From assembly GCF_026151205.1 (NCBI RefSeq), contig NC_087074.1:16184462-16248461 (forward strand): a stretch of DNA of 64,000 nt. Reading direction: 5' to 3'. This document shows, piece after piece, positions 1 through 64,000 of this stretch; the stretch's first letter is position 1, and every line of letters starts with the position of its first letter. The notes beneath the pieces are model-generated. The model searched no databases. It worked only from the letters and a program-made list of their open reading frames with translations, and had not been told where the DNA came from. Source of the stretch: Bolinopsis microptera (Eukaryota; Ctenophora; Tentaculata; Lobata; Bolinopsidae). Made by a program: the position numbers and the translations under genes.

Positions 1-446
1 TTTACTTTATGTCGATCAATGTAGAAAGCTGATGTGAACTTTGAACTCGCAAAGTCTTCGAAAAAATGGTCATGCACTATTAAACATTTTCGTTTGTTAT
101 TAGTTGGGGTTTTCTCTTTTCTGCGCTTTTCAATCAGTGTCCAACCCAATCCAACATCGTTCTCTGATATGAGTGGATCAGAGGTTTCTGTTTCACTTAC
201 AGGAATCTCAGGAACATGTGTTGTTGCACATGGCATTGGGATCGTTTTGATAGTGGCATCGGTTACTTCTGGGTTTGGAATTTGAGTCTCAGTAGATGCA
301 GGTTTATTGACATGCCGGTACGGTCCCGGGTCATAGTTGATGGGGAAATTTAATGAATCTGCCCGACTATGTTTGCTCGCAATGACGGGTATAGATTTAG
401 GTGGAGAGTTGGGGATAAACTCATGTATGATAGTATGATGCAAGTT
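1..446 (-). CDS. Partial coding exon, unknown protein
   Basis: Reading leftwards from a good 3' splice site (TATTTACAG just before position 446), one frame stays open for about 148 codons to the window edge. It has no start codon of its own, as expected for an internal exon. The conceptual product is rich in Pro, Thr, Ser and Glu, followed by a basic patch (EKRRKEK), and looks like a disordered linker. I recognise no domain. It lies downstream, on the same strand, of the decayed Helitron, so it could be a host exon or sequence carried by the element. Base composition is less AT-rich than the surrounding DNA, which supports coding. An overlapping plus-strand frame (34-285) looks like a shadow. 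Confidence 0.4.
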
Positions 447-560
447 CTGTAAATAGGGTTACGAACAAAATATAAATGTAAATTGTAAATAAATAAATCA
501 AATCACATAAAAAAATGAAACGCAATCAAAATATAATCATTACACGAAATATACAATGAC

Positions 561-641
561 AGAAGATAAAAGATAAGAGATAAAAGATAAAAGATAAAAG
601 ATAAAAGATAAAAGATAAAAGATAAAAGATAAAAGATAAAG
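561..641. repeat. Microsatellite, 7-bp unit
   Basis: About eleven head-to-tail copies of a 7-bp unit (ATAAAAG) with minor variants at the left end. Frames that cross it are artefacts of the repeat. Confidence 0.9.
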
Positions 642-756
642 AACAGAATGACATAATAAAATAAAATCTCTGACATAATGAAATAAAATCATAAATAATA
701 AATAAAATCACTTCCGCTTACTCCTTCTTTTACCCTTCCCGCTAAAATCAGGTTCA

Positions 757-1618
757 TTAAGATAAATCTTGATAAAATCTTCGTTGTCTTTTTTGAAACA
801 CGGGATTCTTTGCAATATTGCCCCGACTTGACAGCACCAAGATATCCTTAGGATCGTGTGTTCTTGACAGAGCGACGCAAAGCTGTCCATGATTAAAACA
901 TTCGGACCTAAGGTCCAGTCCAACTATAGTGATGTCTTGTCCCTGAGCACGATTTATGGTCATGCTGTAACATGGCCGAACCGGAAATTGTTTTCTACGA
1001 AATATAATGCCGTTAGAAGCGTCTGTTGGTACCAGGGTTATTCGTGGAATCAATATTATAGTTCCATTTTTGTTGAAGGCTTCAATTGTGTTTCTATGGA
1101 GACGTGACACAATGGCCCGTGTTCCATTAACCATAATTGGATGGTTAATATTGCGGAGAACAATAATAGGCGTCAACTGTCTTGAGGTGAGCGAATGACG
1201 TTGGGCCTGGCTGATGAACCAACAACAGTCTGAGGTAGTAAAGATCACCAATTTTTGGTGACATCGAGTAGAGTCTACCAATAGTATTTGAGTGGACTAC
1301 TACAGAATCGTCGGTCTGATACATCTTCTTTCCACCAATCTGACGACGCTTCCACTCTCCTTTTCCCCAGGTGTAAAACTCGGGGACTTCGTGATATTTT
1401 AAAGTAGAAGCAAATAAGTCCTCTGAGCAGAGATTAAAGAATGCCACAAGTTTCGAAGGGGGTGGGTTACTGTTCTCCATGGACTGGGATGTAGTAGTCT
1501 CTGGATTGAATATGAATTGGTGTTCCCCCTCGAGGTGTATGTCTAATGTAACGACTGTTGGCCGGTGACCGTTTCGTTCCATACCAAGTATGACCATAGT
1601 GGCTTCATTAGCCCCCAA
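757..1618 (-). pseudogene. Helitron helicase C-terminal remnant
   Basis: Two overlapping frames. The first (1618-1145) holds the helicase insert region: YEVPEFYTW-like and WKRR segments, then YYLRLLLVHQPGPTSFAHLKTVD. The second (1281-757) resumes much later in the consensus with LTPIIVLRNIN and NGTRAIV, and contains the last helicase motifs SMTINRAQGQ and LYVALSR-like LCVALSRTHDP. The Walker A and B core that should lie between them is absent. A deletion plus frameshift therefore joins the two. This confirms a PIF1-type Helitron helicase and a non-functional copy. Confidence 0.8.
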
Positions 1619-2307
1619 ATACCTAAAAATTAGAAATTATAAAGATCATAGCAATTTTACATATAATGGTGTAAGATCCAGATCAATTAAATGAAAATTA
1701 CTCAACGAAGAACAGTAAACATACCTATGATTCTCATATTCGGATATTTCATCCAAACCCGGACTTTGTAGATTATATGCAGCCCTGTCAGTTCCTTTAT
1801 ACGTATATTTTAGAATATTAGAAACCCGCTAGTCGAAAGCTTTGTTCGAGGAAATTTTAAAAATCAGTTATGTTTTAATTTCTCTTCATCATACAGCTCT
1901 GTTATACAGTAGACATAATGGAATTTATTTAACAATGGCGACAGCGTTGTTAGTATTCGGATTCCCAAAACGATACTTTTTACCGCATCAAAAAATACCA
2001 ATCACAACCAAAGTTATGAATATAAGTCATAGCGTGAGCGTAAATGTGAGCTAGTTTTGAAGTTATGACGTAGCATACAGCATAACAACGCGCGTAGTTA
2101 AGATGTTCTTGCTCGCGCACGTGCATTTTTATCGTTGCTACGCAACAGCGCAGTAAACCTTTGCTAAAATAACGCCATTATTCTAACGATTATTTAACCT
2201 CACTTCCGACGTTAATTATAAAAAATCTAAAGCCTAAATCAAAATTCTAAGAATGCTATAGCCTATTCCTATTCTTTTTCTACAACCCTGCTAAAAATGG
2301 CGAGGTT

Positions 2308-3093
2308 TCAACTCCATTTGCGAGCTGGGTTTGGCTTCACCAGAGGGTCATTTTGAGGTCGATTTTCGGTGTTTTTTCTTCTATGTCCCCGTTGCCGGGG
2401 AAATTTCGTCAAGTTTAAAATATTGTATAGATATTTGATTGAGTTGACTGAACTGCAAATTTCAACGTTAATGTGACAGTTCATCTGTCGTGAGAGAAAC
2501 GGAGAATAAGGGACAATCCAGCTGTTGTCTACTATAACAACTGTTCTTAGGCCGTCCCTGTAGCAGAACTTTTCTATAGATCTTCCACCTTGCATCGGAG
2601 ATCTTCTTTTGTATTGAGGATAACTACCCTCTCCAACCACTGTGCTAGCCTGATATTCCTTAGGAAAACCTTTTGAGCAAACTACATTTTCCATACATGG
2701 CGCCGTAGGGTTGTGATGTGAACATGGTCCATGAATCATATGCTGTGTGACTATTTCGTATAGGATTGGGTCTGTCAGTGGATCTGGAATTTCTGCTGAA
2801 ATGACCAAATCGATGTTTTCAGGGGTGATAATAAAATTGTCAATCCAAAAGAGGTTATGGCTGTGGGGAAGAATCCGCTTCTGGAATTCATCATTCCAGG
2901 TATTACCGGAACTTCTACCAAATATGTCTTTTGTTGCATTATCATCTCGACCAGTATTTTTTGTTTCAGACAAAATACCCTTGAAATGATGTCGGGACGA
3001 TCAGCTGCTTGTTGTCCTGGATATAAGTTACCAACTATCTCAGACCATGTCGGGTTTGTTGTCATTGTTATGAAAAATGTTGGCTTTCCGTGC
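2308..3093 (-). pseudogene. Helitron Rep (HUH nuclease) domain, frameshifted
   Basis: The exon opens after a TTTGTTTCAG acceptor with HGKPTFFITMTTNPTWSEI, the start of the Helitron replication-initiator domain. It continues with a PGQQAADRPDIISRVF-type segment and then shifts frame around 2960-2990. In the second frame come EFQKRILPHSHNLFW, where HSH is the HUH metal-binding motif, and a cysteine/histidine segment (HGPCSHHNPTAPC) with a following CSKGFPKEY, all standard Rep landmarks. The protein stops at 2308, well short of the helicase. The shift could be a sequencing error, but the later deletion makes an inactive copy more likely. Confidence 0.8.
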
Positions 3094-3204
3094 CTGAAAC
3101 AAAAATATATTTAGGTCTAATATCTTAATATGAATAATGTGCATAAATGTGTATTTATATCCACTTTATGAATCAAAATGATCAGGTTAAGATATTATAT
3201 AAAC

Positions 3205-4028
3205 CTTCTAAGGATTGCCATGGAATCCTGTTGCCGATTGAACATATAGCGAGGACTTCCAACAAATGTTGCAGGAAGACGTACCGATCTTCCGATCCCG
3301 GAAGAGCTCTCCCCGGAGGCAAGATGGTCCAACAAAGTGCTGTAGCATTCAGCCCTTATTTCCTTTTGGTGTGTCTTGTACCACAGGAGTCGCTCTGTAA
3401 TAACCTTGGCTGCCATGTCAACAATATACTGCTGAAAAAGCATTTTTGATGCGTGGAGAGTATTAAGAGCAAAGCATGTCAGGTGCACAGAGCCGTCTGA
3501 TTTTAAGAACCTAGCAGTGCCCTTACGGACCATGAGTTTGAATGAGTAGTGCTTCATATTCGAGTGCGGAGCTGCAATATGGTAGCCGTCTTCTCCTGCT
3601 GGGTACAACAGAGGATAATGTAGTGCGTCGTACGAAGGATGGAATTCATGGATCCTCTTTAGTGCACCATTAGTTTGCGTTAATATAATATCTCTACGTC
3701 CTGCAGGATCGTCGTCAAAGACAACTGCAACACCTTTATTGTTGCGAGAAGGAGCGTTGTATCTCCCTCGATGCTCGTTTGCAGGAGCTCGGTTTGCTCG
3801 TATAATAACCTGGGAATTAAACGGAATTAAACAAAGTTTAATTAAGTTGGAATTCGAGTTGATTTTAAGCATAGGTTATAAGATGTGGTAAAATATGAAA
3901 ATTAGAAGGTATAAAGTTAATGTGTAATTTATATTAATCTTCACCTTGAGATTGGATATATCAGAGGTCCTGATCGTTGTTACAGCTGATTTAAATTCAC
4001 GGACGTATGGATTATGGCTATTCATCAT
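3205..4028 (-). pseudogene. Helitron N-terminal region, two exons
   Basis: Exon 4028-3945 starts at tandem ATG codons and encodes a short segment with the Helitron-type motif HNPYVREFK. It splices in phase 0 to exon 3809-3205, which carries the Helitron-like N domain: a VIIRANRAP start, then DDDPAGRRDIIL, then HPSYDALHYPLLYPAGEDG, ending in AILRR. The exon joins in phase 2 to the next one, whose HGKPTFFITMTTNP segment continues the family consensus. No stop interrupts these two exons, so this is the best preserved part of the element. An in-frame TGA lies upstream of the ATG, so the usual longer N-terminus is missing or sits in an unseen exon. It is called a pseudogene because the downstream protein is broken. 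Confidence 0.8.
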
Positions 4029-4044
4029 AGCAGTGTTATGTCGT

Positions 4045-6480
4045 TGCCAAATTCAAATAGGTACAAGAAAAGTCTGAGAAAAAAGCATTTGACCAAACGA
4101 ATCAGAAAGCTTTCGAAGGAAGTCTTCGGTTCTTTTCACCCGTTTCTTCCTCCGCCTTTGTGGCTCGGTTTGCCAACAGTTTGCCAGCCTTACTGCCAAT
4201 TTGGAGATCTTGTTGAAGGAGACAGTGAAGTTGCTACACGCTTCTGAAACGCCAATGTTCTTACAGAACATAATAAACTTGTTGTTTGCCCATGTAACGT
4301 CAATGATTTTGCGTATTACAGTTTTGTAATCACGGAAGTTGTGTTTCCAGGAAAGTTCGAAAGTGGTGTAGTTCAGTGCATCTTTATGAAGAAGAAGAAC
4401 CTCGGGGTCGCCACCTGCCTCAAATATCGTAATAAGAGCATGGAGCTCCTTCTTCTTCTGCTATAATGCCTGAGAACGAGGTGCCACGTGAAGTGTATAA
4501 CAACGTGACGTGTATAATGTATATTATACTGTATATATACAGTGTATAATGTATATGCGCTGAACAAAAGTTTGAGTGTGTGAAAATTAGGTTTAAAAGG
4601 TCGATCAAATATTATATAAATTGCATATGAGGCAATGAATAATCCATTCAGATTCATTGGTCTGACGAAACTGGCCTATATATGATATACAAAATATGAA
4701 ATAAGAACCGATTGTACTTGTAGTTAAAGAAATTACTTTCCTTATCGAATCGCGGAAAACATTACGTGGATGCTGGAGGACTCAGTGCCCACGTTATGTC
4801 CACTCAAAGTCCAGCTAATCATGTTCGACCAAAATAAAAATCATGTCCGTTCATGAAATGTTAAGACTGAAAGACTCGTTCGCGTTTAAATGCATTTTCA
4901 GCTCCAAATATACAATATACTCTACAAGCAGTAAATATAAACTGCGCAAGCTTTCGATCTATCATGGTTTTAAGACATATTTTTCGTTGGCACTATCTGA
5001 ATCTCCTCTATAACTTTATAAAATACTAAAAGGATCTGCTTACCAACTACAGTTTCCAGAATCCAGATAGTGATCAGGATTGCATCCTTCATGATTCGCC
5101 GACCTTACAGTGTAGGTTACAGTTCCAGAAACTGCACTTAGAAAACTATACGTCCCCCAAATGGTCAAATAGAGACTGCACATTTGGAAAACGTGAATTG
5201 TCAAGTAAACGCAAGATTTGCAAGAAGAGTGGAATCATTACTCGATCAAAATGAAAAATTAGGAATAGCACTTTACAGTTTACATATTAAATGTAGCATG
5301 CGGTCTGAGAAGTTACATGGTTTTATATTTTCGATGTGCATCCTTTCAAGTTTCGAACTTATTTTTTAATCAGGTTTAATACTTCGACTGACGAATTTAA
5401 ACAATTACAAACAGAAGCAAAACAAGAAATCGTCTACGAGGCTAGCCACCAAGTTTATTTGACGAAATACAACATCATCAACCCGTCGTACAACTTAATA
5501 GTGAATTGCTCATTCATTGATATTTAGTTCTTAACTAATTCCTCAGTTTATTTATATATTACTTATTACAATTCGTATATAAGCCGTGAATGAATGGGAA
5601 AAGCGAGCGACCGATTTCATTCTCGGTATCATTTTGCATTGGCAGACGGTCATTGAAATTAATATCATTTACTTTTGTTTGGGAAAGAGAGATATTGGTA
5701 GCGGTCCACTCTATTCAATTATGGGTTTTGGTCAAATTGACATACCTGAAATACTACTAAATATATGAAATACAACTAATTATATCATTGCCGATGGGGA
5801 GCCCCCGATGTACACTCAAAAAAAGACCATCTACTGTATATCCCGGAATTTGTAATATGTTTTCAAGTAGCCTTCCTACACATGTTACATATCGCATTAT
5901 TATCTAATGTTTTATACTCTTCAATTATAAGTATATAATATATATATATATGAGTTATTTCTAGTATTAAACTGTCGAGTAATCATTAGTCGATTAATTA
6001 GTTAATTAGTTAATTGGTTAAATACCACGCCTCAGCTAATCCCACAGCGACCTGCTGTCCAACCTGAAAACACGAAGTGGTAGTTTACGAGGTGGGCCAC
6101 TAGTCTTTGCCTCTTTGATAGTTTAATCTCTGTGATTATGGACGCGTACTTCTCATGGTGATGCAGTCCAGGGAGGTAAAGACAATGTAATTATATGAAT
6201 ATGAAGATAGTGAAGTTTACGGCACACTGACTAAAACATAACCTGGGGACCTCCAGCTTTGTTGTGCTAAGGATTGAGAGTCTGGTAAAGCGTGAACAGA
6301 TTAACCTCTAAGTGGGTACTCCCGAGGAGACTAACGCTATTGTGCAGTAAAAACCACCCTCACCTACCCTGACATACGAAATGTCTTTTACTTTTGTCAG
6401 CACCCCCGCAAGGAGCGTACTCTTCTTTTGCACCTCACTATTTGCACAGCTGATGTCTTGATAGGCAAACAGGATGCATT
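4045..6480. other. No confident gene; one weak exon candidate
   Basis: Mostly AT-rich sequence with many stops. The only candidate coding piece is around 5054-5197: a frame with three cysteines ends at a possible phase-1 donor (TCAAGTAAAC), and an acceptor at 5372 (TTTTTAATCAG) would allow continuation to a stop near 5460. No start, signal peptide or known domain is visible, so I do not call a gene. Confidence 0.3.
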
Positions 6481-6485
6481 CATTG

Positions 6486-7115
6486 TTACTATCACTTACT
6501 ATCACTGTTCACTTTGGTAGTCACAGATTACTGTTCACTTTGGTAGTTACAGATTACTATCACTGTTCACTTTGGTAGTTACAGATTACTATCACTGTTC
6601 ACTTTGGTAGTTACAGATTACTATCACTGCTCACTTTGGTAGTTACAGATTACTATCACTGTTCACTTTGGTAGTTACAGATTACTATCACTGTTCACTT
6701 TGGTAGTTACAGATTACTGTTCACTTTGGTAGTTACAGATTACTATCACTGTTCACTTTGGTAGGACATATTACTATCACTGTTCACTTTGGTAGTTACA
6801 GATTACTATCACTGTTCACTTTGGTAGGACATATTACTATCACTGTTCACTTTGGTAGTTACAGATTACTATCACTGTTCACTTTGGTAGGACATATTAC
6901 TATCACTGTTCACTTTGGTAGTTACAGATTACTATCACTGTTCACTTTGGTAGGACATATTACTATCACTGTTCACTTTGGTAGTTACAGATTGCTATCA
7001 CTGTTCACTTTGGTAGGACATATTACTATCACTGTTCACTTTGGTAGTCACAGATTACTATCACTGTACACTTTGGTAGTTACAGATTACTATCACTGTT
7101 CACTTTGGTAGGACA
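6486..7115. repeat. Minisatellite, 31/32-bp units in a 63-bp higher order
   Basis: A 32-bp unit built on ATCACTGTTCACTTTGGTAG is repeated about twenty times. In the left third most units end in TTACAGATT. From about 6760 onwards a 31-bp variant ending in GACATATT alternates with the 32-bp one, giving a 63-bp higher-order repeat. The 117-codon frame across it is periodic and not a gene. Confidence 0.95.
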
Positions 7116-7119
7116 TAAT

Positions 7120-8170
7120 GATTGTCCACTAATAAACAGTCTCTCATCAGGCTTAAGTACAACAGATAATACAATAAACACGGAACAAATACCTCTAAAC
7201 TGAAACAATCATGGTTTATTAAGTTTCCTAATCAAAATAGCGATAAATAATTCCTATAATTGCTCAGGTAACTTTTTGAAGGCTGTTACTTAACGGTCTT
7301 TGGGCTCGATTAGTCGCTCTGGTCTCACAGTTCATTGAGTTTGCTTCATTTCTACACGACTAAAGCAGGCACCACGTGACCTTCTAGTGCTGTTCCACAT
7401 GTATTTCAATTTCCTCTTTTGATAAGTTCTATACTATTACTATGAGCCGTAAAGTTGATCTTGTCAGACTACAACTACACCTGTCCTAAATTGCATCTCA
7501 GAGAGCCGGTACTGGTTACCATGGTTACTAAACTGGTTACTATGGTGTAAAATCAGGTACTAAACTTAAACTACCAGCGATAAATAATCAATATGCTTCA
7601 ATCCTACTTACAGATATTTTATTATGGAACCGTGGCTTTAAAAAATTTGTTTCGTCATGAGAAAGTGATTTTTCAGGAGTGTCCATCGGGGTTTTTATTT
7701 TTATTTTTAACTGATTGGGATGTAAACAATATTACGAGGGGCTTTGAATCAATCATAGCTAATCAAGATAAGATAACAATGAGCTACCGTGTAGTGTGCG
7801 TATTAAAAATAGGTTGAAGTTCTCTTGCAATCAGTTTAATCCTGTTTTTAATTTTAATCTATACTTTTCGAGATCAATATCTCATTTTATGCTCTAAAAT
7901 CTTATTAAATCCTCTGCGAATCATAAATTTGATATCTCAACGCCATACTTAACTTATAACGAGATCTGCGGCTAACACCAGCTCTTTTATATCCAGATAA
8001 GTATTCTATGAGATTGCTCTCGCGATATAAAAGCACATTTAGCGCCATAAATTCTGTACCCTATCAGTTACCAGTATGCTGTGCCAGCAAGACTACCTTA
8101 GCAGTCCCCCGGTAATATAGGAGTAAACCGCCGAGCTTTTAATCTGAAAAAAATCTGAGGATCAACACTA
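7120..8170. other. No recognised feature
   Basis: Unique AT-rich DNA between two tandem arrays. A 74-codon frame at 7593-7817 has no recognisable motif, splice support or signal peptide. The stretch may contain the promoter of the small secreted gene that starts at 8370. Confidence 0.4.
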
Positions 8171-8174
8171 TCCA

Positions 8175-8350
8175 CCTACCAAACCGAAACAGAATGTTGA
8201 ATTCTTTGTTAATTGATACCTACCAAACCGAAATAGAATGTTAAATTCTTTGTTAATTGATACCTACCAAACCGAAACAGAATGTTAAATTCTTTGTTAA
8301 TTGATACCTACCAAACCGAAACAGAATGTTAAATTCTTTGTTAATTGATA
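8175..8350. repeat. Tandem repeat, four exact-length 44-bp units
   Basis: Four copies of a 44-bp unit beginning CCTACCAAACCGAAA differ by only a few substitutions. The array stops 19 bp before the ATG of the small secreted gene at 8370, so it occupies that gene's promoter or 5' UTR. Confidence 0.95.
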
Positions 8351-8369
8351 ACATGACAGTATTTTAGAT

Positions 8370-8860
8370 ATGCAGATAACTGTGATTCTGGGTCTGATCC
8401 TCCTAGCACTATCCTCTCTTCAGGGTGCAAGGTATTATTAATCATCCGGTTTTATTTTACAGAATTTCATGTTATTCCTATCGTCGAAAACTTTAAAAAA
8501 ACTTTGTTTGTGATTGCAGTTGTAAAGTGTAATCGAATGTTATTACATACGCTGTGTTACGATAAATAACATTTCAGTGTCGAGGAGTTATTTGAGGAAG
8601 AAATGCAGTTGACCGGAGAGGTAGAAGATGTCGACCAGGCTCGAGAGCAGGTTGAAGAGCGACAATTTTCCTGTCTTGGTAGTAAACTAGTTTGTGACAT
8701 GCGGCAGATATGCGGAGGAAAACGAGGAGGAAAGAAGAAGTGTAGAACAGAAGTGAAGAATAAACATAAGAAAGAAGGCGCTGTGGAAAAACGACAAGTG
8801 ATGTGTCCAGGAGGAAAAGGGGGTAAGAAATGTAGAGAACGTATGCTCCAGGGGGAATAA
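8370..8860 (+). CDS. Small secreted basic cysteine-bearing precursor, two exons
   Basis: Exon 1 (8370-8431) encodes a signal peptide (MQITVILGLILLALSS) and ends in phase 2 at AAG|GTATTA. Exon 2 (8578-8860) follows ACATTTCAG and restores the frame, giving 114 residues. After the signal comes an acidic stretch of about 30 residues (EELFEEEM...DQAREQ) ending in VEER, which looks like a propeptide. The rest is strongly basic with six cysteines in two groups: four in the segment starting QFSCLGSK, two in the last segment starting QVMCPGGK. Both segments begin with Gln straight after Arg (EER|Q, EKR|Q), consistent with processing to pyroglutamate-capped peptides. This layout is typical of neuropeptide, antimicrobial or venom-type precursors, but no family is recognised. 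Function is inferred only from architecture. Confidence 0.65.
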
Positions 8861-9399
8861 GGGGAAAGGAATGCAGGAACGTGTGCTGGGGAGTTAGAAG
8901 TGACAGTTTATGCTACCTCCCTGAAAATCTGGATAGAAAGAAATGGAGACGTTGAAGTATTAAGTAGCAGTTCCTCAAATTCAAGTTATAATGTCAGTGA
9001 GAACTATTAAAGTACGCCGGTCTTCACGGATAAATTATAATTTGGGAAAACCCAATTTTATTACTTCATTGATGCAATGTAATCTGTAAAATTTGAAAAG
9101 TATTTTATAAAAAAGGTTAAGGCAATAACGAATGGTTATTTTTTTTTGAAATTGATTCAACAAAAATTTTGATATCATATCATTGTGCTGAGTTCTGTTT
9201 AAATTTCATTCCTGTAATATTATCTAAATTTTCATCTTCAATACAATGTCTAATCATTTTTTTTTCCGATTAGGTTCATAAAAAAACTTTTAATTTACTC
9301 AAGCAAAGTACAGCAACCCATAAAAATATCAATTAAATCGAAAGTATTAAACATCTGAATCTCCCATCCCAATTGTTCAAAAGTTCTATAAACCTCGTC

Positions 9400-9615
9400 T
9401 CTGAAAAACGTCAAAACTGAACATTATGAACAACTTTAGTAGTTAGCTTTACCTGAAAAACGTCAAAACTGAACATTATGAACAACTTCAATAGTATTAA
9501 GCTTAACCTGAAAACGTCAAAACTGAACATTATGAACAACTTCAATAGTAAGCTTAACCTGAAAAACGTCAAAACTGAACATTATGAACAACTTCAGTGG
9601 TGATCAGCTTTACCT
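9400..9615. repeat. Tandem repeat, four units of about 52-57 bp
   Basis: Four successive copies of a unit containing GTCAAAACTGAACATTATG followed by AACAACTT and a TAGTAAGCTTAACCTGA-like spacer. Copies differ by small indels in the spacer. Confidence 0.85.
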
Positions 9616-9637
9616 GAGCATGTAGAGCGTACTCAGT

Positions 9638-9850
9638 TTACTTATTCCAGTATTCTTTTTTGGTTCTATTGAGAACACTGATGATCATTTGCCACTGCTT
9701 GCGAGAGTTATCGCTGTACTCATTAAAATACCTTTTGCAATACCTGTGTTTTGCATTTTTCTTGTGCTTTTCACAGAACTTTTTCATCTTATCATACTTA
9801 GTTTTATTTTGAATGGTAGCTGTAAAACCCACTTCCCGATACACCTGAAA
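9638..9850 (-). pseudogene. LINE remnant, endonuclease-RT linker
   Basis: A 68-codon minus-strand frame is rich in Lys, Tyr and Asn, with the pattern KHKKNAKHRYCKRYF...SRKQWQMIISVLNRTKK. This resembles the connector between endonuclease and reverse transcriptase in non-LTR retrotransposons, where a run of basic residues precedes K.W..I...L.R. No RT or endonuclease motifs are next to it, so it would be a short fossil. Confidence 0.4.
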
Positions 9851-9929
9851 CTTTTTTTGCAGTCGATTTGGTCAACGTATAGACGCTCTGTCAAATTTCT
9901 GATCTCTAAAGCTCTAACTCAATTTTAAC

Positions 9930-10760
9930 ATGATTTTTAAGGCACCTGAATATGGCGATTTTAGTTTTTTACCGAATTTCGTATTTAACAGTGCTGGCGA
10001 GTATTTTATGCAAAATTCTTAAAAATCTCCACATAACTATTTCTTATTCCTGTCATAAAATACATCCTTGACATTGAATAAGAATGTTTTGAACAAGAAA
10101 TTAACCTGCTGAACGACTTCCAATGAGCCTTAATGCCTGAAAAAACAGTAAAGGGGGTATAATAGTATATCATGTATAAGAGCCACGGGCATGCTTGCCA
10201 GCACTGTGATTTGTCCTTATATCAATCAATCACTATTCACTGCGGTTTGGGTTATTTCTTATATTTGTAATGTGCAGCTGTAACAAAGGCATTGCTGACG
10301 GATGATTGTGTCACAGAACTGAAGCATAGAAAATAGCGTCACTAACAAATTAACAGCGTGGTAACAATTTTACAGTTTTACTATTCAAACAGAACACGTA
10401 ACATTTGTAACTGTCTAGAATGTATTTCCTTCGTCCAAGTTTCCAGTGACACTGATCACGTAAGTATTCTGTTAGAAGCACTGTGGAAATGAAAGAATAA
10501 GAGCCGAAAGAAAAAACAAAATTGATTTCGTGAAACTGTGTAACTACAAAATCCTTTTATCATTTATTCTATAAAATCAATTGCTTGACAGTCAGCATCT
10601 TCAGTGGTAATATTTATCACTATACCTTTGATTTTGAACATAAAACACACCTTTAACAGATGTTGCGCAACATTATTCATATCATGAATCAATCCTCAAT
10701 CCTGCTTTCAAGATTCTACCAAACTTTTTAACAGCTTTTTGTGTCTAGTTTCTCTAATCT
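9930..10760. other. No recognised feature
   Basis: AT-rich sequence without a supported frame, RNA gene or clear repeat. Confidence 0.4.
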
Positions 10761-10774
10761 GTGTAAGTAATAGT

Positions 10775-11700
10775 CTAATCGTCTCGATTCGGAATAAGGA
10801 CATTAGGATAATACTTAATACCAACAGTTTTAAACTAAGGCAGGGCCTAAGTCTTGCTCCAAGGTGTTCCTCGATGGTAAAACTAACAGTAACAATGGTT
10901 CATAAAAATACCCATTACTGGTCACGATTATAAATCATTTGTCAGATTAGTCAGCGGCGGGAAAGGTACAAATTACGTGAGTTATTAAGAGGTTGCGTGT
11001 GGGTAGTCACTTATGGGCCACCCTGTATTTTAAGACTCTGTCCAATATTTAGCAACTTTTTATCTAAAGTAAATGGTCTGCCCAAGAGCAAGAATAATGA
11101 TTTTGTCCAGTTTATACGAATACGAAAGATTTATGTCTCTCCCCAAAGCTAAAGATATTAAGCTGCATGGCAAACAAACTTTCCTTAATATTTGCCACGC
11201 GGTACAATCATTTGTCAGATTAGTCAGCATGCAGTGATAAATTGTGACATGAGAAAGGTATTCCGAGAATAAGTTGAACATCGAATATTTAGCACAGCAA
11301 CCCTTTATAATTTATGTAAGGAAAATGAACTGCCGGTTGCCCGTTTATCGGATACGAAAGATTGACGTCTTTAGCAAAAAGCCAATATGCTGAGCTGAGG
11401 GTTCGAATCGTATCAATAACATTAGTGTGCATCTTTGGAATATTTGGCATTAGGCTGCTGATGCAGGATGTGGGCGAAGTGGTTAACCCCAAGATAAGAA
11501 ACCATGACAGACATTAACAAACTCTCTTTATTATTTTGTTTTCATCAACTTTGTTACGCGGCGACTCTGGATCGTATACAGTCTTGATGGGTTGAACTCG
11601 AATATAAAGCGAAATGAGACAAATTGAAATAGTTTCGTTTCTTCTTCTCATCATCTTGGCTCCAACCTTGCAATACAACGCTGATATACAAGGTGAATAA
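10775..11700 (+). repeat. 5' part of a segmental duplication (paralogous to about 18360-18990)
   Basis: Blocks here recur before copy 2 of the lectin gene: GCTTGCTCCAAGG-type sequence, TTAGTCAGCGG-type sequence, CGAATCGTATCAATAACATT and the stretch over the first exon. The order and strand are the same, so the duplicated unit includes about 0.8 kb upstream of the start codon as well as the gene. The two upstream regions have diverged by indels, so the copying is older than the exon amplification in copy 2. Confidence 0.75.
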
Positions 11701-12045
11701 AGGGAACACTTGTACCTACTCCTAAGATGAAGGACAGGGCCCAGGGGATAAGCTGATTAGGGGACAGCTATTTTTTATTGACAGATGATACGCGTTCTAT
11801 TGTCTAAATTTTTTCGATATTATATTTGTCTGACGCCAGGCAATTTAGGCAAAGCGTCGCGAAGTAATATCAATATAGCGTGATCCGTTATCAATTGTTC
11901 CTACGGCAAGGGTCATTTTTTAGCAAATTGAGACATTCACACACCGGTTACTATAGAGCTATAGGATTCATGGGATGTGATATTTAGAAATTTATTTGGC
12001 TATGAAAACTTTTCGACTTAAATCCCGGGGGCTGGTAAAGGTATT

Positions 12046-12434
12046 TGTAGTAGTTAGTTTTGTGGGCTCGCTTTGTTATTATCTGTGAGGTGCTCTAGTA
12101 GTCAGTTTTGTGGGCCCGCTTTGTTATTATCTGTGAGGTGCTCTAGTAGTCAGTTTTGTGGGCTCGCTTTGTTATTATCTGTGAGGTGCTCTAGTAGTCA
12201 GTTTTGTGGGCCCGCTTTGTTATTATCTGTGAGGTGCTCTAGTAGTCAGTTTTGTGGGCTCGCTTTGTTATTATCTGTGAGGTGCTCTAGTAGTCAGTTT
12301 TGTGGGCCCGCTTTGTTATTATCTGTGAGGTGCTCTAGTTGTCAGTTTTGTGGGCCCGCTTTGTTATTATCTGTGAGGTGCTCTAGTAGTCAGTTTTGTG
12401 GGCTCGCTTTGTTATTATCTGCGAGGTGCTCTAT
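12046..12434. repeat. 48-bp minisatellite in intron 1 of copy 1
   Basis: Eight copies of a 48-bp unit containing TTATTATCTGTGAGGTGCTC and AGTCAGTTTTGTGGG, differing mainly by GCTCGC versus GCCCGC. Because 48 is divisible by three, a false periodic frame of 16-residue units runs through it. Copy 2 of the gene has no such array in its intron 1. Confidence 0.95.
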
Positions 12435-13999
12435 GATATTATCTTGTGATCTTATTACGCCGAACATCTTGAAGTTAATCAATGTGGATTAGAATAGTGG
12501 TCGTACAAGCTGCAAATGGCAGAACTGTGGCAGAACTGTGGCAGAACTGTGGTAGAACTGTGATTCTGCTCGTGGTAGGACCCTCATGGTCAGGCCTCTC
12601 TTTTAAAACAAAGCTAGGGTCCCCAGGTTACCACAGTGGTGGCGAGAAGCATTAGTCCTATTTTATTTAAAGTGCTACAGCAATTCTAATGCTTGAAAAA
12701 CAGAGTAATAATAAACCATCTCCTCAGATTACCCGAACATAGCAAGAAAGGGAGCAGCCACTCAGAAAGATGACCATCTTACCAACGATGGAAAAAAATT
12801 TGGAAAAGCACCCAAGGCAATAGATGGAAATAAAGACGCTAATTGGAAAATGTCGTCAAGGTAACCAACGTTTTTTAGATTTCATCCGTTTCAATTTATA
12901 ATTACAAGCAGATAATGACTAAAATGCTTCAAACTAAAACGTTATACCCAAAATATAATTCGCCTGCACAGTCTATAGTTCAAATTCGCTTCAGTAATTC
13001 AATAAGTCTTACGGGGACCAAAGGCGCTTGGTGGAAATTAACATTTACGAAAGTATATTACATCGACGCGATTTGGATATGGAACCGCCTAGATAGATTC
13101 CCGGATAGGATAAGCAAACTAACCGTAAACATAGAAACGACCCTGATTGGTACAGTCAAATATGTTAACGGAAAAGCTTCATATCGTTTTGATGACCTAG
13201 CAGCCATGGGAAAACAGATCGTAATGAACAGTAACCATGAATATAGAGTGCAGTTGGTAGAAGTTGTCGTTTTAGGCGTCGATCTTGGTAAGTTGAAAAT
13301 ATTTTAATGAGTTTTAACAAATATTCAAAGTTTAGTTGATAAAAACAAGTATTATAGATATTTCAAGGCATAATCTGTACTTTCAATCGTGGATCAATAC
13401 TCAATAGAGATCTGTCGAAAGACGACCTTCGTCAATTTCTAGATATAAGGCAAGTTTGCACGTGAACGGGTCGCTATACCCATCTACTTTCTACCCATTT
13501 TTAATACTCCGTATAACTATAATTATATAATTATAATACATGCATAAAATAATTTCAGAAATGATGGCAGGCCATAAAAAAGTTCTTCTCCTGACAGCCT
13601 CGACAATATCTTGCACGGTTAAAGGAATTTCCGCGCAGATGAAGATCGCTTGGTCCGGATATGATGAAACTGACGGTGATTTTGTCTCTTTGGCCGGCCA
13701 GTTTGATTCATCCAACAGTCAGCAGATAGGAACCTTGAGTATTGCAGCATCAGCTGTAAATACTGATAAAGAATATACTTGCACCGTGTCATCTGCGAAC
13801 CATCCAACATCAGATACAAAGTCTGTTATTGTTGACCTCCATACTTATGGTACGTCCAAATTATCATCTCATGATTTAAACTTAAAACCATCTACTCATC
13901 AAAGGTTTATATTCTCACGATGTGAGTTTAGAGTTGAATTTCCAATCGATTTATGTAGGATATTTTTGATAAAAAGTAAATCTAAAAGAACGATTAATA

Positions 14000-15077
14000 G
14001 GGTTCACGTACTGTAGTGCGACACGAACTCTAGTGCGACATGTACCCTAGTGCGAAACCTCCAAGATCGACACTGTCGCAGTAGAGTACGCTACCTGGAC
14101 TGTAGTGCGACACGAACTAAAGTGCGACAAAACACTTTACACATTCAATAAAAATTTAGTCAGCAAAGGAATCCATCTCCGGGGGAAGGGTTGCTTTCAG
14201 CTGCGTCCAGGTATCCAGTACGTCTCCAAGGTCCACGAAGGCAATGGCACCGGCCACCGATCATCTGAAAGTACTTCCGTACTGCTGAGTTCTCTGCGTT
14301 GTATTCCGGGACTAGGTCATGTTGCTGCATCTTCCTCCAAAGTGCTTGCTTGTGGTGGAAGAAGCATCATCTCTTGGTGAAGAGCTGCACAGGAGTAGGA
14401 GGGTGGGAATGGGTCTTCGTACTGGTCACAGTAGTGTCGTTCATCAGACTGAGACGTCCGGAGCAGATCTTCTCAGTGCATCGCCAGTAGGTCCTGTCGT
14501 CGCGCTTCTTATCCAGGCAGTAGCGGTATCCGTCGTGGATAACGTTTCTTGAACCAGTAGTGCGTCCAGGAATGAAGGTGATTCAAGAAGACATGTTGAT
14601 GTTGTTCGATGCTTTGGTAGAATCATCGTGACCTTATATATGGCCCAAGCATATGCACTTGTTATCCAAATCGGAGATATACCTTCATACGATGCGTGTG
14701 ATAGGAATGAGGATCATATGCTGCTTACGAGTTACCCGGTGGATCACACACTGCATACGTGGCTTGAACTGACCCGAAGGAAAGGAATTGTGATCAGTGG
14801 ATCACTTCGAAACACGTAATGTGAACCGACGAATCGTATTCGCAAGATCACTTCGAAATAAGTGACGTGAACCGACCCGACGAATCACTTAATGGTCCAT
14901 AAGAAGGATAGGATGTGACCTGAACTTGGAAATAAGTCAGGATATTTTGTCGCAGTAGAGTACGCTACCTGGATCGTAGTGCGACACTTACCCTAGTGCG
15001 ACAGAGGGTGTTTTTGTCGGACTTCGCACTAGAGTACGTGTCGCACTAGAGTACGTGTCGCACTACAGTACGATTAC
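14000..15077. mobile_element. 1.08-kb non-autonomous DNA transposon with 9-bp target duplication
   Basis: The ends share the inverted sequence CGTACTGTAGTGCGACACG, and the motif TAGTGCGACA recurs in both orientations near both ends as subterminal repeats. CGATTAATA flanks both sides (13991-13999 and 15078-15086). Copy 2 of the host gene shows the empty site at the matching place in intron 4 (ATTAATA without the insert). A 9-bp duplication suggests the Mutator/MULE superfamily. No transposase frame is inside, so it depends on another element. Confidence 0.8.
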
Positions 15078-15086
15078 CGATTAATA

Positions 15087-16498
15087 CAGGGTGTTGCAAG
15101 ACTCGTGTCCAAATTTTGAATGGCTCTCAAAATCTAAAAAATGAGACAAACGGTCTAATTTTTGTTTTAAATTGTAGACAAATTATTACATTTCAAAATA
15201 CATAACAAAAATAAATCTAATATTTTAACAATTTTTCGAACCAAGCCCCCTTTCTGCATAAAAGGTTTTGAACCCTCGGAAGCATATTGTCTATTGCACG
15301 TTTTACCATGTCAATTTTTAACTTTTTAGCCTCCCTTCTGATATTGTTTTTTAGCTCATCTACTGTTTGTGGGACTGGGTCTGAATAGACACGTTCTTTC
15401 AGATAGCCCCACAAAAAGAAATCGGCCGGATTCAGGTCAGGGCTGTAGGGAGGCCAGCTGAACTCAGCTTTCCTCGATATCAGTCTTTCCCCAAAATGCT
15501 CCTTCAGCCAAGCCAAACTTTCGTGCGAACAGTGTGGAGGGGCCCCGTCTTGTTGGAATATACAGGAATCAAGTATTTTTTTCCTTTTAAGTACTGGTAT
15601 AACTTTTCCACGCAACATAGCAATGTAATTTGCTGTCCTTATCGTCTCTGCCTTCTCTTCTTCATTCTCGAAAAAGTGGGGTCCGAAGACACCATGGTAA
15701 CTGAGGCCCATCCAAACAGTCACCTTTTCTCTGGTTTTTGGACCTTCCACGGTGGCATAGGGTTGCTTATCTGACCAGATTCGGGCATTCTGAGTATTAA
15801 CCCACCCTGATAGTTGGAAGTGAGCTTCATCGGAGACAATAAGGTTCTTCAAAAAGTTTTGATCAGACTCAATTTTGCTAGCAAATTGCTTGGCAAAGTC
15901 CACTCTTTGCTGCTTGTTGGCTGCCGTCTGTTCTTGCAACATCTGAATTTTGTATGGGTATTTGCCCAACTCCTTTCTCAAGATCCTCCAAACGGTTGTG
16001 GTAGATAGCTTAGTTCTCTTAGCGATGTTCCTTACAGAACGTCGAGGGCTTTTGTCAAGGATTTGGTCGACTTTTTTGATGTTTTTCTCATTAACTGCCG
16101 TTTTTGCACCCCCACCTGTTGGTTTCCTTCTGAGAGTCAATTCTCTCTCAAATTTCGTCACTTGTCGCTGAATAGTCCTAAGATGAATTTTCCTGCCTGC
16201 ATTACCGTATTTCTTTGAAAGTGCCCTCCTAGCAGCAGTCCAACTACTTCCGTTGACATAGAAAAGCTTGACCATGTCTACTCTCATTTCGTCTGATATG
16301 CCAGATTTTGACATTTTTTCGAAGAAAATTTCGAAAGGATACAAATTTGCGAAAAGATGAGTTTTGAAACGAATTTGTGAGAGATAACTAAAATGTAAGG
16401 TATAACCAGCATTTTAAAACTGATTGCATCTAATTTTGCTCCTTCATAAAATTAAAAATTAAAATTTTAAATTTGGACACGAGTCTCGAAACACCCTG
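15087..16498 (-). mobile_element. Complete Tc1/mariner transposon
   Basis: The element is 1412 bp with roughly 30-bp terminal inverted repeats that begin CAGGGTGTT and contain GACTCGTGTCCAAATTT, with a few mismatches between the two ends. It is flanked by TA on both sides (15085-15086 and 16499-16500), the canonical mariner target. It landed in the target duplication of the neighbouring 1.08-kb element, so it is the younger insertion. The single transposase frame fills most of it. Confidence 0.95.
15217..16344 (-). CDS. Mariner-type transposase, intact 375 aa
   Basis: The transposase cuts and pastes its own element at TA sites. The N-terminal third carries two helix-turn-helix units that bind the inverted repeats (about 15-75 and 100-135, with SVRNIAKRTKLSTTTVWRIL). 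The catalytic DDE/D domain follows: VSDEAHFQL gives the first Asp (about 170), FQQDGAPPH the second (about 266), and WPPYSPDLNPADFFLWG the third acidic residue. I count 41 residues between the second Asp and the Asp of PADF, which fits a DD41D-type catalytic triad better than the DD34D of classical mariner or DD34E of Tc1. Length is normal for the superfamily and there is no internal stop, so it may be active. The first Met of the frame is chosen; an internal Met at residue 11 is a plausible alternative start. Confidence 0.95.
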   Translation of the reverse strand: MYPFEIFFEKMSKSGISDEMRVDMVKLFYVNGSSWTAARRALSKKYGNAGRKIHLRTIQRQVTKFERELTLRRKPTGGGAKTAVNEKNIKKVDQILDKSPRRSVRNIAKRTKLSTTTVWRILRKELGKYPYKIQMLQEQTAANKQQRVDFAKQFASKIESDQNFLKNLIVSDEAHFQLSGWVNTQNARIWSDKQPYATVEGPKTREKVTVWMGLSYHGVFGPHFFENEEEKAETIRTANYIAMLRGKVIPVLKRKKILDSCIFQQDGAPPHCSHESLAWLKEHFGERLISRKAEFSWPPYSPDLNPADFFLWGYLKERVYSDPVPQTVDELKNNIRREAKKLKIDMVKRAIDNMLPRVQNLLCRKGAWFEKLLKY

Positions 16499-16500
16499 TA

Positions 16501-16925
16501 GTTATCCCCCAGTTCCATAGACGGATATTATGCCAAATTATTAGACGGAGATCGTCTACTGATTTTTCTCCGGATATTTCTCCGGTTTGCAGTTCCATAA
16601 CCTTATCCGGAGACCATCTACTAGGAGGTGCACGATAAAAATTAAAAATAAACTTGCTCGGATTTTAAAATTTTTTGTACCATTGTTTTCTAGAGACTGT
16701 GAGAATTTTCACAGTACCAAATTTGTTATACCTTTTCGGAAAGACAGCTAATTCGCCCGCGCGCGTTGGTCTCCGGGAATTAATCTCCGAGAAATTCCCG
16801 GAGAGCTTCATCTCCGTCTAATACAGTAGACGTAGCCGGAGGATCATCTCCGGAGATGATCTACGGGAAATGGACCTCCGTCTAATAATTTGGCATAATA
16901 TCCGGCTATGGAACTGGGGGGTAAC
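16501..16925. mobile_element. MITE with about 50-bp inverted repeats
   Basis: The two ends are inverted copies over about 50 bp, starting GTTA(T/C)CCCCCAGTTCC and running through ATTATGCCAAATTATTAGAC. The interior is GC-richer and full of CTCCGG-type short inverted repeats. There is no coding capacity. It directly abuts the mariner element. The target duplication could not be resolved because the neighbours overlap it. Confidence 0.8.
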
Positions 16926-17927
16926 GTGTTATAACAGAATATCTGACAAATTTAATCGCATTTTCAGTTGATGGAGGTTGGAGCGATTGGGGTGTGTGGG
17001 GTGTCTGCTCGGAGATCTGCGGAGGAGGACAACAGACTCGGAGCAGAACCTGCTCTGACCCCACACCAGTCAATGGTGGAAGTGAATGTGTTGGAGAAGC
17101 TGAGGAATGCAAGGAATGCAACACCCAAGAATGTCAAGGTAAAAGTCGATAATCAGAATTGAACAATGTTTCTTAATTTCAAAACTGCTGATAATTTCAC
17201 AGTACAATTTTGATCTTTCATGTTCAGCTTACAGTTTTTGTGGCTTTCTAACATTCGCATTTTCAGTTGATGGAGGTTGGAGCGAATGGGGTGCGTGGGG
17301 TGTCTGCTCGGAGATCTGTGGAGGAGGACAACAGACTCGGAGCAGAACCTGCTCTGACCCCACACCAGCCAATGGCGGAAGTGAATGTGTTGGAAAAGCT
17401 GAGGAATCCAAGGAATGTAACACTCAACAATGCCCTAGAAATACGTTCGAAAATGGTGAGATAAATTTTAAACAACTTAGCAAAATATTATACGTGCCAG
17501 GAAATTTGGTAAATTGAACTTTTGATCTTTTACATCGAAATAGGTTTAAAAAACCCTCCCAGCGCCCCCACTGACTATACCTTCCTCTACCTTTCCCGAA
17601 GAATCATATTCCAATCTTGAAAGAGATTAAATTTAACTTAGATATTCTTGAACAATCTTCTTGCTATCAGAACAGACACTTGAATTACTTTAGAACTGCA
17701 GCAAGAACACAGTCCAGATGTTTCGGCTCATATCACGTGAGTTGTTAAATTTCCACAAAAATGGTGGACACTGATTTGAGGGAAACCTAGTCCAGGAAAT
17801 CATTAATTCAACAGGACTGACAAGCTTCGGTAAACTTGCTTATTCGATATCAAATAACGGAGTAGTTCGCTGTTTATTAGTCTCATGATTGAAATACTGA
17901 TATCTGGATATTATCCGGAGACAAGGA

Positions 17928-18142
17928 CAAGTGAAACAAGGAAGTTAGGAGTAAGGGCAAATTTTCGGCGTCAACGCCATCTTCAGGCTCAAATTATTTG
18001 TTATATAGTAGTGTTGAAAGTATTAAAAAAGTAAAAAAAAGTATTAATACTTTCAACACTACTATATAACAAATAATTTGAGCCTGAAGATGGCGTTGAC
18101 GCCGAAAATTTGCCCTTACTCCTAACTTCCTTGTTTCACTTG
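17928..18142. mobile_element. Perfect foldback element, 99-bp arms
   Basis: Arms 17928-18026 and 18044-18142 are essentially perfect reverse complements, with a 17-bp A-rich loop. Each arm contains GATGGCGTTGACGCCGAAAA. Half an arm also occurs near 59104-59170, so this is a dispersed family. The near-perfect arms imply recent origin or ongoing correction. Confidence 0.95.
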
Positions 18143-18924
18143 CTTATTCGATTATCATTAATATGGCCCCCAAACATAAAATATACATATACGGATACTG
18201 CAACTTTATCTATATTTCAAACCAATCCTGTCTTCTACCACACTTTCTACCAGTTTGCAGTCTTTAGTGCCGGATTTCTATGAACTGCGAGTCTAACTAT
18301 ATAATCGTCACGATTTTTAATACCGGGAATATAATCGAGATAGTGTGAAAATACCCAAAACTTTGAAGGTAGGGCCAAAGGCTTGCTCCAAGGCGTTGCT
18401 GGATAGTCAAACTAACGATCATCGTTAGTAACGATGGTTTATCAAAATACTCACTATTTGCCACGGTTTAATCGTTAGTCAGCGGTGAGAAAGGTATTGT
18501 AAAGATTGAACATTTAGCACAGCAACCCTTATAAAAAGAAATAGTCAGCCGGCTCCCGTTTATGTAGATTGTAGATGCGAATGATTTACAACTCTAAAAG
18601 CCAATATGCTGAGTCGAGAACTCGAATCGTATCAATAACATTAGTGTGCACTGTGCAATATGCATGTGAGTAGCTCAAGTCTAGTAGTAGTTACTAGTTG
18701 CTAGTTAGTCATTGATACCGTCAGAGGACGACAAGACAATTGGCAGTATAGTAGTAGTAGGCTACTGATTCAGGACGTGGACGAAGTTACTGGGGTTATA
18801 AGAAACCACGAGAAATAAACTCTCTTTATTATTTTGTTTGCATCGACTTTGTCACGCGGTGAATCTGGAATCTGGATCGTTTAACGATAAAGTCTTGATG
18901 GTTTAAACTTGGATATAAATCGAA

Positions 18925-21900
18925 ATGAGACGTGAAATAGTTTTGTTTTTTCTTCTCATCTTGTTAGTTCCAACCATGCAAGGTGAATGAACGAGAAGGG
19001 ACAGCTATTTTTTTGCAATGATTTTTTGTCAAATTTGTGACACAGAAAACCTAGGGATTGGTCAACTGGAGGTGTTTTGTGGTGAACTGCTATCATATTT
19101 TATGCAGTGCGGTGCAGCTCAATGCTAATGTTTGAATAACAGCGTAACAAATCCTTTCCCCAGGTTACTCGAACATAGCCCATAGTAAGGGAACAGCCAC
19201 TCAAAAGGATGACTTTGCTGATGCAGATGGAAAAAAATTTGGAAAAGCACCCAAGGCAATAGATGGAAATAAACACCCTAATTGGAAAAAGTCTACAAGG
19301 TAACCATTAACCAAGTATTTTTAGATTTCAGATAATTACTTAAATAGTTCCAACTAAAATTGTATGCCCAAAATATTGTTTTCTTCTGATCGCCATGAAG
19401 TTCGTCTACAGACAGTCTATAGTTAATATTCGCTTCAGCAATTCAATAAGTCTTACGAAGAGCAAATCCGGCGCTTGGTGGAAATTAACATTTACGAAGG
19501 TCTATTACATCGACGCGATATGGATATGGAACCGCCTAGATAGATACTCGATAAGGATAAGCAAACTAACTGTAAACATAGGAACGACCCTGATTGGTAC
19601 AGTCAAATATGTTAGCGGAAAAGCTTCATATCGTTATGATGAACTAGGAGCCATGGGGAAACAGATCGTAATGAAGGCAGATTCCGGAACTCAGGTGCAG
19701 TTGGTGGAAGTGGGCGTTTATGGCGGCGATCTTGGTAAGTTGAAACTATTTTAATAACTCTTAACAAAGATTTATAAATATAAAAACAATTTTTATAGAT
19801 ATTTCAAGGCATAATCTATATTATAAATCGGTAGGGAGTTGTCAAAAGGCGGGCTCTGTAATGTTTAGATAAGGCAAATATGCACGTGAACAAATAGGTA
19901 TACCCAACAACTGTATATATATTTTTTATTTTCGATAGTATGTATATAACTATAATTAAAATACATGCACATTGCACATGCACAAAATAATTTCAGAAAT
20001 GGTAGCAGGACATAAAAAAGTTCTTCTCCTGACAGCCTCGACAATATCTTGCACGGTTAAAGGAATTTCTGCGCAGATGAAGATCGCTTGGTCCGGATAT
20101 GATGAAACAGACGGTGATTTTGTCTCTTCGGCCGGCCAGTTTGATTCGTCCAGCAGAACGGAACAGCAGATAGGAACCTTGAGTATTGCAGCATCAGCTG
20201 TGAATACCGATAAAGAATATACTTGCACCGTGTCATCTGTAAACCATCCAACATCAGATACAAAGTCTGTTATTGTTAACCTCCATACTTATGGTACGTC
20301 TAACTTATCATCTCATGATTTAAACTTAAAACCATCTACTCATCAAGGGTTGATAATATCACGATGTGAGTTTAGAGTTGAATTTCCAATCGATTTATGT
20401 AGGATATTTTTGATAAAAAGTAAATCTAAAAGAACTATTAATAATAACGTGTTATAACAGAATATCTGAAAAATTGTATCGTAATTTCAGTTGATGGAGG
20501 CTGGAGCGAATGGGGTGCGTGGGGTGTCTGCTCGGAGATCTGTGGAGGAGGACAACAGACTCGGATCAGAACCTGCTCTAACCCTACACCAGCCAATGGT
20601 GGAAGTGAATGTGTTGGAGAAGCTGAGGAATCCAAGAATGTAACACCCAACAATGTCAAGGTAAAAGTCGATAATTAGAATTGAGCAATGTTTCTTAGTT
20701 TTTAAAATTACTAGCAATTTCTACAGTATAATTAGGACATATTATGACCATCCAATATTTACGTGATTTGTTTTATGTTCTGTTTTGCAAATATCAAAAT
20801 TGCAATTGTATTGATATCGGCCTTACATTTTCTGTTTTAAGATGGAAGACCATCCTGATGAATTAGGATATATATCATACAGGTGATCTTGTTGATGGAG
20901 GCTGGAGTGATTACGGTGTTTGGACAGTCTGCTCGGAGATCTGTGGAGGAGGACAACAGACTCGGAGCAGAACCTGCTCTAACCCCACACCAGTCAATGG
21001 TGGAAGTGAATGTGTTGGAGAAGCTGAGGAATCCAAGGAATGTAACACCCAAGAATGTCAAGGTAAAAGTCGATTATCAGAATTGAGCAATTGTTTCTTA
21101 GTTTCAAAACAATGTTTCTTAGTTTCAAAACTGCTAATAATTTCACAGTATGATTTTGATCTTTCATGTTCAGCTTACAGTTTTTGTGGCTTTCTAACAT
21201 TTGCATTTATCGCAAACATTAGAAAAGTTTTGCTTTATAATATCGGCCTTAAATTTATAGACCTAGCTGGTTTTCTGTTTTTAACTTGAGTAAAATCCAA
21301 AGCTGAGTAATACAAAATATTCGTAAGATTAAGGTCCGCTGATTTACAGGTAACCTAGTTAATGGAGGCTGGAGTGATTACGGTGTTTGGACAGTCTGCT
21401 CGGAGATCTGTGGAGGAGGACAACAGACTCGGAGCAGAACCTGCTCTAATCCCACACCAGTCAATGGTGGAAGTGAATGTGTTGGAGAAGCTGAGGAATC
21501 CAAGGAATGTAACACCCAAGAATGTCAAGGTAAAAGTCGATTATCAGAATTGAGCAATTGTTTCTTAGTTTCAAAACAATGTTTCTTAGTTTCAAAACTG
21601 CTAATAATTTCACAGTATGATTTTGATCTTTCATGTTCAGCTTACAGGTTTTGTGGCTTTCTAACATTTGCATTTATCGCAAACATTAGAAAAGTTTTGC
21701 TTTATAATATCGGCCTTAAATTTATAGACCTAGCTGGTTTTCTGTTTTTAACTTGAGTAAAATCCAAAGCTGAGTAATACAAAATATTCTTAAGATTAAG
21801 GTCCGCTGATTTACAGGTAACCTAGTTAATGGAGGCTGGAGTGATTACGGTGTTTGGACAGTCTGCTCGGAGATCTGTGGAGGAGGACAACAGACTCGGG

Positions 21901-24374
21901 GCAGAACCTGCTCTAACCCCACACCAGTCAATGGTGGAAGTGACTGTGTCGGAGAAGCTGAGGAATCCAAGGAATGCAACACCCAAGAATGTCAAGGTAA
22001 AAGTCGATTATCAGAATTGAGCAATTGTTTCTTAGTTTCAAAACAATGTTTCTTAGTTTCAAAACTGCTAATAATTTCACAGTATGATTTTGATCTTTCA
22101 TGTTCAGCTTAGAGTTTTTGTGGCTTTCTAACATTTGCATTTATCGCAAACATTAGAAATGTTTTGCTTTATAATATCGGCCTTAAATTATTAGACCTAG
22201 CTGGTTTTCTGTTTTTAACTTGAGTAAAATCCAAAGCTGAGTAATACAAAATATTCGTAAGATTAAGGTCCGCTGATTTACAGGTAACCTAGTTGATGGA
22301 GGCTGGAGTGATTACGGTGTTTGGACAGTCTGCTCGAAGATCTGTGGAGGAGGACAACAGACTCGGGGCAGAACCTGCTCTAACCCCACACCAGTCAATG
22401 GTGGAAGTGAATGTGTTGGAGAAGCTGAGGAATCCAAGGAATGCAACACCCAACAATGTCAAGGTAAAAGTCGATAATCAGAATTGAGCAACGTTTCTTA
22501 GTTTCAAAACTGCTAATAATTTCACAGTATGATTTTGATCTTTCATGTTCAACTTACAGGTTTTGTGGCTTTCTAACATTCGCATTTATCGCAAACATTA
22601 GAAAAGTTTTGCTTTATAATATCGGCCTTAAATTTATAGACCTAGCTGGTTTTCTGTTTTTAACTTGAGTAAAATCCAAAGCTGAGTAATACAAAATATT
22701 CGTAAGATTAAGGTCCGCTGATTTACAGGTAACCTAGTTAATGGAGGCTGGAGTGATTACGGTGTTTGGACAGTCTGCTCGGAGATCTGTGGAGGAGGAG
22801 AACAGACTCGGAGCAGAACCTGCTCTGACCCCACACCAGTCAATGGTGGAAGTGAATGTGTTGGAGAAGCTGAGGAATCCAAGGAATGTAACACCCAAGA
22901 ATGTCAAGGTAAAAGTCGATTATCAGAATTGAGCAATTGTTTCTTAGTTTCAAAACAATGTTTCTTAGTTTCGAAACTGCTAATAATTTCACAGTATGAT
23001 TTTGATCTTTCATGTTCAGCTTACAGTTTTTGTGGCTTTCTAACATTTGCATTTATCGCAAACATTAGAAAAGTTTTGCTTTATAATATCGGCCTTAAAT
23101 TTATAGACCTAGCTGGTTTTCTGTTTTTAACTTGAGTAAAATCCAAAGCTGAGTAATACAAAATATTCTTAAGATTAAGGTCCGCTGATTTACAGGTAAC
23201 CTAGTTGATGGAGGCTGGAGTGATTACGGTGTTTGGACAGTCTGCTCGGAGATCTGTGGAGGAGGAGAACAGACTCGGAGCAGAACCTGCTCTGACCCCA
23301 CACCAGTCAATGGTGGAAGTGAATGTGTTGGACTTGGAGAAGCTGAGGAATCCAAGGAATGTAACACTCAACAATGCCCTAGAAATACGTTCGAAAATGG
23401 TGAGATAAATTTTAAACAACTTAGCAAAATACTATACGTGCCAGGATAGTTAGGGTTAGGGTTAGGGTTAGGGTTAGGGTTAGGGTTAGGGTTAGGGTTA
23501 GGGTTAGGGTTAGGGTTAGGGTTAGGGTGATGATAAATGATCATTCAGTTCGAACTTCGAACAGGTTTGAAAACCTTCCAGCGCCTTTGCACTTGATACA
23601 CGTAGCATTTCCTTTTTCGCGCGTGAAGCCCGGCTGATTCTGCACTCTCCCTTTTCTCCCTTCCTCTCTTCACTCTTCCCACAGAATTATTGAATATTCT
23701 TGAAAGATATTTAATGTAACTTAGATATCCCTAAGTAATCTTTTTGCTATCAGAACATAAACTTAAATCATCGGAGAACTGGTAAATACACAGTCCAGAA
23801 GTTCCACATCTAAGTTACTTAGTTACTAAGTAACCCAAATCATGTAAGTTGTTTAATTTCCGTGCAAATAAATGTAACACGGCCGAATTGCAGGCCAGCT
23901 AATGTAGGACAAACTTTGAACAGGAATGACAAACTTTAGATTTCTGACAATTCAATCACATTGATTAAATCAATTTAACAATATGAATACGTATTATTTC
24001 GACCTAACTCATTTCAGGAAACTTTCCATTTGTGTGGCGGGTCAAATGTCCTGAAGTCCAAACTTTCACTGCAACGTTAACTGAAAAAGTAAATATTTAT
24101 CTAGATTATGTTGCTCGACTCTTTCATTCCTTCACTTAAAAGATTTTAATCAATAATACGTTATTAGCCAATAAGTATACTTATATACGCTGTATGTAGC
24201 TATACATACATACATGACATACAATGTGCAGCTTATTGTTAAATCTCTACTCATGTTTAGATGAACGACGGAAATATCACCGCTGCTCTTTTGTTCCACA
24301 CATCCGAACCGGGCTTCTCAGAAGCTACCAAACCTATTTCGATGATCCAATTATTCGCCAGCTGGATAACATGA
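18925..24374 (+). CDS. Secreted fucolectin-like / Ig-like / TSP1 x7 protein, copy 2
   Basis: Thirteen exons: 18925-18982 signal peptide ([14 protein letters not shown]); 19164-19299 and 19412-19734 fucolectin-like discoidin domain; 19997-20293 Ig-like; 20491-20660, 20883-21062, 21350-21529, 21817-21996, 22284-22463, 22729-22908 and 23196-23399 TSP1 repeats 1-7; 24018-24088; 24261-24374 with stop. The lectin part has [15 protein letters not shown] and RLDRYSIR, which fits the RxDx4(R/K) fucose-site pattern, though the usual upstream His is not seen. The Ig-like exon has SCTV, AWSGY and YTCTVSS. TSP1 repeats show CSEICGGG, so the usual O-fucose Ser/Thr between the cysteines is Ile; repeats 2-7 have WSDYGVW with Tyr for the middle Trp. 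All module borders are phase 1. TSP1 exon 1 lacks one base (AAGAATG for AAGGAATG), giving a frameshift unless that phase-symmetric exon is skipped, which would leave 700 residues. The role is inferred: extracellular glycan binding, perhaps immune. Confidence 0.8.
20883..23399 (+). repeat. Tandem amplification of a TSP1 exon-intron cassette
   Basis: Six TSP1 exons are spaced 467, 467, 467, 445 and 467 bp apart. Exons and the introns between them are nearly identical, including the intronic AAGGTCCGCTGATTTACAG acceptor region. The shorter 445-bp spacing comes from a missing 22-bp CAATGTTTCTTAGTTTCAAA-type repeat in one intron. All exons are 180 nt and phase 1-1, so any number of copies keeps the frame. 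The last has a 6-bp in-frame insertion and an extended end. High identity of introns shows recent unequal exchange or gene conversion. Confidence 0.95.
23451..23527 (+). repeat. Interstitial telomeric repeat (TTAGGG), about 13 units
   Basis: An uninterrupted TTAGGG array lies in the intron after the last TSP1 exon of copy 2. The matching intron in copy 1 reads straight through, so the array was gained after the duplication. This is the usual animal telomere unit and such blocks commonly mark repair of a double-strand break. Confidence 0.95.
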
Positions 24375-26061
24375 ACTCGATTTTTCCTAACTTATCTGTA
24401 TCATACCTTATTTGGGGGTAATAATTAGGTGGACGGACAAACGGTTAACCAAACAGTCAAGCTTGGCACCAACGTAATGTCCGATAAGCTTTTTTGAGAA
24501 CTTTTCTCGAGGAACCTTCATAATTATTCGGCCAAGACGACTATTTCATTAATACACGACTTTTGTAATCTCATTACACAGATTTATTTCATAGTTAATA
24601 GTTTACTCTGCAGACTCGTTGAATTTATTTCGCGAACTCTCAGAAGTATATTTAACTTTGTTTGATCATTCATTGAGCAATTTGTCATAATTTATTGATA
24701 ATTCTAGAATAAGTTGTTTCATTTCTTGTTGTAACGATTTTTACCCACTTAGCACTTGGCACAAGACACAAATGAGCTACTGAAAGCTAAATAGACAGGA
24801 CCCTAAAAGTCAACCTTAGACAGGACCCATACCTAAGAAAACTTTATTGCCGTTTCCTTGATCAAAACTTCTCAGTTTTGACTGAATTGTGAACAAATTA
24901 AATGTCCACAACGGAAGTTTCTGGTAAGATCTGGGGCACCCCGCACCATTATTTATTATGCAAGAGTCTGGTTGTTCTGTGTTCGGTTTACATACGACAT
25001 ACGTATAACCGCCAACAATAAGGGGATATACTGCTTTTCTTTTCGTTGTATTGACCCTTCTTATCTAATTTTATTAAATAAAATAAATCGTATATATAAT
25101 AGGGATCCTAGAAAATTTAAATGTTTTGAATGAATTCTGGAGAGTTCATATTTCGCGCTTGCTATAAAAGCGTGCGCGCGGCGTCGTTTTCAATCACACA
25201 CGGCGCTTACCACAATTAAAGAACTGTACAAAATTTGTATTCGCGTCCAAACAAAACGTTTGAAAAAGAGACAGGCCTCAGATTGCCCTATTTTGATTGG
25301 TTATGTTTCGCCCCTAATTATTCTTCGAACAAAAGTCAACTGTCAAGCTCTAAACGTTAGTAATCATTTACACTCACCTTGTTAAAGAAGGTTACAACTT
25401 GTTCTTGCAATCTTGCACCTCTAAATATGAGGTGATGCATTCGCTGATCATTATTTTCTCCTGTGATTCTCTAAATCAATGACATTCTATTTTCATTGAA
25501 TTTGTCATTTCATAACAGAATAAAAGCCCAAAATCAATGTTAGGCTAACGAAATTTAAGTTAAAAATTTGAAGGAAGTGGATGTAACTTGTGATAAGTTT
25601 GGGAATATAACAGCTTCCATCTTATGAGTATTGCTGAAAGCACAGTGTAAGGCCTACACGGACCGCCTCTAACTAGCCAATCCCTGTTTACATGCCGTGT
25701 AGCAGGGGACTAGTAATCGGAAATACATAGTTAAGAGAAAAGTAAAATAGTTTCATTCAAATTTGTTAAACCATATCAATACTGTTTTCATTATTAAATT
25801 TCATTTATTCATACAACAAAACTGTAAACCAATTGTCATGCTTGAGTCTCCTGTCACAACTTCATAAACGTCTGATAAATATTATTTACAATAATAGCAC
25901 TGTACGGCCTAAAAACATAAGACAATAATAAGATCGCAATTTACTAATTAACTAACTAGTAATCAATTAACTGATATCAGAAAGCAATCGTAAGTCTGGG
26001 AAACAACACCAAACCAAGAAAAGAATCGCTAAGAATAAGTCAAATTAACACAGTTCACAGT
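24375..26061. other. Intergenic, no recognised gene
   Basis: AT-rich DNA between the convergent 3' ends of lectin copy 2 (plus) and CEP57 (minus). No supported frame, RNA gene or terminal inverted repeats were seen. It should hold both polyadenylation regions. Confidence 0.5.
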
Positions 26062-29000
26062 TCATATCCATTGGAGATCTTTATTAGAGAGAACATCTCG
26101 AATGTTCTTAACTTTAGTAAGAAGCTCGCGAGTGTTGCTCCCCCTAACACAGATCTGTACTTCTCTGTTAGACAGATTAGACAAAGGTCGGGAGGATGGG
26201 ACAGCTTGAGCTCGGACCACGCGCTCTTTTGATTCGTTCTCCAGCTGCGAGGAATTAAACATTTAGGTCATTGATCAGAAAACAAAAACTTATGAAATTG
26301 CTCAATCTGTCGTCCGAGAAAACGATTCTTGAGTAACTCTCGATGCCTTGCTGTTAATATTAAAATGGAGTCAATTCGGAGCAGAGCAAAAAGAACTGTT
26401 CGGCTAATAGGGCAAACAGCGACCACCGCTTAAGAGCCGGTTAAGAGCCGTTTAAGAGCCGTTTAAGAACAGCTTAAGAGCCGCTTAAGAACCGTTTAAG
26501 AACCGTTTAAGAACCGGCCAAGAACCGGCTAAGAACCGTTTAAGAACCGGTTAAGAACCGGTTAAGAGCCGGTTTAGAGCCGGTCAAGAGCCGGTGAGCG
26601 GCCGCTTAAAAACCGTCCAAGGACCGCTTAAGAACCGCTTAAGAACCGTTGAAGAACCGCCTCTAAAACTGCATTTAAACAACCTAAGAACCAACTTAGA
26701 GCCGTTTAAGAACCGGTTAAGAACCGTCTAAGGACCGCTTAAGAACCGGTTAAGAACCGGCTCTTAACCGGTTAAGAACCGCCTATAGAAAACAGATTTC
26801 TAAATCTACTAATAAACTTAGAGCCGTTTAAGAACCGGTTAAGAACCGGATAAGAACCGGCTCTTAACCGGTTAAGAACCGCCTATAGAAAACAGATTTA
26901 TAAATCTACTTATCAACCTAGAGCCGGATAAGAACCGGCTCTTAACCGGTTCTTAACCGGTTCTTAACCGGTTCTTAAGCGGTTCTTAGCCGGTTCTTAG
27001 CCGGTTCTTAAACGGTTCTTAAGCGGCTCTTAAGCGGTTCTTAAACGGCTCTTAAACGGCTCTTAACCGGCTCTTAAGCGGTGGTCGGTCTTTGACCTAA
27101 TTCCCGCTTTGACTGTTCAAAGCTGTTCAAAGCTAACGATTTAAAAATTATATCTTAAAATTCACATTTGGCGTTGCATCTCTAATGACCACGATAAAAC
27201 CATAATTTTGTGGAGCGCAGATCTGTTAATATCCAACTGTAGTGATGCAGGCATTTTATGGTCTCATATAATAACCTTTTGCTAAGTCAAGGAGTTATCG
27301 CATCTTAAAATTTTAAATACTTCGATAGTATAAACAGCTCTTTTTAGTCTTTCATAAAAACTATTTTTGAGTCATCGGGATGACGAACATGCTTGTGTTT
27401 TTCAAGTATTACAAGTTTTTACAATTGAATTGGAGGCTAAAAAGGAATATACAACAACTTTCTTCAATTAATAAATGCGAGTTTGTGGATATGGAAAGAG
27501 GAAATTAAATTCTCAGATGAAACCCTTTTGGGTACCTTTTTGAGGCAGGATTTCAGTTTCTTGATATGAGAAACTTTCTTTTCCATTTGATCAGAAATAT
27601 AGCTGAGTCGTTTTTGTGTATCTGAGTCGGAGGGGTCTGGTACGGATGAAATCTTTTGAAGCTCACTGAAAAGTTAATTTCCTTGTTAGCAAATGAATTA
27701 CGGCACAAGATATTCAAAAACTAATATCTAACATGATATATGAGTTCTTTTGTCTGCAACATCACAGTAAGTTAACTAAGTTTGGAGCTACAGGTCAACC
27801 GTGCCCTAATCCCTAATTACTAAACTAATTGCTTCTTAAAATATTATACATAATACATGAAATTCTTATTTAAACATTTGCTCCGTTTTGTTATCAATAA
27901 TTGCCATTGTGGTGCTCCCGCCCTATGGCCTATTAACCTCTGGTTAACAAACTTTTCAAGGGAAACCTTCCAATCGCTACAGACAACTTGCACTTTCGAG
28001 TATATATTATACATTTGATTGTCGGGGACGAAGTGGGAGTCTCCACAAAATGTTTTCGAAACGTCGACAACATTTTGTTTATTATTATTTATTATCATAA
28101 ATATGATCGACCCACTCACAAGAGCGAAAAAAGATGCCTACCGTATATATATTAGAGAGCAACTGCCTGGAAAACTAGTGCTTTTATTTGATCTCAACCA
28201 TCAACACTATTAATAAGATTGTTGGGTACATTAAATCTCGTGATTACTGATTACTTACAAAGTGAGGGCCCCCAAATCGTCCTCGAGTCCGCTTATAACT
28301 TGTTTTATCTCCTTCCCCGAACTTCCTCCTCCTTTCTTTGTACGCTGTTTTGTACTTATTCTGGCACACCGTGCAGGGTTCTCGTGCTTGAGAGCTGATA
28401 ACCTGCCATTCAATATTGTGATTACATTTTAATGATGAGGGTAGAGTGGAGAAGATAGGAATTGTATCAGTGATATTAATTTGGTTCTAGGGAACTACAA
28501 TATATTAAATTATTTGAACCTCGTATAGTACACATTTTTTGTTTCTAACTTTCTAAAATTCCAAAACGAACTTTTAATCATCACATTCTGATATTTTTTT
28601 CGATTCTGCTTTGTATACTGATCAAAATAAAGTGGATACAATTATTGTAATTATCAAGCATGTTATTTGATACCCGTACGAATCGAATCAGTCACAAAAT
28701 TTTAGCCGGTGAAATGTATAATAAGCTTGATCATGAGTTAAATTACAAACTCGGTTTCAATTACACCCGTTTAGATGGCCAAGACTTCTAGAGCTATAAT
28801 GACGTTCAAGATTGTATTTTTGCTGTCAGTTATGGTCGACATCTACATCGCAGAGGAACCAACAGGTTTATATACAAGTCCCAACATACTATTTACAGAA
28901 CATTTAAATTAAAATAGTTTTCGAGAGAACATACCAATTTAAAGCTGTCTCTAATAATTGAAATAGATAGAGATCATGTTTTCGTCAATTAAAAAATCTT

Positions 29001-32000
29001 TCAACAGAAGATCAAACGCAATGGAAAGATGTCGGAGAGCGGAGAAAAGAGATAAACATAGATTTGGAAACAGCACCCCTGCAAATACAAACAAACTCCC
29101 TAATTGGCAGTGGGGACTTCATTAGAGTCAGGTTTCTCACAAAGTCACGTGATTCAGCTGGCTCCATCTACGTGGCTTTCTCTGACCCTTTGAAGTACAA
29201 GGTGGGGTACTGCAATAGTAAATTTCTGGAGTTTAGCGGAAATATTTCTGAATGTGATACCCAAACTAAAATCTGGACCATTGAACGAGACACTTCTTGT
29301 CTAACTTTTTCTTGCAATGATGTGGAGCTTTTCCGCTATTTCTATTCGACGTCAAAGCAGGATAGTTGCAACCACTGGAGCCGCGCAGTGGCAAAGATAG
29401 TATTCAGAGGATCGAATGTGAGCCCGGCAGATACTGCATCTGACATGTACCGAGCCAAGCCATCTCATAAAACAGGTAAACAGTCGCTCAGTCATACCCA
29501 ACCAAACTTTCAATTGCATTATTGCGGTACAAGAATAACTAAAATAATTTGCGACGAAATTTTTTTACAACATCAGGTTGTTTCGAAACGGAAGAAACTA
29601 AACTTGACGGGGTTGTTTTGAGCCCCCCACTACCAGCAGAACCAGGAACAGTGATGGAAGTGAGGTGTAAAACCCCTGGACATGTTCTAATAAAGGGAGA
29701 TAAGGAGGTGACATGTGCTGGAGATAATGTCTTACAGTTCTCTGTTCTACCAGAGTGTAAGCTGAGTGGGCGGGAACCAGGTTGGTGTGGAAATGATCAC
29801 TGCTATAATAAACTTATACTTACATCCAATATTGTGACGTCTACTTAATTTGTTTGTCATCTAATCACTAATTTCTAGGGTTTTCAAATTCGGTGTTCAA
29901 TGTTCATATCAAAATACCTTTACATAGGGTGAATCGGTATTTTGATTATTGAACTCGTAAACTCATGAAAGTGAGGACCACAATTTCATGTAAGTCGTAA
30001 TTTTAACGGTTAAAGCAAAAGTCAGCAAAAGAAAAGTTAACAAGATCAACTTTCTAAAACAAGAGCTATTTAAACTTTAGCAGTTACTTTACTTACATCT
30101 GCTGGACGTTAGCGGTAAGTGAGTGAGAAGGGTGAGCGGATCTGCCACACACGAAAGGTATAGTTCTCTTAAGATCGGCAGGAGGAGCTGAGGATACCCT
30201 TATTGAGGGAGCAGAGCTCTGAGGTATGGAGCTACCGGTACTAGACGGTCTCTGAGGAGGGGAGGGTTAGGGGACTACTCACTACTGTTATCTGTGTTTA
30301 TTTGGGGAATGCTGTTATCTGTGTCTATATGGTATGAGCAGGAACTTAGAACATAAACAGGTGCTGTTTCTTTTCATATCAAATTTAATGGATGCATTAT
30401 AATTGCTAATTGCTGAAGATTAGGCATATTTTTAATTCAGTTTGTATGAGGAGTATTTTGATTTTTGTTATTAAATCACATTAAGTGTTACACCAAGTTT
30501 ATTGTGAATAATACAATTCAACAACATAGCTAACCTTTCGTTTTTTCTTCTTCTTATTTTCGTCTCTTACAGGAGGATCAGGGGAAGGAGGGAGAGAAGG
30601 AGTTATACTCAGCATCAGATTCTTGTTCTCTTCTGTTACTCGCGCTAACTGGGATTCCTATACTTAGTTAGAGATAAACAGTAAAATTCCATTACATTCC
30701 AAAGCACAAAGGTCCCGTCCATTAGAGTGCAGTACACAATACACATCTTAGAATTCCCAATTCGTTTAACCAAGCTATTCCACACCCCGGATGCACACAA
30801 AGACATGATGCAGAGATTTGTTTATTTCGTAAGCACAAAATCACATGCACTTTATTATCACAAGAATTGAGTTTGCATGTAGACAGGCATTTTTGCAAGT
30901 ATAAACTATGAAGAACTACTTTCTAAAATGCTGAATATTTTCGGAATAATACATTGTGATTTATGATTTTTGAAGAACGTGTAGAGTTTAACGTGTACGT
31001 CTATCTAATGATGCTACTTTTCTCGATAGAAAATTATATACTCAGAAAATAAACTTAACCAATCACCGAACTTGGTTAACTCTAACTCTAGATGTAAATA
31101 TTTCCCAGATTTGTCATACCTGCTCAGTTTGCTCCATCAATTTCTCGTGATTCTGTCGCTCACTGTGCAGCTTTCCCTCCAGTCCTTGTATCTTACCCTG
31201 CAAAGATTTCAATTATGATTTTAAATTTACATACTTCAATACAGTATTTTTCTATCCGAGAGAAATCGCCATATTTCTATTACAACCTTTTAAATGCTAG
31301 ATGGAAAGATTAAGCCCAGTTGTAATGTTTCACTTAATATTCAGGTGAAACTAATACGACAGAAAGTCCTAAATCAAGCTTTTTATATAAAGAAAGTAAC
31401 AGTAATTTGACTGTTCTGCATAAAATTATCTAGAAGAAGTAACCTCTGCCAGATTATGAGCAGTGTTTAGTTTGTAACATTCCATCTCCAACTCAGCTAT
31501 CTTCTTATTTTGCCTCTCCAGCTCTTCCTTTGTTGATCTCCCGACCTGGTCAATGGAATAGAATCATTCATACAAAATGCTCATTCATTCCTTGCCCAAA
31601 ATAACCAGAAAATGAAAGCTAAAACTTTTAGAAAGGTTTTAAGTTGAAACTTGATGTGCTTCAAAAGTGCAATGTCAGTAATAAACTTCTGTTAACCAGT
31701 ACTAGTGAACATCAATATACTCTATAAAAATAACAGTACCTGGTTCTCTTTCTCCTGTTCAATAGCACACATCCTCTCAGTAGCCTTGACCCTCTCCTGC
31801 TCAGCGTTATGAACCAGTCTTCTCATGTACTCCAGCTGTTTCTCTAGGATACTCACTTTACTGTCGTGTTGTTTCTTAGAGGAACTCTTAGAGGAACTGG
31901 TCACTTCTACGGACAAGGTGTTAGTACTTGGAAATGTGTTACAGAAAGGTATATAGATTAGTGGATACTATCTAGGACCTGGCTATGTGACCGTTCATTT

Positions 32001-33158
32001 TTATTTTAAGGAAAAAGAACGGAATATTTACGAGTTCTGCCCACCTGATTTCTTATCCTTGGTAGGTCTGACGTAAGTAGCGTACGGTTGAGAACTAGAA
32101 GGACAGTACAGAGCTCTGGCTTTTGTCAGCAAAGCTTCCACTTTATCATCATTAGCATCTGTAAGTGCAGCGTCAGATTTATACTCAATCCTTCTAGACG
32201 AAATGTTTTGGTCGGTTTCAGGGTTGTAGCTCAACTTCTGAGGTTGAATTGCTTCTGATGAGCCGTCTCCTTGAGCGGAGTCTGGTCGCTGATAATCTTC
32301 CTTATCAGTCGGTGTTGATGTGTTGGTTGGTTGAAGCCGGTACATAACCTTCTCGTCTCCTTTTGAAGCCCATGATTCAGAGACTGTGGAAGTAAGTTGC
32401 TAAGTTGCTGGTTCTATTTCAAACTTGTAAAGGAGATTAGAAACATTTCAAGCGAAGAGAGGGTTAAGTTTAGCTAATTAGTTTGATATTAGATAATAGC
32501 CCATTATAAAACATACCTTTTGCTTTATTCACAAGATCCTTGTAGGTATTTGCTTCCTTTTCTAGGCTACCAAAATTCTTCTCTGCTTGGACACGTTCTA
32601 GCTCAAGCTTCTTTATCTTCAGCTGTAACGTCTGCAGAGCTCTGATCACGGCTGAATAATAGATAATGGTAATCTCGATTTAAATCAATCAGTATTCAAG
32701 CATGAAGCTCAGCTTCGGATATACATCTACGAATGAAGCTGCAACAATTTATTGACAAAATACCACCAGGTAAGCTCTCTTACCGTCACTACTGGAGGAG
32801 GTATGAAGACTGTTCTCAGCTGATATTGGTAACTCTCTGAATGGGTGGGGTGTGCCCATCACACTCTGCTGTGAATTGTGGGTTACTGGAGGGCAAAGAG
32901 AAAACGTTGCTACCGATCAATAGAATTATTCTGTGAAGTTTATTGTTCGACTGTATAGAAATATTGATTTTATGAATATGGAATTAGAGATTAAATATTA
33001 CGGTATATAATGCGAATTGCGACCTCTATTCAGTATGTACATATGTATTCAAATTTTGCTCTATTTTAAATTACATTACAATTTGAATTCAATAAATTAA
33101 ATATAATTACCAAATCGCTGATGACGCTATCGTTGTCGTCCATGATTGAAGCTGACAT
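26062..33158 (-). CDS. CEP57: CEP57 family centrosomal protein
   Basis: Twelve exons on the minus strand join in consistent phases to give 550 residues (human CEP57 is 500): 33158-33111, 32868-32784, 32651-32517, 32383-32045, 31906-31740, 31545-31444, 31197-31120, 30657-30571, 30251-30097, 28402-28259, 27665-27536, 26244-26062. Exon 3 encodes the N-terminal coiled coil (AVIRALQTLQLKIKKLELER), typical of the CEP57 localisation domain. Exon 5 has VSILEKQLEYMRRLV, a hallmark of the family. Exons 6-8 extend the coiled coil. Exon 9 has IPFVCGRSAHPSHSLTANVQ, exon 10 ISGLEDDLGAL, and the last exon ends LSNKDLQW near the stop, matching the C-terminal microtubule-binding region. The protein localises to pericentriolar material and anchors microtubules. 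Intron 11 holds a large foldback; intron 9 holds the plus-strand sushi gene. The start is the first ATG of the outer exon. Confidence 0.9.
26420..27087. repeat. Large self-complementary decamer array in CEP57 intron 11
   Basis: About 668 bp built almost entirely of 10-bp units such as TTAAGAACCG, TTAAGAGCCG and TTAACCGGTT. Units in the left half run as (T)TAAGAACCGG and in the right half as their reverse complement, so the whole forms one long imperfect hairpin. The outer ends are perfect inverted repeats (CGACCACCGCTTAAGAGCC). A roughly 100-bp sub-block with ATAGAAAACAGATT is repeated near 26785 and 26885. No coding capacity. Confidence 0.95.
28775..29848 (+). CDS. Secreted protein with C-terminal sushi-like domain, three exons
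   Basis: Exons 28775-28865, 29008-29475 and 29577-29848 join in phase 1 to give 276 residues. The N-terminus contains a signal peptide (internal Met: MTFKIVFLLSVMVDIYIAE). Exon 2 encodes a compact domain of about 155 residues with repeated beta-strand character (FIRVRFLTKSRD, GSIYVAFSDP, LTFSCNDVELF) ending in CNHWSRAVAKIVFRGSN. I cannot place it, although a farnesoic-acid-O-methyltransferase-like or cnidarian-specific beta domain is possible. Exon 3 has the sushi/CCP pattern: Cys, PPLPAEPGTVMEVRCKTPG, VTCAGDN, then PEC. The frame then runs about 26 residues to a stop, so the last exon may be terminal or a further donor (CCAG|GTTGGT) may be used. It lies in CEP57 intron 9 on the opposite strand. 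Likely extracellular. Confidence 0.65.
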
Positions 33159-33753
33159 GTAACGCTACGTCGAAAAAGTAAAATAATAAGACTTATAAGT
33201 AAAACTAAATCATGAGTACAACAAATAGAAAGTTAACAATGAGGTTGCTATGCCTGAGGTATTACTAATCACGAGAGGTTCCCTTCTTAGGAACTTGCCA
33301 CATGAATGTGATATAAAAAGTTTTTATCAAAGGTATCTACTAGAGATAATTGGTTCTTCTACTAAGCGACAATATCAATGTTTTCAGTTTTGTTTTGACA
33401 TAAGTTGTGAAATAACAGAAGAGCAGAAGGACAACGAATGGTATTGGGAAAGCAACAAATATTGTAAAATATACAGAAATAAACAAAATCATTTCAACAT
33501 ATAACCAATAAAGGTGTTATTAAAAAATTTATAAACATTATCATTAACGTTACTGCAGCCAGAATAAAAATGTCTTCACAACGTGAGAATCATGGACATT
33601 ACAAAAGTACTGAAATTACAATCAAAAGATTACCGCACCAAAATTACTTCAACAAAAAACGAAATTTACTTGAACATAATGAAATAAACATACAATATTA
33701 TATGAAATGAAATGAACATTAATTTGACTGAAATTAAATACTCTTTTTATACA

Positions 33754-36700
33754 TTACAAAATTCCATCGAAAATCGATGAAAAGCTTGATGATTTTGAGC
33801 TCGAAACATCACTCCCATAAAATCCAACGTTCGTTTGAAATTTTGGAGGTTGAGTGGCTTCAAAGTTCTGAACAACAGCAGGGTTTTCTTTTGAATTACA
33901 TAATGTTTTCACATATTTCTGTTTTATTTGACACACATTAATTGAGTTATCAGCTACACGATTTTTGTCACCAACTCTCACTAAAGGAGGAGCATGGGAG
34001 ACAGCCTGCGGTTGTGAAATGCTTTGAGTGATCCGAGATTTTCCTGGGAATCCACTATTCACAATTTGTAAGGGTTCTACAGTGGTTTTAGTTTTATCAG
34101 CCGAGGCTTGACCCGACCTGCTCCAAGGAGAATAATTCTGTTTTACTCCATCAGTGAACTTGTTACCATGATTACCAGAGTTTTCGTGGGTTGTACTAAC
34201 AGTTGTGTGAGAGCTAGTTTTAGTTATCCTAAAACTGTCCGTTTTAGATCTGTAAGAAGCTGCAAGAGAGGAGTTGGAATCAAAGAATCCATTTATAACA
34301 TTAACTTTATTCTTTTTTACAGGTGGCAAATCAGTAGAAGCTGATGCAGCTCTTTTGGAAGATGGCTTCACTTTCACACCATATCGACAACAAAAATGTG
34401 AACACGAAGTCTTATCGGCACATTTGTGACCACATTCTCTGAACTGATCCCCATTCTCATCAACTCGTATTACTTTGAGATCGAGATCATGTTTTTCGGG
34501 AGTATCTCGACTTGCTGATTCTTGTTGAGCCAGATTAACCATGGGTAAAGATACACAAGTTGGCCTGCTAGAATTATATACATTGTTTGATTTCGACAGC
34601 AAATAAGGGGTACCATGGTTTTCAGTTACTTTAGAATATTCCGGAGCTTTGTTGTAATCCTCCGCAAGCAATTCATCAACACCAACATTAAAAGATTTAG
34701 TTTTTTCGAAATCATCAAAATAGCCTGAATCTTCCATTTCTTGCACCAACACATCAATGGATTCTCCACTCTTATTTTCAGCACCCATTGCTACACTTGA
34801 CAGAGAAGTCTTAGGTTCTAAATTGAAACTGGACGATTTCAAAATTGGCTTAACAGCTTGCATGTTCACATTACCATTAATTTGAAGCCGATTGATGGTC
34901 TTGGATTGAACAGACGGTATTGGAACATCAGGAGAATTTTTATTCTGAGGTTCAATTATTTCTTTTATCTTCCAATCTATTTCCGGCAAATCATCGAAAT
35001 CAGAAAGTTCATCTGGTGAGTTTACAATGTCTTCTAATTTGAGCGATTTCTGGTCAGATATTTCTCGATTGGTATTCTTACCAATGACAATGCGAGATGA
35101 ATCTTTGAGTTTTTGTTCCATTTTCAAAGTATGTAACTCTATTTTGTTAGCATACGGATTAATATGCTGCTTGTAAGGATTTGTTGCAGCCTTTGGTCGA
35201 TTTTTCACAGAAACTTTGGAATGACTTGTTTCCTGCTCTTTTTCCTCTTTGAACGAGATATTCTCAATGAATTTCGGAGTAAACTTGCTTTTGATATCAC
35301 CTCCTACAAATGAATGGCTTATCAACCAAAATATCACACTTTGACTTTGAATTGAACGGTAGACATTCACTTCACATTGAAAAGACTGACTTTCAAATAC
35401 ATTTTTGTCCTTAAATTTACGCTTATAGATCAGAACATTTTCAGGAGTTCCAATAACTAGTGATGTGAGCGAATTGAATGCTGGTTCTTTGTCATGCTTG
35501 GGTTTGATAATCACTTGAAGAGTGGCCTTGTTTTCCTCAAGGTCTCCAGTTTGTTGAACAAACAGGTCATATTGAGGCAGAGTAGAAACTTGTTCAACCA
35601 AATTAGTACCAAAGGGAGGGTTCTTGTTTGTTATCATTTCAAGCTCCCGAGGATCTGTAGAAACAAGCTTTTGCAAGGTTACAATCCCAGTATTGGCAAG
35701 TAAGTTACCAAGCATAGGACCAACATTTTTAAACTGACGGGCAACAAACTTTGTGTTCTCCCATAGCTTACAATTTAGACACTTCATCAGAAGTAAGCAA
35801 TTGACATAACACTCAAATGATGGGTTTTGGCTCTGAAATTCGAGAAGGCATTTTGAAACACGACCTGCAACCTTCAAGATTCTTATTGATTCCTGGTTCA
35901 ATGAAAAGTCACTGATTTGGAGACACCCTAAAACTGATTGAATAAGAATACTTGTCTTCATCTCTTTTGTCTTTATTCTATCCTTAAATGGGTATCTTAC
36001 AATTGGCCCATTTTTGTTTTTATTCAATAAGTTTAATGAATTTTTCTCCTGAACCCTAAGCTGAACATCAGAAAATTCATAGGAGGCTGCAATAATTCCT
36101 ATTAATTCATTGAGTGATTCGTCGCCTTTTAATTGGGAAAAAGTTTTCATAGTGTTGAAGCTTATATAAAATCGAGCCATGAGCGAACCTGATTCAGTTG
36201 GAGATATTGTTCCATCAGGCGAAAAAGATATAAAATTCAGCTCTCTCAAACTATTAATGCCATTCATAACAGCATTTTGCAGAAATTCTTTGATCTGATT
36301 TGGTGATACGTTTGGTGGCAACCCATACCTTGTTGGATTCTTAGTGATCCTGACATAAAGGAAAAGGGATGTCATCCATTGTGTTGCAGTCTTTACATGA
36401 GTTAATGTTTTGAGAACAATCTCTGAATTCAAATGCTCTGTAAGATTGTGATGTATATTGCTTTCAATAATTTGCGTGCCACTAACTAGGTTGTTATACA
36501 GATTTTTTGTGGAGTTTTGCGTCATAATGACAGCAACAGCAGACGTATCAAACTGAGGGCGCCCAGCTCTTCCGATCATTTGCATGATATCAGCAGGAGA
36601 GTATTCTTTAAATTTTCCACCAGCATAATGAAGAGTTGATTTAACAATAACAAGGTGGGCAGGCAGGTTGACTCCCATAGCTAGGGTACTTGTTGCACAA

Positions 36701-38028
36701 ATAACTGGAAGATAGCCTGCTGTAAAAAGAGTCTCTACAACTCCCTTGTCAGAGGGAGTTAAACCAGCATGATGGTATCCTACTCCACAAACAAGCAGCT
36801 CTCTTAGTTTACAGTCGACCACATTTCCTACACTATCACGGATGTGCTGACGTTCATTTTCACTGAACACAAATCGTTTTTGACTTTGAAGAGTACTTGC
36901 TGCTTGAGCTGCGCTCTTGCGGGTTGAACAAAATACAATAGTCGGGCATTTCGAACTATACTGTTGGATTATATTATGGAGTTTATAGTTGAGATTTAAG
37001 TCAAACTTAAATGCAGTTGGAGGTGTGCAGTCCCCAAAAGACAAAACAACCTTTTGAAGAGGAACTGGCCTGTAGCTTTCATCAAGTTTAAAGCAAACTG
37101 AATCCATGTTAGAACTGCTCAACCAGGATGCAAAATCCTCAGGATTCGGAATAGTAGCTGATACTGCAATGAACCTAAGTGAAGACTTCGTTACATCTTT
37201 TATACATTTCATTCTGCTTATGACAGCTTCAATTGTTGAACCTCTCTCACTGTCTCCAACCATGTGAACTTCATCAATAAGAAACAACAAAATGTGTTCC
37301 ATCTGGGAAACATGCTCTTTCCACTTTCTTGTAACACTGTCCCACTTTTCAGGAGTTGTAAATATGAGATTTGTAGATTTTATGGCACTGTAATCGTCAT
37401 TATCACTATCACCAGTAACTTCCAAGCACTTGATGTTGAATGAGGAAAATTTTTTCTTCCAATCAGATAATCGTTCAGCACACAATGCTTTCATTGGAGC
37501 CATATAAACAATTTTAATCTTGGACATCTCATGTGTTGGTGTCTGAATAAGTGCCCTCACAATAGCTAATTCAAAAATAACAGTTTTTCCAGATCCTGTA
37601 GGAGAAGATAGTACAATAGGATTGTCAGAGTATAGGACATCATCAAACACTTTTGATTGAACTTTATTGAAGTGAGGGAAGTGTGAAAATATTGATCTGT
37701 ACTGCTCTGGGACTTCTGTTATACTTTTATACTGGAAATTTGGGTCAGTTGCAATGCGAGTGTATTTAGCATTAATATTGGGATTTTCATGTGTTGTAAT
37801 CAATCTAGAAGGATTATCTTTGTGATATTCCACTGAGGAAACAGATGCATATTGACTAGCTCTGAGATTAGGGAACTTTCTTTTAGAAAAAAGGGGAATC
37901 ACTTTTTCAAAAGAATTTGAGGCTTGAGAACTTATCAGATGTGACTGCTGGGACTGCAGTAAAGGAAAAGATCCCACTTGCAGATTATCTGTTAGATCTT
38001 TGCCAGTCCTTCTTTCAAGTTCGGACAT
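33754..38028 (-). CDS. HFM1: HFM1/MER3 meiotic DNA helicase, intronless frame
   Basis: One open frame of 1424 residues (human HFM1 is 1435). This Ski2-like helicase promotes crossovers in meiosis by unwinding recombination intermediates in the nucleus. Walker A SSPTGSGKT is at about 141-149, the Walker B box DEVH at 252-255, SAT at 290-292, and the motif VI region MQMIGRAGRPQFD at 482-494. A winged-helix and Sec63-like region follows up to about 900. Near 1196-1215 a zinc-finger segment CGHKCADKTSCSHFCC matches the C-terminal finger characteristic of HFM1. The C-terminus is low-complexity and ends FSSIFDGIL. Absence of introns is striking next to the 12-exon CEP57 gene. The frame stays open upstream of the Met to an acceptor-like CTTTTACAG near 38065, so a short 5' exon may exist. 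Confidence 0.95.
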   Translation of the reverse strand: MSELERRTGKDLTDNLQVGSFPLLQSQQSHLISSQASNSFEKVIPLFSKRKFPNLRASQYASVSSVEYHKDNPSRLITTHENPNINAKYTRIATDPNFQYKSITEVPEQYRSIFSHFPHFNKVQSKVFDDVLYSDNPIVLSSPTGSGKTVIFELAIVRALIQTPTHEMSKIKIVYMAPMKALCAERLSDWKKKFSSFNIKCLEVTGDSDNDDYSAIKSTNLIFTTPEKWDSVTRKWKEHVSQMEHILLFLIDEVHMVGDSERGSTIEAVISRMKCIKDVTKSSLRFIAVSATIPNPEDFASWLSSSNMDSVCFKLDESYRPVPLQKVVLSFGDCTPPTAFKFDLNLNYKLHNIIQQYSSKCPTIVFCSTRKSAAQAASTLQSQKRFVFSENERQHIRDSVGNVVDCKLRELLVCGVGYHHAGLTPSDKGVVETLFTAGYLPVICATSTLAMGVNLPAHLVIVKSTLHYAGGKFKEYSPADIMQMIGRAGRPQFDTSAVAVIMTQNSTKNLYNNLVSGTQIIESNIHHNLTEHLNSEIVLKTLTHVKTATQWMTSLFLYVRITKNPTRYGLPPNVSPNQIKEFLQNAVMNGINSLRELNFISFSPDGTISPTESGSLMARFYISFNTMKTFSQLKGDESLNELIGIIAASYEFSDVQLRVQEKNSLNLLNKNKNGPIVRYPFKDRIKTKEMKTSILIQSVLGCLQISDFSLNQESIRILKVAGRVSKCLLEFQSQNPSFECYVNCLLLMKCLNCKLWENTKFVARQFKNVGPMLGNLLANTGIVTLQKLVSTDPRELEMITNKNPPFGTNLVEQVSTLPQYDLFVQQTGDLEENKATLQVIIKPKHDKEPAFNSLTSLVIGTPENVLIYKRKFKDKNVFESQSFQCEVNVYRSIQSQSVIFWLISHSFVGGDIKSKFTPKFIENISFKEEKEQETSHSKVSVKNRPKAATNPYKQHINPYANKIELHTLKMEQKLKDSSRIVIGKNTNREISDQKSLKLEDIVNSPDELSDFDDLPEIDWKIKEIIEPQNKNSPDVPIPSVQSKTINRLQINGNVNMQAVKPILKSSSFNLEPKTSLSSVAMGAENKSGESIDVLVQEMEDSGYFDDFEKTKSFNVGVDELLAEDYNKAPEYSKVTENHGTPYLLSKSNNVYNSSRPTCVSLPMVNLAQQESASRDTPEKHDLDLKVIRVDENGDQFRECGHKCADKTSCSHFCCRYGVKVKPSSKRAASASTDLPPVKKNKVNVINGFFDSNSSLAASYRSKTDSFRITKTSSHTTVSTTHENSGNHGNKFTDGVKQNYSPWSRSGQASADKTKTTVEPLQIVNSGFPGKSRITQSISQPQAVSHAPPLVRVGDKNRVADNSINVCQIKQKYVKTLCNSKENPAVVQNFEATQPPKFQTNVGFYGSDVSSSKSSSFSSIFDGIL

Positions 38029-38029
38029 G

Positions 38030-38745
38030 TCAAGTATTTTGTGTACACTTTCTAACCATTGCTGTAAAAGTGAGATTAAGGTAAATGAATTTGTAACAGT
38101 ATTATTTAAGGAACTAATCGTGATAGAAGGAAATGCTGATGATTTCAGCCTTCAGGGTGCACTGTTATACCTCGCCCAATACTATCAGTAACAGTGATCT
38201 AAATTACTAGGACACTACTCATTTTAACAGAGGTAATCTGATATACCAGCCGATAATATTGTAGCTGGTATGAGGATATAAAACGACAATTTTTTCATGC
38301 CACAACTACTTCCTGCAATATTTTCATCACAAAGAGTTGTCGACTAAATCGAGTTTTGAGAAGGTGATTTGGCAAGAGATGGTTATTTAGTACGTAGGTC
38401 TCAAAATGTAAGCTGTTGATTGGAGGAGTACCTTCAACCTACACAAATTACTTAATACTACAGTGGACAACAGTATTCTTATTTTGAGAATCACAGTAAA
38501 TATCTTACTTCTCTTTTTACATCTTTCTAGTCTGTATAGCGCAACATAGCAGAGCAACCAAAAATTGAACTGTTGGTTTTTTTCTTTTGAACACTCAATT
38601 TATTAGCAAACAAAGCTGGACCTTCTATCTAACAAAGCTATACTGGGTAACTGTTAAAACTGCTTAATATAGTAGTATGATTGTTATCATCAAATATTCA
38701 AAGATTCCCTTTTTATTTTCATATCTGTTGTTCAGATAGTTAGAT
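38030..38745. other. Intergenic between divergent HFM1 and a small secreted gene
   Basis: About 0.7 kb separates the HFM1 start (minus) from the plus-strand gene at 38746, so it should contain both promoters and possibly an HFM1 5' exon. A short hairpin (TACCAGC...GCTGGTA) lies at 38245-38271. No other feature is seen. Confidence 0.4.
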
Positions 38746-39327
38746 ATGAAGCTTCTACTAATCCTTTTTTGCCTTCTATCCCTCAAACTGACGTTGACAG
38801 CTCGCAAAGAAAAGCCGAAAATAGTGAACATGATCAATGGAAGCCCTAAAGGAAAGCGATTCCGTGAGTTCAAGAAAACAACAATTTTCAAGATTTTCAT
38901 ATGATAATGTATTAATTAGTCAGGAAAAATTGTTTAATAATAATTGAATTGCTAGGTTATTTACAATTTTATAGTGTACTTACTACCATTGGATGAGCAT
39001 GTCATTATACTTTAGCTCTTAAAGTCAAAGACCTCTTCTGAAGAGTCTCAGTTATTGGATCAGCCTTTACAGTTTAGACTGCCCGATATCATACTTCCAG
39101 CCACTCGAAAGTCCAAATCGGTCAAAATTAACCTAAAATCCTCAGGAAACTGCCTCGTGGCGCAGAGAACGGAGGACCCTGATGCATTTCTCTATCAGGC
39201 TTGTGCTAGCTCTAAAGATTGCAACAACAGTGCGTTTCTCAACTCAATTAAATTTCAGACTACGGATACTCGCATGTATTTAGAGAAGGACTGGAGTTGT
39301 GCTTTAGCTTCTCCATTTCAATTTTAA
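38746..39327 (+). CDS. Small secreted four-cysteine protein, two exons
   Basis: Exon 1 (38746-38863) encodes a signal peptide (MKLLLILFCLLSLKLTL) and a basic stretch (TARKEKPK, PKGKRF), ending in phase 1 at TTCC|GTGAGT. The downstream frame is reached in phase through the acceptor CTTCTGAAG at 39043, giving exon 2 (39044-39327) and 133 residues in all. The stronger-looking AG at 39051 would lead to an early stop, so the chosen acceptor rests on frame continuity. The mature part has four cysteines (NCLV, QACA, KDCN, WSCA), no repeats and no known domain. It is probably an extracellular protein of about 110 residues after signal removal. Function unknown. Confidence 0.55.
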
Positions 39328-39662
39328 CAGAAATGAACATTGAAAACTAAATGGAAAATAGATACTATTGTGAATTTTAAAGCTATGGAATTGATCAAAT
39401 AAGTTAGTCCTCTGATTCTGTTCAGAATGGAAAATAAAAAATAAAAATGTGTAATTATCGTAATATACAGTATCAATCACATTAATTGAAAGTGAAATTT
39501 TATTGAGAACACACTGAAATCTCATAACACTTTTATATAAAACAAATTTGTTTAATATTTAATTAATTAAATTCAAACAATCAATAATTCAGCTCATGTC
39601 GTTACATTCAATAATCAACGGTTAAATTTAGTGCTTCTTATTAATTATCAAATAAACATCGG

Positions 39663-39699
39663 CAGTTGCGTAACGAAGGGCCCCGCTGACCCTGCTGTG

Positions 39700-39743
<44 letters not shown>

Positions 39744-39993
39744 TCTTAGGGGCGGGGGCCAAATCATCATTTGAATGTGGGACAATTTCGAAAAACTTAA
39801 CTAAAGTACTAGTAAAACTGCACGTTTTGCTCTAGAAACACACTTTTTGAGAGATTTTACCGGCGTATCCTCTAAAATCACCTAATTTGTTCAATTTTAG
39901 GGAGGGGTGCCAAAAGGGGAGGGGGCGCCAACAGGGGGGGCCGGGGGGGGCGCTTTTTCAGCGGGGGCGCCAACAGGCAAAGTTACGCCACTG
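39663..39993. mobile_element. hAT-like MITE, copy 1, with long G tract
   Basis: The ends carry the family terminus CAGT(G/T)GCGTAACG, inverted at the right as AGTTACGCCACTG. The interior matches copies 2 and 3 (TGGGACAATTTCG, ACCGGCGTATNCT, GGGGGCGCCAACAGG). A run of about 38 G from 39701 has expanded inside this copy. Flanks AACATCGG and GTCATCGG are a decayed 8-bp target duplication. Confidence 0.85.
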
Positions 39994-41503
39994 GTCATCG
40001 GCCAAAATTAAATGTTAACCACTGTGATCCATGTGAAAGAAACGGTGAATGAGATTTTGCCCACAAACAAGTACATATCAAAAGATTTACATACGGGTAT
40101 CGGCCTTACAAAATGACAGGCCTCACAAAATGACAGCCCACATAGACCATGCTGTAGCTTAGGTTCCCTATACATTGAACCCTATTCCTTTCACTGTATG
40201 AAAGAAAAAGCATTAATTAACACTTCCCAAGGAATGATAATGACATAGAATCTATATTTCTTGTAACATAAATATGGACGTTTTTGCTGTTCAGTCATTG
40301 CCCCGCCTAACTGTTACCCAGAATGGAGACCAAAGTTTAGAATTTAACCCCAGAAAACCAGGTACTACCATGACTTATGTCAATCAAAGACTACTCTGGT
40401 CAAATAAAAAAACTGATTTAGTGACTTTGGTAGAAGAAATGACAAAAAAATGACCTAGCCTCACAAAATGACAGTGTTATGCCTCACAAAATGACAGTTT
40501 TATTTTATGATACAAAGATGGCATATTTATATTGGATGCCCCTTGCCTAATTATTGGTATTCTTAAACCCAGTAAGCTTATGATGAGCCTAAATGTGTTT
40601 GTTTGATCATCAATTTTGATCAAAATGCCTCACAAAATGACACCGAAAAGCCTTACAAAATGACAATGTTTCAGATTGAATTACTTTCATCATCTAAAAT
40701 GGATCAGAAACAGTCAATACAAGAAGGAGTTAAAAATAATCATAATCTGACAGTTAACAATCAAGTAGCATTAAAAAAGTGCAGTTCTGATATCAAAACT
40801 TTGATTTCAAACTCTTTGATTTCAAACTCTGATTTCAAAACTCAACGAAATAAAGCTTCTATTTTGTGAAAGCAGAGAGTAATAACAACTCCTAAAACAT
40901 GTCAAACGTTAACTAAACACTGAAAAATGATCTATCCAGTCATAGAAAATATCAAATATAACCAAATACTGTGTTCAAGTATGAAAACAAAAAATGATTT
41001 TTACGCCTCACAAAATGACATTTTTAAAGTTTTTTCAAAGTATAAAAAATGTTCCTTTTTTAATATATTCTGGTAAAAACAGAACTGGTATAATATAAAC
41101 AACATATATATCTAACAGTAAGACACGTGAAAGAATAATGAAACTTTTTCCCAAATCGGATTTGAAGTGATGCCGTTTTGGGTTGTCATTTTGTAAGGCA
41201 CTATCTCACGCAAAATTGCCCAACTTTTTTTAATCATCCTTTTTCCTGTAAAAGCTATTCTAATCTTCAATCTATTATATTTATCTAACTGTCCTCGGTG
41301 AAATCAAATTTCTATAGGCTGCTGTTAAAAAATGACAGCCGTGACGAAATTGTCATTTTGTAAGGCATGTTTTTTTGGAAGATTTCAAAGATGACAATTT
41401 TTATCGCAAAATTTACGGTTTTTCAATCAAATCAACCCCCGGGAAGAAAAATATACCTTACCTTTGATACCTTTGATCTGCTTCGTCGAAACTCGACAGG
41501 CCA

Positions 41504-42127
41504 TCAGAGTTGCTGACCACCCCAGAGAGAAGATGCCTCTCGATCGTTACGCCAGTCCAGTATAGAATTGGAGTTCGGTGATGTGAAGCCCCGGATTGGC
41601 AATTTATCCGGCAAGGAAAGCATGAATGCCGTCATATGATGCTTGAAGCCATCATGTTTGGAGACTGCACGTATGTGCGAAGGTATACAGTTCCAGAGTC
41701 TGGGACCCATTACACCAAATGATGTTTCATATAGAGTCTGGTGAGCAGCTGAGCTTTTTGTACGGACAGCTGGAACCTTAGCAAGGGTACCCAATCGTGG
41801 ATTTACTGTGAACTGTACTTCAAGGTCGTTGGATGTGAAACCATGTAGGATTTTCCACATGTGCATGACAATGTAACGTTCTCTGCGCCTCTGAAGTGAC
41901 ATGAGGGACAGGGTTTTTAGGCGATCCCAATAATGGAGATGCTGTAAACCATGGATCTTTGAAGTGAAAGTTCTTTGTACACTTTCAAGCTCCTGAATTT
42001 CATACACTTTCGCCGGATTCCACAGAGGAGAGCAATACTCTAAGTGGCTACGGACTAGTGACTTGTATAGTGTTAACATAACACCAGTATTGCGAGAGTG
42101 GAAGACACTGAATACCCATGCTGCCAT
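41504..42127 (-). pseudogene. C-terminal part of the split minus-strand LINE ORF2
   Basis: 207 codons with the standard post-RT region of jockey/CR1-type LINEs: SRNTGVMLTLYKSLVRSHLE, then CSPLWNPAK, a leucine/arginine-rich LMSLQRRRERY, and FGVMGPRLWNCIPSHIR. It continues directly from the frame that ends at 48222 once the nested insert is removed. The stop is intact at 41504. Confidence 0.9.
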
Positions 42128-42137
42128 CTTAGTATAA

Positions 42138-42210
42138 GCCTCCGTGGCCTAATGGCTAAGGCATCGGCCTCCTAAGCCGGGGATTGTGGGTTCGAGTCCC
42201 GCCGGAGGTT
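42138..42210 (+). tRNA. tRNA-Arg (anticodon CCT)
   Basis: 73 nt that fold as a full cloverleaf. The acceptor stem is GCCTCCG with CGGAGGT (one G-T pair at the end). The anticodon stem TCGGC/GCCGG surrounds loop CTCCTAA, placing CCT at the anticodon. The A box TGGCCTAATGG and B box GGTTCGAGTCC match the pol III promoter consensus exactly. No CCA is encoded and there is no intron. It sits immediately inside the left edge of the plus-strand LINE insertion, so it may be a captured tRNA or the head of a SINE instead of a normal host gene. No T-run terminator follows directly. Confidence 0.9.
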
Positions 42211-42320
42211 CACTTTAGATCCCGGGTTCAATTCCCGGCCAAGCCCCCAAGAAAGAAAAAAATAAAAAAGAGAAAAGATAGAAAAAATAAAAAAAAGAAA
42301 AAAAAGAAAAGAAAAACAGA
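42211..42320 (+). repeat. tRNA T-arm fragment followed by an A-rich tract
   Basis: Six bases after the tRNA comes a second tRNA-like 3' half: GATCCCGGGTTCAATTCCCGG contains a perfect T stem-loop and a B box (GGTTCAATTCC), followed by CCAAGCCCC. It has no 5' half. A purine tract of about 70 bp (AAGAAAG/AAAAAATA) follows, like a SINE tail. Together with the tRNA this looks like a tRNA-derived SINE, or tRNA ends copied onto the LINE during reverse transcription. Confidence 0.65.
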
Positions 42321-42553
42321 AAGAGTTTTAAACTATTTTCACAACTACAATTAAATACATTCATTGAGGTATGAGATATGATAGACGAGCGTAAGTGTTG
42401 ACGTGCAAAGGACTGCTGTGAGTGTACTTGAAGATTACTCATCCTCCTCCTTCTCATCAAAACTATTCTCATCAAAACTACTATCTGGACTGAAGGTATT
42501 GCGTTTACAGTGTTTATTGTGCTTCTGAACATTGAACTCTTGATAATATAACT

Positions 42554-43168
42554 ATGTCAAATAATCAGAGCTCAGACATTAGTCTCCACTTTTGTGAGCG
42601 CCCTTTAGAACATTTGAACTTTTCATTCCAGTCTGAAAAATCAGAGAACTGTAACAATTGTCTGTCAAAAGACATCAAGATTGACTTTTTAGAAAAAAAG
42701 TTGTCTTTATTGAATGAAATTATCAGAACTAGTGATCTCATTGCTCAGTACAATGATAGTCTCATATCAGATCAAACTCAAATACAAGAACAGAGTTTTA
42801 AGTGTGAAAATTTGCTGCCGAACTTATCAGAGGAGATTGAATGTGAGATCATAACCATTACCCCTCAGTCACACGTTGTTATCAATCAAGTAGAAGCGTT
42901 TGATGTAGATGACATTGTTGTGGAAGATGTTGTATCGGACAGTTTGTTTGTTGACAACGATGTCGTGGACAAGGTTGTTCCACAGGAGGTTGTTGGAAAC
43001 GAGATTGTTATCAGTGAGATTGTTGTTAACGAGGTTATGGCAGACGAGGATGATGTGTCTGATCTCCCTGTATCTACTGCTACTGGTGAATCACGGATCA
43101 ACACCCCTAAGCCCAGAGACAAATATCCAAACTTGGTCCCTGCCCGGCCCCTGTCTACGATCCTATAA
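42554..43168 (+). CDS. LINE ORF1a, acidic protein
   Basis: 204 residues, very acidic. The N-terminal half contains a short coiled-coil-like helix (IDFLEKKLSLLNEIIRTSD). The C-terminal half is a Val/Asp/Glu repeat region in which units like VVDKVV, VVGNEIV, IVVNEV recur. It ends 12 bp before the ATG of ORF1b in another frame, so the two could be translated by reinitiation or may be one ORF1 separated by a mutation. No known domain. Confidence 0.6.
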   Translation: MSNNQSSDISLHFCERPLEHLNFSFQSEKSENCNNCLSKDIKIDFLEKKLSLLNEIIRTSDLIAQYNDSLISDQTQIQEQSFKCENLLPNLSEEIECEIITITPQSHVVINQVEAFDVDDIVVEDVVSDSLFVDNDVVDKVVPQEVVGNEIVISEIVVNEVMADEDDVSDLPVSTATGESRINTPKPRDKYPNLVPARPLSTIL

Positions 43169-43179
43169 CACCGGGGCCA

Positions 43180-44433
43180 ATGAATATATCTGTAACTTGT
43201 TCCCCATCACCAGTGAAACCAGTTACCCTACTAGATGATGGTCCATTCTCTAAATTTTCACTTGATCTATTAATGGAAGAACTTGAGTTCAGTCACGGTT
43301 TTAAAAACAGGAAATCGGTTTATTTTGGTGACTTTCCCTATGAGTATTCAGGTGCAACACATGACCCAAAAAGTGTACACAATGATTCCTACCTTGCTAA
43401 ACTCAGCTCCTACATTAATGTGATATTACCCAATTTCAGACACAATAGTATTCTCGTCAATCTATATGAAACTGGAGCAGAGTTCATGCCAGCTCATAGC
43501 GATTCTGAATCATGTATTGTAGAACACTCTGATATTGTAACCATTTCACTTGGTGCGACGAGAACACTGCAAATTAGATCAAACGGCAGCAATGAAGTTG
43601 TGGGCTCTGTGCAGCTTCAGCATGGAGATGTCTTCATCATGTCCAAATTGTCTCAGGCTGACTTTCAACATGAGATACTGCCAGACGAAATGTGTGATGA
43701 ACCCCGGATCAGCATCACCCTAAGACTGATGAAGCCCCCTAGGATCACTCAGTCAACTGAGTTTGGTCTGCGTTCACCGCCCCCACCCATCCCTCATTCA
43801 GGACACAAACTGACAGACTCTTCTTCACCTGCACTCTCAGTTTGCAAACAGCCAGCCAAAGCTTCACAAAAGTCTGTCCTATTCATAAGCAGCTCTATGT
43901 TCAGGTTTCTTGATGCGGACAAGTTATCATCGTCCACTGTTAGTGCTAGTAAACTGTTTTATCCTGGGGCTGATGCCAAAGTAATGTTAAATAAACTAAA
44001 AACTGACCTACACTCCGTTCCATCCCCATCTATTATTTATATTATGACAGGAACTAATAATGTGAACACAGTCTATTTTGGCTCAAAGTCACTGAAGGAT
44101 GCAGCGGGTGACATTAGTAATCTCTTAAATTATCTCAAGTCAGTGTATCCGAATGCAACAATTAATGTTCTCAATATTCTTCCCAGGAGTACAAAAGGCC
44201 GCAATGATGTTGTGGCAGAGCTGAATAAGGTTATTAAGGATATGTGTAGCAAAGATTCTTGTTTTAATTACATTAGCACCCATAATTTATTTAACTATAA
44301 TAGAAGTGGATTCAGGAAAGAATTTTATTTTGCCAGACCATCTGCAAAAATATCTGATAACTGTCACCTCAATACAAGCGGTGTTATTCGACTTGCTAAA
44401 TTTCTGAAGTATTGGGCCCATAAGCAAGTTTGA
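43180..44433 (+). CDS. LINE ORF1b: AlkB-type dioxygenase fused to SGNH-esterase-like domain
   Basis: 417 residues. Residues about 20-185 match AlkB-family 2-oxoglutarate/Fe(II) oxygenases, which remove alkyl groups from nucleic acids: NLYETG (NxYxxG), AHSDSE (HxD iron ligands), QHEI (distal His) and RISITLR (RxxxxxR, 2-oxoglutarate contact) are all present in order. A Pro/Ser linker follows. Residues about 225-417 resemble the SGNH-hydrolase/esterase domain of CR1-type LINE ORF1 proteins: the first block is VLFISSSMFRFL (SSS instead of GDS), then IMTGTNNV, and the last block is DNCH (DxxH). SGNH in LINE ORF1 is established; the AlkB fusion is not something I know from LINEs. All AlkB ligands being intact suggests selection. 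It may repair or edit the element's RNA (inference). Confidence 0.8.
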   Translation: MNISVTCSPSPVKPVTLLDDGPFSKFSLDLLMEELEFSHGFKNRKSVYFGDFPYEYSGATHDPKSVHNDSYLAKLSSYINVILPNFRHNSILVNLYETGAEFMPAHSDSESCIVEHSDIVTISLGATRTLQIRSNGSNEVVGSVQLQHGDVFIMSKLSQADFQHEILPDEMCDEPRISITLRLMKPPRITQSTEFGLRSPPPPIPHSGHKLTDSSSPALSVCKQPAKASQKSVLFISSSMFRFLDADKLSSSTVSASKLFYPGADAKVMLNKLKTDLHSVPSPSIIYIMTGTNNVNTVYFGSKSLKDAAGDISNLLNYLKSVYPNATINVLNILPRSTKGRNDVVAELNKVIKDMCSKDSCFNYISTHNLFNYNRSGFRKEFYFARPSAKISDNCHLNTSGVIRLAKFLKYWAHKQV

Positions 44434-44599
44434 ATTTTCAGAAAGATTGTTAACATTTATTTCATCTAGATTCTAGATAAGGGATAATTACACATTGTTC
44501 CTCATGTTTATTGAAGTTTTAGAAAGTTTTGTTATTATCTCATACAAATTTGCCAGTTCTGCAATTTATCTTATTCTGACAAGTTTATAGCAGCATAAA

Positions 44600-47500
44600 T
44601 TGGAAAAATTTTCATGCTCTCACAGCAGTTCTTGCATTAACCCGTGCATTAGTAAAATCACAGTTTCATACCATGCCAAAAAGCTTGCAGTGGGACATTG
44701 CAACATGCAGGGAGGACTAACAGGTATGCCAAAATGTCTTGAAATCCAAGATCTAATCTGGAAAGAGAAATTAGATGTTTTATGCCTGAATGAAACAAAT
44801 CTTAAGTCGGATATTGACTCAGCCAGTCTAAACCTACCCAAGAATTTTACTTTTATCCGCAAAGACCGTCCTAACGACAATGGTCATGGGGGATGTGGCA
44901 TTCTCATCAGTGAGCACATAAAGTTTAAAATGATTCAACTAAACTTAGTTTTGCAATATGACCAAATCGAGGCTATTTGGATCCATCTTACAGATTGCAA
45001 TATTTTCATCTGCTGTTTCTACAGATCTGAGTTGTTTAGTCCTCTTGACAAATTTTTAGATTATATGACAGACTGCATGATGAGTATAGGAAGTAAGAAT
45101 GTTATTTGGCTGGGTGATGTAAATGTAGACCAAAACAACATCAGCAGTATGAACTATAAGAAATTAGACATTACAATGAAAATGTTTGGAATGGTACAGG
45201 TAGTTCAGGATATTACCCGCATTGCTAAACTAGGAAACAGAATCACAAAGACCACAATCGATGTTGTCATAACAAACACTTACTCCAAGTTTCTTGACTG
45301 CAAAGTCCTTGATGATTGTATAGGAGATCATCAGGTCGTAAAGTTCATTGTCGATTTCAATGTGCATAAGGCCTCAAAATTCAAGAAGTTACTAATAAGA
45401 GATCACAGCAAAATGAATGTTACTGCTCTTAAAGAATTTTTGGAAACCTGTGATTATAGACCAATAATAGATTCAACTAGTCTGAATGATGCAGTTGATG
45501 GTTTAAACGAACATATTGATCACTACTATGATCACTTCTGTCCAATTAAACAAATTAAGTGCCATAGTGATTACATCCATAAGCCATCTCCAGAATTTTT
45601 AGAAAGTAAGAAATTGAAAGGGAAACTTTACCGTAAATTTTTAACACACAACAAGAACAGACGTATACATCCAAATGGTCTTATACACTGTAATAAATGT
45701 GACTCATTATGGATGGCATATAAACGGCAGAGAAACTATTCAACCTATTTGTCTAGAATTAATAGGAAGACTAACTTAGCAACAGAACTGAAAGCCAAGA
45801 GTGCCATGAATGATCTAAAGGGTGTATGGAAAACGATAAAGACAGCATCAAATCTGCCTGTTAAAGCTAACAATATCAATAACAATCTTGATGCTGAAAC
45901 CACCAATAAATATTTTGCTGAAATAGGTCCAAAGATCCAAGCAGAAGTGCAGCTGGAAAATGAAAATGAATTTCTATCTTATCTACAAAATGAGCAGATT
46001 GACAACGAGACCAGCTTGAATAGCTTTACTGAAATAACTGAGTCCAATATCTTAGACTATGTGGCAAGTATCCCTTGTAGCAAATCCACTAATGATCATT
46101 ATATACCATTGAGAGTGTTTAGACAAATTTTACCTGCATTTATTGCTCCATTAACACATCTTGTAAATTTGAGTTTATCCAGTGGCATCATGCCAAACAG
46201 CTGCAAGGTTGCAAAAGTCACCCCAATCCATAAGGATGGTGATACTGAGAATCCTAGTAATTATCGACCAATCTCAATTTTACCGATTCTTGGAAAGTAC
46301 ATCGAATTTTGTGTGAACTCCCAACTGACTCAATATCTTGATGAAAAGGGAATACTTTCAGAGCATCAATATGGTTTCCGTAAAGATCACTCTACAACTT
46401 ATCTCATGTTAGATCTGTTTGATCGTATATTTACTGCTAAGAACAGTGCCAAGCATCCTGCAATTATCTTCCTGGACATCAGAAAGGCATTTGATACTGT
46501 TAACCATGATATTCTCATTCAAAAGCTGAAGCATTATGGAATAAAAGATACTGCATTGAGCTGGTTTAGGAGCTTCCTCACAGATAGATTACAGCAAACT
46601 AGAGTTGGGAGTAGGATAAGCAGTTTACATTCATTGAACTCTGGAGTGCCTCAAGGAAGTATATTAGGACCAATTCTATTCAGCATTTTTATCAATGACC
46701 TGCCTAATGCATGCCTATTTTCTAAACCTTATCTATTTGCTGATGACGGTGCATTATATTTTGACAATATATCTAGAGGAAACTATGGTAACATCAAACA
46801 AGAGTTGAAATTAGTTATCAGATGGCTTCAGGCTAATAAACTATCCCTGAATAATGAAAAAACAAAACTAATGATCCTTGACTCTAAGCCTAACCTTGAT
46901 GCCATCCTTGTTGAAATTTGTGATGACCTTACTTTGGTAATCTGTGAAACTAAATCCCATAAGTACCTTGGACTTATAGTTGACAGCAGATTGACATTTA
47001 ATGAACATATTGATAACATTAAGAAAAAGATATCCAAAAGAATTGGTGCTATGTATAGATCAAAAAAACTTCTCCCTCTTAAGTTCAGGAAGATGTTTGC
47101 TAATGCACTTATGTTGCCACATTTTGACTACTTAGACACCATCTGGTCAAGAACATATAAAAAACGACTAGGAGAGTTAGATATCATGTACAAAAAGGTT
47201 GCTAAAATAGCCCTAGATGTAAACATCAGAGAGAGGTCGGTTAATGTATACAAAAATATGGGATGGCTTCCTCTCCATTTGAGACGACAGGTTCATCTTA
47301 GCTCATATATGTACCGTATAATCAATGAAACATGTCCAAAGCATTTTATCGGGAAATTATCGTATATTTCTGGTGGATCACGTGAGGCAGAAAACTGCAA
47401 TCTTTATACTCCTAAATCAAGATCTCACAAGGAGTTTAACTATCTAGGAACTAAGGCCTGGAACATATTACCAAAGTCCCTTAGAGAGTGTGACGACGTT

Positions 47501-47623
47501 AAGAAATTTTCTAAGTTATACAAAGAAACTCTTATGAATATGTTGCTAACTGATGAGAATTACCAAGGGGATAACTCTTACGATAAATTCATGATCCCAC
47601 CCAACACTAGCCAATGTATCTAG
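44600..47623 (+). CDS. LINE ORF2: AP endonuclease and reverse transcriptase, intact
   Basis: 1007 residues. The AP-type endonuclease occupies about 25-255: GHCNMQGG, LCLNETNLK (catalytic Glu), GGCGILIS, WLGDVNVDQN and GDHQVV (Asp-His pair). After a basic linker, the reverse transcriptase lies at about 540-800: PIHKDGDTENPSNYRPISI, QYGFRKDHSTTY, FLDIRKAFDTVNH, SGVPQGSILGP and LFADDGAL, where FADD is the catalytic box. A C-terminal region with RIGAMYRSKKLLPLKFRKM and YLGTKAWNILP matches jockey/CR1-like LINEs. No RNase H is seen. The protein nicks target DNA and primes reverse transcription there. The Met at 44600 is the first in the frame. No stop, so potentially active. Confidence 0.95.
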   Translation: MEKFSCSHSSSCINPCISKITVSYHAKKLAVGHCNMQGGLTGMPKCLEIQDLIWKEKLDVLCLNETNLKSDIDSASLNLPKNFTFIRKDRPNDNGHGGCGILISEHIKFKMIQLNLVLQYDQIEAIWIHLTDCNIFICCFYRSELFSPLDKFLDYMTDCMMSIGSKNVIWLGDVNVDQNNISSMNYKKLDITMKMFGMVQVVQDITRIAKLGNRITKTTIDVVITNTYSKFLDCKVLDDCIGDHQVVKFIVDFNVHKASKFKKLLIRDHSKMNVTALKEFLETCDYRPIIDSTSLNDAVDGLNEHIDHYYDHFCPIKQIKCHSDYIHKPSPEFLESKKLKGKLYRKFLTHNKNRRIHPNGLIHCNKCDSLWMAYKRQRNYSTYLSRINRKTNLATELKAKSAMNDLKGVWKTIKTASNLPVKANNINNNLDAETTNKYFAEIGPKIQAEVQLENENEFLSYLQNEQIDNETSLNSFTEITESNILDYVASIPCSKSTNDHYIPLRVFRQILPAFIAPLTHLVNLSLSSGIMPNSCKVAKVTPIHKDGDTENPSNYRPISILPILGKYIEFCVNSQLTQYLDEKGILSEHQYGFRKDHSTTYLMLDLFDRIFTAKNSAKHPAIIFLDIRKAFDTVNHDILIQKLKHYGIKDTALSWFRSFLTDRLQQTRVGSRISSLHSLNSGVPQGSILGPILFSIFINDLPNACLFSKPYLFADDGALYFDNISRGNYGNIKQELKLVIRWLQANKLSLNNEKTKLMILDSKPNLDAILVEICDDLTLVICETKSHKYLGLIVDSRLTFNEHIDNIKKKISKRIGAMYRSKKLLPLKFRKMFANALMLPHFDYLDTIWSRTYKKRLGELDIMYKKVAKIALDVNIRERSVNVYKNMGWLPLHLRRQVHLSSYMYRIINETCPKHFIGKLSYISGGSREAENCNLYTPKSRSHKEFNYLGTKAWNILPKSLRECDDVKKFSKLYKETLMNMLLTDENYQGDNSYDKFMIPPNTSQCI

Positions 47624-48221
47624 GCAGTTATGTTATTTCGGTTAAGTTATCTCAGTACATAAGTGAATCCAATCTATCCCCTGCAATCAAAGTATTTCCA
47701 TGCCTATTAAGCTATTACAGGAAATTAGGAACATCAGTGGAAAGGTGCACTGTCAATCATTATTGCTCCATACCTCCAGTCCTCCTGTTATGTGCAATTC
47801 TCACTGTATGCTCCTCATTTGTATCAATTATATTGATGCTACATTGTTATTGAATATGAAATAATTTTCAACCGTATTAATTTATTAACTTATTGTAAAT
47901 AGCAAGTTTGACAAAGGGATTACGTTTATTTTACCCGGAGTTCGTTTAAGTTTAGTATTGTAAATAGTTAATTTGACGAAGGGAATACGTCTATTTTACC
48001 CTGAGTTATGTTTTAGTTCAATCTTGACACAATTTTAAAATTATAATTTAATTATTTTATATATATGTATTGGGGTGGCCTGCTAACAGAACCATGATCT
48101 GCCTTGATTCATCCTTCAGCACAGAGAAAAGCTCCTTTTTTTATACATTATGATTACAGAGGATCTGATATTTAGATATATATTGCTGTGCTGTAAAAAT
48201 TGACTTTATTTATTTATTTAT

Positions 48222-49613
48222 TTATTTATTTATCTTCCTCGCTTTATCACAACTAGGTCGTATGTGTGATGTCCAGGACGTATCACTGGATACTGTTATA
48301 CCGAGATCACGGAGCTGATCCACAGGACTGAGTATAGTACCAGTTGATGTTCTGTATTGGAACTGTTCATGGACAAAAGGAAGCTCATAGAGAGGATTAC
48401 GTTTGTTGGCAAGATGGCATATGTACTCAAACTTATCCTCATGTAGTGCCATGTTGTTTCTTGATGACCACTCAGTGACTTTGTCAAGATCAGACTGAAG
48501 CTCAGTAACATTATGTGAATCACTGATGGATCTGCAAATTCTTGTGTCGTCAGCGAAACATCTTAACGTTGAATGCAACACGCAGCTAGCAATGTCATTA
48601 ATGAATATTAAAAACAGTATGGGACCTAAAACTGTTCCTTGGGGGACACCACTCATAATAAGAGCAATGATAGACATGTGACCATCTACAACAACTTGTT
48701 GAGTTCTATTTGTAAGAAATGACTCGATCCAGATGATGATTTTGGGATGAAAACCATATAGCTGCAGTTTTTTGATAAGAAGTTGATGATCTACTTTATC
48801 AAAGGCCTTGGCATAATCCAAGTATATAGCGTCCATGTCGTCACCATTTGATAACGCCTCGATGATGTCATCAAAATGATGAAGCAGCTGAGTGAGACAA
48901 CTTTTCCCTGATCGGAAGCCATGCTGTTTGCTATTGAGAAGGTTGTTTTCTTCAAGGTGGGCCACCATCTGTTTTCGTAGAACTCGCTCATAGATCTTAA
49001 TGACATGAGAAGTTAACGACACAGGTCTGTAGTTTCCCGCAATAGCACGACTGCCTTTCTTGTGAAGTGGAGCAATGTTTGATGTCTTGTAGAACTTCGG
49101 CACTGTGCCTGTAGACATAGAATGCTGCCAAATCATGTGGAAGTTGTAGTCTCCTAAGAGGCATGTCTCATATGATTCATGTCCAGATATATAATCAGCC
49201 ATATTCTCTAAACATGCTTTGAAACTGGCCATTGGGGCATCAGGAGGACGATAAAGGACACATATGATCATTTTTGCTGTTTCACATTTACAAAGTAATG
49301 CTTGACAGATCTTATCATCAAATGTCTGAGAGCTGGTGATGGGGAGGCTTTCGTGAGAATAAAGGAGGACCCCACCACCTACCCTAGTACTTCGATCACA
49401 TCTAGAGATATTATAATGTTCAATATCTAACTGTGAATCGTGGATATAAGGTTTCAACCATGTTTCAGTAAGGGCAATAAATGGAACAGAAATATGTTTA
49501 GATTTCTGCTCTACTTTATTCCGGATGTATGGGATTTTCCATCTGGTTGAGCTGCGAGCACTAGGGTTAATGGATTGCACATTCAGCAAGAGTGCTGATG
49601 AAATCGAGCCCAT
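48222..49613 (-). pseudogene. LINE ORF2, endonuclease deleted, reverse transcriptase interrupted
   Basis: The frame opens with the start of an apurinic endonuclease (LLNVQSINP, FIALTETWLK, GGGVLLYS, LLGDYNFH) and then jumps directly to the RT connector (FYKTSNIAPLHKKGSRAIAGNYRPVSL). About half the endonuclease and the linker have been deleted in frame. RT motifs follow: QHGFRSGKSC, YLDYAKAFDKVDH, SGVPQGTVLGP and CFADDTRI, where FADD is the catalytic box. The frame ends where the plus-strand LINE inserted. The remainder lies at 42127-41504 (HLEYCSPLWNP, LESVQRTFTSKI, MGPRLWNCIP). Not functional. Confidence 0.9.
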
Positions 49614-50017
49614 TGAGGAACTGGTGTTGGATTCAGATGCTGCAGGGCTGGAGGCAGATGTGGAAAAGTTGGAGTGTGAGTCATCTGGCTTACAGTTGGA
49701 AACGGATGCGGGAACATTTGAGCATGAGGCGTCTGGTTCGCAGTTGGGAAGAAGCTGCTGAATTTCGACTCTTGACCTGCTATTTGATTCTTCAGGGAAA
49801 TTATTTCCGACTGAAAGTTTGCCTGCATCACTTTGAGTAGGTTCTGTATCTCTAAAAAAGAGGTTGAATGTTGAGAGTTGCCGGTCGTTTTTTCCGAAGG
49901 CTCGTTGGCAGCAGAAGTACTCTCAGTGCGCCTGTAAGATCCCCGATCTGGACGGCTCTCACCACCTGGATGTTTGCCGTCCTTCTTCCGAGTATCTTTA
50001 TCTTTGGAGGGTTTCAC
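49583..50017 (-). CDS. LINE ORF1 (basic/coiled-coil)
   Basis: 144 residues. The N-terminal third is highly charged and basic (MKPSKDKDTRKKDGKH), a short predicted coiled coil follows (LEIQNLLKVMQANFQSEIISLKNQI), and the tail is Pro/His/Thr rich. This is a common layout for a LINE nucleic-acid-binding ORF1. Its end overlaps the start of ORF2 by about 30 bp in another frame, as expected for bicistronic LINEs. There is no zinc knuckle or esterase domain. Confidence 0.65.
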   Translation of the reverse strand: MKPSKDKDTRKKDGKHPGGESRPDRGSYRRTESTSAANEPSEKTTGNSQHSTSFLEIQNLLKVMQANFQSEIISLKNQIAGQESKFSSFFPTANQTPHAQMFPHPFPTVSQMTHTPTFPHLPPALQHLNPTPVPQWARFHQHSC

Positions 50018-50289
50018 ACGCTTAGTCTAGTTCCCACCAGATGAACTAGAGTGCATTGTTCTTTAAAACACTGCTTGTGTTGAACCGAGTTTTTGCAGTG
50101 CTTTGGGTGGTAGAGCTGACACTCTGAACCTAAACTACATCCCCCATTAGAATCAGTGCCGAAACGTGTAAACTTTTTATATACCTGTTGAACTACCTAT
50201 CTGGATAATAAAACATGAAAAAAAATCATTTTTGTGCATTTCAGAGCCATCTCCTTTTTTGTGTCATTTTGTAAGGCCGATACCCGTAT

Positions 50290-51450
50290 ATTAAACAATT
50301 AACCAATTTTTAACTATTTCCAGTCGCATATTGCACATAGTTTACAGTACAAACTGGACGCCATGTGTTTACTTGAACGGTAGATTAAGTGAATATCAAT
50401 GCAATGCAATCATTTTACAAATGGCAGACGCCGGGTTGGTGTCAAAATGAAAATTCAGATTAGGAAAACAAATTTTAGGAAAACAAATTTAAATTTTGGT
50501 ATTTATTAATAACAATCAAAACATATCATATCATAAAAATAAAGCTGCGCGTTGGTTGACTGCCTCAGTAAGGTGAATAATATAAGCTCGATGGTGCCCT
50601 GCGCATTTACAGAACCTCATGCGGCGATCACATGATCATGAGGACCTGTGAGCGCCAAATTTAATTTAAAGTTTTTAGAAATCATACATCACTACGAGTT
50701 ACTCATGCTTTTTTAATTTTTATAGGAGTGTAGATTGTCAGGTATTTCATTCATTCATACTTAGTCGGTTTAAAGCTGTTATATTTATGTTTAGAACTCA
50801 CTATTGTTTAAACTATGAAAGCAGAACGGAGGTAATGGACAATATACCGACAACAATACCAAGGACCCGAGTGCCACAATGACTTTTCCGGATCCGTTTT
50901 TACCGAGGGCTTATCCACCAGTTACTCATGCTGCATGTATAGTCTGATAATATTTATTTGTTTTATTCTATAACAAGCATTCTGTAAATTGGAGTGTCGT
51001 ATTTATTATAAAAGAGCCAGCCAACCTCCGCATTATAATCTTTTGTGTGCCAAGTTCGTTTATAAAATCTTATCATATAATAAAATTGATCCAATAATCT
51101 TAGATGAACGGTATATATATCATAGCTCATCGTTATTAAAATCCGAATGGATGAATTAATCAAGTAATGTTCCCTTTCAACACAACTAAACAACAAACAA
51201 ATGCTTGCTCACCAGTGGTGACGCAATCGTAGGGGCATGCAGTTATTTCGGATAACTCTCACCCCGACGACAGCGTCGAAAAATAATCAAATTATGCATT
51301 TGCGCCATACTGGACACATTTTATATTTAATATTCTACAATTTGTAGAAATTAGTGTTATCTACTGCAGTAAGCTTAACTGGCGAGCAAGCATCGTCCCA
51401 CTCGGCCGGGACGAAAATACTGAGTCCAATCACAGAAAGTTAACCATAAA
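50290..51450. other. No recognised feature
   Basis: AT-rich unique sequence between the inverted-repeat-bounded region and the next LINE fragment. No supported frame. Confidence 0.4.
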
Positions 51451-51721
51451 CTAATGATAAATATAAGAGCACGGACATCGACAAAAATCACACACTCCAG
51501 ACGACGGGGGAAGAGAGGAAAGAAAGCTGCTGGGCTCAACAAATTTTGATAATTGTAAACAAATTTGTTCTTGTGCCCTATAATAATTTGGTATTGAGGT
51601 ATGACCCTGTACTGTGCGTGATGGTGAAAGTGAAAGTGAATGTGAATCTATAATGCGAACGAAGTGAGTTGTGGCCAAAAGATTCTTCAATTTTAAAATA
51701 AACAAGTCAAAGGACTTTGTT

Positions 51722-52678
51722 TTAAAACACAAGCTCATTCGTATCGAAGTTTAATTCTGTCCATTCTAATTCTTCGTACCTGGACTGTATCTTGAGTAGC
51801 TCACTTTTCAGTGTTACTTTAACTAAGTTTGTTGACTTAGTAAAGCTTATCAAACTGTCAATTTTTCGACAGTCGTTCCACATTTTTGTTGATTGATAAA
51901 TGAAAGAGGAGGATGGGTTCGGGGTGATGAACTGGTCTGAACGTCTTTGTGATGGTGATCTGTGGAGTAAAGATAGGAGTGAGATTGGAGATTCTAATCT
52001 GACAATTTTGAACAGTTCTAATAGACATGTGTATTTGTACAGGTTGTGGACGGTAAGAAGGCCGTTCTTGTTAAACAACGGCTTTGTATGCTCTTTTTCA
52101 AAGAATTCCCTTCCTAGGATTTGTTCATCTATACAACGTGTTCTGGCACATGTTCTAAACTTATCTATATATGCTTCAAGGTCACCAAATAGTATTCTGA
52201 TACATTTTTTCTGAGTGATGAAGATAGGTTGAAGCATATTGTTACTCGACCCACCCCATACCGATATTCCAAATCTTAGGTGAGACTCAAATAACGTGTG
52301 GTACAATTCTTTATGGTGTTTTTTCGGGATAACATGTCGTATTCTACTGAGTCTTCCGATCTCACATCTAAGTTTCGAGTTGAGGGCTCTTATTTGAACA
52401 TCCCATTTTAGCTTTTCGTCAATAATAACACCTAAAAACTTGGTCTCTTTAACTTGCTTTATTACCGTATTATTCAGAGTTAGTATGTATTCTGATTCGT
52501 TATCTGCCTCATTATCAGTAGCTGTACGTGACGGCTTGAAGTGAATGTAGCAGCATTTCTTTATATTTATATGTAATAGGTTGCATTTCATGTACTGGTG
52601 TAACAAACGGAGAATTTCGTTTGCTCTTTCATACAGTTTTTTTCTACATTCATCTACTACAAATATGTAGTCAATCAT
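51722..52678 (-). pseudogene. 5'-truncated LINE, end of reverse transcriptase
   Basis: 318 codons beginning after the catalytic box with a palm/thumb-like segment (NLLHINIKKCCYIHF), then VKETKFLGVIIDEKLKW and HLRFGISVWGGSSN, the region that follows the RT core in CR1/jockey-like LINEs. The C-terminal part ends NELVF with a stop, and about 240 bp downstream would be its 3' UTR. There is no endonuclease and no FADD box, so it is a typical 5'-truncated dead copy from a family different from the two LINEs to the left. Confidence 0.85.
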
Positions 52679-52699
52679 GTGGCTTCATTCAATTAATTA

Positions 52700-53735
52700 A
52701 TCAATAGTCAAGGGTTAAAGCTTGTGCTTCTTATTAAATATCCAAAAAAGCTGTTTGTTGTGAAAACTGGCCACAGGCCTAAATATTACATATCAATCAA
52801 TTACAATGGGTGTGTGGCCTAGCTTTGGCTGCACACCTATGACTGCGCTGTTGCTGGTGGACAGCTGCGCAGTTTTTGTTGTGCAGTAGTGTTGCAAGAG
52901 AATAAAACCAACTTATTATGTACTAAATGGAATCAAGAATATTATTGACTATATTTGATAACGATGGATTGTAAATTTCGATCAATTTATATTTTTCGGT
53001 CTCCAATTATTGAACTGCGGAAGCTGGTTGCCTCAACAATGTTGACTATGCATGGTATGACTGAATTGTAAACACGTGATAATTGAACGAAAAATAAATG
53101 ATGAACATGATTCAAAAACTGTAAACCACCAAATGAATTATCGCTTAAATTTAAATAAGTATTTAAACAAAAACCATCATGTGCCGTTAAGCAGCAGGGC
53201 GCGGCTCATCTGGGCCACAGCAAATCGGCGAAAATGGGTTCGAAAAAAAAAGTTCGAAAAAGCCACTATATTGGCACTACTATTGGCACTCGAGTCCTTG
53301 ATCTTTCCGATGGTTCACTGGGGCTTTTGAGCTACCGTCCTTCAGCTTCTGTAAACTGAAATTACTACCAATCCAAGTTGAGGCAATCAGCCGACGCGCG
53401 GCTTTTATGGTTATATATTATATGATATGTTTAATCTGTAATAAAGATCAAAATTCAAATTTGTTTCTCTAAAAAATTTGTTTCTCTAATTCATTATTGT
53501 TACCAATATTAAAAACTATCCAAAATATCTGAGAAAGTATTCTCTAGCCAAAGGGCTCAATATATAAATCTAAATCTTCAATATTGTCTGGTTTATATCG
53601 CAACTTGGGCCCTCTGTCCCCCCCCCCTTATTGAAATAACTGTTGTCTTTAATACCTCAAAGCGCAAGCGCTTTCTAAGATATGTAACTGAGTCTGAATA
53701 ACGCTGACCCGTTGGAGATTCCATCTTTTGTGCAA
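52700..53735. other. No recognised gene
   Basis: AT-rich sequence. Its left edge (GTGCTTCTTATTAA with neighbours, 52721-52738) resembles the sequence just left of the MITE near 39630-39645, so a shared old repeat probably spans both places. Confidence 0.35.
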
Positions 53736-53740
53736 GCTTT

Positions 53741-54140
53741 TTAATCAAGCGTTGCGCTTCGACTAGCTCCCATGCCTCCTGTTGTGGAGAAAACTAAAGG
53801 TGTAAAGGTAGCTTTTTCCACTTCTAGGACCCTTGCATTATATGCTCTTTTCTTCTCAGTGTCGTGAGCCAAATACATCATAGGAATTGGTTTAGCTGCG
53901 TTGGTCGAAGCAGGAGCGTGAAACACTCTTACATCAAAAAATGCTCTTTCCAACGCATTCCAAACTGATCTTGCTGATATATCTAGTCGGGCTTGATCTC
54001 CAGTTACTGTACCTCGTGGTAACTGCATGCCGCTGACTGGAAGAAGAGGGGGCTCTGTCTGAACGTCTTTGCATTTGACTGTCCGCATGATATTAGCTAT
54101 TGTATCTCGAAGTGAGTTATGCCTCAAGGTCACATAACCC
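53741..54140 (-). pseudogene. C-terminal fragment of a transposon-encoded protein
   Basis: 130 codons with the pattern VTLRHNSLRDTIANIM, EPPLLP, ARLDISARSVWNALERAFFDVRVFHAPA, then an EKKRAYNARVLEVEKATFTPLVFSTTGGMG end. I recognise this as a block commonly found at the end of reverse-transcriptase-bearing repeats in invertebrate genomes. The RT itself is not present upstream. The frame opens left of the first Met without an obvious start, consistent with a truncated fragment. Confidence 0.6.
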
Positions 54141-55303
54141 CCAAGCTGTTTGTTTCAAATCCTGATAACCATGATAACCAATTACAATTTGTTATCAACT
54201 TACTGGGCCGCGCTCAGCCTGTCATTCCGCCAAATCTTTAATGAACATAATAGCCTGGGGTCCTCAGGTAATTATCAACTAATCAATATAATAAATGTAA
54301 AGCATTAAAGGCATGAGGAAAATAAAAAATATATCACACTATGCATAATTGACTTCTTTATTTTAGGAATAAAGCATTTTATGATTTAAAAACACGTAGG
54401 GCCTGTCGTGATATCATGGATCGCTTAGGTTCCACCAGGATCTGGTAGTCCTCATAATTCTGCGGCCTCTATGTGTCGTCATCTCGCACAACTCCGAAAA
54501 ACCGTTGTGAGTTTGGCATGTGAAAATTTGCAGCCTTCCAGACATCGATTGGGTTAACGAGTTGTCGTACGTCACCTCAAGATCGGGTGACAGGGGGCTG
54601 AACAGGCCAGAACCCAATTGATTGGGTCTGAGGTCACGTGGTTATGAGCCTGAGGTCACGTGACTATGACGTCACCAGAGCTCGTTCTCCGTTTCCCGCT
54701 CTTTGGACCAGGTGAGCTTGCATGCTTGTGAAAGTGGGTGTAAGTACAGCTGTACTGTAGTTACATCCAATTACCCCTAATAGAACGAAGATTTATTTTC
54801 TGACAGAAAGCTAGAAATTTACCAAAATATCGACGTTGTTCAAAATTTATTTTTATGACCACTCCTGACCTAAAATTGCACGAGAAATCGATTAAACTTG
54901 GTTTCAGAACTCAACAATGCTTCCTTATGCCTTAAAATCCATTTTTATCGATACAATAAACATTTTGATCCTGTGGATTAATTAGTAACAGGTAACAAAT
55001 GCACAGAAAAAACCACCGCACTTACATTGCAGTCTTAACGGTTTTTTTTTCATCAGCAATCAAGAGACAGGAACGGCGATTGCTTTAAATCAACGGTTTA
55101 CGTTATTTTTGTGAATTCGACCCCTGTTTTAACGGTTATCACACTTTGTAATTGAATGTATTGAGGATAGCTTTACTTTTTTCAATGAAACTAATAAATC
55201 ATAACCATAAGATTCGGAATTTTTCAACCGTTGAAGAATATCGGAATTTTATAAAATGTAAGTTCAATTTTTACAAAAAATCAACGAATCGTATGAAATT
55301 CCA

Positions 55304-56363
55304 TCAGCAGTTAGTTGATCTTCGGCTTTTTCGTTTCTGTCTGTGCTCTGCGACAGCAATTTGTTGCCCAGACTTCCTATCCTCCCCTACCACCTTCTTA
55401 CCACAGGTTGACATAAGAGCCACTTGCCTCTCAACGGCTTGATTGTTGTTGACAAATACCGTTTTGAGAGGCATCCTTATATAGGAGATGATAGTGGCTC
55501 TCGTCAGACCACGTAGCAAGGGGGGTAGGGTTACCCGAGCATACTCCTTCTTTGCTGAGGATAATTGTGTAATTTTGTATTTAAATCATGTACTGAGACT
55601 GAAGCAACTATAACTTAACTCGAACACATTAGTACGAGTATAATATGTTGAATAAATGATTGATTAAGCTCGTTAACATATGATATAAATTATGCAGAAA
55701 AGGTATGTTTGAAAATAATTATTATTACCAACTCCCGTTTTAAACCACCATCCACAAGAATCCTCCTTATAGATGGGGAGCTCGGTGAACTTCCTTGCGG
55801 TCATGTTCAAATCTGGCTTGTAAAAAACCCTCACACGTCGGGAGGGTGGCACCTTCTCCTCCCAGTCAAGGATCTTCAGACAATCGGCCACACCCTCCCT
55901 CCGCACATCTTGTTCATCATCGGCTGAAATTCATCATTCAATCAAATTTAAAAGATTTCGAATAATATGCTTATTGTTCTAAATTTCATAGCTGCACGAT
56001 TCTCAAATACATAAACTGATAAAGTGCTACGTAGGGCACAAAATGGAAATCTGATGTATATAATTATACAATATTATATATGTTTTTGTATATTATCATA
56101 TATAAGTTTCATGAATATTTTAAAGAATACCGGTGTTTTTTATAAAACACCATTTAAAGGCTGTACTATGGTGTTAAATAAATACCTAGTTTAGCCAGAA
56201 TGACCGATTCAGGGTGCCCGAAATAGCTGTTATGACTGATCCGGGCATAAACAACTTCACGCTCCTTCCGGGTCAGTTGTATCTCAGTGGCGTATTGCAG
56301 GTGTTTGAACAGGTGCACAGCACCATGCTCCAAACCAGGCTGTAACTTCACATCCGCATGAAC
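55304..56363 (-). CDS. Spliced gene inside the MULE-like element, unknown function
   Basis: Three exons join in phase 1 with good splice sites: 56363-56186, 55923-55729 and 55554-55304 (stop). The partial product has at least 207 residues; further 5' exons may lie at 56400-57150 but were not resolved. Exon 1 contains EIQLTRKEREVVYARIS and YFGHPESVILAKLG. Exon 2 starts DDEQDVRREGVADCLKILDW and includes RVRVFYKPDLNMTARKF. Exon 3 has a basic C-terminus (VNNNQAVERQVALMS, AEHRQKRKSRRSTNC). I do not recognise a MULE transposase DDE core here. It could be the C-terminus of the element's own protein or a captured host gene fragment. Open frames with matched introns argue against random sequence. Confidence 0.5.
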
Positions 56364-57034
56364 CTGATATCATAATCATTAATGCATCTTTAATCATAGT
56401 GATATTGATATTGATAACCAGAAGTAAAGAAAAACAAAGCATTTTTAATAGTAGATATTTAAGTATGAAATAAAGAATTTTAGAAGTTTAGCATATCAAT
56501 ATAATTCCTCCCAAATAAATACTTTAATGTCAAGGTTCTCAATAAAAGAGAGTTAAAGTTCAAATTCAATTACCCTGTAGTACACTTCTATTATGTACCT
56601 AGCCAGCACCTCAATCTGGTGTAATACTTCCAGATTATTTTTTCTCGAATAAATTCATAAGTTACTTTATAAAATAAATCATTATATTATTTTAAAAAGT
56701 AGTTGTCTTTTCCATTTATATTGTACCAATCGCCGACTCTTTTTCCAATTAGCCTCACCAGCGCAACGTGAATTTTATTAGAAATCGTTAACAACATATT
56801 TTACTAAAATAGATCTGCTGGATTTCCGAAGTGCTAGTAACAATCGGGGATCGGATGGCCGGATTTTAAAATTCAAAAAATTCCTAGGTAGTAAGTTTAC
56901 GAAAATTGAAAAAACAGACACTTTAAAAAGCTGCCCAACTGAAATTGCACAAATTGCAATACAATACAAAGATATCATTGGAAATAACCGTCGCGTCATT
57001 CTAACAACTCATTCCTCATTTAACTGCCACCTAA

Positions 57035-57095
57035 CGCAAGGTTTTTATACATATAACTGATAACGCAAGGTTTTTATACATATAACTGATAAGAC
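57035..57095. repeat. Short tandem duplication
   Basis: Two exact copies of a roughly 30-bp unit beginning AACGCAAGGTTTTTATACAT sit side by side in the interior of the MULE-like element, just before the right arm. Confidence 0.85.
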
Positions 57096-58143
57096 AATTG
57101 CAGCGGTATCATTCACAATTTTTCGATTATCCGTTCAAAGGTTGATAAGTGTGATTAGATTTTATAAAATTCCGATATTCTTCAACGGTTGAAAAATTCC
57201 GAATCTTATGGTTATGATTTATTAGTTTCATTGAAAAAAGTAAAGCTATCCTCAATACATTCAATTACAAAGTGTGATAACCGTTAAAACAGGGGTCGAA
57301 TTCACAAAAATAACGTAAACCGTTGATTTAAAGCAATCGCCGCTCCTGTTTCTTGATTGCTGATGATGATCAGGAACGCATGACGTATAAATATCATCAC
57401 GACGATTATTGGTCACTCGAAATCGACCCGTTAAGAATGCAATGGTAGTGCGGTGGTTTTTTCTGTGCATTTGTTACCTGTTACTAATTAATCCACAGGA
57501 TCAAAATGTTTATTGTATCGATAAAAATGGATTTTAAGGCATAAGGAAGCATTGTTGAGTTCTGAAACCAAGTTTAATCGATTTCTCGTGCAATTTTAGG
57601 TCAGGAGTGGTCATAAAAATAAATTTTGAACAACGTCGATATTTTGGTAAATTTCTAGCTTTCTGTCATGTGTCAGAAAATAAATCTTCGTTCTATTAGG
57701 GGTAATTGGATGTAACTACAGTACAGCTGTACTTACACCCACTTTCACAAGCATGCAAGCTCACCTGGTCCAAAGAGCGGGAAACGGAGAACGAGCTCTG
57801 GTGACGTCATAGTCACGTGACCTCAGGCTCATAACCACGTGACCTCAGACCCAATCAATTGGGTTCTGGCCTGTTCAGCCCCCTGTCACCCGATCTTGAG
57901 GTGACGTACGACAACTCGTTAACCCAATCGATGTCTGGAAGGCTGCAAATTTTCACATGCCAAACTCACAACGGTTTTTCGGAGTTGTGCGAGATGACGA
58001 CACATAGAGGCCGCAGAATTATGAGGACTACCAGATCCTGGTGGAACCTAAGCGATCCATGATATCACGACAGGCCCTAAAAAACACGGGAAATTAGTTA
58101 AGTATACGTAAGAACTTTACATTTGTCATACGTTGTATGACCC

Positions 58144-58195
58144 GCCGCGCACGAAGTGCGCGGCTCCCCCTGTATCGTCAGAACGATAAAGGGGG
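58144..58195. other. Two adjacent perfect hairpins
   Basis: GCCGCGCAC-GAA-GTGCGCGGC (58144-58164) is followed directly by a second stem in which CCCCCTGTATCGT pairs with ACGATAAAGGGGG around a short loop (58166-58195). They lie about 60 bp outside the MULE-like element. GC content is far above the surroundings. No coding frame; origin unknown. Confidence 0.7.
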
Positions 58196-58268
58196 TTCCA
58201 CATAGTGAAACGACCGTGGGGGTCGCAACATGATACAACTTTACATCATATCAATGAGGATGCATGAA

Positions 58269-58555
58269 CAGTGGCGTAACGTTGCCTGTTGGCGCCCCCC
58301 TGCCGAAAAAAGCGCCCCCTGTTGGCGCCCCCTCCCCTTTTGATGCCCGCCCTAAAATTGAACAAATTAGGTGATTTTAGAGCATACGCCGGTAAAATCT
58401 CTAAAAAAGTGTGTATCTAGAGCAAAACGCGCAGTTTTGCTAGTACTTTAGTTAAGTTTTCGAAATTGTCCCATATTCAAACGACGATTTGGCGCCCCCC
58501 TAAGACGGCGCCCCCCTGCACAGCGGGGTCAGCAGGGCCTTTCGTTACGCCACTG
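58269..58555 (-). mobile_element. hAT-like MITE, copy 2
   Basis: Termini CAGTGGCGTAACG and CGTTACGCCACTG; the interior is the reverse complement of copies 1 and 3. It is flanked by a perfect 8-bp duplication TGCATGAA (58261-58268 and 58556-58563), the hallmark of hAT-superfamily insertion. No coding capacity. Confidence 0.95.
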
Positions 58556-59103
58556 TGCATGAAAACAAAATTTTCATTAATTGTCATAATAATCAAATTA
58601 ACCATTAAACATATTTATATAACTAAACCATAAACGAAAGCGAAATGTCATAATATAAAAGCAATTAAAGGTATTAAAATACAATTTAATTAAAAAATTT
58701 GTTTTACTAAACTGTTAAGTGCATGCAGTGTATTATATGGTGTAAATTGACAAAAATATGCGCGGCGTACCTTGATTATTGATTAACAATGTCAATCCGT
58801 CGAGATCGTTGCCAGTTGTCGAGATCGTTACCAGTTGCTTTGCAAAGCAGAAGAACGATCTACAACAATGCGAAGCAAGAATGCTAGTTTGCGCGGCGCG
58901 GCGAAGCGGCGAAGTCCACCAAGGCGTACCTTGTACCTAATATTCTAATTTCATTTTAAATATTTACTGGCTTGCATATAATTGTATTAAATAGATTGAA
59001 ACCAATTCTAGCATCCTTTTTATAATATTTTTTTATAGAAATTCGCTTCGCTCATGAAACAGAATTGTTATAATGTTTGCGTGTTCATGTTTAAATACTT
59101 TTA

Positions 59104-59170
59104 ACACTATTACAACACAAATAATTGAAGCTTAAGCCTGAAGATGGCGTTGACGCCAAAAATTTGCTTA
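59104..59170 (+). repeat. Half-copy of the 99-bp foldback family
   Basis: This segment, including GATGGCGTTGACGCC followed by AAAAATTTGC, matches one arm of the foldback at 17928-18142 with a few changes. The opposite arm is missing here. Confidence 0.8.
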
Positions 59171-59710
59171 TACATTTTTGTAGGTTTACAACCTACCAGG
59201 ACGCGCGCCGAGTTGGAACAGATATTTTACGAGTATCACCCGTTAAATGCATTCCCAACGTCGTGTTTCATTTGTCCTCATCTCTTCCAACCGCAACCGG
59301 ATATTATTCAAATATCAAGAATTGTAACAACATCAAACACCCAAAATTTAAGCTCGCGCAAAAATAAAATATTTTTACCATTGTTTCGGATTTTTGATTA
59401 AAGACATTTTGAAACAATAACTTAGTTTTTATATTATCTTGTGCAACTAATTTTAATAAAATGCAGATTCGCTTCGATTTATGCAACGTTTTTAAAACAT
59501 TGATCAAAACGAAATCAAATATTGCTTTTATTTAAAAACACAAAACATGGTTCTTCTTGAAAAAAATCAATTTAATCCTTTATAGACTTCTTTAAATGAA
59601 TTTACAGTCAAAAGAGGTGTATTTCAAGTCTCCAGAGTATAGTCTAGCAAACATTTTTGCGAACCTTGACCTGGGGACCCCGCCAGGCTATTATATTCAT
59701 GAACATAATA

Positions 59711-59961
59711 CACAGGGGGGGTGGTGAAACCAGGTTTTCGATCAAACGCTGCCATTTGTAGTCAAACGTCGCCAACAGTTGCTCTCGTCCAATGAAATCG
59801 CTGCATTTTGCAAGTCCCTATGCATAATTGAATTACATATATTCATATGCGGAGCTTGGCTTACATAATGCAGCGATTTCATTGGACGAGAGCAACTGTT
59901 GGCGACGTTTGACTACACATGGCAGCGTTTGATCGAAACCCTGGTTTCAGCTCCCCCTGTG
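59711..59961. mobile_element. 251-bp MITE with about 100-bp inverted arms
   Basis: The element starts CACAGGGGG and ends CCCCCTGTG. The arms share TGGCGACGTTTGACTAC, GAGAGCAACTGTTGGCGA and AATGAAATCGCTGCAT-type blocks in inverted order. A matching empty site occurs at about 54205-54275 (reverse strand), where the flanks AATAGCCTGG and GGCGGAATGACAGGC are joined without the insert. That comparison confirms mobility and gives the ends. Confidence 0.9.
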
Positions 59962-60465
59962 TAATTAGAGATTCGGCGACATAATAGAGATTCGGCGGAA
60001 TGACAGGCTGAGCTCCGCCAAGTAAACAAATATTAAATTCCAAAAGGGTTTCTTTGACATTTTCTTTACTATATTATATATATATACAGAAATCAATTAT
60101 TATCGTCGAAGCATTTTTAATAACTTCGTAATTTACACATCGAAATATAGTCCATGCTGTCATTAGTGTTTAGTTTCGATAGTTTTTCCCAAGAAACGAG
60201 TAATATGCTTGTTTTTCACTTTTATGAGATTTCTATAATTAAATGTAGTCGCTATTGTATTGGTTTATTCATTTTCAAGGGGGTGTTTATCCTTATAGCT
60301 AGACATTTGCTATTGTTGAAATTATCTGTATATTGTTCGAAACATTTTCTTCTTCGCAGTCAAGTTCCTATACAGTGTTTCCTTTAAACATTGATCGTGG
60401 TTCCTATTTTGTGTCTCAGCTACCATCTAAAGAGTCTTTTAATAGATTCTAGTTCAACCTTCTAC

Positions 60466-60753
60466 CAGTGGCGTAACGAAAGGCCCTGCTGACCCCGCTG
60501 TGCAGGGGGGCGCCGTCTTAGGGGGGCGCCAAATCGTCGTTTGAATGTGGGACAATTTCGAAAACTTAACTAAAGTACTAGCAAAACTGCGCGTTTTGCT
60601 CTAGATACACACTTTTTTAGAGATTTTACCGGCGTATTCTTTAAAATCACCTAATTTGACCAATTTTAGGGAGGGGCACCAAAAGGGGAGGGGGCGCCAA
60701 CAGGGGGGCGCTTTTTTCGGCAGGGGGCGCCAACAGGCAACGTTACGCCACTG
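60466..60753 (+). mobile_element. hAT-like MITE, copy 3
   Basis: Same termini as copy 2 (CAGTGGCGTAACG / CGTTACGCCACTG) and same orientation as copy 1. It is flanked by a perfect 8-bp duplication CCTTCTAC (60458-60465 and 60754-60761). Sequence identity to copy 2 looks very high, so the family was recently active. Confidence 0.95.
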
Positions 60754-60942
60754 CCTTCTACATGCACTGACGGAAACACACACTCTGTCCATCAACTTGT
60801 CGTTGTATGTGCAATTTTTTCCACAAATAGCACCTGTTTCAGCCTAACTGAACCACCAAATATAATGAACTTAATGTAAAATTGGGCCTTCAGATTCTAG
60901 TCTCAGAAGTGCCTTGGGCCTGCCATAAAATTGTCAGTTATG

Positions 60943-61134
60943 CAGTGGCGTAACGTACCTATGTGCAGTCGCGTTCCTTCAATTTGTCTAATGTCTTTTT
61001 TGCTCTCATATTTTGTTGGGAGGATAATACACAAATCGTACATTTATTCTTTAGAGAAGACCTGAAATCTCTTAATATTCTAAAAATGCTGCCTTCGCAT
61101 GACAGGTGTGGCAAAGGCTGTCGTTAAGCCACTG
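60943..61134. mobile_element. Shorter divergent member of the CAGTGGCGTAAC family
   Basis: It begins CAGTGGCGTAACG and ends CGTTAAGCCACTG. A perfect 8-bp duplication CAGTTATG flanks it (60935-60942 and 61135-61142). The 192-bp interior does not resemble copies 1-3, so it shares only the ends and presumably the transposase. Confidence 0.9.
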
Positions 61135-61142
61135 CAGTTATG

Positions 61143-62530
61143 ACCCTTATGAAAGTTGTATCACTACTGGCTGTACATTATAGTGACTTTGATGTAGGAC
61201 AGTAATTTCTGACAAGTTGTCAGTTGTCAACTTTTGGCGCCCCTTACATCTTTTTGGTACGCCCCTGGAGTTTTTTAAACTACAACAATTTTTCATATCT
61301 ACTGAACGATAAGTTGGCTGGGATGTGGTACATTTTGCTGCCAAATCGGATGAATTTTCATAAAAAAGACTCGCAATTCAGGAAAAAGCACCCCTTTCTT
61401 CCCCCAGAGAAAAGAAATTTTTTTGAAAGGAACCATTTTAGCTTGTGCTTGTACTGAATTTGGATGACCTGTTTTTCAAACAATGTAGATAATATCTTCT
61501 GTAGTCCTTGCAATGTAGCTAACTGACCACATTGTTATGCTGACGGTATTGATGTTTTTTGTTGGAATAATACTGGTGTAGAGAAAAGACAATTTTTTTG
61601 TTGAGAAAAGACAATTTTATTATTTATCACCAAATAAACGCTCATTAATTGATAAGATTAGGGCTAAAACTCCATTGGATAAGGCTTTAATACCACTTTA
61701 ACGCTTTAAAATACTATCTTAAGGCCAATATATTTGATTGCAAGAATGTTGGTTACCATAATTTTAGTTACAAATTTCGCAAATTTTTAGTCTACAACAA
61801 TTTTGGTCACATTGTTCGATTTTTCGAAACCATTTTCCATTCCATTTATTTGATTTTTCCGTTATTTGGCTAGTTTTTTAGCGATATTTAACGGTTTATT
61901 ATAACATATAGCAGTGGTTTTAAATTCTAGAAGGGGTCTTCAATGAGTTAAACTAGATGCAGATACTGCCTGATTGGAATAGGAAGTAAGAGAAAGCATA
62001 AAAGCAGTGGATTACACGTGTAATAGTCAAAGTAGTTAAGTAGTAGGAATGGTGATGTCATTGTATTAATTATTAACAATGTAAGCTCAATAATATTCAT
62101 GTCATATATGCTCTACTGAAATTTTGGTCTGCTTTTAAATTAATCGCCGAAAAATGTAGTCTCAATAAATTTGGTTTACAACAATTTTAATCAAAATTTT
62201 ATTATTTGAAACCTGCTGGATATAAGAGCTTCAGAGGGCATTACATTACATTGCAGGTCAGGAACGACAATTAGTTTTGAGGAAATGCAATTTTAAAGTG
62301 GTAAAGGAGCAAGCACATTCCTGTTAAACATGTGTAGTCTACCTGGGCCGTTTATTCCTTTATAACAAAACGATCAAATACAAGAGCATATTACAAATGT
62401 TACATACTTCCAATGGTAAGGATCTAGGTTAAAAGTTGTCTGGTACAATCTATTCCATGCTTTAGTGGACAATTAAACATTATCCCCCAGCTTACAGCTC
62501 ACAAAGTACAAGCCAATTGACCTCTCTAAG
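61143..62530. other. No recognised gene
   Basis: AT-rich sequence up to the long hexamer array. Frames here are short and featureless. A small GGCGCCCCTTACAT-type piece near 61236-61260 may be a scrap of the same MITE family. Confidence 0.35.
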
Positions 62531-62531
62531 T

Positions 62532-62950
62532 CACTCACACTCACACTCACACTCACACTCACACTCACACTCACACTCACACTCACACTCACACTCACAC
62601 TCACACTCACACTCACACTCACACTCACACTCACACTCACACTCACACTCACACTCACACTCACACTCACACTCACACTCACACTCACACTCACACTCAC
62701 ACTCACACTCACACTCACACTCACACTCACACTCACACTCACGCTCACACTCACGCTCACGCTCACGCTCACGCTCACACTCACACTCACACTCAAACTC
62801 ACACACACACTCACACTCACACTCACACATTCACACACTCACACTCACACTCACACTCACACTCACACTCACACTCACACTCACACTCACACTCACACTC
62901 ACACTCACACTCACACTCACACTCACACTCACACTCACACTCACACACTC
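62532..62950. repeat. Hexamer satellite (TCACAC)n, about 415 bp
   Basis: Almost pure TCACAC repeats with a few CGCTCA variants between 62740 and 62780 and a short CACACACA break near 62800-62840. All three frames on each strand are open, giving false proteins such as Ser-His or Ser-Val repeats. Confidence 0.98.
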
Positions 62951-62954
62951 ATTC

Positions 62955-63780
62955 TGACATTCTCTAACTCCACTCCCACTCCTTTGTAAAACCCTACTAT
63001 TTGAGACTCGAGAATACTAACATTGGCTGAAGTGCCAGAATATTTGGCTACTGGCATGCAGCGTACAGCCAACAACCCACATCAGTGTCACATCATCACA
63101 CTGGAGCAGATACGAAGCAGTAAGTTCGACAGTAACGGTACCCGCCATGTAATACTCCTGATAATCAGTACATTCCCACATGATTCTGTCGGAGATGTGT
63201 CACCAAACATCCAATATAGTTAAGATCTTAAATTATTTGATAAGTTAGACGAATGAGAGTGCTCATACAATTGAAAATACGTCAGATAAAAGATTTTGTC
63301 GCCACACAAGAGCAAAAACTGACATTTATAAAGATCTTAAATACATTAAAATCTAAATAGCAGAATGTTCTGCGGTCCTGTTGCAATTCTTCTGTCAGAA
63401 CTAAGGGAGTGCTCAACTCTCTGTTAATTTAATTGGCAACTCAGCAGTGGAGGTTTGACAAACTCAGCATTTTGATATATCGGAATTCAATCCTTTCACT
63501 GCCAACTTGCACATATTTTGACACCTTAACATTGACTAATATTGACAGATCCAATATTCAATAAAGCACATTTTTCGAAAAAAATTCCAATTTGAGAATT
63601 CCGGTGCTCAGGGGTATTTATTATTGTGATGGTATCCGCATATTAGATTACACCTACCTACACTCTATATTAATATCAGCGCGCTAACTGCTGCACAGTG
63701 CAACCTCTCACCTTGTTCCTACATTTTTTGAAACGCCTGTCGTGTGTCCTAATTGGAGGGCAGTCCAATTACAGTTATTC
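62955..63780. other. No recognised gene
   Basis: Sequence between two microsatellites. A 66-codon frame at 63023-63223 has no start context, splice support or motif that I recognise. Confidence 0.35.
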
Positions 63781-63785
63781 ATGTA

Positions 63786-63856
63786 GGTTTGCGTGTGTGC
63801 GTGTTTGCGTGTGTGCGTGTTTGCGTGTGTGTGTGTGTGTGTGTGCGTGCGTGTGT
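63786..63856. repeat. GT-rich microsatellite
   Basis: Repeats of GTGTGTGCGTGTTTGC and pure GT dinucleotides over about 70 bp. Confidence 0.9.
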
Positions 63857-64000
63857 TTGCTTTTCCTTATTACATGTTAATTAAAACAGCTGTATTTCTG
63901 CTGCCCATCTGACCTGAACCCCATTATCCTAGCGGATGACAGTAGTTTGTATAATTTGGTACGCTTTCAGCACGGTATTATTATTCTCTCAGTTCGCAGA

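Follow-up and report, generated by a model that had tools for sequence, protein, structure and literature searches.

Why does a LINE encode, ahead of its endonuclease and reverse transcriptase (EN-RT), a protein in which an AlkB-type dioxygenase is joined to an SGNH hydrolase domain, and does this arrangement mark a lineage or a single accident? The question is raised by a locus in a 64,000-nucleotide stretch of Bolinopsis microptera DNA, the whole of which is called the window here. An earlier note on this DNA had proposed an AlkB-SGNH fusion in the first open reading frame (ORF1) of an EN-RT LINE, and this proposal was confirmed by Pfam, by matches in structure libraries and by the reverse transcriptase (RT) encoded in ORF2. 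The coordinates of the element and its parts are collected in Table 1.

Table 1. Features of the LINE and of its insertion site in the window.
Feature	Position	Strand	Basis
Putative 5-bp target-site duplication ATCTT, left copy	42126..42130		shared 5-mer
Whole LINE insertion, about 6.1 kb, within another LINE	42131..48231	+	junctions read from sequence
tRNA-Arg(CCT)-like sequence	42138..42211	+	Rfam RF00005, 63.5 bits; ARAGORN
N-terminal part of ORF1 in the other frame (204 aa), with CxxC, a long helix and a disordered tail	42554..43168	+	72% identity to P0001 residues 1-190
CNNC motif and predicted long helix	42650..42790	+	motif position; helix carried over from P0001 model
AlkB-SGNH part of ORF1, 417 aa	43180..44433	+	one open frame
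AlkB/ALKBH2-3-like domain, aa 10-186	43207..43737	+	H106, D108, H164, R176, R182, E110
SGNH hydrolase domain, aa 229-417	43864..44430	+	S239, G263, N293, D393, H396
ORF2, encoding endonuclease and reverse transcriptase in a single open frame of 1007 aa	44600..47623	+	Pfam, motifs, structure matches
(TTTA)n 3' tail	48205..48233	+	tandem repeat finder
Putative target-site duplication ATCTT, right copy	48232..48236		shared 5-mer

The AlkB assignment, first made from motifs, was borne out by a profile search, in which the Pfam model 2OG-FeII_Oxy_2 matches residues 54-182 of the 417-aa frame at 1.8e-18. When solved structures were searched by sequence with this single query, human ALKBH3 (5e-15) was followed by ALKBH2 (1e-6) and E. 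coli AlkB (0.0017). With the family profile, the respective values were 2e-26, 5e-25 and 2.6e-6, with scores of 96, 91.5 and 30 bits compared to 17 bits for ALKBH5 (E 0.014), in a PDB comparison that covers solved structures and hence a subset of the AlkB families. These sequence scores point to a domain that is ALKBH2/3-like rather than ALKBH5-like. The proposed comparison with AlkB folds gave a concordant picture, as the predicted structure has a double-stranded beta-helix fold like that of ALKBH2/3, which head the structural list, although a fold by itself does not reveal the substrate. In a viral fold library, most of the named proteins among the 50 matches listed bear an AlkB domain and come from giant viruses, plant RNA viruses and Picornavirales.

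For the second domain, two GDSL lipase Pfam models match residues 270-407 weakly, both below the cut-off, and the LINE esterase structure 4c1b was retrieved at 0.052 by the single sequence and at 5.5e-4 with the family profile. The domain has an SGNH fold with the Ser, Gly, Asn and Asp/His of esterase-type (type IV) LINE ORF1 proteins. A further row of the viral fold library (row 47) is an SGNH protein of a Bacillus phage, with 375 aligned columns, 12% identity and an rmsd of 18.7.

An intact relative of 617 aa, P0001, aligns to the window in two frames: its residues 1-190 correspond to 42554-43144 in frame +2 (72% identity) and its residues 190-617 to 43147-44430 in frame +1 (86% identity). 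The true start of ORF1 is therefore at 42554, and the window copy has a frame change at about 43140-43150. Accordingly, the "one uninterrupted frame" of the earlier note describes the AlkB and SGNH domains correctly but not ORF1 as a whole, the N-terminal part of which lies in the other frame; a Pfam search with this part gave no match. In an AlphaFold2 model of P0001 (mean pLDDT 72.7), a single N-terminal helix (residues 35-80) precedes a disordered stretch (residues 82-210, pLDDT under 50) and the AlkB and SGNH domains. We infer that the helix, for which block means of pLDDT range from 63 to 86 in this single-chain model, is a coiled coil. In the window copy, a CxxC motif sits at the helix start; as a universal feature of ORF1 it was rejected, because it occurs in the first 90 aa of just 66 of 121 proteins. 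The length is 500-730 aa in 112 of the 120 best-listed homologues (of 258), with a median of 584. Alignment and model together establish the domain order as helix, disordered stretch, AlkB, linker and SGNH, followed by EN-RT.

ORF2 has an APE-type endonuclease and an RT, as in non-LTR retrotransposons. Its Pfam matches are RVT_1 (2.3e-36) and two endonuclease models below cut-off, Exo_endo_phos (1.9e-4) and Exo_endo_phos_2 (4e-4); the motifs HCN, NET, GDVN, GDH and FADD are present, and the best solved-structure match is an RNA-directed DNA polymerase (8c8j, 2.4e-14), with human LINE-1 ORF2p (8sxt) at 2.3e-13. Among the best 120 of 135 ORF2 relatives, 109 are 45-93% identical to the window protein and the other 11, which include PHD-bearing LINEs, are only 26-28% identical; this gap among the listed relatives places the window RT in a distinct, bounded group. 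From its upstream stop at 44588 up to the first endonuclease motif (44588-44700), ORF2 has no in-frame ATG, and the two closest relatives likewise start past this motif. A Met upstream of the motif is present in 85 of the 109 close relatives; eight, including the two closest, P0122 and P0123, start at MQGG and 16 start later or without the motif. Two organism-named homologues of ORF2 occur among the matches listed, one from Mnemiopsis leidyi and one from a Tenacibaculum metagenome bin. The latter, P0123, is 80% identical to the ORF2 of the window and is probably eukaryotic contamination of the bin.

One direct case of the same domain order elsewhere was found, the Mnemiopsis gene model P0218, which joins AlkB, SGNH and RT and is 66% identical to the window ORF2 over 61%. 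P0218 is degraded, however: its distal His has been replaced by Asn, and the C-terminus of SGNH is missing. Given the frame change in the window ORF1 and the loss of the distal His in P0218, neither copy is evidence of an active element. In addition, the match lists of ORF1 and ORF2 share six exact longest-contig sizes (3850, 4006, 5714, 6274, 6470 and 7050), compared to 1.4 expected under jitter, a count of six arising in just 4 of 2000 jitters; the shared sizes are indirect evidence for linkage of ORF1 and ORF2 on other contigs.

The insertion interrupts a LINE on the minus strand, of which an ORF at 48222-49613 (...CDKARK) forms the right part and an ORF at 41504-42127 (MAAWV...) the left part; we read both as halves of one other LINE (RT, C-terminal part). 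ATCTT was the only 5-mer common to the two junction neighbourhoods compared and, being so short, is merely suggestive of a target-site duplication. The tRNA-Arg(CCT)-like sequence lies 7 bp in from the 5' boundary of the insertion; an Rfam match to Plastid-ycf2 was dismissed, as it was below the gathering score and antisense of the tRNA. Within 42138-42320, this sequence is followed by a second tRNA-like T-arm at about 42220-42245, seen by eye and with no Rfam match, and an A-rich stretch. The tRNA-like 5' end may be a regular tRNA head of the LINE family or the product of a template jump in the window copy. Elsewhere in the window, a LINE RT fragment on the minus strand (51794-52672) is 23% identical to ORF2 residues 716-983, a 467-bp tandem repeat occupies 20878-23376 in 5.4 copies with a frame that holds a stretch of 27 residues labelled by eye as thrombospondin-type-1-like, and GTTAGG, which we take to be the animal telomere hexamer, is repeated 13 times at 23449-23528.

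A protein search with ORF1 returned 258 homologues at an E-value of 1e-3 or better. PF13532 is present in 118 of the 120 best-listed of these (down to E 4.7e-60), so the AlkB domain is not a one-off fusion. For the alignment, we used 116 rows, the window and 115 of the best 120 homologues; left out were P0009, P0041 and P0080, which are Mnemiopsis gene models fused with further sequence, as well as P0031, which is without the distal AlkB part, and P0032, a 275-aa fragment. The residues from which AlkB had originally been recognised, namely the HxD motif, a distal His and RxxxxxR, proved to be invariant (H106, D108, H164, R176 and R182 in 116 of 116 sequences). The same is true of S239, G263 and N293 in the SGNH domain, and of D393 and H396 in 115 of 115, P0048 being gapped at the latter two. 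In total, 29 columns are invariant across the alignment, and the probability that the nine catalytic residues all fall by chance within 31 invariant of 417 columns is about 2e-11, a rough figure that ignores relatedness. Mean column entropies of 1.91 for AlkB, 1.95 for SGNH and 3.37 for the linker indicate that AlkB is as conserved as SGNH, whereas the linker is not. Within each domain, pairs of sequences are on average 43% identical, with a minimum of about 30-31%, and the 116 sequences fall into 43 clusters at 60% identity.

The distances of the two domains are correlated (Mantel r 0.72, compared to at most 0.05 in 999 permutations). At a support of 0.9 or more, 39 splits are identical, out of 58 for AlkB and 57 for SGNH, and 6 of the 58 supported AlkB splits clash with some SGNH split. 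AlkB and SGNH thus largely share one history. The organism-named ORF1 homologues among the matches listed are six, all from the ctenophore Mnemiopsis leidyi, which makes a ctenophore host likely, the closest being only about 50% identical. Recent capture from a host gene was considered and rejected: a search with the AlkB part alone (173 aa) yielded one protein of 17 candidates, P0121 (39% identity over 57%), and a close cellular donor was not found by this word-based search, which is insensitive enough for a distant donor to escape. In P0121 (200 aa), AlkB is succeeded by what looks by eye like the start of an SGNH domain, with GDSNT and GTND, and the protein may perhaps represent a second, distant AlkB-SGNH lineage; no relatives of it were found in viral contigs. 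Searches for further copies of the element found none in viral contigs (ORF1 profile and ORF2) or in genome contigs (ORF1 profile).

How the AlkB domain might act can be approached through its active site. The invariance of the catalytic residues over 116 sequences makes it likely that an enzymatic role has been retained. E110, also invariant in the alignment, presumably stands where AlkB has Asp135, as matched by position. In AlkB and ALKBH2/3, the Asn of an NxY motif contacts 2-oxoglutarate (2OG), and RxN precedes the last Arg. In the family, the Tyr of this motif is present in 111 of 116 sequences (position 96), but the 2OG-contacting Asn varies: at position 94, N and H occur in 37 sequences each, T in 34, and Q and S in 4 each. 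Moreover, all 116 sequences carry Ser instead of Asn at position 178, giving RxS compared to the RxN of ALKBH3. Binding of the co-substrate could therefore differ, and we regard the domain as a member of the AlkB superfamily with a divergent 2OG site, and not simply as an ALKBH2 or ALKBH3. In ALKBH3, Tyr143 and Leu177 anchor the base, according to an excerpt of PMC10816986. As placed with the alignment from the solved-structure search, the former corresponds to Y56 of the window ORF1 (Tyr in 115 of 116) and the latter to position 92, which is Leu or Met in each of the 116 sequences. Taken together, our claim is that, its divergent 2OG site apart, the domain would work like ALKBH2/3.

ALKBH2/3 reverse m1A and m3C. 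Both modifications stall reverse transcriptases, and AlkB relieves this stall in tRNA sequencing. Because of the similarity to ALKBH2/3, together with Y56, the Leu or Met at position 92 and E110, removal of RT-blocking methyl groups is our preferred reading: the AlkB domain of ORF1p would clear m1A and m3C from element RNA or single-stranded cDNA, a proposal to which we give close to an even chance. Reversal of both modifications by AlkB is described in the excerpt of PMC544882. ORF1p would multimerise through its N-terminal helix and gather element RNA, and perhaps membranes via the SGNH domain, into a ribonucleoprotein particle (RNP). The AlkB domain would oxidatively strip methyl groups from the Watson-Crick face (m1A, m3C) of RNA or single-stranded cDNA, which would spare the element's RT stalling or misreading during target-primed reverse transcription. 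More tentatively, and at somewhat under an even chance, these elements would form a diverse animal LINE lineage with a built-in lesion remover, in which an RNA-packaging protein doubles as an ALKBH2/3-like demethylase of the template and is a conserved part of the retrotransposition machinery.

Alternatively, the AlkB domain might erase host regulatory methyl marks that silence the element, either m6A on its RNA or marks carried by newly made DNA copies. A precedent exists in orchids, where Ty3/gypsy elements have an ALKBH5-like AlkB that demethylates m6A in vitro (PMC9289625, excerpt), and RNA m6A has been reported to affect retroelements (excerpts of PMC9289625 and PMC7873242). We nevertheless consider this explanation rather unlikely, because the family profile matches ALKBH5 only weakly (17 bits, E 0.014) compared to ALKBH3, and ALKBH2/3 lead the structural list. 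Moreover, m6A promotes and ALKBH5 suppresses retrotransposition of human L1 (PMC7873242, excerpt), so that an m6A eraser would harm a similar element. Less probable again is repair on the DNA side, in which a candidate ALKBH2-like activity would remove m1A and m3C, including the 3mC made by DNA methyltransferases, at the insertion site or from nascent cDNA. Against it, ALKBH3, which acts on ssDNA and RNA, slightly outscores ALKBH2 by sequence. In addition, proteins of the ORF1p type are presumed to be packagers of element RNA, as stated in the excerpt of PMC3905857.

The same presumption, that ORF1 proteins are mainly packaging proteins (PMC3905857, excerpt), would fit an AlkB domain that has become structural and serves as an RNA- or protein-binding module without catalysis, as would the variability of the 2OG-contacting Asn among the 116 sequences. 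Binding alone, however, would hardly keep the three iron ligands and the two arginines unchanged throughout the 116 sequences, whose domain identity goes down to about 31%, and we judge this explanation very improbable. That the arrangement is an artefact or one-off, caused by an assembly error or by chance insertion of a host AlkB gene beside a LINE, has in its favour the frame change in the ORF1 of the window copy. Its probability is negligible in view of the 258 homologous proteins, 115 of them aligned, the largely congruent histories of the two domains and the Mnemiopsis model with the same order.

If removal of RT-blocking methyl groups is indeed the role of the domain, template quality control, which is known from host enzymes and has been proposed for some RNA viruses, would extend to LINE retrotransposition. 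LINE ORF1 proteins have been presumed to be RNA packagers, although esterase-type ORF1s already hinted at enzymatic roles. The retention of the dioxygenase in nearly all of the best-listed relatives (118 of 120) suggests that damage to nucleic acids, or marks on them, matter to these elements. A comparison of active with catalytically dead ORF1p would directly address whether retrotransposition is limited by alkylation or methylation of the template RNA, and the ORF1 AlkB domains are candidate demethylases that might act in concert with a reverse transcriptase.

Among known systems, the esterase-type ORF1 of CR1, L2/ZfL2-1 and RTEX is alike in preceding EN-RT and in its SGNH domain with conserved catalytic residues, and the ORF1 of ZfL2-1 has an N-terminal coiled coil; in contrast to the window element, an AlkB domain goes unmentioned in the excerpts of PMC3905857 and PMC4120745 that describe these proteins. 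H191 and S228 are transposon-specific residues of the ZfL2-1 esterase (PMC3905857, excerpt). Esterase-type ORF1s were found only in vertebrate groups according to the excerpt of PMC4120745 and are reported over many animal phyla in that of PMC3905857. The other ORF1 domains surveyed in the former excerpt are PHD, RRM, CCHC, transposase-22 and zinc finger/leucine zipper, and the word dioxygenase is absent from it. No LINE with AlkB was found among the matches listed in open-access literature, largely seen as excerpts, a scope outside which subscription papers and Repbase lie. In papers on a krill, a tubeworm and a cnidarian, the AlkB passages shown concern cellular alkB2/ALKBH2.

Retrotransposons bearing an AlkB enzyme are represented by the Ty3/gypsy elements of Phalaenopsis, which differ in being LTR elements whose AlkB is an additional ORF, ALKBH5-like and reportedly a recent acquisition in orchids (PMC9289625, excerpt), whereas the window element is a LINE with an ALKBH2/3-like AlkB fused in ORF1, in a family of 43 clusters at 60% identity. 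Captured SGNH hydrolases (GDSL/SGNH ORFs) are shared with bdelloid LTR and Penelope-like elements, but these belong to other classes and have them as an extra ORF or in another context, and AlkB is not mentioned in the excerpt of PMC5408684. Plant flexiviruses are similar as RNA replicons that encode their own AlkB, with a proposed role in protecting viral RNA (PMC544882, excerpt). Their AlkB lies within the replicase and shows only a poor correlation of distances with the other domains (r2 0.10-0.16, same excerpt), whereas the histories of AlkB and SGNH in the window family largely agree. Compared to human ALKBH2 and ALKBH3, the window protein differs by its fusion to SGNH in a mobile element, by RxS instead of RxN and by the variable 2OG-contacting Asn. 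What is known is thus the esterase-type LINE ORF1, and what is new, relative to the literature matches listed, is the conserved ALKBH2/3-like domain added to it.
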